Assembly (NCBI GenBank): GCA_015179045.1
Contig: WHUZ01000140.1
Location: forward strand, 1-64,000
Direction: 5' to 3'
Length of the DNA: 64,000 bases
Source of the DNA: Kalaharituber pfeilii
Taxonomy: Eukaryota; Ascomycota; Pezizomycetes; Pezizales; Pezizaceae
Numbering within the stretch: the stretch's first letter is position 1; the number at the start of each line of letters is the position of its first letter. Shown here in pieces: positions 1 to 64,000 of the stretch. Below the pieces are notes generated by a model. The model had not been told where the DNA came from. It worked only from the letters and a program-made list of their open reading frames with translations, and did no database searches. A program made the position numbers and the translations under genes.

Positions 1-182
1 CACGATAAGACAATCTCCCTAGATAGATGAAATGAAATCTTAGTACGTCAACTAAGCATGTATGATTTTGGAACAACCTCTTTTTACACATCTGTTGAAT
101 GCAGAAAATGATACGCATACATGGTCTGCAACCTTAAACCTCCGTGAGCCTAGAAACTGACCGCAACCTTAGCCCTTAATCA

Positions 183-466
183 TAGTGAGCGGCACGAGCC
201 GAGCCAGCTCGAGCCAGCTCGAGCCCCAGCCCACGCTAGTGTTTCTCTTGACAGCTCGCTAAAATGCTCAGCCAGCGCAGGGTTTCGTAGACTTGCAGCA
301 GGAGTAAATGTAGAAGAAATACAATTTAGCGGATAGCGGCGAGGAGGATGAAGCTGTAGAATAATTTAGATTAGTTATCAATATCAAGGCTCGCTGGCTC
401 GAGCCCACCTTCTATTTGACGAGCTCACCCTCCAGCTCGGCTCGAGCTAGCTCGTGCCGCTCACTA
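183..466. mobile_element. hAT-type MITE, 284 bp, with 8-bp target-site duplication
   Basis: The element begins TAGTGAGCGGCACGAGC and ends with the exact reverse complement of those 17 bases. It is flanked on both sides by the same octamer, CTTAATCA (175-182 and 467-474). An 8-bp duplication with termini starting TAGTG fits the hAT superfamily. The ends are rich in GAGC/GCTC repeats that extend the potential pairing. No coding capacity is visible inside, so this is a non-autonomous copy. The perfect duplication and termini suggest a fairly recent insertion. Confidence 0.88.
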
Positions 467-474
467 CTTAATCA

Positions 475-1909
475 CCTTCCAACTTGCCATACAATAGTGT
501 CAAGTGAGTAAGTTAAGATATATATATATATACAAATAACTAGACCACCTTTCAAGGCCAGTGGTGCATGCTTTGTTTCCTCTAAAAGCTCAGAGCATAA
601 TTAAGCATCCCACGACAGGGCGCACACAATACCACAATGCAGGTAACTACATACTCAACCTCAACGGTTTTTTGCACTGAGATGCCATGGAAATTTACGG
701 AAGAAACCATGTAGAATAACGGTATATGACAATTTCAACTGCAGTGATGATATGCGAGGCCGGGTTTTGCGCCTTTCCAGATGACCACAAGCTTATTACT
801 AGTTACCTAACAAATAGCAAGTTACAAGGGCAAACTATTAGATCCTCACTAGCCGCCCCTTATCATGCTTTTGATCCAAACCAAGGTTCTACGGAAGTCT
901 GTGAGATGTTTTGTGGTGCGTATGACAGAAACCCAGGCTTCAAGGCTTCAACGTTTAGGCATCTTCTCATCTTTCTCACTTACTTCTTCCAAATTATTAC
1001 CGTCAAGTTTTCTTCTTCCGATTAAAACACTTCTCACTTTCTCCCTGTTACGGTCGCAAATCGAACGCTAAGGCTGCCCTACTATTGTAGTAGATAAAAC
1101 CGTTTTTAAATTTGTAAGCTATCTGCATAGCTTTTAGTTGCCTTCTATATAGTAGGCAGTTGTAGATCTTAGCAGTTGCTTTTATTCTTAAAATGACTAA
1201 TCAATAATCTATCCCAGAGAAAATTCATCAAAAAGTACTGCCTAAGGTCAGCCTAGGAGGGTTTGTGACTTGACGGTAATAAATCATAGTATCGAACCTC
1301 GATGTAATTTGCTTGCAATAATGTAGGCTTCCCGCAAAAAACTCCCCCTTAGGAGCTCATGGCTGGATGTGTTTCTCCTAAGGAGAAATCTCCGTTGGCC
1401 ATCGATCTGCACGCCATCCCCTCTCCCCATATTCCGGACTAGGTCTTGATTTACGTTCAATGGGGCATAGTAATTGACGGCGGTAACATCCAATCACGTA
1501 TTTGAAATGTGAGATGTACTGGGTTCTCAGCTATAACGTCAGATTAGACGATCACGTTTACTCAGGGGTACTTGCTGTACAACGACCGCACTTAATCTCA
1601 ATATCCTATTGGTTTGACCCATCTACCACTGGTATACTACTATTTTCTATTCCATTAATAACATCACTTCCAACTCTCCCGATTGGGCATCTCCCGATCC
1701 TGGCTAGAAGTGTAGCGTATCGTAAGAAACCAGTCATGAATGAATATTAGCAATGCTGGCTCTTAGCTCGGGTATCGATATATTACACTCGAATTGTAAT
1801 GTTCCGACAGTATGTACGCAGATGAGATCCCAGGACGGCCCGCACTGGCAGCTGCTGAGAAGGCTTGCACCAGTACTATCAAATCCCGGCTCTCAAGTCC
1901 ATGGATACG
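475..1909. other. Non-genic stretch
   Basis: Only short open frames without recognisable protein character are present. A short TA run lies near 518-531. I see no splice-linked coding signal, tRNA or repeat that I can name. Confidence 0.5.
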
Positions 1910-1970
1910 CCCTGCCATGGCGAAAAGCTGCATGCGGGGTCACGTGAAATAAAAAAAAAAAAAAAAAAAA
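1910..1970 (+). mobile_element. Minute poly(A) retroposon insertion, 61 bp, with 15-bp TSD
   Basis: About 40 bases starting CCCTGCCATGGCG and including GCGGGGTCACGTGAAAT are followed by an uninterrupted run of 20 A. The whole is bracketed by two perfect copies of AAGTCCATGGATACG (1895-1909 and 1971-1985). A poly(A) end plus a duplication of variable length is the signature of target-primed reverse transcription. Related insertions lie at 36424, 36886 and, reversed, 41841; the same tail ends a longer element at 34263. No coding capacity. Confidence 0.85.
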
Positions 1971-1985
1971 AAGTCCATGGATACG

Positions 1986-4900
1986 GCTTGGATTCGAGTT
2001 GAAACTGGAGGGTATTCACAGCTCCGTTGCCGTCGGCGGGAGAACATAGTTCAGTCAATGGGTTTAGTTAGTAAAGCTTAACGTAGCTTATAGCGATCTA
2101 CACCTTCCATTAATGCCCTTCTGAGCGCTCGTACCCCATGCCACGGCAGTTCTGATGCACTCTTCTTGAGCATTTAACTGTGCTGGCTGTGCTGGTTGGG
2201 AACGTGAGCAATCAGACCAAAAAGAACATCCTTTCCCTTGATAGAATCAAGCGATGAGACGAGGGAAGCCTTGAAGCCGGACGAATCTGACCTTAGCATA
2301 GGTGGAGGCACTGACAACCAGACGGTTCGTCAAACGTGTTCAGCAAAAGCAGTCACACCCTACCCAACTACTATAGGCTGGATTGCTCCATCGAACAATT
2401 GATATTTGTGATCGATTCCCGGACCCTATCGAACTATCCATCGCTGTCGCTGATATTGTAGAAGGATGATGATGTCCTCAAAAACTGGAGCCAATCATTG
2501 AGGGGCAGGCATTGGTGAGTGTACAGATAATGGGCAGCTAAAGTTGTGTCAACGGCTCTGAGGCCAATCAACGACCGTGTCAGGAGGTCCACTGGCACTG
2601 CATGCTTGATTTTAAAACATTTGCTTATCGAAAGGTAGACATACATGTCATAAAGACCTGAATCATATCACAATTTGGATAATGACAGCTATGAATTCCA
2701 TTTCGGCTGCCTCCAATTGCTGAAGCACTATTCCGCTGTTTACATTTCAGGTTTATGCACGTTTACGGCGTCTGCGGCGTCTCTTGCATTGCTGGACCTA
2801 TATCAATAGTTGCCCCACTGAAGGTATGATCTTCGCCAGATTGGAAGACGTTAAGTCTGAGAGCCCCATATTGGATATAAGCCTATATCGCTTAAGAGCT
2901 GCGGAACTGCACGCCACCGTGGCCTTGCGTCGTGCCGTACCGAGTGCAGCAATCTTGGGTGTACGATCAATATCACAAGACGGATCATCTACCTAGCAGC
3001 CTTGCCAAAGCTTGATCTCGTTTAATGATCCCACAGATAGTGTCAGATTCATCTAGCACTAGTCTCCGCACGCTGAGGCTGACATTTGCAAACTCCAACA
3101 GCATGGCCGAGGCTTGGTATAACAGATACAGTACGACAGAGTGGAACTGTGCTGTTGATCTCATGGACTAGCCAGTTTCAGGTACTGGACAGTCAAATGA
3201 AAGCTATTTCCATTGCGTTGCACGCTCAGTTCACTCTACTGGTCATCAAACGGGCCCAGGTACAGTGATAATTTTGCACAGGTAGATAACTTCAACCTAT
3301 TTTGCGTGCAAGGATTGAGGTGCTCACCGAGGTTTTTGTCAACGTGTCCAACATGCACTGTACCATGGCATCTCCCCTATCAACACACGTTTGATGACTA
3401 AACTTGAGACCCAGTTTGTCGTTCGTTACTTGTATACTGCATATTACATGCACCAGACAGCGAGATCATAACATCGACTCTATTACTTTGTGCTTTCCCG
3501 ATCTAGTTCCAGTGCGTATCGGAATGCAAAACATTCAAATATATTTTCTCAATTGCATGATCAACTTGACGTGCGGTTGGCGGCCATCCGACTCTGGGCA
3601 TAGCAAACACCCACGCACCCATGCGGTACGGGGCGGATCGCCAAATCTCAGTCCTCGGTAAGTGTAGTTGTATGTTGTGTCAATGCACCTACGTAATAAC
3701 TATGAACCCCGTAAGGTTCTCGTAAACAGTTTCAAAGTGTCGAATATATACATTTGTTTCAGTTTGTCTGAAAAAAAAGCAATGAGGTCGTCCCGCTCAG
3801 GTGTTCCTCTAGAGTAACCAGAACGTTACAAATCCGGAATGTTTAACCAGGCTGATGTTTCAGACCCAGAATCGGCAATTGTTGGGATAACATCATGAAT
3901 TTTGACGTATGAAGATAATTACTTACATGAAGACACATAGGTATAGGTAGCGTCGATGGGTTACTGATTTATCGGTCTATCGGTAACCGCCGGAATTGGC
4001 TCCTCCAGTTGGTTGGAAGTGGGGGTCCATGTGGATTTTGTCAGAGGAGACGTGCCTGAATTGGCGGGCACCTAATTGATTTTAGTGCTGTACCTTTCAG
4101 TTGTACCCTTGCTGTAACATCGTCTGTAGTCTCGGTAATTGCAGGTTGCTGCATTTCCCGATTTAGCCATCGGGTGCAAGGGGCCATATAGGGACTTGTG
4201 AGCAGAGCAGCTACCATCTGCGTAAGCACGCACATGAGCCCTGAACCCTGTCATTCCGACATTGTCCGCAAATGCAGCTTGCAATTACTCTAGATTATCA
4301 TTTCGTTACCCAGTTGCTCGATCGTTCCAAAGTACAACAGTTTGCTGGGTGAGTGACATCCCAAGTAGCGCTCTGCTTGATGAGCAAGATTGCTGTGAAA
4401 ATGGCCCGTATTCTTTTATTCAGGTCAAAGTGGGTCATCACCCATTTGTGGGCACTTGATCCTTTATGCTGTATTTGGTTAACCACTACCAAGAATCAGG
4501 CCGTTAACGAAGACGTAACTCATGAAACAAGTACAGGAGCACAGAGGTTTATAGTAGCGGCCAGTGGAATATCTTTGGTGTTTGCGTTTAGATTTGAGAA
4601 TCAATTCTTATACACTGGTAGCAGCTAGCTGGAGATATCTACTGCCACTGAAAGTTTGAATTTTGCCACCAGTCCTTTAGCAATACGACTTGCTCAGTCC
4701 TTACATGGCCATGCAAGGAAAATCCGTTTTAGTTCCTAGGAACAAAATATTTTCTTTGCGCTGGTTAAGTAGTAAGCCAATCCATCAGGCCCTCTACTGC
4801 AACAGAATAAGTCATGGTCTGATGAAGGCACCTAACTTGATTGCGATTGCGGTCCACCTCAAGTGTTAAGCGAATGCATGCCCCTTCATTCAACTGATAG

Positions 4901-7900
4901 CAGTTCCCTGCGTCCCGGCCCGGGCGATCGTGGTGAAATTGCTGGCTTCCCGCCTAAATCAACAAATTCCATCCGCACATACCTGTACACGTTCACGAAT
5001 AAAGAAAATTAGTGCGAGCTCATTACTTTCCTTTAATGAACATGTGCAGGTAGTATTGCTGCCAAATGGTTCCCATTGCACAATTCCTAGATTCACCTTT
5101 CTGAGACATGGCAACGTAACATAGGTATGGAGTATACACTGTATATACTCGACACACTCGTAATAGGCTCTCCTGGTCTATGATCTTTCTCTTTTCACTG
5201 GCAAATAATAGAGAGGTTTCCCACGCCGACACTCGTTAACAGCGCCTACCTAGACATGGAGTTTTCACCCATGGGCCTGTGAAAATTCAAGGCATTAATT
5301 CCCTTTGGCAGCTAGGGCTACTGCTCTATACAGGTAATTGTAATCAAAGATTGTAAAAGTATGGTCACTAGTAGACTACTCCACTTTGAGTAAGGATGGA
5401 GTTACCAAATATGGAAATTTCGTACTACGCCTGCTCAATCACCTAGATTGTTTGGCCGCCTGTTTGAATGAATGTGGCTTATTATTAAGAGCTACTGTCA
5501 TGTGTACTCAGATCATGTTGGACGCTGCCTCAAATAATGACAGGAGAGGACTGGAAGGAATCAATTGCAAGCTAGCCTGATATTCATTGTCCAACTATGA
5601 CTGTAGATATCTCAAGCTAGAATGGTTCAGTCATAGTTTGGCAGCCGCCTTGTACAGGAGATGCTGCACGTGTACCAAATAAACATCTACGACGACGATC
5701 CTGATTTTTAAGCCAATTGAAATCGCCGCTGACAATCTTCCTAGCTGGTGTCGTAATCTCATTAGAGTTCTAAATTCTCCTACTAGCAATATCAATTTTT
5801 TGTTTCCAGTCTGATTATAATTCTAAGCAGGCCCTGGCTCTAATGGAAAGGCTTACAAGGCCAATTGTTTCTCATAACTGGGGTTCAATCTAAACTGCTA
5901 ATTTTCTCGAAAAAGGGCGTGAGACCCATAACATCAATATTCTGACAGCCCGGTTTATTCACAAATTCGAGTACAAGTATATAACACTAACCTAATACTA
6001 ACAGTTCAAGTTGTTTATATTCAATGCTGCGGTCTAGCCTTTAAATCCGAGCTCTTGCATGTCTGACATGCCATTGGAGGAGTTTGTCATAGTAGTACAG
6101 TACCAACAATCGCCGTGTTTGACCTCTCCACGGTAACGGTAAGGAGGATTACTAGTGGTTACAACCGGCGTCGAACTAATGCCCCACATAGTCTGGTGGA
6201 CACAATCGTGGCAGAGCCCCAGTGCTCCATAGTCAGCTTTCAGATGCTGACTCCCATGTAACATTTCGATCGATCCATGCCACAGGCAAATTCTCAAGAG
6301 ATTCCTAAGCCTGCCTAATCATTAGCGCAACCCCAAGGAAATACATATCTATTCCAACAGTATGCCCGCTGATCTTTACAGAACATAAACCTATCTGCAG
6401 ACATATACAACTGCTGACTACTGTATATATTGCTGTCTAACTGGTATAAACAGCACCGGAAGCGAACTGATACTAGTAGTATAGTCTGCTGCCGCAACCT
6501 ACATCTGATTCAGAACGCCGGCCGGCACTTTTTTCATCAATGTGCCATGCGTCCAGCACGTTAACTGCAATTGCTAGTATCGAATGCCTAAACCGAAATT
6601 AGACTAGGATAGATTTCTCGGGCTATGTATGTAGGCGTATACGGTACTGCAGAATCAAACATGCAGCGTCGCCTGCCTGTTCCTCTGGCGGCCTGTCCTT
6701 CATTTCGAGCAAGACGGTAGTTTTCTTAAAAGAAAAATGCAGATTAACCTCTTCGTGTCTCCTCTTAATGGACTGCTGGCCACTTGTCCGTATGTCAACC
6801 ACTTATGTCAGTATTGCACTATAGCAACGGCCCCCATGGATGCCGATCGCTAGCGTTTCTGGTGAACCAAACTGCGAGAAAATACCATCAATCAAGGCTG
6901 ACGCTCTCATTATGAAAAGAATAATTCAAATAGTTCAAATTACTGAAAGTTTTCTTAGATATTGCCACACAAAGCAACTTGCGAAGATAGCTGCCGCCGC
7001 TAACGTTAATGCGCGGCGCCAGTGCATGTTGCCTCCCTTAGCTAAAGTGTATACTAGTCTCTGCATGCGCTCGGCCAATACTATATTTTTCATGCTTGGA
7101 GTTATGAAGAGGCCTTATACATATATTGGTGACACTAACATAGATTATATTAGCTTGCTAGTAAACACCAGCACATAAATACGCAAAGTAGACTGACAAT
7201 TGGCTGCCCCATCCATCCCCAGCGCTCACGTTAGATGCCTCGTGGTCATCTCAGTGCCCAATACCACCGCCGAGGTTCTTTATTAAATGTTACTTTGGGC
7301 AGCTGTGAAGGTGTGAGCCAATGATCTGAGGCGGGAGTGTTACTACACTTCATTGCTTGACCAGACACATGATATGGTAGTAATGCGGGCAAGCAGCCCA
7401 TACATGATACAGGGCTTTTAGCCGTAGTTCACCGGCCCACGGATCATTATCCGCTTGTGGGGGTTCTTGCAATCGGAATTTTGTATCCTGCATATTTGTC
7501 CTAAGAGCTTACTAGATCCATAGCGTTTTCCCCTGTGCATATAAGTCATCGCAAGTGTTACCCATGCCTCCCGTGTGTCATCGGTACAAATGCGAGGTCA
7601 TGTTCCATATTCTGTTTTGTGCAGCTTGTGATCATGGTAAGTGCGTAGTAGCGGGAACACGTACACACATATTTCCTCATTTCTTTTTGCAACATCTGCG
7701 TATGAAGTTACGAGGCCTGGGCTATGTTGCTGTCTTGCTGTTGGAGGGCTAATCAAAGATCAGTCTACTTCCTTATTCCTAGGGGAACGCGGTGGTGCTA
7801 GTAAAATCCCAATTCATTCAGACTGAGCCTGATATCTAGTAGGTAGCCTCACCCCTGTGAGCCAGCCATAGGCCCAAGGTTACTGAGCCGTCACCCGTCG

Positions 7901-9665
7901 TCTATCATTCATCACCCAGAAGCACATTTAACCTAGGTTGAATGCATGGGGGATGCGGATCGGTTGCGGCCCAGCCAGTATGAAAATCCATGCAAACTGC
8001 CTATGGTGCGCGACCACTTATGCTGCGCCATCCGAATTGCCACCTGCGGTGCGCTGGGCGCCTGACGAGGTTAGGTGTTATAGCCACTAACTGCAGTGAT
8101 TCATACGAAGCATAGGGGCTTAGCCTCAGCCGAGAATTATTTATAGCTGCGTAAAAATCTCGGTAATATACATGACTAGATGCAAGCCGAGGTGCATATA
8201 TTTCGAATGTTTGAATCCCCCGCACTGCGCTTCGTGTTTATGGAAAGCAGAACGCAATGAACCAGATAGGATGAAATCACGAACGTAAACTAATGCAACT
8301 ATTTTTGGGGAAATTTTATGTACATTGGTATAAATTGAATAGATCGTGACATTCATGAGCCCATATCTTCGTTAAGAATGCTGGAATCAGCTAGATTAGT
8401 GTGTCATTACTAGCAACATCAAGAGTCGGAAAAAAGGTTGACAGCTAGCCCCTTTCTGTTCACCTTGCCACGTCTCTTCCACCTTCCCCCTGAAAACGAA
8501 CAAGCGTAGGAGAAACAGCATTGACCCAAGAGAGATGCACCCGCTACTACAGATGAGCAACCCTTGAAGAAATGTAGGCCCCCACATCTCACTTTCCACC
8601 CACTAACTTCCTCTCCAAGTAACAGACCTGGCACCTCCACCTTGACCCACCCGACTCCCCGTACAGTCAATGGCGCCTAGCCAGTAGATACCCAGTTCCA
8701 ACTCCGGCCAACAGTAGAATACTCGGTACTCCTAAATGCATGGTATAACCTCTATGAGACAGAAACGCAAATAAAAGGCAGGAAAAAGAAATGAACAGAC
8801 AGCTGAGCCAGCAAATGACCGGGAACAAGGGTTCTGGGGGGTTAATATCAATGTTGAGGTGTTTTTCCTGTATCGCACTGGTATCTTGTTGGGGGCTGCG
8901 GTGACGAAGAGGGGAAAAAAAAGAATCCAAATGCAAAAACATTTTTTTAGAGGGAAAAAAAAACTGAAGGAAAAAAACTGAAGAAAAGCAAAAACTGAAA
9001 AGGCAAAATGCAGTCGGTCGGAGAGTTCACACGCGTTACAGCTGCTGCTTTCTGCATATGTATGCAGAAGTGCTTTTAAAGCTGTTAACCCTTTTGGTCG
9101 TAAATTAAAGGCTGTGAATTGTTTCACTTTCGATGACATTTCGTAAATTGTGATGGAATAAGCGAGTGAATTACCCAGACTTCGCCGGCAACCGTGGTAA
9201 ACAGACATAAAGAGCGCGCAGTAAAAAAAAAAAAAAAAGAAAAAAAAAAAGAAAAAAAAAAAAAAAAAGGAGAAAAAGAAAAAGGAATATGACAATGCCA
9301 AGGGTGCTATCCGAAAGACTTCCCCGCTTTGACCGGTATTCATGAAAACGATATTCATGGCAGCAAAATGCGCCGGCTTCTTTTATGTAGTGGTATTTTC
9401 TTTTTCCACTTAGTTCGTCTTTGCAATGCGTTGCGATGAAAGATGGGAAGCTAAAAAAACGTGACTGTGACAAGGACTGGTACGAGCACCCAAGACTTGG
9501 GTAATCGGGATGGATGGCGTTTTCCAACTGTCTCAGACCCAGCATGAACTATGCGTGTAAACGCTAATGCTTCTTTTCGTTGGGACACTTCTCACATCGG
9601 GGTATTTTGCAATTCGGACAGGATACGTAGTGTTTATAGGAGAAGGGTCCGAAGTTGCACCGGCA
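1986..9665. other. Long non-genic region
   Basis: No open frame over this 7.7 kb shows recognisable domains or a convincing splice-linked model. Visible structure includes a short inverted repeat at 5590-5641 (CCAACTATGACTG with its near complement) and purine-rich A tracts at about 8930-8990 and 9224-9270. Those A tracts create spurious phenylalanine-rich frames on the minus strand. I cannot assign function to any part. Confidence 0.5.
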
Positions 9666-12144
9666 CTATACCGCACCCACACAACTTGTCAGTAAATTGA
9701 GCTCCGAGTGATCCACGCCGTCGGTGATATACGGAACAAGAGGGAGACATGGAAGACCTACGCAGTACCACTCCGCCTGGCTTTGAAGTTTATCCTCCAT
9801 TGAGCCTTCAGGCGCGGATTTCAGCTGCTGTTCTATGGCAAAGCTCGACAAAGCCCCAGGTTCCGTCTGACGTCTCTTGGGTGACGAATCAATGTAATCC
9901 ACATACCCTGTGCTCTCTTCATCACCACTGCTTTCTTCCCCTGGGTCCCTTGCACACACTCCTTCACTTCCTCCAAGCCCTTTCCCTTCGGGGTCGGGTT
10001 CCTCTAAACGCATCCATGAATCTTTGACTCGTAGATTATCTTTCTCGAAGTGCCATGCAATATGATCAAACCGTTTGTCCCATCCTTCTATGCCCACCTT
10101 GCCATGAAGCTTAACGACTTTATGGCAAAAGCCGCACCAAAATGCTCCGCCGTGGTACTTTGGAATATGGCAGTCAAAGAGTATCTGCGCCACATCCCTA
10201 GCGCCTGTTAGGGTTGTGGCTACTGGTTGTGATGTCTCAGCGGCAGTAGTCCCAGCACCTGCGGGAGTTGTCTGCTCAACAACCCATCCGTCGGTGTTGC
10301 CATGCACCACTTTCAGGTGCTTTACAAAGTCCGCTTTGCGAAAGAAACATTTTCCGCAGATATCGGCGGCGTCTGCTCCTAAAGCAGAAGGTGAACTTTG
10401 TACATCATACTTTCGTATATCGCATTTCCAACATTCCAATTGGTGATGTTGGGAATTTTCATGCCGTTTCCAATCGTTCTTTGCGCCAAACACTTTGTTA
10501 CAACCATCATGCGTGCAACCGAAAGGTTTGGAGTGACGCTTAAGATGTTTACTGTTTTCAGAAGCAGAAGATTCCCGGTGAATGGTATCGTCAGCCATGT
10601 TCCAAGGGTGGTATAGTTATGACTATGATTAATAAGGAATACGATATAGGTGAAGGTGTAGTTCTTGATGTAAACAAGAAGTTATATATGTGTGTGTGTC
10701 TTGGGGAGGGGGGGGGGGGGATGGGAGAGATTAAATGTGATCTAGGAAGCAGTATGTGACAATAATAGTGCGGTATGACTTACCGCAATTGACATGGGAG
10801 GCGGAAGGAGCTTTGGCAGTGCGGGCAGAAGGCTTTATACACTTTGTCCTTGCCGCTGACATCTTTGGTTGATGGTGTAACCGGTTTGGACCTACTTGGG
10901 TACCACGTCTGGGACCTACGGAAGTGTGGGACAACGTCTTGTGCCCGCGAGCTTGGACTTGGAATAGATTTGATTCTGGGGGACGCAGGTGCTGCCGGGG
11001 CAGAGAACCAGGACGGGGGGGGCGATGCTGGTTTTGGCGAGAGGAACAGGTCGTGCGCCGGGGCTACAGCTTCCTCTTTCGCGGTTGGAGGTCCTGGATT
11101 TGTTGATGGAGGCTTCAGGCCAATCGGGGAGTGTTCGTCCACATCGTTCAAAATTTGTGAGAGCAGCATTGCACCCGCACTGATTGGTTTCGAATTCTGC
11201 GGGCGTGCGAATGCGAACCACGGGGGCTGGGTGCTGGCGCCACAACCATCGAGGTCCATCTCGACATCACTGCCCTCCGATTGCTGCGCGCTTCGTGCGG
11301 CCGGGGGATGCTTCTGCACCCTGTCAAGCAGCTTTCTCTTTTGGGCGCGGATGCGCTCAAGCGTCTGGAGCACCTTCTGCTCCTCCTGCTCAAGCTCCTC
11401 CAGCGCCCGCCCTACAGTGGGGCCTGGCGCGCCCCCTGCAGCGAGCCTGCCAGGCGACTGAGCACCAGCATGGCCATGGCTGAGGCTATTTCCGTCCGCA
11501 AAACGGGCCGGGGCCTGCGCGCGGGCGTGCGGACCATCGCGCGAGCGACTAGTGCCGCTGTTTACTGGGGTCCAGCCAGCGCTGCTGCTGCAGCCGGGAT
11601 GCACAACGCCGGTCGCGATTGGCTGGACGCCATGCTCCCCTGGAGCAGCCCGCACCGCTGACACCCCATTAGAAATCACCACGCCGCCCCCAGCGTAGCT
11701 GCGGTTGGCATGCTGCCCAGCGCTGGTCGCCGCACCTGCTCCTCGATCGGGCTGGCGGCCACTCTCCATCTCGAGCTCCTGTTGGTGTTGGCTACGACTA
11801 GCCATGGCCTTCCGTCCTGTTTGTGATGATCCACCAGGCGCCGCAGAGTCGTAGCCTCCTCCAGAAAAATTCATGGCATCCCTCGGCGACTTATGCTGAC
11901 GGTCCTGGCCGATCATCGACTGGCCGCCATGGGCGGCAGTCACCGGAGGGGGGAGCCCCTGCCACGAATCGACCGCTGGGAGATTTTTGCTGTCCTCATG
12001 GGTTCTGCGCTCAACGTTAACGTTTCCGGGCGTTCCGCCTGCTCCGGAATAGCTTTCTCCGATCGTTGTTGCGGTACTCGTTTCTTGGGTGCCCATGTCG
12101 GTATCCATGATCTGGGTCCCCGCTGGTGACAATACGGTGGGCAT
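9666..12144 (-). CDS. C2H2 zinc-finger protein, two exons, 748 aa model
   Basis: Exon 1 is 12144-10784 and exon 2 is 10551-9666, joined across a 232-bp GT-AG intron (donor GTAAGT, acceptor ACAG). The join completes a finger: C440, C443, H456 and H460, C-x2-C-x12-H-x3-H. Further finger-like units follow: C466/C471/H484/H489, C519/C522/H532/H537 and C593/C596/H617/H621. The first 430 residues are low complexity (Gly, Ser, Ala, Pro) with a short coiled-coil-like Glu/Gln/Arg stretch midway. The tail is acidic and serine-rich. The layout fits a fungal nuclear DNA-binding regulator; targets are unknown. The frame is open upstream of the first in-frame ATG (12144) and carries an acceptor-like CAG near 12181, so an additional 5' exon is possible. 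The extreme C-terminus could also be spliced differently, as it has a GTAGGT near its end. It lies 390 bp downstream of a related gene on the same strand. Confidence 0.75.
10682..10720. repeat. GT run plus G run inside the intron of the zinc-finger gene
   Basis: A short TG repeat is followed by an uninterrupted G tract within the intron between the two exons of the neighbouring minus-strand gene. It is simple-sequence DNA and is likely to vary in length. Confidence 0.6.
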
Positions 12145-12533
12145 CAGAATTGGTGAGTCCACGCGGCACTCCAACTCTGACCTGGATATGAATGAAGCAA
12201 GTTAGCTTTATGAAAATCGGATCAGGGCTGCTTGAGCAAGGTAAATAGGGGGAGGGGGTAACTCTCATGAAAAATGAAAAGGAAGAGGGGTAAGAGAGGG
12301 TACAAGTGAGTGTCTTTTTCAGCTCAGCAAGGTTCAGAAAAATCAGAAAACCGATAGTAATGCAACGGTTATGTGAACATCGGGCGTCAAATCAATCCCT
12401 GGTGTGCGTCCATCACCAACGCTTTCGCTAGGTTTAGCTTTGCGAACCAGGCAACAACTCAACTGTAGCTAGAGGCTTATGGTGTCATCCCGGGGGCGGG
12501 CGAAGAAACCGCCAGCATTACCGCACCAACGTA
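12145..12533. promoter_or_regulatory. Compact spacer between two tandem zinc-finger genes
   Basis: About 390 bp separates the modelled stop of the upstream minus-strand gene from the first ATG of the downstream one. It must hold the terminator of one gene and the promoter or leader of the other, unless the downstream gene has a further 5' exon here. I see no clear TATA or other named element. Confidence 0.35.
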
Positions 12534-15296
12534 TCAGCTGCGGTGGTTGGCAACTGCGACGGCTTTTCCTCGCGTGTGCGACCCTTTTCTTGCGCTCAAT
12601 TCGGAGATCTGAACCGCCAGCTGCTGCTGTGCACTGGTGCTGGCAGTGAGTCAAGACGCCACTGCGATCGCAAGGACTTGCCACATATGTTCGAACCCAT
12701 AATAAACGACCCATCGAACATGCAGCATAATCACTGCAAAGGTAAAAGAAATTCTCAGGTGAGAAACAGGAAACAAACCGTAAAAACAAGAAACATGGGA
12801 GAGGGATTTGTAATGAATACAACATGAAACCTAGGAGCATGTGGTTGAAGTTGGATTCTAACTGGCCGGTTGGGTCTATCGCTCTTTCTAGGGGTGATGT
12901 TTATGAAAAAATGATGGGAATATAACTGAAATTATGTGGTATGCACGCCTTACCTCCTAAAGAACTCATCCATGGTCTCATTCTCTCTCCGCAGCGAGCT
13001 GTGAATCCGCTTAATATGATTCCGAAAATTGTCTTTTCGTGTGCTAAAGAACCCTTTCGCTGGGTGTCCGTGACCGATGCCATTGGACGGCTCCACCGTA
13101 GGGCAATACTTACACCGCCAGCCACCAACAGCATCAACAGCGGCAATAACCTCAGGATCAACGCTGCCATCGACACTGCCATCCCCACCAAGATTAGCAC
13201 GGGAGTTGGACACGGACGACTTGTAACGGTACCCGTGGAGGGCTTTCATATGTCTTCTTAAGTCATTTGACGTCGTGAACCCAACTTTGTGCTTGGGGCA
13301 ACTACGCTGTAGGCAGGTGAACGGTTTGGTGTGCTTCATTTCATGTTTTCTATTTTTTATTATTATTATTATTATTTAATAAACACTGCATGTGGAGACG
13401 CGGGGAGGAACGGGGGAAGGGGGTGAATTGCAAGTGATAATGGTGCACGTCAACAAGGGCCTAGGGCTTTGGGTGGTATAGGAGAGTGTGAATGAAGCAA
13501 AAATGGAGTGGGTCTTGGAGAATGAATCTGTCGCAAATGTGGGTAGTATCCGGCAACAAAAAATATATATATATATATACAAAGTATGCAAGCCTGATAC
13601 AAACGCAAATATACAGTATTAAACTGCACTTGCCTTCACCACAGCCGAATGGGAAAATAGCCAGTACACAGAAACTTGCATATGAGTTACTGTGGCAGAA
13701 TGAGGGAAGCGAAGGCGGGAGATGAGGAAAGCTATTTACTTACTTTCTGAGAGAATTGCAAGTGAACACAGCATCACACCCTTCTTTCTTAGTACATCGA
13801 TACTCCCTCTTTGCTGCGCTGATGCTTCTCCGCTTGGGCACGCTGCCGCCATCGCTTATTCTCGTTGTTGTCGTTTCACTAGAGGTTGTTGAGCTGGCCA
13901 TCGACGCTCCGGGGGTCGGGGATTGTTGCACGTATTCATAATCTTCCCCGAGGGTCAGCCCTATCGACTGTCGGGCACGGTTTTCTAGAGATGTACCCAT
14001 ATTCCGCATATTGCTATTACTATCATTATCATTAATATGGTTATTAATACCATACGGTGGTGAGGATGAATTCGGATGTCCCTTCCAGATTCTGGACGTG
14101 GGTGTCAATAATTCACTTGGAATTGTATCCGAATCCCCAGTCTCTGGGAGTGGTTGGTTTGTCCCCATGGTATGCCCCGATGTTGTGGACTTCGAGTCGC
14201 TTCTAGGACTGGACATCCAAGCTAACACATCGCCGGTGCTGTTGGATCGCACGCCATTGCTATGATTGTAGGTATTGCAACCGTCCACGCTCCTTTGGTT
14301 TGCACTTGCAGGCGGAGGAAACCGCACGTTTGTCTGGGGAGATGGAGTAAGTCCACCCGGGACGGGATCATGCTCCATACCCGGGAGATTGTGATACTGG
14401 CTATTTTGAGCACCACCAGCTGCTGTGCTCCTGGAAGGCGTCTGCAAATCACCGGGGCACTGCGCCACAGGCATACCAATATGTTGAAGAAGCGATGGGC
14501 AGGAAGCAGAACGCTCATGAAACTCGGGTGCACTCACCGTCCCCGCTGAGGCTCTTCTCCTGCTCTCCGCGTGGCTATTTTCGTTTATAATTCCGTTCCC
14601 CGCGGGAGGCGGACCACTTGAGTCCTTCCGCCCTGGACTACTAGCGCTCCCAGCCGCGGAAGACCTTTTAAGGCCCCTAGGCCCATCCGTGCTGTCTCTG
14701 TGATTCGATGCCGATACTTGGTTCCGGGTACTCACTGGACTCCATGGACCATCTTCATTGTTCCACCACTGGACTGCTACCGGATGCCGATGTTGGACCT
14801 GATCATGCTGCTGTAAGGGTGATGACGGTTGTTTCACCAGGGGTGATAGGCTTGGATTCGGATAGTTTCCACCCCCAACATGTGATTGATATTGATTTTG
14901 CTGCTGCTGCTGCGGTTGTTGCTGTCGCTGATACCTATTAGGCCCAACACTAGCACCCCCGTTCTGACTAGCTACGAGTTTGTTCATAGGCTGCTGATAC
15001 GGCAAACTCTCTACCATTGGAATAGCCACACTGCTGCGTTCATACCAGGGCTCTTTCTTCGACGACTGCTGCGGACGCGGAGGGGATTGCGGAGAAAATG
15101 AATGAAGCGTATTCCCGCGTGCGGAGGGTGGGGAACGATCGTTGCCGCCCTGAGCTCCTACCACGAGGCCAAGTTCGCTCAAGCCAGGCAGCATCGGACT
15201 GGAGCTGTAATGTGGGGAAGTTTGATGGTGATGCTGGTGATGCTGGTGATGCTGGTGATACTGCTGCTGTAGCGCGACGTGCGCCTGCGACCTCAT
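12534..15296 (-). CDS. C2H2 zinc-finger protein, three exons, 682 aa model
   Basis: Exons: 15296-13744, 13349-12954 and 12633-12534. Intron 1 is 394 bp (donor GTAAGT, acceptor ATAG) and intron 2 is 320 bp (donor GTAAGG, acceptor CCAG). Frame and phase fit at both joins and the total is a multiple of three. Joining exons 1 and 2 completes a finger: C501, C507, H520 and H524 (C-x5-C-x12-H-x3-H). Fingers C530/C535/H551/H556 and C597/C600/H629/H634 follow. The N-terminus has His/Gln repeats near residues 11-25 and a long Ser/Pro/Asn/Gln-rich region, typical of fungal regulators. The start is the first in-frame ATG; the frame is open upstream, so a 5' exon may be missing. The third exon is the least certain part. 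It was chosen because it continues a charged, glutamine-rich helix without cysteines. Same family and orientation as the gene 390 bp downstream. Confidence 0.74.
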
Positions 15297-18200
15297 ACTA
15301 CAGGATTCTTCAAAGCAACTGCTGGACCAACGTGCGTAGTCGAGGAATTGCAAAACGTGTGAGAAAAATGCCAACCATCCAAGAAGAACGCATGCTTTAG
15401 ATCAGAAGTGCATGGGGAATAGCAGAGAAAAATACCCTCCCGCCCGATTGTGCATGGACTGAAGTCTGCGTGCCGAGACACTGGCATAACCGAACAGCAC
15501 AGCCATTATTGCTATGGATAGACCGCCCCGCCGCTGGTGTGCACGAGGAGTCCATCCCCGCCCCCCCACCTCCCCCCAATTCCCTTGTCGGGGGCAAAGT
15601 GAGGCACCCAATATAGAAAAGCTATGCGGAGGACTCCAGTACATGGCAAAAGCTATAGGGGTATGGGGTATCTTCTTTTTCCCTTTTACGACATGAAAAA
15701 AAAGAATGCGCAGAAAAAACAAAGAACAGGCCAAAGGAAGCTTCGATGAGATAATATCAAATGGTGTACTTACCCATTAAAAAGCAATAAAACGTTGTGC
15801 TATCCACAGCAGTGTTAACGGCGACTTGTTCGCAAAAAGGCTATCGATCGGGGGGCTTCCGCGGAATATGTGGGAAGAGCACTATTTGCAATGGACCCCT
15901 CCTCCTTCAATATAGAATGACGACAGCAAGCTTAAGCAAAGCAACAAGCAATGAGAGGTAAATGCAAGAAGGAAATGGAGAGGCGGAATTTCCAGTGCCC
16001 TGAGCACGACGCCAGCGCCACAAACAAGTGGGAGGTATTCGCTTACAGTGGAGCTAGTTGGGGGTAACAATTTAAAACCCGATGCAGCTCGTGGTGCCTG
16101 AGACGCCGAAGACGGCAGCAGGGACAGGCAGGCAGGCCTGAGGCTCACTAGTAATTCTGGGGCAAAAAGGATGATGCTGGGGAAGCTTGACAATTAAGTA
16201 GTAGTTTTGTTTCGAGCTTGTTGTTAGGAGCCCGTAATATAAGGATTCTTGTCCTTGTTGGCGTGTGCAGCCAAGCGCAGTACTGGTTCGTGCAAGCTGC
16301 GGAACAGTCAAAAGAGGAAAAAGAAAAAAAGAGGTTAATGTTAGTATTGTGGGAATCGGATGAACAACCAACGCCTTAAGCCCCTTCGTCAAGAAAGTCG
16401 CATTTTGCTTCGAATGTGCTGGCTGCTTAGTATTACCATGCCAATGTTAATGGTCTTATTCATTACCCCAAGCCTTCTTAGTAACAGAGATGCCAGCTCC
16501 ACCTGCACGTGCCAGCACTCACAAGCGCATTGATCACTCGGCTGGGGAGGGGCGAGTGTGCTAAATTTGAAATCAACCTGGAGGCGCAAATTAAGTAATG
16601 TACCTGCAAGCACAGAATGAGGGCATCAATTCATCGTTGCTGCCTCAAATTGCGGAATTCTGGTTTCCCAGCAGTTTCTTCACCAGGTCAACTAGCCCAT
16701 AGAGGGCAGGATCCTCCTAGTTGAAACCTGCTCAGATCAAATGTTCTGTTTAATCCCTCTTCTGCTCCAGTTGCTATTAAGCCAAGCTCAAAACATAGGT
16801 GGCTAAACCTGCCCGGCAGCGCATGACCTTGGGAGGTGCCTTGCGCATGCTCATACAGTAGTGAAATGTCGACTGGATGTACCAGACTAAGCTAGGCCTC
16901 GAGCTCTATTGTGCGCAGATGTAGGAGGTTGGATGTTACTCACGACTGCACAAGAACCAGCGACGTCCAACCAGACGCCTAGGCTTCATATCAGACCGCA
17001 TGAGCTCCAACTCGCAAGACATCTTGGTGCTCCCTCTCTGAGGAGCCTAGGAACTAGGGGACATACGCTTGCAGCTGAGCTTTCTATCACATCTCACTCT
17101 GGGATTAGACTTGCAGTGAAAATTTGCTGACAGCTGCAATTAGCATGGGCAACATCTAATGGAAAGACGGCCTAAGCTCAAGTCACAACGGCAAGCATTT
17201 ATCGAAATCACATTACTATCAGTCACATCAACCCAAGCTTGAATGATCCGGTAGCGTTAGCTTCCAGCTGACCCCAACCGCCGCGGTGAGAACCCGGCTG
17301 GGGTGGTTCTGGCCCAGGTTCATTGGTACCTGTAGCCGTGCTGGTGAGTTGAATTCTCTAACCTTTATTGATTTTTGAGCACTGTGGTCTTCGCATGAGC
17401 GGGCCATGGGTCTATTGATAGAACGATGGAGTGGGCTAGGATATGCTCGAAGCGCGGCGGAAGGACGTAACAAGACCGTAGCTTGCACTTAGGGCTCGTT
17501 CCAGGCACAGAGCGTCGGTTACGGAGAGGCTGTTAGATCATCGAACTGCGTCCCAAGAATGGTTCCATCGACATAATATACACATTTTGGTTAGGCAGCC
17601 TGCAGGTGCTGAAACGCAGATATTCAGGATTTACTATCGATAAAGGGATGCCTCGCTGATACCCGGGATTACCAGTACTGAGTGATTGGTAAAAATAAGC
17701 ATCCCACCTTCCCTCACCTTTTTTTTCTTTTCTTTCTTTTTTTTCTTTTTCCATATTCAATCTCCATTCATGACAAACCATACAGCTGTCACCTGTTTCT
17801 ACGTCTTTCATATTGGTCTTCTGTTCGTCCATATGAAGGGTTTTGTTAACCTTGGTTCTGCTCTTGCCAATGTTGACGAGTCACAAGCACGCTAGGGTCA
17901 GGCTACACCCGGATCTGCATTGTACCGATCGAGGGAAAGCAGCTAGCGTTAACGCAGATATTGCGAACCACTGGTATTCTTGCGTCCAGCTACCCTCCAA
18001 GCGACGATGGTATGGTGGACTTACCTCACTACGGCTACGTGCTGACAGACTAAGCATGTCGGTGTGTTGGTCAAGAGGCTGAGAACCATGTAAGCGGCAC
18101 AATCACTCCCACAACACCTGACGTTCCAACCCAACAAATTCCCCATCAACTACAATACTTGGTAGAATCCTTGGTGAGCAAACAGTCTTGTTTCGTTGAA

Positions 18201-21200
18201 AACTCTCATCGCCCAGTTGCCCCCCCCCCGTAACTGGCAACCCGCCTAGAAAATTCGACTCGCACTAGAAAAATCGAACAGACAGGGGGGTACGAATTAA
18301 TATTCAACATGTAGGCGGGGTGAATGGGAGGGTGGGAAGGGCGCTATTTATCGAATAAACTTCATTACAAACCGTCCTCTTGCTGTAGCTTACTAGGTTG
18401 GATTGTCTGCACAGTTCTGACTTTATTCGAACCCAAATTCCGCTTTGGCAGGTATTCAAATTGCACGTGCTGTGGTCCGAACTATCTGTTGTGTTCTTGA
18501 GCTCTTGCATGCTGCTGTGACACCCCAATATAGTGAAATGGCCTTGTCGCATGGCACTGGCATTGGTAGGGACCACACGCAGTTCAAGGCGGTATAGGGT
18601 AAGCAGAATGCATGGATCCAAAACCTGTTCTGCTTAGATACTTGACAAGTTCCGTTAACCAAGGAAAGCAAATCACCACACGAAAGAACAACACTAAATG
18701 TCTCTACAAGTGGTCACCCCCACCCCCCCCCCCCACGAGCGCTCACACACAGAGTTACACTCAGACATTTGTATCCTCTTGTTAAGGTTGGTACGTAACT
18801 AAACTATTGGCGGAGCATGTGGAGGTTGACTAAGCCTCCTTTGGTTGCCTCGGTCTAGGTCACAGAGCAAGCTCCTGATACTGAATACCCAGCTGCGCAG
18901 CTCCCCGCGCAAAGTGTGCTATCCAAGAAGTGATAAATAGGGCGAAAAGTGGGGAAGGAGGGGGAGAAAAATTGTGAAGTGCTATTAAGGGATCAGGGCA
19001 ACATTGCCCATGCGGCTACCTGATCATTTAATATACATTCAATCTGCCAGTATCGTAACTTGTTTTCCTATTACTATTCGGCATTAGCAAATAGTGTAAT
19101 GTGCAAGGTAACCGGAATTAGACTATGAACATGTTATTGAAATAAAAGGCAGTTGCTAGTAACGATCAAGCGGTGTGATATTTCGTATTATCCATGCTGG
19201 CGTATTAGGGCTACTGACACACAACACAACTTAGTGAGCTCCGCCTCAAGACAACCACAGGTAGAGCCTTTCTTTGCTTTTGGAGTTCCTTGGTACACGT
19301 GCACTGGCTGCTTTTATCATCGCGGGCCGCAGCGGCAGGTGAGGAGAGACTTGGCCGATTCGATAGCGACGTCGACTCATTGGTCGACGTTGCTTGTGCG
19401 AACGTTGTAAGGCGAAGGTGATATGTACTACATGGGACTTAATCTCGTTAATCGACCCTATCAGCTATGGCCAGTAAGGATAACGAAAAAATTCCCTGAT
19501 GCGTGGAAGTGCACAACTAGGTAGTAAACAAGACAGCGTAACCTTGAAATACACCCAAGTATGAATGCGCATTTTTTTTGCTCCCTTGAAGTTCATTTTC
19601 CAATTCAACTGCACGTCAAGAATTTTCATCATCGCCCCTACCCTCCACCATTGAACATAAATAGTAACAACGCAAAATCCACACCAGTCAAGCCTTGTTT
19701 AATTGCAAAGGCACCTACAATTTGTTTTATCACCGGTTCACCTTTCGATATATGATCCGGCCAATAGCATGCAGAGTATGTGATATGAACAGGCTGTCGT
19801 TGTGACGCCGAGCCTTCATGGTTTATTTGTGAGGAGAGCATTTTGCGGTTTAGAGAGTGCTTGCTGGCTGTGACATGGGCCAGTCAAATTCTTCTTCGAC
19901 TTGGTGTGCGTTCCTGTCACCCCTTGAGCTATCATGTGCCATAGCGTAAGCGTCTTGAGGACTAACCAAGTTTGCCTTGTCAAGTTCTGCTTCCGCCACT
20001 GGAAAAATAACAGCCAATAACTTCCTCTGCACGCTCCTTCGTCGACCTGTTGTGCACCACTCTACCAACCCTAGCTTACGGTTATACTTGTAACCTATGC
20101 AAGACTCCACATGAGTGTAGACTAGATTGTTGCTATCAATTAATGACCTACATAGGTCGAGAGATTACAGCCACCGCAGTACCCCGGTTAACGTTGCTGA
20201 CCAGTGAGGATCGAATTCGACAACACGATAAATTCAGGAAACTATTCGTTACCAGCATATTTTAATTCGTGCGAAAAGTTTGAGGCCGTGCGTGAGCTAG
20301 AAGTCGGTGGCAATAGCCGGCAGTTTCTATGAAAAATCCGCTTGGCGCAAGTCCATGGACCTCCAACTCGCCGTATTGCATGACTTATTGCCAGTAACGA
20401 GTATACACATATACGTGTGTATGCACTTGCATTGTAGTCCCTATAAGTAGTCCCTATATGCTCGTATATATGAGTACACTATTTGAATGCCCTTCTTTAT
20501 CGTGCGATAAAATTCTTCTAACTGGCTCATAGGCCGTTTAAAGGTTGCTGCTATATCACTAACATATCAAGCTCGAGTCTCCAGATGAGATTCTGTGTCT
20601 CTCGTTGAAAGCACGGTGTAGCGCTCCTGGCCTGAGCACACGGGCGGTCACTGCGGGGTCAAGAAATGCCTACTTTTAGGAGCTACTTTGAACGATGATC
20701 TTGTTCCAACTTCTCAGGGTTTGCATTTTGTGATATGTTCAACCCAATGTCCAAATTGCGACTCACCACAGATACTTAACCAAGTTGGAGGTACCGAGCT
20801 CCTTCAATATGAATCGCAATACTGGGTCAACGGCTTACTGCGGTTGATGCTCCTTCCTTATGTAATTATATGTCAAGCTGCAGGCGACGATGAAGTGCTC
20901 TGCTTAATCGCTGTTCTTACCAAAAGGGATGTTCCGTATGCTGCCAGACGGTTATGTACGGACTGACAATACAGTTCACAGAGCTTATGCAAATTGGCGG
21001 CCTTGGGCACTGCTCATGCGCTTTTAAGGCCGAGTAGGACATTTTAGCGTTGTACTAGTGAAGTACCTGGTATCAGAGCCTTTTCGCTTTGCGCACCTTT
21101 GCTGACCTTGGGACATCTTCACAACTCGCCCCTGACGCAAGTTTTCGGTCATCCCGTGCCCTCTTCCAGTTTTATTTTTATGGTTCCATCTCCCAACCAA

Positions 21201-24100
21201 ATGTTCGTTGTACTCCCATATGAATTGAGAGACAGGTCTCAAGTGAGCCGCCCCACTGGTGGCTCCCGAGTGAGCGACCTAGGAAACCCAGCAGCAACTT
21301 AGTGGGTCTCCCAGTGTCGACCCCCATTGGACTGAAAGGGTTGAAGACAACCCTGTGGAGTTTGGGTCATGTCATTGGAAATCTACCGGTGCGGCAGGCA
21401 GTGAAAGTGGGTCTGTGTTCTGGCTCTGGTTTGCTGAACTTGAGATTGCGATCAATACTAGGAATGGAGGCGAGGAACAAAGCAGCGAAGTAACTGTCGT
21501 CTTGTAGGTTTCTCGACCGTAGAAACATTTGGAGGACATACAGAATGGGGCCATATCTCCATTCCCATCTCAAGCCACGTTAACATCGAGAGGACTTTCC
21601 AGGACTGTGAGCTAAGATTGCCACTTACCGAGTACTGCTAAAACTCCGATTTCCACTGCGTCGTACGTAACCTGGACAAGTATGGTGGTAGATGAATGTG
21701 TGTAGAGTGAAAGATTGGATGAGATTTACAGCATTACCGAAGGCTGCATTTCGACTAATTCATGCCTAGAATGGCTCGCTGTGCAAGGAAGGCCTGTAGA
21801 ACACATGGATGGTGGCACTCCATCCTGTTCACTAAGCACCTGTGTTATCCAGGAATTTTTGTTATGACAGCTGCAGTTCATGTATAAATGCGACAGGCAC
21901 CCCCACATTCTTTGACAGCACTCCAGAATTGCAGGGCAGTCAGACTTGACCTATGCTCTCATTTTCGCCTCATTTCGCTTAATTGTCATGAATTCGTCCT
22001 TAAAAATTCCGCCTATTACGGATACCCATCACGGTTATTAGCTGGTAGCACAGGTCTCGTGTGCCTACCCACAGGCCTGGTAACACTTTAGTGAAGCTAC
22101 TTGCTTTACCACGCCCTCAGCAAGGTGCAAAGCACACTGAATACCAACCAGACTAATGCTCTGAGCAGTTTATTATCACACCCCTGCGGATGCGGCCCAT
22201 GGCATGCTTGCATTCATGCACCACGTACAGTACAGTCCTTCACGCGGCCTGCTAGCTTGCAGGGCATTTATAATAGCCGCTGCTATCTAGATTCCGATTC
22301 CGCCCAACGCTAACTGCTATTTCCTTATTCGTATGCCGACAGAAATCGGCCTGCGACTGTGCCAACCAGACTGCCTGCAAGAATCATCTATCTTGTATCC
22401 AAGCATATGCATGAACCCGGTACTTTTACAAGCTGAAGTGATGCTGTTACAGAATGCAAGCGCACGGATCTTAGCAAAGGATGAGCTACAACCGTAATAT
22501 TGTTGGTACCGGTAACTCTCAATTTTTTTTTCCACACTCATCTGCCCCTGCTTTTATCCATATTTAAAAGCACATTGAACTATCTCCTATATTATCTGTT
22601 GTAGGGCTTTCTCTCTTTGCTTTTCTTCTCCAGTTGAACCCTAACCCCATATATTTTGAGGGTATGGGTATTATTGATATATAAGTCATTCAACAAATAA
22701 GAGGGTCTGGACCAGGATGGGAATGTAGTACTTATTGAAGCATTGAACTCTGCTTATGGATACCCCAAGGGGCTGCAAGCCTCAAACGATATGACAACCA
22801 ATTCCGAATTGAGCTACCCGAGCGGCTGATGGATGCTTCCGGGCCGTGAATTCAACTTGTAAATTATTGCATGTTCCATGCTTGACAGGCTTCTGCGCTA
22901 TGTCAACTAGCCAATCCAGAGAATTGATTGAACCTCGACTCTTCTTTTACAGCATGTAACGTGGGTGTGCGGTGCTGTTGTTCAATCTCAAGTGCAAACG
23001 TGTAAGCATACGAGTTTGGCATGCCGTCTCTGTAAGACCCTGTTTGAATTTGTGGTTCGAAAGCACATGCACTGGGAACTGCTATGCTAGGAATCGGAAT
23101 CAAGGTTAGTGAAATGGTGAGTGGTAGAGGACGCGTATACTTTTGCAATAATTTGATTTTATTACTGAATTATAATCATATTCTTTCACATCTGCAAAAG
23201 ATGGAATTCCGGAGATTGATTGGCATCCGACGTTGAAGATCTCATTTGTGGAACTGCTGCGCTAACACATGTTATCAATTCTAGCCTTATCGGCTGACAA
23301 CTCAATTGACCCGGTTCTGCGCTAACCTCGTAGGACAGGATATAAGAGATGAACAAAGTGAACAAATCATTATAGTCAATCTATCGAACGGTTACAATAA
23401 CCGGTACCGGTAATAGTATGTTCATACTGCAATATTGCTGCTGCATATTCGGGATTTTAGTGGATATATTATTGTGATCACCGCAGGCGGGCGGGAGGCA
23501 TATATCCGGTCTCAACGAGGCTGCAAAATGGTCGGAGTTATTAAATATGAATGTGATTATTCACCGGGTTATTGCCCAAAGGACCGGAAATAATTAGATA
23601 TATCGCCAGCAGAGCTCGATGTGAATTTTCCAGTGGTATATGTATCACATGCCTTAGTATATTTGCTGGCGTCAAAGTGGTTTTTGTTCGCTTTGTTACG
23701 CAAAAGGCTGACAACTGTGTGATCTAATCCGAGCCGTGTTGGAGATGACGCTGCCGTGTGCATTAGCAAGCTCAAGGGCAATCTAACCCAAGCCAGTAGA
23801 GTAACTTTGTACAGTACTTATTGGACCACAGAAAGCTACTTAATATTACTAGGTACATCGCAAATCAGTTCATCAAAGCCCATTCTAGAACGCCCAAATA
23901 TGCCGCATTACGCTGCACACTTTTAGGGCTCGTATAGAGTAGAGGTTCTTCTTCAAGGTCATTCCTTCCACACTTGATCTAATCTCGTCTGAATCAGTGC
24001 TCTACGGTAGTTCGGTATTGGTACGAATAGATTTAGACCGAGTATCTTCAAATGCTGTGCCGCAATATGCGCCGATGCCCTTAAACTCAGTCTGGATTGC
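15297..24100. other. Long non-genic region
   Basis: Nearly 9 kb without a supported gene. Open frames are short, composition-driven and lack domain-like patterns. Simple features include T-rich tracts at 17718-17752, a C run near 18221-18230, a C-rich tract at 18718-18734, and an AT-rich quasi-palindrome near 20402-20425. The first few hundred bases probably contain leader or promoter sequence of the upstream minus-strand zinc-finger gene. Confidence 0.45.
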
Positions 24101-24376
24101 TCATCGTCTCCCTGGTCCGCCGTCCACAGAACGGTCGCAGCCCATCATGAAAAATCCACCAATCGTTATTGCAGCCACGTCCACCCATGCCGCGCTGTCT
24201 ACCGCAATGCTGCCTGCGCACACCAAGTCATAAGTACCTAAAATTCTGTGCAAGCCATACTGACTATTACGTAGGTATGAGAGCAATCCAATAAAGGACA
24301 GTAACCTACCGGTAGATCCCGGAGCAGCCCTAGTTCGTTGTTTTGCGGCGTCACTTGTGTGTTGGCTGGTTGCCAT
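24101..24376 (-). CDS. Candidate small two-exon gene, 59 aa, unknown function
   Basis: Exon 1 is 24376-24310 and exon 2 is 24213-24101. The 96-bp intron has donor GTAGGT and acceptor GCGCAG, and both sides keep frame. The product would have a short polar N-terminus and a hydrophobic segment (VDVAAITIGGFFMMG) near residues 33-47, then a basic tail. I do not recognise the family. It is equally possible that this is a chance open frame, because the unspliced frame is also open across the intron. Confidence 0.25.
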   Translation of the reverse strand: MATSQHTSDAAKQRTRAAPGSTGRLLSFIGLLSYLRNSQYGLHRILGTYDLVCAGSIAVDSAAWVDVAAITIGGFFMMGCDRSVDGGPGRR

Positions 24377-27300
24377 GTGTTGCAGCGTAGAGGGGCGGTG
24401 TGACCCGATAGAGCGAATCAATCCTTCAAATTATCGAATTCAAGTAGACCCAGCAGGGTAAATCCTGGCACGGCACTTGGGAATGGGATAATTGAGGAGA
24501 AGAATGATTGGGGCCCGCAACAGTAGGGAAAAATCCTAGGTGTCTTGGTTATATTGAGAAATGATATCAACTCTGTTGGAAGAGGAGAGAGGCACTTGTA
24601 GTCCGACGCCATTTGCGGAGAGGGGCAGGAGAACCGACCATGAGAACATCGTGCAAAGGTTTCCAACTTAGAGTTTTGCTTGGTATCAAGAAGGTGAGAC
24701 CAACTGGGGTAGTTTGCATAAGCAATGTTAGCAAACCAACGTGGGAGTACAGATCTACAGCCCCAATACCGCTTCTAGCAACCACACTAGTAACTAAATC
24801 ACCAGTCTCAGGTGCAAGTGTTCCAAAAGAAGAGTCCCAACATGTTGTAATAGTCACTTGCAGTGGCTCCTACGAGTAAAATCAACCATAACCGCGCTGG
24901 AACTGATACCTACAACCAGGTCACTGTATCGCTTTCCAGACGCTAATCGTGATATCGCCGTATCTGTTGAACCAAGGGAGAGGAAGTCGGGACCATTCCA
25001 GTACATTCGCAGGTCACCATCATGCACGGTTAATCAGCACGACGCCGAGAGTATGGTTCTTGGTAGAACAACCCATCTTTTTTTGACCTCGAGAGCTGAG
25101 ACAATGGGCCCTGGGCAACGTGGTTTGTTGCTGGTTAGAAAAGTATTGGAACCGCTGACTAAGGTCCTATGCTACAAGTACGCGATGTTTGTTCTACATT
25201 GTCGCTTTGGCATTGCCCATCCGTTGTTGAGGTTGTTATGCACACGAAAACGGGGCTAAAGAAGGCAATTGGTGCATGGTATGGTAGAGCCGCAGCTTGT
25301 GTCACCGAGCAGAATCAGTATTAGTAAAGATGTGCTTCATCTGAAGTACAGTGTGCAATCTGCTGAGATCAATTACAACATGAAGGGTACAGTCCTTTCA
25401 GAATCTGTGTCCAGTAGCGTGTAACTAAGGAAGCAATGTTACTTCCCTGTTTGCTTATGACCAATGGATGTGGTATCTGTCAGGTGAGTTCTCTAGATAT
25501 GGATAACAGGACTTTTAAGTTATTTTTGTACTTGAATGACGCTCTAGCCAGTAGAAAGTTTATCTATCTATATACGGTGCTCCTGAAATTCTAATAATTA
25601 ATAGCGGAAATTCTATCTATCTCAAGTTGAAGAAAAAAGCCGCGTAGCATGGACGTACAATGTGAATGCAGTTTTTTCCGCAACAAACCTGCTTGGCAGT
25701 TCTCCGTATGACCATATGTGCATAGCGTGGAGGTCGTCATCCTTCAAATTGGGATATTGCTAGGGATTCAGGCTGCACAATCGGTATCAACATTTCGATC
25801 TACTGCTAAGCAGCTGAAGTGTCTTGATGCCAAATACTTTTCTGCTATCATGGTTTCGTGTACTTTCCTTGCAGCCTCGCGGGTTCGATAACGCACCTGA
25901 GGGGTAGTCTGGTTGTGGATAGCAGCCTACTCCCCATAGCCTTCTGACGACTCGAGTACTGATCCCCGATAAAAATCATTGCCACAATGCGACTCCGCGG
26001 CCACGCCATCGCAAAGCGAACTGGCAGAAAATTAGAGCGCAACAGAGTAGCCTTATTTGTAGCCCCAACGCTTGCAAGCCGATAGCTCGCAATGGTTAGC
26101 AATGTGCTAGGACCAAGCAAGTTGCAGGGTTGAGTATGTTGGAGTAAATAGAGTACGCTTTCGAGGTTCGCATTGACTTCCCGATTCAGAACAAACAATT
26201 GCGGCGAACCATCTGAGAGTGAATGGCATCTCTCCGGAGTGGGTGACCGTGTGAGCCGACCAGGAAACAGGGCAGGGAAAAACTGGACTCTTCGGCTTTC
26301 AGCCCTAGTCATGATCTGGTATTATCGAATCTAGTTGCGGTCACATCGCGTATGACTGGGGGCAGAAAATCAGGGGCTTGAGCGACCAAGTCTACATACC
26401 TTTTCTTTGTATACGTACCAGGAAGCAGGAAGCACTGAACAAGTATGCACCTGCACCGGCGATGTCTTATACGTGGAGGGTGATTATGATCTGATATGAT
26501 GCTATGGTGGCACCTAGAGACATTGAAGCTTGTTTCGCGGAGTATCGCGGAACTGCTATCCGCGCACTCACTAACAGTTGCTCAGAGGTATGACAGAAAT
26601 GTGTTGTATGGTGATCCACGATGGTTCCAACATGTTGAGGACCAGTTATTAGATCGAGCGAGAACTCGAACAGGCACAGATAACGCAATTTGGCACACCG
26701 TGAAGTTTGGTGTTCACGATTCTGTTCTGATACGGTTTGCTAATCATTCCCAGGTTTTCGACTAACATGTTTTTCACAATTGGTTCAGGTACAAATGCAG
26801 TAAACAGATACAGTCTACATACATTCCCCTCTGCAAACCGAACCAAGCTGAAAATGTATCCTTTTGATGAAAGTGCACGGTGGAACCTAGGGTTCGCTGC
26901 AGTCAATGGCAACGTCCAGGTGAAGGTAGCTTCCTCTGACCTTGGTTAGTTGATCAAAACGAGGTTCCCTGACAATTACAGAAATATCTTAATCCAGTCT
27001 ATCACATGCGATGATGCCAAAAGACGTACATAGATCCCATACTCCTATTCAGGTTACTAAGCGTAGATCACTCATCATGAGGGTTTAAAATGTGACCGAG
27101 AAAGGAAGGGTGCTGCGTTGCATGACCGAAGTATCTCCGCGGATGAACGTTGAAGATGGCCGTTGGTTACGGAATATTCCTGACCTTTTAATTGCAGAGG
27201 CCATCCACAGGATGTTTTGGAGGCGCTAATTGGGTCTGTGCGCAGATGGATAGGAAGCTGCCGTGCTCGAGTTCAAGCGATGACTCTGACTGTGGTGTGA

Positions 27301-28403
27301 TGATTGTGCATCTAGATCTAAGATCGCCCACTTTGGAAGCAAGCGATTCATGGTCCAGCTGTCAACGGTGGGCCATTCTCAGCTTCATTTTCAGCCACTC
27401 TAGACAGCAGTGCAAGCGCAAACAGAAGTGGATTTAGGTTGAATTTAGTAGAATCCTTTACAAGATGCTGGAAGTAGAGCACAGGTTAAGATGTAGTATG
27501 GAATAGAGAATGGTTGGTGGAATGCGGACCTCGCAACTCTGCCGCATAATCAGGCTTTGAAGCGTCGTAAGTTAAAAGCTGTAAATGTAGCATGACAAAA
27601 TGCAGCGATCAAACCGATTCTGCACCTGTAATCCAGCACGAGGCTACGGTTACTTATACTTCATCTGCCACCGTGAGACATAGACTTGCAATCACGTTGA
27701 AGTCAACTGTCATCAACATACACGTAGAGTACACGGCGCTGGCAATGTGAGAGGTTACATGCATGCATGCTATGTGAATATGTGAATATGCACGCGTTGT
27801 TGTCAAGTGTAAATGCATATGCATGGATGTGCACATCGAGATTATCCTAACTAGGTAATACCGATGAAAGATCGTTGATACTTGAATGGTCGGCCACGAA
27901 GTGGTCCATTCTGTCATTGCGACGCAGTTTCTGCTTTGCATCCTCTTTTACCAAGGACACGAACGTGAAAGTGTGATCCAATTGCCAATTCCCTGCATAC
28001 GACATCGAATTGTGATATCTGAAACCGAGGTATCAGGAACTGTGTGGATGCTTTGCTTTCCCTTAGCCGTGAGGTAGTATGCTCACCATATCATGTCAAC
28101 GCGGCCGGTGACAGGTTGATTCAAGATAGTCATGTAGGTACGTAGGAGAAGGCAGGGAATCGGGATAGTAAAGTGATGAACTTGCATAAGTGTGGTTAAA
28201 TTGGGACGAGATTGCGGACAGTGCTCTACCAAATGTTGAATTGGCCAGCTAGCATGGTGAATGCGAATACGTGCGAGTGTCACATTATCCGCGGACGTGC
28301 ATACGCGTTGGTCTGGAGCGGAATCTGATAATGGTGATGATGAGGAAGATGACTCGCGCTTCCAGTGACAGTTAAGTCTACTTGAGCGCCTAAATTACTT
28401 ATT
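24377..28403. other. Non-genic region
   Basis: Several open frames of 130-155 codons occur (for example 24858-25259 on plus and 25848-26312 on minus), but they show no domain, repeat or splice pattern that I can recognise and I do not call them genes. Confidence 0.4.
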
Positions 28404-28405
28404 TA

Positions 28406-28495
28406 CAGTGACTTGTAAAAAGTCTTGGGGATTAGGCAATATTGGGGTAAGTGTATCATGCAAGCCTTATCCCCAAGACTTTTTACGGGTCACTG
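28406..28495. mobile_element. Tc1/mariner-type MITE, 90 bp, TA duplication
   Basis: The termini CAGTGAC..TAAAAAGTCTTG are inverted at the other end with few mismatches, so almost the whole element folds into one hairpin with a short loop. TA dinucleotides flank both ends (28404-28405 and 28496-28497). The CAGTG..GTAAAAAGT-like terminus is typical of Tc1/mariner-class elements. It has no coding capacity and would need a transposase in trans. Confidence 0.82.
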
Positions 28496-28497
28496 TA

Positions 28498-31400
28498 TGT
28501 AGTGCTGGCTAGATATATTCCACTCCAGGTTCACCATTAGCACAGGCCATTTACACGTGCGTGAAATATATTTGGTCCCGTTACTAAAGCAAAGGTTGCT
28601 CAGAGGGTTGGTTTTGATTGCTCTCATGACTAGATGTATGCCACTGCGAACTTATAGGTTCATATGCATAATCATTGAAGGCGGGGGAATAGGGCACGTT
28701 CCTGGTTATTGAAGTAGTTATAATATTGCAAGAGCTGATTCAGGCATGTCTACAAACCTTTACCTGAGCTGTGCGAGATGCGGCCTGAACGTTACTTACA
28801 GGGACCGTTTTCCCTTCTCTGGAACACAAGATCGGTATTCAATGAGTTCACGGCCGAGGGTTGGTGGTAGCGCGGAGAGATTACTTACTAGGGCAAGTAG
28901 TACGTGCCCTGTGATCACAGACAGTGTACGTTAGGGCTAGGGTTTCATTTCTGTTGTACCCAAAGCTATTGGCACTCCTACATTTCTAGTAGTACATAGA
29001 TGATAGCTCGAAGTAATCCAGTAAAGCTGAAACTTGACCTTCCAGCGGTTATCAGCACTCTGGACAGCTCAGACTTTTGGACATGCCATAAAATTTTGCA
29101 AATTATAAATAGAGTCCTTCTCCGGTATGCTGGATTGGACAGCATAATATCTTCTTGATGATGGTCTCAGAAGTATTGTGCAATTGCAATAATTGGAGAG
29201 GGACCAAAGTATGAAGCTATCAGGTACTAGTGGCGCAGTGCTACAGGACCACCCAGCAGGATCTCACTTTTACTGGCTGGCTTAAAAATATGTATTATTA
29301 ACTTGGCAAGTGGTATGAGATCTTATATGTAAGTTATATCGAACATTTGGTTCCATTGTTGATTGCGAGAATATGTTAGGAAGAGAGAAAATCTTCACGA
29401 CTTACATGTAGGAGGTTACTGAATATCTGCCGGGCGATACAGTTTATCTGGAAAAGAATGTGCAATGAGAAACTGGTCTTTGTGCAAATACGAAGCAGAG
29501 ATTTTATCTGACTTGCTGAAGTTTTTTTGTTCCTTTCTCTGCAGAGAACAGTTCAGGATAACTACTACTTTGTGATTACAAAATTGTCTTATGCCCCTGG
29601 TGCTAGAACAGAGGAAAGTCTCGGATATCTTTAATATGTGCAGTACCCTCCGATTTCTTGAACCTACAAGGCTGTGATATCTACATATACCTATTCATCA
29701 TTGACACAGAAAACAATAGTGGCGCCACAGGTCAAGCAGAACGCCCAGCCCGGCCTTACTACAAAGCGTAGCTTACAAGCAGTGCAGTCACTAAGCGAAG
29801 GCATGCGTATTCGCAGATTACTTCTGCAAATCTTTGAACCATTTGCTAACAATGGGCGAATCATAAAGAGGCTGGCATGAGTCAATATAGTCCAACCCAT
29901 ATCAAAGGCTTAGTTCTGTAGAAAAGCATCATTAAGCTTTGAAAACTTGCTGTAAAATCATTAAGAATGATATCAGAACTCTAAAAAGGCATCTACTACT
30001 CCTCTCAAACAATTTTTGATGCGGGAAAGAATGTATTGGCCTGTACACTCGGCAAATGCACTCGTACTGCTTTACTGCTAGCAAGACTTGTAAACCAGAG
30101 CAATTATCGTTGAATCGGACTCACGATACGTTCACAGAGGGTAGTGATATTGTAATCAGAACTGGAGATAGCCGGCAAATCGCAGACATATGACCGAAGC
30201 TCGATCACCGCATCGCCAGCAGAAGAAACTCCTGGTCATGCATACAATTAGGACTATCATAGAGCCAACTAGAGTGGATACGTTACACTACCTGCAGGTA
30301 CTTAACGAGTAAGCCTTACTGTATCTGAGCCTGTCGCCTTTGCTAATGGTCAACTCATTGTGGAAACTAACCCGGCGTCAGCTTCACCTCATCACCTGTG
30401 GACTGCACCGCTCTGCCCTGCACCGCACTGCCCTGCACCACACTGTACCGTATTGCACTGTGCTGTACGACGTCCGCATGCAGTTCATAGGCTGTATTTG
30501 AATGCCTCTATTTCAGGCCTCATTGTCTACGCAACTGTGTGGGGCGAACGAAGAATTCAACTGGCTGGATCGAGAGTGATCTCAACTTCCTGTAACAGCA
30601 TTGGAGGAGGGTGGGACACTACATTCTGCGACTGTGCGTATACCCATCTCTGTAAAAGTTGCTTGAGAGCCGCAGTTAGCATATGTTTGTCACCTGTCAC
30701 CACACAGGTAGTAGCAGGCACCCTAATTACAGAGATCAGATCTTCAAACCTATCTATGCTTTAGGTATGCATTCTTCACGTGTTTCCACCTTTACCGCAT
30801 GTAGAACAACGATTCCAACACAGTTTGACGTGCGTCTGTAGCGTGGCTTATAGCTGAGTGGGGAACATTAGGTTGTCTCACTTAATGTTCTGGTCACAAC
30901 ACAATTGACTTCTAAACAGTAGAATTACCAAAAGCTTGTTTTACGTAGAACATAGGATCTCTACGTGGACTACAGTCGGCACTAGCTTATGACCGAGAGA
31001 CATGCATTTTGTGCTTCACGCATCTTTGTATGTCGTTTGAAATTTGAATTTGAAGTTTGCTTAGTTTGGAACAACTGACATCCAGAACTTACCCTCATTT
31101 CCTTCCTTTCATCCAACGTGGGTTTATTATACCGGTAGCCATATTGTTCTCCAACTTCATAGTTGTGTTATTATTGCAGTCATATAACAGAAGATTGATA
31201 CCTCCCGCATGCCTCAAATCTTGCTACGCCAGTTGTCTGTTTCATTAACCAGAAGAGAACGAATGCCCTCGCCAGGAACTAGGAAGGTGAATAGGTGGAG
31301 GAAATTCTGTGTATGGCCATATGGAGCTTTATTTTTTCCGAACTTTCTCTTCAGGAAAGTGCAACTCGAGGAGGGGTGCGTTCCAACTGGTTTTCACTGG

Positions 31401-32879
31401 TTGCCTGATCATGAGTTCATGGTTCAAGAAACCGTTCCCCTGACCCATCCACGGTCTTGGCATCGAATCCTGGAGTCGAAACTATGTTGGGCGGGGTCCC
31501 ATGCTAGTATTTTGCGAACTTGCGTATCATGGTTCTCATGAGACTCTTGGGATCTTCCTGGTAACTTGTAACTTGAACATCCTCCTCCACACAGCTCAGA
31601 TACTCCTTCATGTTCCTCCATTACGCACATGCATGCACACAAAAATGAAATGAAATGAAGAACACATAGGTTCTTAACATGACCTGTCAGAATCTTCTGA
31701 TGTTGGCTTCATGTCTTACTGATCGAAATGATCGACTGACTACGGATGTACACAGGCGAGTTTGAGTGCGTACGTTGACCCACCCAATTTGCATTTCCAT
31801 GGCCATCGGTGCACCCCACATACGGACAAATTGCAAAAAAACAAAGTTTCTAACGGTTGACGTTTTCAACGCCCGCGGCCAGGGGTTTATTCAATATCAA
31901 TCTTATAGGCTGTTACTGAGGGTGGCAAAAGCGGGAGTGGGCATGTGTGTTCTGCACTAGGAACTGTTTGCACGTTTATGTTAACGTGGGGTATGGTGCG
32001 CGGAAACCTACTATTGTCTGTAGAGTACAGGTGGATGGCTTAATTGAGACTTTGACCGCTGACTGGGGCATGGAAGACAAGTGGGGAATACTGAGTTGAC
32101 TGAGTCCAATCACAAAGCGCGCGAGACTCCTTGGTTAAAATTTTTACTGGTCCAATTTACAATGGTCCCTCGCACCAAGTGTGTTTTAGGGGTGTGTGTA
32201 TGGGTGTGTATGGGTGTATATGGGTGTGTGTGTGGGGTTAACGTTTTTACTTGATATGTTTACCACGTATCATGTAACAAATGCGCCACAAGTATTGGTT
32301 GTGGTTCGTGACCATACCTGTACTGGCAGCCGAAGATCTTCGTTAAAAGCTTAAGCCGCACTAGTGGCCCTACACAACATGCACGCGAGGAACTTCGAAC
32401 TTTTAATGGTGATATATCAACATCTGCATAAATTTGAGTTGACCTTGTGGTACCCAGAACTTGAGTGTTGTATCCCTAAATGCGGACAATAATTGGCTTG
32501 CGACAGCAGTCGCCAAAACCTACAGTATTACCTAACAGATTTCGTAGGCTATATATATATGCGATGTCCATCCTTGCCCCCACCATCCACGGCCACATGC
32601 GGACGGACAATGGCCATGGAGCGGGCCGCCCCGTACCTTGCCAACCTGAAGTACCCTGTTCATAGCGGCGAGATTCGCCATGAGAATGCATCAATTGCAA
32701 AATAACGAAGGGAATTCAAAAAGTTCTTTCCGCCACGTATACGCGGAAGAACAAGAAGAAAAGAAGGGTTGTACATTGTGAAAACGGACCTGAGACGCAT
32801 CTCACAGCCCAGAACAGGTAGTAGTTTGGAGCGGGTGACTACACTACGTACATGTACATGCTGCTGCGACTCCAAAGTG

Positions 32880-32882
<3 letters not shown>
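28498..32882. other. Non-genic region
   Basis: No supported gene. Contains a small 15-bp tandem array (30404-30448) and a GT-rich stretch (about 32192-32236, units resembling TATGGGTGTG). The remaining open frames are short and unremarkable. Confidence 0.45.
30404..30448 (+). repeat. Three-copy 15-bp tandem repeat
   Basis: Units TGCACCGCTCTGCCC, TGCACCGCACTGCCC and a third with three changes run head to tail. Short and imperfect, with no clear role. Confidence 0.7.

Positions 32883-32950
<68 letters not shown>
32883..32950. repeat. Trinucleotide microsatellite (TAA)n, about 22 units
   Basis: An almost perfect run of AAT/TAA trinucleotides that grades into an A tract ending near 32973. It produces artificial isoleucine- and leucine-rich frames. 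The A-rich right end may mark the tail of an old retroposon, but I find no matching body or duplication. Confidence 0.95.
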
Positions 32951-32954
<4 letters not shown>

Positions 32955-32973
32955 AATAAAAAAAAAAAAAAAA

Positions 32974-34262
32974 TATTAGGCTATTACGCATGCTGGCCAA
33001 AAAAAAAAGCGCTAGCCCCTGACAAGATGATAATTGGAATTTCATGACATGGAGTAATGAGGTTATGAATACATTACGTGCGATACCGCGAGGTCCACAA
33101 GATGCCCTCATCCCACAGCTCAGCCCCAGGATGTGGGGGTACTCGCAGGCAGAGCTCAGCTCTTGCCTGCACGGACCAGAATAATATTCGAGTGCAAGGG
33201 GAAATAATGCAAGTTAATATAATTAATCTGACCATGCACTGCTCAAAGTGATTCCGGCACGAGGCTGATATACACTGCAGTATTGTAACTCTGCTTCGAG
33301 TACGTAAAAGTTTTATACAGGGTCTACCTTGGAATGTCCAATAGTTTCTGTACTGGGAAAAAATTGTGTGGATACCCACAGGTTGGAGTTCCGCCTGTGC
33401 GCAGGTACGTAAGGTTGCAGTTCTGCAGCATCGGAAAATAGAATTTCCGGCTACCGGTAGTGGACCTTCAGGGGAGAGATGAGGGTAAGTCTCAATCCAT
33501 GTCCATGTTCCACACATGCGTGAGATAAGCACGTTGCATGACGTTTATCATGGTTTGAAATTTTCATCTAATTGCGCTATAGTAACCCTTTTCTGCAATC
33601 GCATTCACAAAGGTCCGGCGTCTTTTTTCGTCGTGAAATAAAAAACGGGACAAACATGTTTTTTTGCAAATTGGGAAGGAGGAGGAGAGAGACGCGGAAG
33701 CGTATGACGCATGCACACTTGCAAGGAGAGTAGTATATAGATCCATGCAGTACTTGATTTCTTAACTTTGAAATGACAGACGGAACGCGCGTCTAAAAGA
33801 AACTGCGCATGACAAACTTGCATAGCAAATTGCGCAACAGGCTGAGATCACAAATTTTACTACTTCATATAGAGATTCCACCAATGCTCCAGCCCATCCT
33901 CCTTCCAGATACAGAAGGTGTTAGCGGGAGAAACTTATTGAGACAAAACCTATCGCTAACTTTTCGGATTCAATTCGCTGCTGGACCGCCACTTTAGGTC
34001 TCCGGTACCTCACGCATCATGCTGAGTCTATAGATGTAGTGCGGGGGAAAGCCCCGCTCCGGTCTGGGTTTTATGTTTCAGTAAGAATCTGAGGAGATAT
34101 CAAAAAGAGGGTAAGATCAAGTTCAAGATTATTAGTATATGGTTTTCATTACCCTTTTTCTGTACTAGGACCCGAAGGCTTCATCTTGAATCTTTACCAC
34201 GCATCCTATTCTGCAGGGTAGAGTGAGTACAAAGATTAAATCTGTTCCAAAGTATCAAACAT
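32974..34262. other. Non-genic region
   Basis: No gene supported. A 152-codon minus frame at 33074-33532 has no recognisable feature. The last nine bases (34254-34262, ATCAAACAT) are the probable target-site duplication of the next element. Confidence 0.4.
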
Positions 34263-34639
34263 GAAGTGGGTGGAACAACAGGAGAACGGGGAGGAGGTGG
34301 AAGTCCTGGAATAGCTACTCCATTCAGTGAAGGGGTGAGAGGGGGGGGGAGGGGGGGGCATTTCCTTTGTCAGATAGTTCAGGAACTCCTTTGGGTGGAG
34401 GCGGGGGGGGGGGGGGGGGGGTGAATTTTCGTTTGTAGAGCTGGTGGCGGAGGAAAGAACGAGGCTATTTTTATTTGCCGCGAGAGGTGCGGCGGGGAGG
34501 GGGCGGCCTTTTCGTATGTAGAGCAGGCGGTGGAAGAGTAGATAGAGATGCTTGCCTTCGAGCATCAAGGGTCTAGACCAAGGGGCCCTGCCATGGCGAA
34601 CAGCTGCAAGCGTGATATTAAAAAAAAAAGAAAAAAAGG
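34263..34639 (+). mobile_element. 377-bp poly(A) retroposon sharing the minute-element tail
   Basis: The right end reads CCCTGCCATGGCGAACAG, then GCAAGCGTGATATTA and an A-rich tail. ATCAAACAT occurs immediately left (34254-34262) and right (34640-34648), consistent with a 9-bp target-site duplication. The body is G-rich with long G runs and contains an internal near-duplication (around 34430 and 34513, both with TGTAGAGC). The proline-rich minus-strand frame here is an artefact of the G runs. The tail combines the CCCTGCCATGG start of the minute elements with the GTGATATTA end seen in the LINE tails. The 5' boundary depends on a short duplication and is the weakest part. Confidence 0.55.
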
Positions 34640-34963
34640 ATCAAACATATCAATAAGTTGCAGATTGTGCTAATATGCTTTTTGGGCTTGTGTGGGATGC
34701 GAAGTTGGTAGAGATGTCCTAACGCACTGAATGGGACCCAAATCTACTGCTGTGAGAGGGGTCCATAAACTTTCATTTCATTTTGTATGTTCCAAGAACC
34801 TAATGCCGAAATACAATAATCGATCGAATAATTTCGGCTGAGCGGGGGGTTTCCCTCCCATGATCACGTAGGCCTCTTGAAGGAATGTTAGTTCTAAGCG
34901 CATTGCTATACATGATCTATATTACATGGATTACGTTGTGCATGAAATTGACCTCATGCTGGT

Positions 34964-35601
34964 TTTTTTTTCTTTTTTTAATATCATTACTCGCGTCTCG
35001 CCCTACGGGCTATGGCGAGATTAAGTACACAGGAAATGTAAAAGAATAAAGGGGAAAGGACATAAAGTGGATAACACCCATTCACCGCTTCGCTCCTTCA
35101 AGAAACAAGTTCCCGGAAGATGAGGATATTGAATCCCCTAGCGTCCCGCCCACTTCATCAGTTCCATCAGCGGGTCTCTCTCCCCCTCGCCCCCTCCGGG
35201 GGCGTGTCAGTGCCTCCAATCCTCCTGGCAATCTTTCCCTCCACACCCGGCATCTGTCCCATAGGTGCGTAGTCGTCTCCTCCTCTTCGCCGCACCACCT
35301 GCATTCTGGTCCGTCCACCTTGCCTATCCCGTATTTCCACGCTCGTATGCCTTTGCCCCCCAGTAGCCCCGCCAGTGTCCCCGTTTCGTGACCGAGTCTC
35401 AGTAGGGGCTGATAGCCTAGGCTCACCCTGTCCCTTTCCTTTGCTCGCTGGGCCATCGCCAGCTCGTTCTGGTACTGTAGGAAGGTGCCGATTCTGGCTG
35501 CCTTGTCAGCCTCCTCATTACCTTTTAAGCCTTTGTGCCCTTTGACCCATAGTATGGCCACGTCAAGCCCCCCCTCCACCACCCTGCGCTCCCAGGCCCT
35601 T
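34964..35601 (-). mobile_element. 5'-truncated Tad-like LINE copy with RNase H region
   Basis: A minus-strand copy ending in the conserved LINE tail (CTCGCCATAGCCC, a GCCC-loop-GGGC hairpin, then GCGAGTAATGATATTAAA and an A-rich tract at about 34964-34981). CTCATGCTGGT (34953-34963) and CTCATGTTGGT (35602-35612) bracket it: an 11-bp duplication with one change. The coding part begins exactly at the left boundary, so the element was truncated on insertion inside the ribonuclease H region. Confidence 0.85.
35082..35601 (-). pseudogene. LINE ORF2 C-terminal fragment: RNase H end and zinc-knuckle tail
   Basis: The frame runs open from the truncation point to a stop at 35082 (173 codons). It contains WVKGHKGLKGNEEADKAAR, the last part of a ribonuclease HI domain, where this motif carries the final metal-binding aspartate. 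It then has a Cys/His cluster (C-x2-C followed by H and C, CRWCGEEEETTTHLWDRC) typical of the C-terminus of LINE polyproteins such as Tad and I-type elements. The rest of the polyprotein is absent because of 5' truncation, so it cannot encode a working enzyme. The intact frame suggests the insertion is not very old. Confidence 0.85.
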
Positions 35602-35612
35602 CTCATGTTGGT

Positions 35613-36415
35613 TAGATGTGTCAGATGTGCCAGCTTACACTACTTCGATTGGCGGTGCACTATTTTTTAACCCAAGAGAAGGTAAATTCAAGCGGGAAGT
35701 ATGCAATTGGATGCCTTGTTGTTATACTAATGAAATAAGCATGCGCAGTACTGGAGCCTGAGACAACCACAGTGCTCCGCGGAGAGTGCGCGGAAATTTT
35801 TTTTCCCTCATTTTTATGTGGGATGTTTTCTTTTGGTAGGGGCGCAAGCACGGTGGAGGTGTATGTAGACAAAGGACTAAGTATCGTAAGAGATATAAAG
35901 TTAACCATCTTGCTAAAACTGCAATTGTGGTGTTTTGTAGTCGTAGCTTGAGCTTTCCAGGCCCCACCTAGATATATACTAAGTTCTTGTCGATCTGATT
36001 GAGCTCTTGTGGCAAATTGGCATTCCGAGACTAGCTAAGCTTCGTTCTCAGCTAAGTTTGTTCACAGCTCTGTCCTTCCTATTTCGGTATCTTGGCGAGA
36101 TCAACAGCTATGTCAGTTACGTAGGTACCTAGATATAACCACCGTAAACCATTTATCTCACCTCGCCCGAGCCTCCTGTGGGTGAGTACACTCTTCAATT
36201 TAAATCTAAAGAAAAAAAAAAAAAAAAAAAATTTATAAAACAGAAAGGCAATATTTTGCCAATTTCATATCTAATCAGTGTAGGAATGAGTTGTAAGTTA
36301 ATAACGGGGCCTTCGGCGTTGCCACTAAGTTTCAAACTTACCCCTAGTGGTGTACCTTTCACGGAAAAGGTATTCATACGTAATCCTGGATGGTCCGGAT
36401 TCCAAACCTTGAAGA
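35613..36415. other. Non-genic region
   Basis: No supported gene. Contains an A-rich run near 36211-36231. Nothing else that I can name. Confidence 0.4.
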
Positions 36416-36423
36416 ACCCCCGC

Positions 36424-36490
36424 GCCCTGCCATAGCGAACAGCTTCAAGCGGGGTTACGTTATTTTTTTTTTAAAAAAAAAAAAAAAAGT
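36424..36490 (+). mobile_element. Minute poly(A) retroposon insertion, 67 bp, with 8-bp TSD
   Basis: Starts GCCCTGCCATAGCGAACAG, continues with CTTCAAGCGGGGTTACG and ends in a T run followed by about 16 A. ACCCCCGC occurs on both sides (36416-36423 and 36491-36498). The unique part is about 40 bp, matching the copies at 1910 and 41841 and beginning at the same motif. Confidence 0.78.
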
Positions 36491-36885
36491 ACCCCCGCAG
36501 TAGCCTTATCAGAGAATTTCTCTTACGCATGGAAGCACCACTCGGGGGGTGCAGGTGAAGAGAGAGATACGGATGAAGGATAAGGTACAGATGAAGAGAA
36601 GGGGCCGGATTTATCTGTCTTGGAGTAATAGAAAATCGGTGGCGGGGTTGCGCAAAGATTTTTTTTCCGATCGATAAGAATTCTCGTTACAAGAACATAT
36701 ATGACTAAGCAGCAAAAATAAGAATAATGCTACTAACCAAGATATTATATTGTATGAGGGACCGGACCTCATCTTATAGCGAATATATTCTGACACCGGC
36801 TGATAACGGGAGTATACTGTATACTACTTTCTCCATACACACCTAGTTATCGTAAACCAAAAAGCTCTCCGTTACCTATCACCTA

Positions 36886-36949
36886 TCCCTGCCATAGGCT
36901 GGTGGTCTGTACGCGGGGTTATTGTGACCCCCCCTACCACCCCAAAAAG
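36886..36949 (+). mobile_element. Divergent minute retroposon, 64 bp, with 11-bp TSD and very short A tail
   Basis: Bracketed by perfect copies of CCTATCACCTA (36875-36885 and 36950-36960). Begins TCCCTGCCATAGG and contains ACGCGGGGTTATTGTGA, clearly related to the minute elements, but carries a different middle, a C-rich 3' part and only five terminal A. Confidence 0.72.
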
Positions 36950-37129
36950 CCTATCACCTAACAAACTCAGGGTAACAACCAAAAAAATCTAAGCACGTGC
37001 CGACCAATCCAACCCAGTCCGCGCAAAGTAACTCTTGGCTCTATAATAGCTTAGAACTACATTTTTATTATGTACTGATGGGTTAGCTCACAGGCTCTCA
37101 TTGACCTGCTCCACACGCCCCACCCCTCC

Positions 37130-37600
37130 CTACCCAGAATTCCGCTTCCATCTGTGTAGCATGCCATCCAGCCTTGACTCTGAATTTTCAGGTCCCCACA
37201 TCGCCCCGTGTGCGTCTTTATCTCTCGGGCCCTTATAGCCCATTATTGGGATTGGCTTCTTCCATTCCAGGTTACCTCTGAGAGCTGACTCCTCTCCTGT
37301 CCTAACCTCCTCTTGGAGCCTTAGCACTCTGCCTTGCACTCGCGCTCTCTCGCCTTCTACAAAGGTGCAGATTAGTACCAGATTGGCCAGTCCCTCCACG
37401 TCGTCTCGTCTCGTATCCCATGCGCATTGTGTGATCTTTCTCGCTACCGTATATTCCCATGCCTGCATCTTCTCTAGGTGTCCAGTACTGTGTTCTACCG
37501 GGATATTGCGCACAACTGGGATATTGAGCACTTCGGAACATGAAAAGGTTTGCAGTAGTGCCTGCAATTCATGTGCGAGCCCTATGAAACTTTAGGATAA
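37130..37600 (-). other. Unassigned open frame, about 155 codons
   Basis: The frame is open from about 37600 to a stop at 37130 and has an ordinary protein-like composition: a helical Glu/Arg/Leu-rich centre and a basic, Trp-containing end. No in-frame ATG lies at its left end, so it would be an exon or a fragment. The nearby retroelements suggest a transposon remnant, but I do not recognise a domain. Confidence 0.3.
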
Positions 37601-40600
37601 TGGTTTTAACATATTGTGAAATATATCCTGCACCTCAATTTGCATGACATGGTGTAGTTGTTGGAGGAAGGACGGAGTCTTGATTAATTGAAGTTCGAGA
37701 CCTATTTATAATTGAGATCTCGAGTACAAAGAGAATATAGATATTTCCAAATAAGGAATGGAAATACAAGTCACGTGTATTTAACTTGATGCTCACATGA
37801 CTTTGGAAAATATCTAGAAGTATTAAGAGTAAAGAGCGTAGAGGCAGAAACATCCAGAATACATGATGTATGACAGACGAATACATGACGTATGAGAGAA
37901 CTAGAAAGTGGTAGAACATTACAGAATGATATAGAAGAATAAAGCCTGGTGGAAAGATTGGACGTTGCACTATACCATTTTCAACAGTAGTGTACTGAGA
38001 TATATCTAATTAGGCAATAGAGAACCTCTGCTTATAAAATTAGACACAGAGCAGCTAGATCACCGATGAGTTTAATTACACATTACCATGTGCCGGTGAT
38101 CCTATATACCAAGTTTGGTGCTGACATGAGTATTGGAGCAGAAGTACCGACTGAAAATATTCGGAAATAGCAGCAACTGACCGAGGCCATATTCTCGATC
38201 ACCGGACAGGCTATTGGGAAGCGGAAAAAACCTACAAATCACCCTTGGCCCGGCGGCCTCGGAGGCGACACTCGAATACGGGGGACAGCACGGACAACGA
38301 CACAGTCGAAGAAAGCGACACTTTCGAACGGATTTCAGCTCACTCACTTTCGCCCTCATCCTCAACGAACCCTCAGCGACGACACACCTCACTCAACACC
38401 CCAGGCCGCCAAAGCAAGAAAGTCTTTGAGCTCCTGGACTAAGATGGAGGCCGAATTAGTCATATTGAAGAGCACCTACAGTACAATCAAGGTGAAAGCG
38501 ACGATACCAGACACATACGATTCAACAATCACGGCCCAGGCCAAATTGGAGGGCACTGTCAGGGGAAGGTGAAGGTGGCACCGGGAAAGGGTGCATAACT
38601 GGAGGGCACTGGTTGCCGGATTGGGAAGGAATGCTGCGGGTAGCCGGGGAGGTGTTCTGCCCTTCTCCTGAAGAAGGACACCTAAGAATATACAACATCT
38701 CATCTTTTCGTTGTGGCTCCTGCGTAAAGGTGACCCACAATAGGCACAATCCTGGACACTTACGAGGACAGCTCAGACGAGGAGGGCTCGGTAGCTACAG
38801 TGGTACCAGAAACATAGGCACCACAAAGGGGTACAGACACTGGCGGGGACAACTCCGAATTCACGGTAATACCCGCAATGAGATATCAGCCAGCGACGAC
38901 AGAACCGCGCCTGGGAACAGAGCCTAGCGGAGGTTTATACACACACCCACCTCTCCCCAACATCGCACCCAACGTGACCCCATCCTCGAGCACACAAGTG
39001 CAAGCATACAGACCAGGCACCCACTCAGGGCTGCCGACTATGTGATCCCGGAGTTTACACCATACGGGGCAGACTGGGACGACGTCATGTGGTGGAGACA
39101 GGAGAAAAGGAGAAAGAGGCTGAGGAGAGGGCCAGGCGAGCTGAGAAAGAGTAGAGGACGATATTGGGATAGCGAAGGGCCCTAGTCAGGGCCTGGACCA
39201 GGGGGGAGTAGAAATGGAACAAGAGCTGGAAGAGAAAGCATCGCTGGATAGGTATACAAGAGAAGGGCTAGTAAGAGCAATGTGGGGACTGTTGGGTGAG
39301 GCCTACGACCAGGTAGAATGGGAAGAGGAAGAGAAGGCTGAAAAGAGATGGTACCCAAGTAAGAGAGAGGTGCCAGCCCGTATCGACACCATGGCCAGCG
39401 ACCACAGGGCTACTACAGGCCTGATAGTAAACTTTGGAACGATTTCGGAGGATTCAGAGAGGATTCTCAGAGACAGATGGCTGAGGTCAAAGCCCAGCTT
39501 GACGGGCTCAAGGAGAGACCAGCGCCAGAAACAACACCCATGCCAGCAGAGAAGCAAACACGGTTTCAAGACCCAGTAGCACCAATAGCAGCCCCAGCGG
39601 CAGTAGCCACCTTCGAGACCATGGCAGAAGCGGGGAAGATGGAAGGCCTTGACTTCGGTGGGATGGACGACAGAAGACATGCAGCAGAGACAAAGAGACT
39701 GAGATGTGAGGAAGCACAAAAGGGAAATGAGAACAAGGGGAGGGAAGGGAGCAGAGGCCTGCAAGTGCTGCAAGAAGAGACAGAAGAGCATTCGATGGAG
39801 TGGACACCGACCCCGGCCCCTAATGTCCCACGGACTGAAAAGCAACCAACTCAAGCATCCGGCGACATGCCAGCCGAAAACGAGCCAGCTTTTAACAGCC
39901 CGAAAGCCCAACCTTCCCCATCACCTGGGGCCCCGAACGGACCAAAAGGAACAATACAGGATAGGCCACATACGACCACACACCGAAAGGGTACAACTCC
40001 AGCCACGAAGGCCAACCCAGGCCCCAAGCCTGCAGTAGGCTATGGCAAGCTAGAGTTTTCGGAACCCAAAACTGGATGGAGATAAATGAGCTTCCAAACT
40101 CTCGGGAAGTCAGAGAACACAGAGAAAAGATGAGGGTCAGAATTAGTAAAGGCCTAGGAACAGAAGCCCCATACCGAGTAAGGGACACAGTGCTAGACCC
40201 AAACTTTCCAAGGGAGACAATCCTCCTCATGGAAGACACGCAATTCAAGACCGGTGAGGAAGTTAGCACCACTAGAAAGTGTAGTCAGGGGAGGACACCT
40301 ATACCTGAAGGTAGACTAGAACCACAGAATGGTTGAACTAGTCACATTCAACATTAACACGAAGAAATCCCTCTAGAGGCTAGAAAAGGATCTTAGAGTC
40401 GAAAACCCCGATGTCCTTTCTGGAAGGTCCGTGAGAAGACTAGCAGATTACCAGATCCCAGTCAAAGCAGCAAACAAGGCAGTCTTCATGTTCGTCTCAG
40501 ATGGTGTAATAGAACTACTGAAAGCAGGTTTTCTCTTCAGAGGTACAAAGATCAAGATAAGGCTCAGAACAGACTTGGAGAACGAGAAATCTGGAAGCGC

Positions 40601-40618
40601 AAGAAGATATAGATATAC

Positions 40619-40730
40619 TGTAGTTAGTGACGCAGTTGTTAAGTTTTCCTTTTAAATAAACCCTCGCCATAGCCCATAGGGCGGTATGCGAGTATTGATA
40701 TAAAAAATAATAATAATAATAATAAACAAA
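40619..40730 (+). mobile_element. 112-bp truncated LINE tail nested in LINE copy A
   Basis: Bracketed by AGATATAC (40611-40618 and 40731-40738). Holds only a 3' untranslated end: CCTCGCCATAGCCC, the GCCC-ATA-GGGC hairpin, TATGCGAGTATTGATAT, then an A/AAT-rich tail. Excision reconnects the ORF1 frame of the host LINE on both sides. Confidence 0.85.
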
Positions 40731-41785
40731 AGATATACAGCACCAGGCAGATACTGCAGACATTTTATCATATGCCAGGTTATAGAATAGATACCCAAGC
40801 AATGATACCTCCCCGACTGGCTCAAAGGCTCTCCACGTAGACGGGAATACGAGGAGGCGATGAACCTGAATAAGAAACCCTTTGCAGAAACATGCCAGTG
40901 CTGCGGAACAAAAGGAAGACATGAGAGAGAGTGCAAGAGAGCCAACACATCCCCGCCCGAGAACACCAGGGTCTGCAAGAGAGGCATGTTAAAGATCGCA
41001 TGCTGGAATGTAGAAAGGTCGGCGATATGTACGGATCTGGTATTGCAGGAGGCAGCAGATGATAAAGTAGATATTGTTTCATAAGAGAGAACTGGAGAGC
41101 ACCAGGAGGGGGAATGACTTTTCATCCATCATATACACCCAAGGAGGACAGGAAAGTGGCAGCTTATATATGGAAAGACAGGGTAGACGGCTTAAGGGTC
41201 CATGGCCAGGGTGGATATATAGTACTGGAGCTAAGAGAGAGGCGGATAGCAGGAGTCTACTGGAACAAAGAGACAAAGATTCAAAAAGAGCTAGAAGAAA
41301 TAAGTATGGTAGACATAGTCATAGGAGACTGCAACAGCAATGACAGAGAATGGTCGAGCAAACATGACACAAGGGGAAGAACGCTTAGGGAAAAGCTGGA
41401 GAGTATCGGACTAACCCAGCAGATCAGAAAGGGAACAATAACTTGGACCCCAGTTGTCGAAGGTATAACGAGAAATGCACTACTGGGCCTAGTATTCACC
41501 AGGTCTAGAGACTAAGCCAAGGCGGGACCACATAGATTGCCTGCTCAGATCATGCCATGGTCAAAGGAAGACTGCATTAGGTAGTCGAGAACACAAGAAC
41601 AATTATAATCACGAACTGAGAAAGATAGGAGGAGTTTGTAGACAGGTGGAGTGACATACTACTAAGAGAGGGGATGAATGGATATGAGATACTGAAGACC
41701 TCAGTAGCCAGTTCATGAAGCAAGCCAGAATCAGAGAGGTCTAAGAGATAGTTTGATAAGGAGGTGAAGGAAGCAAGAAAACAGG

Positions 41786-41841
41786 TTTTTTTTTTTTTTT
41801 TTTTTCACGTGACCCCGCGTGCAGCTTTCTGCCATGGCAGG
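41786..41841 (-). mobile_element. Minute poly(A) retroposon, 56 bp, nested in LINE copy A, 13-bp TSD
   Basis: Read on the minus strand: CCTGCCATGGCAG, then GCTGCACGCGGGGTCACGTG and exactly 20 A. GCAAGAAAACAGG is duplicated perfectly (41773-41785 and 41842-41854). The unique part is only 36 bases. Its first 14 bases, CCTGCCATGGCAGG, form a perfect palindrome. Removing the insert plus one duplication restores an open frame in the host LINE ORF2. Confidence 0.9.
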
Positions 41842-42437
41842 GCAAGAAAACAGGTAAAGAGTATCCTGCAGAAGAACATTGGAGCGTTTGCGGAGGGCAG
41901 AACGAGAGCATGGAGACTACTAAAAGAGATAATAAGAGACAAGAAGAGGACCTCTGGAAGGAATACCTGGAGGGGGATAAGGTCGAATCGCTATGGGATG
42001 TCTTTAGGCTTGCACTGGGCCCTTTCTGCCAGAGAGACCTAATACGTGTTATAGGTACGGACCAGGAGGTACGGACCAGGAGGTAGCTGAGCTATTTATT
42101 GAAAGGAACTTCATTATAGCAGATACGGCCAACTGGAGACCTATGCCACACCCAATAGGACTCCTCCTAGATCACGAGAAGGCAAGTAAGGAAATTGACA
42201 AGACTCTTAATAAAACAAAGTCAAGAGTAGCTCCCGGTCCAGACAATGTACAGTACGGCCTCCTAAAGCTCCTAAAAAGCACCACTGGGAAGTAGTCAGG
42301 GAGAAAATCGTGGACTACATAAATAGGGATTGCAGCTTTGCGAGAGGTTTCGACTTAGTGATGATACTCAAGAAGGGCAGAGACAGCCGTGAGGTTAGTA
42401 GCTGGAGGCCCATCATACTTCTCAATATGGTAGAGTG

Positions 42438-43325
42438 ATTCGATCCGAAACCTGATCTCTCCTTATATGGTTGAAAGCACTTGACATCGTCATCCACTAA
42501 CGCTACATACTCATCCTTCCCTCTCTTGAACACTTCCGCCAGTACTTCTCTTTGTAGTTCCTTTGAGCTTCTGTATGGGACTTCCCACGATTAGCTGCTT
42601 TCGAATAGTTGGTCCAGCTTTTGTAATCGATTGGGTATGACTTTCTGTCCCAGCGTGATACACAGTAGCTACTGAGTGAGCTTGCCAAGGAGTACTATTG
42701 TACAGGTAGTGAATTTCGCAGATCCAGGAGGTCAAGTCAATGCCCACACACACACACGTCCATCTCATCAACACCAACCTGCTGTAACGAACCAACCTCC
42801 ACCACGGCCGAAATACTCCTCCCGCACGTGACGCGCGAGACCCGAGGCCCCGAGACCCTGCCACAGCCCGAACTCCTGCCGAGCCGCCGCGTAGCGGCAG
42901 TGCCTGAAAGCTCCGACCCTCGCCCCCAGCCCTGAGTCCTTACGCACAGCAGCCGCTTGCATCCCGGTCGCTGCCCGTATGTTCCTGCATATTCGTCCAG
43001 AATGTTCTCCTGCATTAGCTCGAAGTTTCTCCCGCGCTAGTTTGTTCTTCTGCCAAGTTTCTGGGCTCGTTTGATTCTCTTGTATCTAGAATGTTCTTCT
43101 GCCAAGTTCCTGGGCTCTCCATAGAGGAGGCTCACCCCCACCTCCCGCTCTGCTCCTCACGTAACAACTTGTATCCACACTCAGGCTGTACGTAATTCTG
43201 CATACATCTACATCATATAGCGCCGACTGTCTCTACCCGCCGTGAACTCCGCTGCCTCCCTGGCACCCGCTGCCTACCCTGTACCTCGACCCCGGCCCTG
43301 ACCCATTCTTTACACCTGCACACCA
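42438..43325. other. GC-rich spacer upstream of the endonuclease-like gene
   Basis: After the LINE similarity ends there is about 0.9 kb without a supported gene. It contains a CA run (42738-42751) and a GC-rich part (42780-42960). A repeated phrase, TTGTTCTTCTGCCAAGTT near 43039 and a close copy near 43090, suggests a small local duplication. It probably includes the promoter of the gene that follows. Confidence 0.4.
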
Positions 43326-44375
43326 ATGTCGCATACCAGATCATCCAAGCAAGCACTTCCAGATATCCAGTCCAAGGCGGTGTTTGCAGACTTTCATGCT
43401 CTGAACGATGCTCTTGTGAGCTTGGGGATTGGGGAAGAGGCAATAATCCCCTTGCACTCTGAAGAAACAGCACTACAGGTTGTTGCATCTGTAGAGTCTA
43501 CAAGGACTCTGAAAGAAAAATCACTGCCGTAGGATTTACACTCGTTTTGGCACCTGTCGTAGAGTGCTAGCAACTGACCTGGAACCATCATACTCGATGC
43601 AACTAGCATCAGCTACCCCTCTATCACGAAACGGGCCCTGGTAAGGCCAACGCCAACTAGGATCCATAACTCCTCCCAAGGCTGGATCCAAGAGGAACAA
43701 CTAAGGGTGTTGGCATCAGGATGGCTAACGCTTGCGGAAGCAACTGTTTTGAAGATTATGGTTGGAACAAGTATGTTTGGATTTGATAATCAAGGTTGGA
43801 ATGCTTGATGTATCTTGAGCTGACAGTTTTAAGCCATTGGGCCTTTCCAGCAAGCTTACGCAGGGTCTGTGAAAGAGCCCGACTGTGCCCTGAAAATTTC
43901 TGGGCAGACATTCCCTTCCTTGACAATTGAGGTCGGCTGGACGGAGTCATTTCCTAAACCCAGCACGATATCGACATTTGGATGGCGGGAACAGGAGGAG
44001 CTACTATAGTAGCTATCATTATCAAATTGAACAAGAGGGCTCCTGGAAGATTGGCAGACTTCTACCAAGTTGCGAGGAGAAGCTTGATTGCACCAGCAGG
44101 TTACGTAATGGAGCCCCTCCAAGTGAGTCATCTGTCCCTACCGTGAGTCGACAATAACTAGAGATACTTATGGTACGTTATGCCGACGATAACAGGATCT
44201 CTTTCCTCCCCCTCAAAACGCGAACCAACAGGTTATTCGTGTGAGCAGAGAGGAATTATTTGGGCAACAGGTGCAGCAGGAGAGAAACCCCCAAGATGTT
44301 TGGGAACTAAGCCTCGACCGTTTACGGGCGAATGTGGACACCAATGCGCGGATGGAGGGATATATCCTTCTGTAA
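43326..44375 (+). pseudogene. Fungal restriction-endonuclease-like protein, broken by a frameshift
   Basis: Begins at ATG 43326 and ends at TAA 44373-44375. The last part is clear. A segment GSVKEPDCALKISGQTFPSL, then TIEVGWTES (to about 43955), runs into a +1/-1 frame break near 43955-43965. It continues DIDIWMAGTGGATIVAIIIK in another frame to 44122. A 73-bp GTGAGT-AACAG intron follows, then an in-frame exon (44196-44375) with VSREELFGQQ. The pattern KEPD..l, PslxIEVGxxES and a hydrophobic xVxIIIK strand resembles an uncharacterised Pezizomycotina family related to PD-(D/E)XK (Uma2-like) endonucleases. That is pattern recognition, not an alignment. The middle (43533-43850) needs additional introns or is damaged. 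A sequencing error could also explain the single break. Confidence 0.48.
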
Positions 44376-44556
44376 AAGTTATTCTGTACATCCAGTGGCT
44401 CAATATGAACTGGTATGCATATGTCCATGCAACCATAGACAGACACACCAAAGGAGGGCCAGGGGAGTTGGACAGATTTGTGCTAAACCTTGGGTTTCTG
44501 AGACATTCACCTGCAGGACACCCTGTCACTGCACTCTAATCGAGAATAGGCACTAG

Positions 44557-44592
44557 GACCCCCCCCCCCCCCGTCCTTTTTTTTTTTTTTTT
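44557..44592. repeat. C run followed by T run
   Basis: A C tract of about 14 bases and a T tract of about 18 lie almost side by side, followed by a short TA run to about 44619. Simple-sequence DNA 3' of the endonuclease-like gene. Confidence 0.7.
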
Positions 44593-44854
44593 GTCCTTCT
44601 TTCTTTATATATATATATGTGCCGGGCCATTCGTAACAGTGATTCAGTCGCCACTGGCCCGGGCCAGTCACCCCTGGTCCGGGCTACTCAGTAGCACCAC
44701 GGTTCATAATTTTTTTTTCTGTACAAAGCACTATGCTGGCTGTCTTGGGAACAGTCATGGAGATGGAGACAGGTGAAGAGGAGGGGGCAGAGAGGAAGTA
44801 TGAGGAGGTGTAAGCAAGAGGGAATCTGTTTGGAATCCCGGCACCAGGCGCGAG

Positions 44855-45090
44855 TTAGACTCGGAGGAAGGTGGTTGCGGACAAGTGTGTACGAGACAGA
44901 TAGAGGAAGGAAATAGGAAGGTCACTGGGGTTATCTCTCCGATTTTTCACCCGCAGCAAGTACGAATTCCGCGGCACCACATGTATTTAGCCGCTTGCTC
45001 TTATTCTTTCGTTCTTTAATTTCAATAAAACACCTCGCCATAGCCCATAGGGCGGCATGCGAGTAATGAAATAAATAAATAAAAAAAAAA
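44855..45090 (+). mobile_element. 236-bp 5'-truncated LINE copy (3' end only), 12-bp TSD
   Basis: Perfect duplication ACCAGGCGCGAG at 44843-44854 and 45090-45101, sharing one A with the tail. The right end carries the family tail: CCTCGCCATAGCCC, the GCCC-ATA-GGGC hairpin, CATGCGAGTAATGA, then AATAAATAAAT and A10. The upstream 170 bp is 3' untranslated LINE sequence. It is longer than the copy at 40619 and shares about 70 bases at the 3' end with it. Confidence 0.88.
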
Positions 45091-45101
45091 CCAGGCGCGA
45101 G

Positions 45102-46500
45102 GAGTTTGATCATCTTGGGTGACGAGGCAGACCAAATGGGGACAGAAGGGTGGAAGGTACCAATTCTGCCCCCTTTCCGAAGATAGAAATCTTAAATCCA
45201 CAGCAAACAAAGAGGAGAGGAGCCAGGGAACGAAAAAGAGGAAAGAGAGGAGATAGAGGTAGTAGAGGGAGAGGATGGGGATGGGGGGAGCATGACTGGG
45301 CACTAGGGGATAGGGCCATAGCATTCAGGGCAGCGATGCTGAGGGGGATGCTGACAAGGGAAGGAAAAAAGAGGACGAAAATTGAGGAGTCATGATACCA
45401 AAACTAGGAAGGACTAAATGCAGGCGAAGAAGTAGAGGCCAATCAACTTTATCAACTGTATAACCAAACTAGGTGAGAAGATAGTAGCAAATGAACTATA
45501 AAAGATAGAAGAGTTGTTTCACTAACTACCAGTGTGGTAGTAGAAAAGGAAGAAATATAAGTGATGGGGGCAGTAACAAAGATGTAGCACTGTCTGAGCA
45601 GGGGAGAAGGTACAGTGTGGTACTTGAATAATATAGTAGGAGAGCTCAATCATGTGGGAGGGAAGGAGGTTCTCAGGAAGATATGAAAAAACAGAAAGGC
45701 AAATAGGTGGGAGGGGTAGTTGCAGAGCTTCTTCAGAAAGAGAAAGTTTACAGTAGAATGAGATGGAAAGGTCAAAGGAAGGAGGAGGACTAACATCATG
45801 GTACCACAGAGGTCACTACTATCACCAGTCATCCTTTTGATTTGGTTAGCAGCAACACTGCAGAAGATGGAGGATACCCTAACAAGAGAGCTGCCAGGCC
45901 TAGAGGTGGAGGTACCCTCGTACGTGGATGATATAAATGCGACAGTATGGGACTGGGAGGGTATAAAAGGATATGAAGTAGATAATGAATGGTATGAGTG
46001 AGAGGTATTGTAGCGAGAGTGGCAGATGAGAATGGGGTACCACTTGAGGAGGCGAAACATGAGGATATAGCCTTTTGAGAAGGGTAGCAGGAGGAGGAAA
46101 GATGTGAAGAAAGTTAAGTGGTTTGGTATTTTCAACACTACACTGACCTTTGATTTCCATTGGAAATCAAGGATTGAAAAGACAAGAAAGCTGGCAGGAA
46201 CATTTATGGGGATAGGAGGAGGGCGGTGAGGGCTGACTCCAAGGAGTTGGAGGCAGTTATACACTGGTATGGTGAGGGCAGCCATCATGTGGGAGCCCGG
46301 AAATTGGGTGGAGAGGAGGGGTTGGAGGGGGGAGTCGTGGCAACGAAATATGGAAAATCTGCAGTACCAGGTCCTGAAGAATGCGACAGGGGGATGGGCG
46401 GTACATGGCATTACTGATTATCTGCAACTTACACATGGACGGCTGTACGCGTTACAATGTCACATGTAAACATTGTCACCAAAAATTTGTCTCTTTTATG
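45102..46500 (+). mobile_element. Decayed LINE copy B with reverse-transcriptase motifs
   Basis: Frame-broken reverse transcriptase. RPINFINCITKLGEKIVANE lies near 45436-45495, VPQRSLLSPVILLIW near 45801, and the catalytic-box SYVDDINATVWDWEG near 45918. A thumb-like region with a LEAVIHWY phrase and surroundings continues to about 46470. The order and spacing fit a Tad-like LINE ORF2. Copy B overlaps copy A in the WRPI-type motif, so the two are separate copies and not one interrupted element. Many stops; not functional. Confidence 0.75.
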
Positions 46501-46510
46501 GTGGAGCCAG

Positions 46511-46543
<33 letters not shown>

Positions 46544-47993
46544 GTATCCAGCAATTACGGAACAAACGTTGCATATCACTAAAGTCCCTATCAAAAAGTC
46601 GCCGCAATGAAAATGAGGACATAAGATGGGCAAGTAGCGAAGCAGCGAAGCAGTGTGAAAAAAAAAAAAAAAAAAAGAAAATTAAAAAACAAATACGCCG
46701 TTTTTTTTGCAAAGAGGGGGGGATTCCTCACCTGCCAGATTATTCTTTGCGAAAACTGGAGAACGCAGTTATGTATGTCGCTAAGAGGACCAAGATTGGT
46801 TTAACCGCTACACAAAGCGTAGGTCTGTTTTACGCTGAACAGTAAAAAACGCATCATACGTGAAAGAAAAGGCCTTGTGGTCAGGAGGCGGGTCATTGCT
46901 AGTACTAGTACATACATACCACGAAAGCTCAATCACTTACCTAAGTATACATCCGCAGCCCATCCGCATCCCCATCCTCGATCTCCATCCCCGTCCACCA
47001 TACCTCATCCTACCCATTCAACCTATTACATTTCCATTCCTCTTCACCAACACTAACTCTAAACTTACACTAGGCGTAATAATACAAAAACGCAGGGTAT
47101 GCTGTCCTACCTATATGTAAAAGCGGTCGCCGGAGGTGGTGAAGGCGGAGGCGGCGGGGTGGGATGGGGTGGGGTCTAAGTGGTCCGTGGGAGTTTTGCT
47201 CACTTACTTGAGGTTCTTCTCTAACAACAGATGTAACAACCCCTAGGTAGTGTCATAGAGATACTGTAGCATCTGACGCTCGTCGCCAGCTTCCCGCAAC
47301 GATAAATTTCTCTTGGCAGTTTTGCGAAATTTTACATCCTGTCGCTTTCTGGCCCAAAGTAACTTTTCCCTTGATTCATTGTTTTTCAAAAAATTAAAAA
47401 AAAACAAAAAAACACCAACGCTACGACCCTACAAATTTCCCCAATTTTCTCGAAATAACCCGCCGCTGAACAAAAATTACTACAAACCACATATATCACA
47501 CTTCCCCTCCTTCATTTCCTTTCCATTTCAGCGTTCTCACTATTCACTCTTATTCTCATTATCCAACAAAAAACAAATAACCTAAAAACAAAACAAAAAA
47601 ACAGCAAAGAAACAAACAAACAAACAAACAAGCAAACAAACAAACAAAAAAAGGTTACCGGTACCCCATATCATATCAAATACAACCATACACACAATTC
47701 TCTCGCTCCCCCACTATCAGTTCCTCACTGCTCAAGAATTCAAAAAAAAAAAGAACCATCAACCAAAGAAAACTTGATGAATAAGCAAGAAAACAAGGAA
47801 ATATTGGGTAATAGCTATAAGGTAAGGTCAATTTTTAAAGCTTGGTAAGACAAAACACATAAAACAAAAAACACATAAGCTATAAATAATCACTAAAACC
47901 AAAAACAACAAACGTAAGCCCCTCCTCCCCAAAAAAACTTCGCCCCCACTCAAAACCGAAAACGCAACCATCTCCCCAAATACCACTTACCCC
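46501..47993. other. Non-genic region with long A tracts
   Basis: Contains a 31-base A run (46511-46541), a second A run (46658-46675), and CAAA-type repeats at 47608-47648. The A runs create lysine-rich pseudo-frames. The right part is AC-rich and probably contains the 3' untranslated region of the large minus-strand zinc-finger gene. Confidence 0.45.
47608..47648. repeat. (CAAA)n tetranucleotide repeat
   Basis: About ten imperfect CAAA/AAAC units close to the 3' side of the zinc-finger gene. Confidence 0.8.
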
Positions 47994-50900
47994 TTACTGA
48001 ACCCACCACTCATCCTCCGTCGGCCCCCCTCCCATCCCCATCCCATTATTACTCACGTCCCCCATATACCCACCCCCTCCATCCATCGTTCCCATATGTC
48101 CATACCCCCCCATCTCCACACCAACTCCACCCACGACTCCAACTCCACCCACTCCCATGCTCATTCCCATCCCCATTCCCATCCCCCCCAACCCCATCAG
48201 CCCACTAGCTCCACCACCACCACCACCTCCCCCTCCGATCATCGACGACATCCCATGACTACTCCCCGGCGGCGTACTGCTAGGTGTCACAAAGCGTGGC
48301 GGCTCCATCAACCCCGCCGTTCTCCCAAACCCCTGCCCTACACCCGTAAAACTATGCTTCGGCGGCGTCTGCAGTCCCGGTCCTAACAGCGGGGACGAGC
48401 TCCCCCCGTGATGTCCCTGCGGCGCAAGATACGGACTCAGGTTCCCCGGCGGCGACGGATAGTACTGTCCCGCTGCATTCATTTGCTGCTGCTGTTGCTG
48501 TTGCTGCTGCTGCTGTTGCTGAAATCGTTGGTACACACCGCCCAACCCCTGACCCGGAGGGCCGCTGTCCAGAAACCCTATTGTAGGCGACGTCGACAGC
48601 GGCGTCGTCGACAACGAGCCACCATAGTACCCTCTTCCCCCACCTGCACTTCCAGCTCCACCCCCTCCACCAATTGCTAGCCCTGTCGTGATAAGCGGCG
48701 GTATCGGCATCATTGGTGTGCTTGCCGAGTGCTGATGTCGCCGATTCGGATGGTGCATGTACATGCCAGAGCTAGTGTTACCGTTCGACGTAAGCTGAGA
48801 CGGGAGTAACGGTTCATCCCGCTGAGACCGTGCCCCGCTCATGCTGCGGTGCGTTGAATGATGATGCACAACGACCGGCGACCGTCCAACAGAGTCCTCC
48901 CCGACAACCACAGTTGGCATGATCGGTACAGTCGGCGGTCTTGCCGATGTCGGTGTCGGTGTAGTAACATTCCTTCCCGCCCCAGGGCCTATCTCCATCC
49001 CCATCTCCATCCTCATCTCCAGGGGCGAACTCATCGTCGGACTCGCCACAGCCGACATCCCTTCTCGCGCATTTACCCCATCCGCATCCATTTCCACCGC
49101 ATCCGCAGCCCCACCATCACCAGGCACCAAAATCAGATCCAAAATCGGCATGCTTATATGCTCCATATGCTTTGCCAAATGCACTGTCAACTTCTTCCAC
49201 GACGAGCACGTCACCCCGCAGAACCTACAGCTCTCCGAGGTCGAGGTCTTTGTAGCATCATGATGGCACGCATCCACTATCGCCAAGACCCTATCCGTCT
49301 GCTCCTGTCTAATCGGGTCCACTGGCACCAACCCCATTCCTGCCCCAACCGCCGCATCCTCCTTCCACCTCTTCCTCCCCCTCCCGGTCCCCGCTGCACT
49401 CGCTGCCGCCGCAGACTTCGCCTTCATCGCCGCTTTTACCAACTTCACTTTCGGCTCCGGCATCTTGTGCTCCCTCACCAAATGCTGGACGAAATTATCC
49501 TTCCTATAACACTTATGCGTACAATCCGTCTGATTGCATTCCCACCACTCCAGCTGCCGATGCCGTTCATTTTCATGCCTAACCCAGTCCGCCTTCCTCT
49601 TGAAGCTCTTCGGCTCGGGGCAGTCCGGGAAAGTGCATGTGAAGGGCTGCACGTCCTCGTGCACGTGCTTGGTCCAGTCGCTCGGCTTTGTGAACTTCTT
49701 GACTTTGAAGCATAGCGGGCACTCGAATTCTGCAGGAAGACGGGCGACGGGAGGCAGAGGCACACCCCACGGAAGCTGGGCCGCGATTGCGGCAGCTGCG
49801 TTGTTTGCGGCGGTGTCATCCTGGTTGGAGATGACGGACATAGCGGACCCGGGTCGCTGGGTCAACGAGTTCTGGCATTGGTGCTTGTTTGCGCAGACAC
49901 CTACCGCGAAGACGGCTTTGGCGTGTTTCGTTTTGTGGTCCATAAGCTTCTTGTACCTCTTCGATTGCTCCTGCGCAATCCTGTTTACCAGCTTCTTCTC
50001 TAGCAACGGATTGAGCTCGCGGATGTGGGCTTCGTAACCTTCGATGGTAGGTTTGATGTCAAACTTCTTCACAGGCCTCTCTGGCACCACGACATCGCCG
50101 TCGTCATCCTCATCGCTGTCCTCAATCCCCGCGGCTGCAGATTGTTTTGCCGGTGCCGGTACAGTTTTCGCTGCACTCGCACTCTCCGCTGCCGCCGAGG
50201 ACGCCCCGGGACTCAATGGAATCGAGGTCGTCGACGACCCAAATGTGTGTCTCCTAATCACTGACTTCGGGCTCGCCAGCTGCGCCCCAACCACCGCTGC
50301 CGCTCCCAACCCTCCAACCGCAATCGCCGGTGGCCCCCCTGTCTCCCGTAACATATCCGCCAACCCACTTTCCTTCGTGCCAGGCCTAGGCTTTGTCAAT
50401 TTCGCGCCAACATACGACCCGAACTCACTCGTCTTGCCGAATGTCCCAATCAATTCCGGCTTGCTGAGCTCGCTCTTGCTGCGGGAGCGTTTGATGCCCT
50501 GGCTAGGCGGGGACAGTGACGGCCATGGGATGGGCGACGTGCTCGTTGATCCTTCTCCCGCGCCGATAGCTGCAAGCTGGCCTGTCATCGCACCGATCGC
50601 AGTGTCGATGCTCAGCTTGCCTCTCCGCTGGGGTCCCCAGCTTGGACGCCACCGGGGGGCAGGGAAAGTGCCGCTGGACGCACTGTCCTTCCGCGAGTGC
50701 CCTTCCCCCAATGGCGACTTTGGTGACGCTACTCCAGCCTCCATAGCCTTATCCCCTATGCTGCTTGGAGTCCTCTTCAGTCCCTTAAACGTCCCAAATA
50801 TACTCGACTTTCTCTCCCCGCTCTTATCTTTCTCCTTATCCTTTTTGTCCTTATCTTTGTCTTTCTCCCGCCCGAAGGACAACCGCTTTAACAGGCGCCC

Positions 50901-52851
50901 CTCCTTGGCAATGCGATCCGCCTCCTCGTTCGAGATCAGCTGGGAGGTTCTCGAGCTCCCGAACGTCGCAGCCCTAGATGCGGTCTCAATATTATTCGCG
51001 TACAGCTTGAATGTTGTTATTGCATCGTTTGATGTTGGCGGTTGATTGGCGCTACCCTTGCACGGCCGCCTATACTCTTCATCGTACCACGGCTTGGAGA
51101 AGAATTTCTTTGGAAGCATTGCGGGATCCTTTGCTGGGTCATATGCTTCTTGATCCGGTTGATCTAATTTCGTCAGAGAGTTACCCAAAATTATTATTGA
51201 GATGAAATGGGAAAAAAAAAAAAAAAAACTGTTCTCAAATACCTTCTTTGGATTTATCAGAAATGCCTGGTCGTGCCGGAGGGGAAGGAGGAGCGTCAGG
51301 GATAGTTGTGTCTCCGGTGTTATTTGTATCAATATCGTCCCCCCACACATCAAGTGAGCCCTCTTCGAATGAGCTATCAACCTCCTCATCCTCACTCGTT
51401 ATCTCTTCATCCGACGAATTCTCCACGCGATAATCCACATCCAGCATCTTCGTACCCCTGGTATCCCCCAGTCCTGACCCTATCCACCCGCTTACCCATT
51501 TCGGCCTAAAATCATGGATACTCTGCGCTCTCTTATCCCTTTTCGGCACCTCCAGTCCGCCAGCACCAGCATCTTTCCCATCCTTCCCCTTCCGCCTCCG
51601 ACTAGTACTCCGGCCCCTCGACGGCGCAGGGCTCTTGCGCAACCACTCCACGACGTCCCTATTCTTCTCCTGCATGCGCTCATACTGCTCCTGCTCCTTC
51701 AGGTTCATCGGCAAGTAATCCGCGCCCTGGCCGATGCCAAACGCATTATGTACGAGTCCCATGCGCATTTCTGGGGAAAGGCCCGCCCAGACGCCGTCGT
51801 CGTCGCGCTGGATCGGGGCGGTGCGGACGCCGACATCGCTCTTGCTGCGCTTGCGGGTGTTGTGGGCGGGAAATGTGGTAGGTGCTAATGTCAGTGATGT
51901 TGGTGTCAACGTTGATGATGTTTGCTGTTCTCCCAATCTAATCCCAATCCCAAGTCCCAGCTTCGACGTGTCCGAATTCTCGTTCTCCATCTTCGTTCTT
52001 TCTCCTATCTGCCCCTTCTCTCCCTCCTGAGCCTCGGATGTCGAGGAGGAATCGCCGTCTTCGGATTCGGCCTCCTCGTCCTCTGACTCGGACGAAAAGC
52101 TGATCTCCTGCTCATCCACCTTTACGATTGGGCTCCGCATCCTCCACGAGCCAGATACTGTGCTTCCGTCCGTCTGCACGCGCTTGATACCTGTGATCGG
52201 CACCTCGTCACGCTCTTTGCATTTCGGCGATCCAAGGGAGAAGGAGTCCGGAGACATGGTTGTCCGGGGGGAGATGGGCCAAGAATTCGTTGCCGACAAG
52301 CCGAAATTCTGTCCTCTTTGCTGATTGTACTGCTGTTGCTGCTGCTGTTGCTGCTGCTGCGTCGTTCCACTCATGAAGGAATCCCCCGCTGAGTCTACTA
52401 CTACCCCTTTGCTCTGCCCACCAGCGTCTTCATCGTCCCATGCGTCAAAGGTCATGGGCATCTCACAATCCAAGTCGAATCCCGGTGTGGTGTTCTCGCT
52501 CAACGACTGCATATAGCCGCTTCCCCCTCCGGTATCGCTCCCCAACGGCGAAGGCGCATTGCTCGCGCCCAAAAGTGCCCTCCCGGGCGTGAGGAACGAG
52601 GAGTCCAGGTTGCTTGTTGCTAGGGGGTGGAGGCGCGGCGAGGAGCGTGCGGATGCGTGCGGTGAGGCTGCTGAGCGCGGGGTGGTGGCGCCGGGCTGCG
52701 GCGAGGGCATGGGGTTGGCTAGGTTGGGTAGGAGCGGCTGCGAGGCGGCCGGGGGGGCGCCGGAGAGGGAGAAGAAGCGGTCGGTGAAGAAGGGGTTGTG
52801 GTTGTGGCTGCGGGCGGGGGACGAGGGGGGGGATCGGGGCGATGTGGCCAT
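47994..52851 (-). CDS. Large C2H2 zinc-finger regulator, two exons, 1,592 aa model
   Basis: Exon 1 is 52851-51243 and exon 2 is 51163-47994. The 79-bp intron has donor GTATTT and acceptor TTAG and splits an aspartate codon (residue 537). The ATG has a good context (CACCATGG). The N-terminus is Ser/Pro-rich, with a glutamine run and acidic Glu/Asp/Ser blocks. Just after the splice is a motif-rich stretch with KKFFSKPWYDEEYRRPCKGS, followed by a Lys/Asp-rich basic segment likely to act in nuclear import. The finger block lies at about residues 1010-1200: CPLC..H, PFTCTFPDCPEPKSFKRKAD, WWEC..CYRKDNFVQHLVREH and CRFCGVTCSSWKKLTVHLAKH. The C-terminus is Gly/Met/Pro-rich with a second Gln run. Its finger order resembles the two tandem genes at 9.7-15.3 kb, so all three may share a family. 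I do not recognise a named orthologue. Confidence 0.85.
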
Positions 52852-53060
52852 GGTGATGGCGGTGGAGTTGTGTGAGAGGCGACGGAGGGGGGAGCGCGGG
52901 CGGGCTCAACTCGGGGGAGGGCCACGCCGTGCCGACGGTGGTGCGGCAGTTTGCGGGTGGGAGTGCAGGCGGGGCGTCCGCGGGACGGCGCCGGACAATG
53001 CGATTGTCGGCGTGCGGAGCTGAGCAAGGCCGGTCTAGCGCGTGTACGAGCAAGCGTGAC

Positions 53061-53100
53061 GGTGCGGTGCGGTGCGGTGCGGTGCGGTGCGGTGCGGTGC
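53061..53100 (+). repeat. Perfect (GGTGC)8 pentanucleotide array
   Basis: Eight uninterrupted GGTGC units, about 210 bp upstream of the zinc-finger gene start. On the transcribed strand of that gene it reads GCACC repeats. Confidence 0.95.
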
Positions 53101-56100
53101 GGTCGGGATGGCGATGCGGACGTATGCTGCGGCGGTGCGTCGAACCCCTCAGCCCTGAAAGCTGCCGCAGAAAACAGCCCCAGGGAACTAAGCCTGATCC
53201 AGGGACGTCAGCGCGTGCAATTCGCAAAATGCGCAAATTTTCCTTCCCGCAAGCCTCAGCTGTTGTGCGTAATTTATCCGGCAGCTGCTTGCTGATGCTG
53301 GGTCCCTGCTTGGCAGATATACGAGGTAGGTCAGTAATGTGCATCAACGACTCCCCTTCCCTGTCGCCCTCGATCACTCCGTCGCCCCGCCGCCCGACGC
53401 TCACCAGGGAGGGCGGGTGCAAGTACGATAAATGCGCATCGCCATGAAGAATCGACAACCCGTCAAGGCAAAAACGAAAAAGACAAGGCACGACAGCGAC
53501 GTCCGCACTCACCATACAAGATGTAGGCCAAATATCCCCCTCGGCCACTCCGGAGCCGTCTCAGCAAGACTGCCTCCGTTCACGCCCCAACTTCCTTCTC
53601 AAAACAACGAAAGAACGTAGTATAGCACTTACTTTCTTATCGCTACTCCCCTAACGCAAACCGTTTTCGCCAGGACGCCGCTGGATAATTCAGAGCAAAA
53701 CAAAGAACCCCGTTTCCCTTTTTTTCCTTTTCTCTGGAACAAGTGATCGAGTAAGTACGTCTGTCCACAAACAGTAAAAAGCTGAACTTAAGGAAAAAAA
53801 TTAATAATAACGATAATAATAAATTTAAAATAAATAACTTGATCAATTACCTTTATAATTCCCTCAAACTCTTTAGGGACGGACAATCCTCAGCCCTACA
53901 AGCCGCATGCATACAAGTAAGATTCACTATGCACACACACAAACAAGCTCAGCAGCCTAGTCCCGACAAACTTTTTTGCCTTGGGCAAGAGCACCTTTCA
54001 GCTCAGAGTCCCGTATCGCTTCCTCACGTAGTGCGATGTCCCTAGATTTCACTTTATTCTCTCCTTCTTGTTCCAGTATTTGATCTCTTCTGTTTCAAAA
54101 CCCCCCCTCCCAGCCTCGACGATGTGACGACCACCGCACCAGCTTTCCGGAACCAATGAACCCTCTTTCTAACTCTCGGGTACCGCTTCCGAACTGAAGA
54201 TCGGGATCAGATCTGCCGACAGGAGACGTACGTGTTCGACCCCGTTTTTTTTTTTAGATTTTTGAACGACGTCGCTGTATCCCAAAAACCCAGACCCTTC
54301 CTTCCTTATTCCGTTCGTTAATTCGTGTATCGTGACTTTGTGTATTTGTAAACCTTGTCGTTCCCCGCCGCAGCGAGATATAGCTAGCTAGCTTATAGTC
54401 TGTACTGCGTGCGCTTGTGCGTGGAGATGGGGTATATGTGTGCGTATGTTGTATGCGAATCGATGGTTGTTATGGGGGAGGTTGCCAGACTGGATATCCA
54501 GCAGCCAAGGTGGGGTGGGGGTGGTGGTGGTGGTGGTGGTGGAGGGTTTCTGGTTGGTTAATGTTTCACTTCTCAGCTAGGTACAGTACGGTATAGATCG
54601 TAGGTATCGAGGCTCGGCTCTATGCCACAATAGTGTTGGCCCTGAGCGGAAAAGGTTCGCAAAACAGTTCCTGATTGCTTATAAAGCCTCCGCGGCCCAC
54701 GCCCGCTTGTGTTTATTCTGCGTCTTATTGTTTTTTGGGGAGTGGTCCCACTTTTTCTGACTAGTGATAGCGTATAGTTTCCACAACTGATGAGGCTGAA
54801 AGTTGAGAAGTGTTCAACAGGTCTAGTCTTGGCGGTGCCTTAGGTGAGAGCGATAGGGAATTGATCAACCTTCGTTTGTCCAGAGGCTAAATTTAGGTAT
54901 AAACAAGGTTATGTTTTTGTTTCTTCGTTTTCCCCGAACTGTTGGTTGAAAACTTTCTAGGCAGCCGGCTTGCTATATTAGGTAAGTAAGTAAAGGTATA
55001 TATAGTGCAATTGATATCGTGTGCGAGGTACGCACTACGCAAAGAAAAACCAGAGACAAAGTTAAAAAAGATCTCACCTTTGGGCGAAGTTTGTATTTTT
55101 CCGAACGAGCCCGGGAGGGAGGCGGGGGGGGAATATGTTTGAAATGCAAAGTTTTTGCAAGTGGAAAAAAAAACGTTAGAAAGCTGGCGGGTAGTTAGGC
55201 TAGGAAGGATATAGAAAAATCGAAAATTCGAATTGAGCGCCGGTAAGAGCGTGCATACTAATGATGAACAGAGCCCCCCTTTTTCTATGGATGATGATCC
55301 AAATGTTCGCTGGCTGCGCATGCATCATCCTTGGATGTGAGTCTGGCTCTCCGGGGCGGAGATATAGCGGGGGGGGAGGTAGGCGGGGGCGGGTATACAG
55401 CGGCGGAAGGGGGCGAAGTCCGGAGCCCTATGTGGAACAGCTTCGGAAGGTTACCGTGCACGTGCTTCAGAGGGATGGTTGTCCAGAGGTACATCGATGG
55501 ATTTATCACTTTTCAGGATTTTCAATGTTTCATATGAGGTCATACGTGGTTCTGGTTCGCTTTTTCAAGCTTTTACCCTTGTTACTGAAGGATGCATATA
55601 TGGAAAGTTAGATATTAATAAATTTGCTTACATCTCATATCCAAAGTAAGTGTGTAAACATCTACGCCCCACCACCTACCACCACTACCACCCTATAGCT
55701 CCGGCAGCATATATATCCATAATCTGAACATCAAATCTATTACATACCTAACATTCCTTAACTGCGAGTTAAACGTCTACGCCTGCACGAACTCGACATC
55801 GTAACCTTGCACTTGCTCAGATCAGGTCTGAGCCATGAGTCACGAAAAAGCTAGGTCAAGCAACCAATCGTCCCTGCTGATCGTGATGTAGGAATGTCAT
55901 AATGTTTCAAACCTAACTCCCTCAGGCTGTGGTCAGGGTGGAGATGAGGAACATTATCACTGATCCAATCAGGATGGGTGAGTCTCCCCATTTTCATCAA
56001 GAAGAGAGTAAAAACCAAAGACTGCAAAGGCTCTACAAGGCTACATTATTATTTTTATTTTTTTTTTCTTTCTCTGTCGTTGATGATGCAGAGTAAAGCT

Positions 56101-57087
56101 TAAAGTACTTGATGTATGTGCCCTACCATGTATACATAACTCAAGGCACACTGCCGCAGCCCGCAGTTTCGAAACTCGTCGTTTCTGGACACCCCTTGCA
56201 TAACACATATATTGATTTTTACAGGCATTCAAAGGGAAAAAAGGCATCTACATTACCTATATAGTTTATGTGGTGTAACTACTCAAGTTTCCGCTGCGCT
56301 ACATTCGCACGCGAGGCAGAATTTTGTGGGTTGCACAAAGCACAGCGCATGGCGCATCACATGCGAGAAAAAAAAAGAGTGGGGAGCCTCGTTCCCCCCA
56401 GAAAGGGGTGGGGGGGAGGGCCGCGAAATCCAGGTTCCAAAGATGATCTATGTAAGGTGTCGGGGGCCTGGGAACTAAAGGCGCTGGAACTTGAGATTTC
56501 TGCCAGGATTAACCTATCTGGAAAGCCTGTTCTGGGTTAAACGTGAGTGGTTAGAAAGAAAATTAAGCATCTTTTGCGGATGTAACTCGAGAGAAACTTT
56601 GGGGTGCCATTGGTTGAGTATCTGCTTCTTGCAAATAAGCTCCATTTTACCCAATTTGTCAATTCATTCGGTTTCACTGTAGTACTATCTAGGCAGCCAT
56701 AACCTACATGCGCAGATATCTAGAGCACCAGTTCTACCGACATGTCCTATCGATAATGCACAAGCAAAGCCACACGGCTGCTGCCCCGTCGCGTCCGGCG
56801 CCGCAGCGGCCCCGCCCCCCGCCACGCTGTCAATGTATGTACAGGGAGCAGTCCCGGTAGTCGGGCTCTGGGATAGGTTTCATCATGAGGGGCGGTGCCG
56901 ACTGCTGTGCATGCGCCCTTGTCTTGGCATCTGGGCGGGGTCAGTTTCTGGCTGCATGAAGCTAAACTAGATACAGTATGTACTAATTTCGCAGCTAAAC
57001 CGCAAGCAGAATCAATAACATGCGCACAAGTGTTTCTCGAAAACATGGCAGAGAGCTCGAGAGAATCCCATGTATGGAAAGGATCAA

Positions 57088-57180
57088 CTGGAAACAGAGC
57101 CATGTCAGAACCTTCCGCCCAGCCTCACTCACTCACTCACTCCTTCTGGGATCACCGGGGCTAAGCCAGCAAAAAAAGGC
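57088..57180 (+). repeat. Diverged direct repeat, copy 1
   Basis: Shares with 57912-58005 the ordered blocks CATGTCA, CCAGCCTCACTC, CTCACTCAC, GATCACCGGG, AAGCC and a run of A leading to AGGCGTT. The two lie 824 bp apart. Confidence 0.6.
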
Positions 57181-57911
57181 GTTTGTGGGCTGTGATATGT
57201 ACCAGTTCCGTCGATCTGATCTAGGTCAATTTCGATGACCTCCCTGCCTTGGCAAGGTTAATGAATGCAGGGGATAAGTTGAAGATGGGAAGACAACCCA
57301 GGATGAGTGACATTTGGCAGCAGAAGACAGAGCGCTGGGATTATATGAGGAATTTGTGTAGGTTGACGTGAAGGAGTTTGGTTCAACATGACTCATCATC
57401 CAGGCCCTGTATACGGAGCTACGATGCATTGTATATATAAATTGTTGAAGGTAGCAGAGGAGTGGATGAAAGCGGTAGGGGGAGGTAAAATGCTATCGTA
57501 TCTAAATGTAATTAGCATACCCGGAGGGTACAATCTCCCCTCCAAGAATGTCCTGATCCTCCAACTGATGTCACCAGTCGAAATTGGGAGCTGTTCCCTT
57601 TCCTGTAAGCACACTTCCGGGGCGCCCAGAACTACAGGGGTAACCAAATAGGCCACTAGTATATGCCACTAGGTAAACAAGGGAAGGGCGAAAACACACT
57701 TTTGAGGGTAAAAGAAGGACTGGAGCCCGTTCATATAGATAATAAAAAAGAAGGGAGCCAATTAGCATAGCTTAGAAGGAAGTCTTCTAGTTTTCTCGAA
57801 TATATAATTTAGACATTTCCATCTCTGTGTAGCCCTATATCATCTATTGAAGGGCTCTGGATACGCTGCTCTAATATTTGGGAGGCACTTAGGGTTAGGT
57901 CTACGCACGAG

Positions 57912-58005
57912 AACAGGAACTGACCCATGTCATATCAAAACCTCCGCCCCAGCCTCACTCGCTCACTCACCACTCCGAGATCACCGGGCGAAGCCTGCAA
58001 AAAAC
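57912..58005 (+). repeat. Diverged direct repeat, copy 2, just upstream of the NACHT gene
   Basis: Partner of 57088-57180, with the same blocks in the same order and small insertions or deletions. It ends about 200 bp before the ATG of the NACHT gene, so it may lie in its promoter or leader. Could be a duplicated promoter segment or the remains of a repeat element. Confidence 0.6.
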
Positions 58006-58209
58006 AAGGCGTTGCGCCCATGCTGTCCTGTGCTGGCGGCTGATCTGAAGGAGTATCTGCCCATATCAATTCAGCTTCGCCACGATATGCACCTGAACCT
58101 GACACCTCCGAAACAACGCGAGATTTGTATATCACACTCCGCGTTGATATCTTTGGCTTCTCCGACATCAAAATCAATAGTATCCCCGTTCAGGATATAG
58201 TCAGCCCCG

Positions 58210-61200
58210 ATGAGTAAACAAGTGAGCAAGAAATCATTTCTCAGCAGAGTTTTTCGGCATCGCTCCGCTCAGTCAAAATCAGTCTCCACAAAGCAACAAT
58301 TCTTGGCCACCGCCTATGATCCCCAGCAGACAGGGCCATCCACATCTTCCGTCTCTTCCTCCCTGAAGAAGACCTCCCTTTGTGCATCTGCTACCGCAAC
58401 ACCTGCTGCTGCATCACCTGCTGCCGCATTGATACCACTGCCACCCGCAAATGCTGACCCCAGCAATGGTTCCACAGCGTCGCGTGAACCACCGCTATCA
58501 TTGCTTTGCCAAAAGTCGCTTGTTATAGCACAGAGAAAGCTTTCAGAAAGGAAATTACCGCCCCTCGAGTTCACAAACCCTGCATCTCAATCGGCAAGTG
58601 AGATTGTTCAGTTGACAATAGAGGATCTGCAAAAAAGAATCGAGACCAAATCTCATAGTGGCAAAGCTGAGGAAATCCTCAAAACTTTCAACAGTTATGC
58701 AAGAATTGTAGATACAGCAATTCAACATAGTCCGGAGGTGACAGCTCTAGTTTGGGCAGGGGTTAGAGCAACATTGCAGGTTTGTGGGAATGCACTATTT
58801 GTTCATTTTTCATGGCAGTGACTGATGTCTATCAGGTTGCATTAAATTATATAGAAGTCCGGGAAAGTCTGGAGATTGTAACAGCTACTATTGTCACAAG
58901 GATGGCACAGTGCGAATTTTATGCTAGCATATATGCTGAGATGACGAAGAGTATGCTCTCTCCTACGTCAAAGCAGCACACCCTCCAAAAAACTCTGGAT
59001 TCCGCATTGCCAGAATTGTACGCTGCCATCCTAGTTCTCTCAGTGAAAGCACGCCAGTATTTTGACCCTTCCTCCGGTAAGACACTAGACTACGGCCTTT
59101 TAGATACAACCCATGCTGACTTCATCAGGTATCATAAAACTAGCAAACATGTTCAAACCCTTCGCTATCGAGTTTCAGCCATTCATCGATGATATCTCGG
59201 AAATAGAAAAGCGTGTTCGAGAATACGCAGATATGGCCACTATGGAAAGGATTATGGGTCTGTATCCCTACTTGGCTGATCTGAACCAGTCTAATAGTGT
59301 TCTGTAAGGGGATCGAAGAAGCTGGAACAGATGCACTGTCTGATCAATGATATTGAATCAAAACTAGCACCACTAACCAGAGTAGATGGTTTGTATACAC
59401 TTCAATAACAGAAATATAGTTCCTGACGAAAGACAGAAATTGTGCACATTACAGCCGAAAATTTGCGGGTGACGAAAGAAAGTCATTCAAAAGCAGAAGG
59501 TAGCGTATGTTCTATAGCGACTTGTTATTGGAGGGATACCTGACAGATATGCACAGAAGAGAGAGTCCAAAAACTCCTACAAATCCTATCACCACTGGAG
59601 TCTCCAAAGCGACATCAGGATGTACGGTCCAATAGGCTTGATGGTACAGGCATCTGGCTACTAGAACATGACCGTTTCTACCGCTGGCGTGACGCTATCA
59701 TACAAAATCCAAAGGACCGGATACTATTCTGTCATGGGAACCCAGGTGCTGGTAAAACAGTGATGAGGTACCTTTATATTCATGCTTACAAGATAGCCTG
59801 GGGTGATGTATTTGCTAATAATCTTGAGCATATAGTTCCATTGTGATTGATAATCTTATTGATCACTTCCGAAAGCAAGATAAAGTAGGCATTGCGTTTA
59901 TATACTGCGACTATCGAGATCAAGCGAACCAAACATTAGCAAATATCATTGGGAGTCTTCTCAAGCAACTTCTGACCACCGCTATATCACAAGTACCACA
60001 AGCTGTAACAAGCATGCTAGAGTCTATCCAAAAAGAGAATAGGAGAGTAGAGAGTTCCCATATTTCAGAGATGCTGAAGGTCACTTTAGCTGAACTAGAC
60101 TGCACATTTGTCTGCATAGATGAACTAGAGTCCCGCACTCTGACAACTCTCCTTAACTCACTTCGAAATGAATTCCATACTGCTCGCATTTTTGTTACTG
60201 GACGACCTCACATACAACCAGATGTTTATCAAGGCCTTGAGATACAACCGAAGGATGTAATTGAGATTCTAGCCCATCCAAATGATATTACAGCATACAT
60301 TACGCATGAGCTGGCGCTTGCACAGGCAAAAGATCGAGATGCTATGGATGAAATGCTTAAGGATAAGATTTTGAACATAATTGTAGACAGGTCGCAAGGA
60401 ATGTAAGTTAGACAATATGTTTCTCTCCTTACATTATTCATATATTGACTTAATGAATTGAGGTTCTTACTGCCTGTATTACAAATTCGGATGGTGCTTG
60501 AACAGCGGACCAAAAGGAAACGGCGTGAAGCACTTGAAAGATTACCTGAAGGCCTTGATGACGCCTTTACATGCATGATTGACAGAATACAGAACTCACT
60601 ACCAGGTGACAAGGAACTGGGTATGCGTGTGTTAATGTGGTTACATCTTGCCTACCGACCACTGAAGCTAGATGAGCTCAGGCATGCACTTGCAGTAGAG
60701 CGAGGTGATAAGGATTTAGATCGTGACAATATTCCTTCAAGGAATGCAATGCTAGATTGCTGCCTTGGGCTGGTCATTGTGGATGAGGAGACAGAGACTG
60801 TCCGCTTCGTCCATTACACATTGGAGGAATACTTCAAGCAGCATAGCAACAAGTTCTTCCCTAACCGCTACAGTATTGCCGCTGAAACTTCACTGACGTA
60901 TCTTAACTTCAACAAAGTTACATACTCCTGCAATGACTATGCTGACCTTACGCAACGAATGAGAGAGTTTGCTTTTTCAGAGTATGCAGCATGCTATTGG
61001 GGACACTATGCTCGCCAGCAAGGCAATAATTCTGAAGCTTTCTATCAACTTGGCCTCAACATTCTACAGGAGAGGAGCAACGCACCGCCATTTGCTTTGA
61101 GATGCAAACGGAGATGCGAAACTACTCTCCTATGTATAATTAAGGTATACCTAAATTCTGATGTAATTGAACTACTTGACTTAGTAGTTTGTAATAGTCT

Positions 61201-61255
61201 TATTTTCACTTATCCAATGTTGCGCAATATCCGGTTATGCGCAACATCCTGGTAG
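58210..61255 (+). CDS. NACHT-domain NOD-like receptor, eight exons, 879 aa model
   Basis: Exons: 58210-58779, 58836-59076, 59129-59261, 59309-59388, 59455-59499, 59557-59767, 59836-60402 and 60463-61255. All introns are 47-68 bp with GT-AG ends, every join keeps frame, and the sum is exactly 880 codons. Residues 1-140 are Ser/Ala/Pro-rich. Residues 150-330 are helical and resemble the DUF7708-type N-terminal region of fungal STAND proteins (VTALVWAGVRATLQ, then VALNYIEV). The P-loop GNPGAGKT is at 417-424, a Walker-B-like FVCIDE near 518-523, and an ITSRP-like FVTGRP near 548. A winged-helix-like region (LPEGLDDAF at 643) and a HYTLEEYF motif follow. Such proteins sense non-self or damage in fungi and trigger cell death or defence. 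It ends soon after a YWGHYA motif without ankyrin, WD40 or TPR repeats, so the sensor end is absent or lost. The third intron, with acceptor TAAG, is the least certain. Confidence 0.86.
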
Positions 61256-63708
61256 AATATAGTAGTCACTTCCATAAAGGGAACATGCCAATTTATTGTT
61301 CTTGACGCCGGCACCTGTGGTGTCCACTTTTCAATTTCGTTCTAGTCGACTCAACTGCAGTGGGTGATCAGGTGAGAACCCACAAAGCTGCAGATTTCTT
61401 TTTCTATACTAGTATGCTTTCTTTGTTTCCTTTCTTTCCTTTACTCGTTCTTTGTTTTATTTGTGTTTTTCCTTTGTTTCTTTTCTACCCAGGTGCCTTT
61501 CACCTCGTAATTCTCCATGGCTATATGCATATACATCACTAATACTAGAAGTCCCAGTCATGGATTTCAACTAAAGCATTTTTTCTTTTGCGCTTGACCG
61601 CTTCCCGTACTCGAACCTTCTAGGTCAAGCAGTTAGTATGCCGCGAGTAAGTTGAGGAATTGGAATGACGTGGACTTGGTTGATTATTACCCTGAACCGG
61701 ATCACAGCCATGCCCTCCCTCTTCCTTTATTCATCTGTTCCTTGGCGCTTGAGGGAACGCTCCAGCGGAAATTACATGATATCAATATATCACTAAGCAT
61801 TTGACTCGTCCTCTATGTACAACTGTAATTTCCAAAAGGCTTTAGGCCCCAATGTTCTCTCTCCAACCTTCCTGTTGAATACCTAAATTACTCCTCTACA
61901 GCCTTAGGGTCAATTGCTGTTGTCTGGCTGCCCTGCAAATTATGCAGTTATACCAAGTTCGCTGCGGTGTGACTATTCATAGATACCTCTTTGCACTACA
62001 TGCATTAGGAGTTGTAATAATCCTAAATATCGACCTAGCACTGGCTCCTATACATGAAAGATATATCATTATTAAGTGACGCAATTAAGGCACTGCAAAG
62101 ACTCAGTGGCAGTAAAGTTTGAATACACCGCATTAATATTTATAAGCAAATATAATATCTTGATACCATTACCCGAAAGTGTGTCTCTTTCCAATACATA
62201 CATTCAGCATCCAGTAAAATAAATTTTCCTTCTCGACTACAAAAGAGAGAATACTTGAATGCAACCCATAGGTCTGAGCGGTCCAAAATTCCCTGGTAGA
62301 TCGCCCTAACATTATTTAGATCTCATTAACTATGCTGCTGAAATTATCAAAGGCATCCAATCCCTTAAAATTTATAGCTCCCAGGTACCCCGGATATTCA
62401 TTTTGCTGTATCCAGAGTTACATGGTATTATGTAAATCCAATTCATCCGTCAATGGTTTCGATATACTCAGGTGAAATCCATCCCATAGCTATCATTGAT
62501 TAAGTTCTAGATTTGTATTGCCACTGGTTTCCATCTTCCGGGCTTAAGATGTGGAGTTATCAATTTCACCGAGTATGTATTGAGTTCTTCATGGGATTTT
62601 TTCCTGGGATATTAATCTTCTTCTGCGACTTGTTCACATTCAACGAGCCACATTTAAACTCGGCAAAACCTCTCCGGGTAGTCACTGTCTGACTGCGGCT
62701 CTCGGTCCGCATCAGATGATAGACTTTTACGCCATGACACTGCAGTACAGGTAACATTGTAGGAGAGGTAGATCGATTGTTTCTACAGGCACATGGAAAG
62801 GCATGTGTTAAGATGCAAAACTATTGCCTCGAAATTGTGACATCTACCCAGACTAGTAACGTAAGATACATATAGGCTGGCTACCAAGTATATAGGCCAA
62901 TGGGGCGAGCCACATAATAGTTTAAATATAGGATTACTTGAGTAAAAAAAAGCAAAAGAGAAAATGGATCTGAAGTAACGAGTTGATGAGGAAATAAAAA
63001 CCAAAACTTACTAACCATTTGGGTTTTATTTGATACAGCATGACATCCACATTTTTCGTTTGTTCACTGGTCATGGCCTCTGCTAGACCATGACAATTCG
63101 CTACCTACAAAAGTCGGGATCAGAAAGAATGAGCTGAATTAGGTGCAACCCGAGAATAATATAGCATAGACCGGAACAACTCAGGCTCAATGGAAAAGAA
63201 CGTTCACAGAAAAAATCTCCCACAATACGTAAACTAATTCAATACCATCCCCTCCCTCTGCATCAGGACGTCCACCACCGCCCCCACAAAGTCCCTGAGT
63301 CAATTCGCCTCCCCTTTGTCGGTGGAGACCAGCCATTCAACTCCTCCTGTGGCACTGACTTGGTACACCATCAAATGGCACTGATGTGGCTCAAATGGTG
63401 TGGTGCCTGGGCTCAATTTGATATACCGACAAGCCGATGCATGCTGAGGTGTGACAAATCGAGCAAAAAGGCAAGTCGGTTTCTTGAAATTAGCATGACA
63501 GAGACCGGAACCTGATTTGAACTAAGATAACTGACTTGGAAACCGAGCCGAGTGCAGGCTCTAGGTGGCTCAATAGATTTCACAATTTCGAGGCAATGTT
63601 TCTGCATATTAATATACATGTTTTTCTATATGCCTGTACCAACAATCGATCTACTTTCCCACGATGTTATCGGTGCTGCAATGTCATGGTATAAAATTTT
63701 TTTGCCCG
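61256..63708. other. Non-genic region 3' of the NACHT gene
   Basis: I looked for ankyrin, WD40 or TPR units that could have belonged to the NACHT gene and saw none on the plus strand. A pyrimidine-rich stretch occupies 61417-61493. No other gene supported. Confidence 0.45.
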
Positions 63709-64000
63709 ATGTGGTCTGAAAGCCGCGGTCAAATTGTGACTGCCCCGAGAGGTTCCGTACCACAGTGCTCACCCTTGTCCCTAGCATTGTTTCTGGTAGG
63801 AATCCAGCCAGCGGTCAAGAAAGCAAGCCAAAGGACATTCGTCCGCACGTACCTGGATGACTTCCACTGCATCTTATCAGACAAATCACTACCGAGGCTG
63901 AGAAAAGCCATAAAAGCCCACCAGGCCCTCTTAGCAGCAGAAGCAGCCAAGGAACAGAACACCAAACTCGGCATCCTCAGTTGTAAGCATCATGCAGTGG
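63709..64000 (+). pseudogene. Reverse transcriptase fragment (YLDD), cut by window end
   Basis: Open frame from an ATG at 63709 to the window edge. It contains APRGSVPQCSPLSLALFLVG, matching the RT motif usually written PQGxPLSPxLF, and then TYLDDFHCILSD with the catalytic YxDD box. A helical segment (LRKAIKAHQALLAAEAAKEQ) follows. Cysteine stands where the motif normally has glycine (PQCSPLS), which may mean decay. Sequence to the left does not continue the domain in the same frame, so the copy is probably truncated or broken upstream. The wording differs from the Tad-like LINE copies in this window, so it is likely another retroelement family. Confidence 0.7.

Follow-up and report, generated by a model that had tools for sequence, protein, structure and literature searches.

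Truncation of LINE copies at the 5′ end is usually put down to the RT falling off at random. The part of PMC3747384 available to us describes truncation at various positions, with lengths of 100-1,000 bp, and a table in it pairs the fungal SINEs Mg-SINE and SINE2-1_BG with LINEs. According to the accessible text of PMC5135761, an asymmetric internal loop or bulge is common to the 3′ stem-loops of stringent-type LINEs, and fungal Tad1 is listed there among the LINE/SINE pairs with a 3′ stem-loop. Here we analysed a window of 64,000 nucleotides of Kalaharituber pfeilii (contig WHUZ01000140.1, positions 1 to 64,000 of the forward strand) and searched the 78.03 Mb assembly. The window carries insertions of a minute retroposon, which is almost certainly the 3′-terminal hairpin (H1) plus the poly(A) of longer Tad-like LINEs. 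'Tad-like' is used as a label for the domain content, and we presume that the clade name applies.

The four insertions that a sequence-only reading had reported are all present in the window, each with a perfect duplication, and they share a start one base before CCCTGCC. Copy 1 (1897..1985, plus strand) consists of the duplication GTCCATGGATACG (1897-1909/1973-1985), H1 (1909-1940), CACGTGA, poly(A) and the second duplication; the 15 bp claimed for this duplication is 13 bp unless two As of the tail are counted. In copy 2 (36416..36498, plus strand), the 8-bp duplication ACCCCCGC (36416-36423/36491-36498) encloses H1 (36424-36455), a T-run and then an A-run. Copy 3 (36875..36960, plus strand) belongs to family B and has a longer apical stem. 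It is bounded by the 11-bp CCTATCACCTA (36875-36885/36950-36960) and holds T + H1 (36886-36919) and a C-rich tail with five As at its end. Copy 4 (41774..41854, minus strand) comprises H1 (41843-41812), poly(A) and the duplication CCTGTTTTCTTG (41843-41854/41774-41785), previously given as 13 bp; its ends merge with the tail and the core and its length is 12-14 bp. The lengths of 8 and 11 bp agreed with the earlier ones. A clean poly(A) was seen in copies 1 and 4 only. The unique part, formerly put at 36-64 bp, is a hairpin core with ACGTGA-like bases of about 37-42 nt per copy, the larger figures taking in the tail. The A tails and duplications point to retroposition, and a DNA-transposon or tandem-repeat origin is therefore not preferred. 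Copy 4 is inserted into a decayed LINE body (40377..42295, plus strand), with the endonuclease-like part on one side and the RT-like part on the other; a CCHC motif and the RT start of this body were recognised by eye. The endonuclease-like part matched PF14529 under the cut-off (E 1.5e-5, 25.3 bits, cut-off 27.4), and the RT-like piece had no Pfam match. Elsewhere in the window, 58201-61255 holds pieces of a NACHT/ankyrin-type gene. Its only species-named relative was a protein from Tirmania nivea, 63% identical across 67% of the query.

When searching the whole assembly, CCCTGCCAT was found 5,685 times compared to 383 times for the reversed word, and the 3′ core GCGGGGTYAYGTGA was found 4,216 times compared to 1 for its reversed control. 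The combined pattern CCCTGCCAT-N(14-26)-GCGGGGTYAYGTGA gave 2,935 genome-wide matches (control 0). As both words occur far above their reversed forms, the insertions are not due to chance. On contig 1, 46 of the 56 listed GCGGGGTYAYGTGA places fell into the initial 600 kb of the 2.99 Mb, a distribution suggestive of gene-poor blocks. Sampled loci comprised the first CCCTGCCAT matches (L001-L008); the best matches to 60 nt of copy 1, a sample that favours hairpin-only copies (L009-L038); exact matches of an upstream-extension pattern (L039-L050 and L141-L160, one being left out as already L036); the 3′-anchored GCGGGGTYAYGTGA set, which holds the first 76 places on contigs 1 and 2 minus L039 and L040, both starting at the upstream hairpin H3 (L051-L120); contig 2 matches to the 16-mer of a second superfamily described below (L121-L140, one being left out as already within L116); and the upstream part of one LINE (L161).

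The parent LINEs of superfamily I are arranged in the order RT, RNase H, then the hairpins H3-H2-H1 and poly(A). Long copies run via H2, H3 and a short 3′UTR into an ORF with RNase H, and upstream of H3-H2-H1 this domain matched PF00075 with E 1.9e-12 in L047 and 1.5e-6 in L002. L161, which adjoins L047, has a broken frame and was searched in pieces; two RT pieces matched PF00078 (E 2e-7 and 1.6e-8). Endonuclease-like, RT and RNase H domains, as expected in this order for Tad1, were found in separate copies. LINE 3′-end sequence with RT, duplications and an A tail place the insertions among 5′-truncated LINE copies. One longer superfamily I copy, itself 5′-truncated, lies in the window (34263..~34637, plus strand). 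It contains the end of an RNase H ORF (by eye), the 3′UTR, H2 + H1 at 34562-34612 with a damaged 3′ arm of H1, and an A tail, and the 9-mer ATCAAACAT stands on either side of it (34254-34262 and 34640-34648; match by eye). The independent transcript of about 40 nt proposed earlier is not supported by these data, as longer parent LINEs, including this one, carry the same core. Since such a parent exists, no separate small gene is needed.

A true minute SINE, transcribed independently as about 40 nt from its own promoter or start site, would account for the constant start. It would also suit the genome-wide counts of CCCTGCCATGGCGAA, which occurs 2,087 times and is preceded by the LINE linker CAGGGR in 417 cases; the exact linker is absent from 1,670 of the 2,087 copies (about four fifths), among them a few long copies with mutated linkers. 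The linker together with the 3′ arm of H3 was present in 344 copies, the remaining 73 being mutated or ending in H2, and H3-H2-linker-H1 in exact form was found 1,010 times. About 39 nt leaves little room for a pol III promoter. We regard a minute SINE as very unlikely: separate start sites would be required for each of the two LINE superfamilies and for the H3 end, the hairpin variant CCTTGG is also found in the LINE tail of L095, no Rfam family reached gathering within the whole window, and the 37-42-nt core equals the LINE tails. In addition, the base directly before CCC (base -1), where it lay outside the duplication, was G in 38 of 39 copies of the pooled A/D class and in 2 unclassed copies, A in 7 of 7 family C copies and T in 2 of 2 family B copies. 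In long tails it is G in family A, A in C, T in the longer B copy L111 and mostly A in D. As this base differs by family, it was copied from LINE RNA, and the prevalence of A in long D tails indicates that the A/D-class hairpins come from A-type tails. No hairpin-only copy with the usual A of family D was seen in the pooled set, though D is a common tail. Since longer LINE copies terminate in the same sequence and base -1 varies with the family, an independent mini-SINE is not preferred. In family D, the copies L067, L079, L083, L093, L108 and L113 have H3-H2-H1 tails on copies of about 490-750 nt, some with weak duplications. In L067, L079 and L113 the tail is preceded by an ORF which, judged by eye, is similar to a LINE ORF1-like protein (VVHGIA..LGKVR..); two ORFs of this type were searched and gave no Pfam match. 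The short family D copies are possibly a half-LINE non-autonomous family. A similar ORF1-like ORF is located near a superfamily II tail in L071.

To score 5′ ends, a copy was called hairpin-only when its duplication ended between -6 and +12 from base -1. In the 3′-anchored sample, 36 of 74 copies were hairpin-only and 35 of these started within -3 to +4 nt of one point. Offsets from base -1 were -3 (2), -2 (1), -1 (5), 0 (16), +1 (8), +3 (2), +4 (1) and +6 (1), the negative values possibly reflecting chance overlap of duplication and core. Their duplications were 8-16 bp long (mean 12.5 bp) and the mean tail was 23 nt. The other classes were 1 H3-start, 24 longer copies, 11 'other' and 2 without a tail. 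By eye, L106 (scored 'other') and L072 (scored tail-less) look hairpin-only as well, and L057 ('other') seemingly has its 5′ end inside the hairpin. The 'other' class also holds the repeat artefact L094 and the duplicated-pair loci L062, L063 and L065, which L066 matches. L062-L066 (contig 1:178185-213846) represent two near-identical loci 35 kb apart with two tandem hairpins, a segmental duplication or nested event. L104 was a second H3-start in the pooled scoring, which together with L039 and L040 gives H3-starts in 4 of 76.

The pooled set held 89 partly selected copies whose scored duplication lay within 200 nt. Their 5′ ends fell at the foot of H1 in 67 cases, at the foot of H3 in 15 and elsewhere in 7; L015, L058 (overlap) and L094 among the latter look like artefacts. 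Truncation is therefore quantised at hairpin feet, two points taking 82 of the 89 ends within 200 nt, in a scoring that requires a CCCTGCC-like start, so that ends inside the hairpin are invisible, and that leaves copies without a scored duplication uncounted. The scatter along the element that is typical of 5′-truncated LINE copies is thus absent within this distance, whereas ends of longer copies are scattered further upstream. Among the 67 hairpin-only copies, 34 start exactly at -1 and 55 within one base of it, and the whole-genome counts suggest thousands more. The 15 H3-foot starts at or near AAGCC were from family A (13) and family C (2, including L159 with five extra bases). When 3′ flanks were swapped between copies of the 3′-anchored sample, a false duplication within 200 nt appeared in 22 of 709 trials. 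The constant 5′ end noted in the sequence-only reading is real and widespread, and the broad continuous range of ends that would have spoken against it was not found near the 3′ end. In L038, a family B-like hairpin copy (near 1501, minus strand) has received a hairpin-only copy of family A, whose duplication GAATGCGGGGTT lies in the older hairpin.

The three hairpins H1-H3 appeared in the MFE folds of a single copy per family (A, C and D). The predicted H2 stems are GGGU-CUAG-ACCC in A, GGG-CUUG-CCC in C and GGAC-UUCG-GUCC in D, and H3 is AAGCCUG-YCUC-CGGGCUU in A and most of C. Each of the two end points is no more than 1 nt away from the 5′ foot of a predicted stem, the position at which a trimmed template would end. 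The H1 stem started at -2 in three whole-tail folds and at -1 only in the isolated hairpin, and in family B base -1 (T) is unpaired. In 21 chosen rows, paired cells amounted to 95.4% (shuffled mean 91.4) and 23 cells were changed on both sides (8.9), whereas pairs with a change on both sides (5 vs 4.3) and further pair types (11 vs 15.8) were not above the shuffles. Two H2 pairs changed on both sides in these rows (GC 13/AU 7 and CG 13/UA 6). H1 of superfamily I is nearly invariant and showed no covariation, and single sequences folded little better than shuffles (z -0.88, -1.65, -0.97 and -2.01). A 3′ stem-loop of the stringent type, with an internal loop or bulge, is predicted in both superfamilies. 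The case for structure is based on H2, on superfamily II and on the coincidence, to within 1 nt, of two end points with two stem feet.

The sequence-only reading had offered as its alternative that the RT is halted by structure. In superfamily I this would mean that the RT comes to a halt at the H3-H2 domain once H1 has been copied, possibly with the H3 loop and the GGG linker paired in a pseudoknot. The major end does lie directly 3′ of this domain, three H3-H2 strings of 38-40 nt folded at -13.2, -12.9 and -12.2 (shuffles -10.8, -11.0 and -11.4), and the changes on both sides of H2 fit as well. The pair between H3 loop and linker was UA 13, CG 7 and UG 1 in the 21 chosen rows and was possible in 99 of 100 listed places (of 1,010; counted by eye), but the pseudoknot depends on this one varying column, and as its change follows family lines it may represent one or two events. 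The H3-foot end requires another roadblock. The superfamily II data described next fit such a halt poorly, and we consider it unlikely.

A scan for a duplication, a short unit and an A-run in the window and L001-L120 gave 94 units, of which 65 fitted a loose H1 expression. By eye, all of the remaining 29 except L094 look like superfamily I or like a second design, CTCGCCATAGCCCATAGGGCGGCATGCGAG-TAATGATAT with variants ATCGC..GCGAT, here called superfamily II. Its 16-mer has 2,675 genome-wide copies (control 0). In the window, a superfamily II LINE 3′ part (34981..35639, minus strand) carries an RNase H-like ORF (35082-35639), the hairpin CTCGCC..GCGAG with following bases (35020-34981) and an A tail. 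The ORF matched PF00075 just under the cut-off (E 1.6e-5, 25.5 bits, cut-off 25.8); the superfamily II RNase H frame in L015 scored 44.6 bits. The minus-strand RNase H ORF of L015 contains an apparent reversed insertion of a superfamily II hairpin (an F run, then HITPLVALGHG in translation). A 5′-truncated superfamily II copy (44843..45101, plus strand) has its hairpin and following bases at 45033-45068 and the duplication ACCAGGCGCGAG on both sides. An AATAAA-like motif was seen by eye just upstream of the 3′ hairpin, at 45024-45029 in the window and in several long superfamily II copies.

Among 67 sampled superfamily II copies with a tail, 35 had a scored duplication within 200 nt. Their ends lay within 3 nt of the hairpin foot (12), in or by the apical loop (7), at +7 (1) or further up (15, two of them doubtful); the 20 loci L121-L140 split into 4 foot, 3 loop and 4 further-up ends and 9 without a scored duplication. 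Foot clustering is thus weaker than in superfamily I. Starts within or next to the apical loop (GGGCGGC), with duplications, were seen in the superfamily II copies L008, L080, L081, L116, L123, L133 and L137. In the hairpin, 98.3% of cells were paired (94.6 shuffled) and 9 cells were changed on both sides (1.3), including CG 33/AU 5, while the two pairs with a change on both sides (1.1 expected from shuffles) did not exceed the shuffles. The 50 nt upstream of the hairpin were unstructured, with a mean MFE of -2.55 compared to -3.16 for mononucleotide shuffles (24 long copies). A halt of the RT at upstream structure thus fits superfamily I, where H3 and H2 lie just upstream, but not superfamily II, where 12 of 35 ends fall at the foot despite unstructured upstream RNA, and it does not fit as the sole cause.

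Abortive TPRT, in which LINE protein anchored on the 3′ hairpin would release after copying it, covers the hairpin ends of both superfamilies without any upstream structure, and the loop ends of superfamily II (7/35) fit a loss of the anchor. Binding of the ZfL2-2 ORF2 protein to its own 3′ stem-loop is described in the accessible part of PMC4176376. However, the hairpin would already be undone once its 3′ arm is copied, so that ends would be expected in the loop and not at the 5′ foot, and we think this course rather unlikely.

The best explanation overall is that LINE RNA was shortened to the protected hairpin at its 3′ end and the poly(A), and was then reverse-transcribed at new sites, which we give a probability of roughly 55%. 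For the trimmed-template step by itself the odds appear about even. Decay in the 5′ to 3′ direction, or a cut, would remove the LINE RNA as far as the hairpin, which would be protected by its own fold and by bound LINE protein. This protein would then nick DNA, prime on the poly(A) and copy as far as the 5′ end of the stub, which would be inserted, sometimes with one or a few untemplated bases added. The tiny element would in that case be a by-product and not a gene. Trimmed templates explain the ends at the 5′ feet of stems, the two points in superfamily I and the foot cluster in superfamily II without upstream structure. Extra 5′ bases (T, TG and similar) were found at some junctions. Non-templated addition is known for R2 RT, as far as the available text of PMC8857657 describes it, and the extra bases are of this kind and would fit addition by a non-LTR RT. 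Several observations count against trimming: the loop ends (7/35) and further-up ends (15/35) of superfamily II, the weak single-sequence folds (z -0.88 to -2.01) together with an H1 that lacks covariation, the H1 stem start at -2 in whole-tail folds with the unpaired base -1 of family B, and the absence of D-type hairpin-only copies. In addition, simple decay might give ends at the H2 foot, but the pooled set had none, with only L094 (+19, inside an ATT repeat) and L033 (+24) in that region. Trimming of the cDNA, by removal of a 3′ overhang up to a DNA hairpin, would likewise place ends at hairpin feet. The stems, however, keep U-G pairs (35/35 rows in H1 and 21/21 in H3), which would be mismatched in cDNA. 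Base -1 likewise would not pair there (it forms G.U in family A), yet it is included; trimming at this stage seems highly improbable.

If LINE RNA is the molecule that is trimmed, its decay may halt where protein binds the 3′ hairpin and leave a hairpin + poly(A) RNA of about 38 nt, a stable template whose copies outnumber those of its parent in one large family and form a genomic record of LINE RNA trimming. We propose this tentatively, at somewhat less than even odds. To our knowledge, such a retroposition unit of about 38 nt would be smaller than any known SINE. The start coincides with RNA structure, in the second superfamily in part, which makes it possible to test what determines the length of LINE copies. 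It also suggests the minimal tail that TPRT accepts, namely one hairpin and As. Repeat annotation with length cut-offs could miss this large class of insertions (4,216 copies of the 14-mer, long ones included, and 2,675 of the 16-mer).

A literature search, judged by titles and the starts of abstracts and with most subscription journals outside its coverage, returned no report of hairpin-only retroposons at fixed points. The chimeric retrogenes of the ascomycete Magnaporthe are likewise short, odd inserts made by a LINE, in the part of PMC2104539 available to us, but the copies read here show no fusion to another transcript. The fungal SINEs Mg-SINE, SINE2-1_BG and AfuSINE2 are also short and non-autonomous in the accessible descriptions, whereas no tRNA or 5S head was seen here. 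The tails of stringent-type LINEs (UnaL2, ZfL2-1/-2 and SART1) and of Tad1 have a 3′-terminal stem-loop with an asymmetric internal loop, as H1 does. Those tails belong to a LINE or to a headed SINE, while here the tail alone is the inserted unit. The insertions share LINE 3′ sequence, an A tail and target-site duplications with 5′-truncated LINE copies, but they are cut at discrete points, the hairpin feet, and in the commonest type of copy no more than about 38 nt remain.
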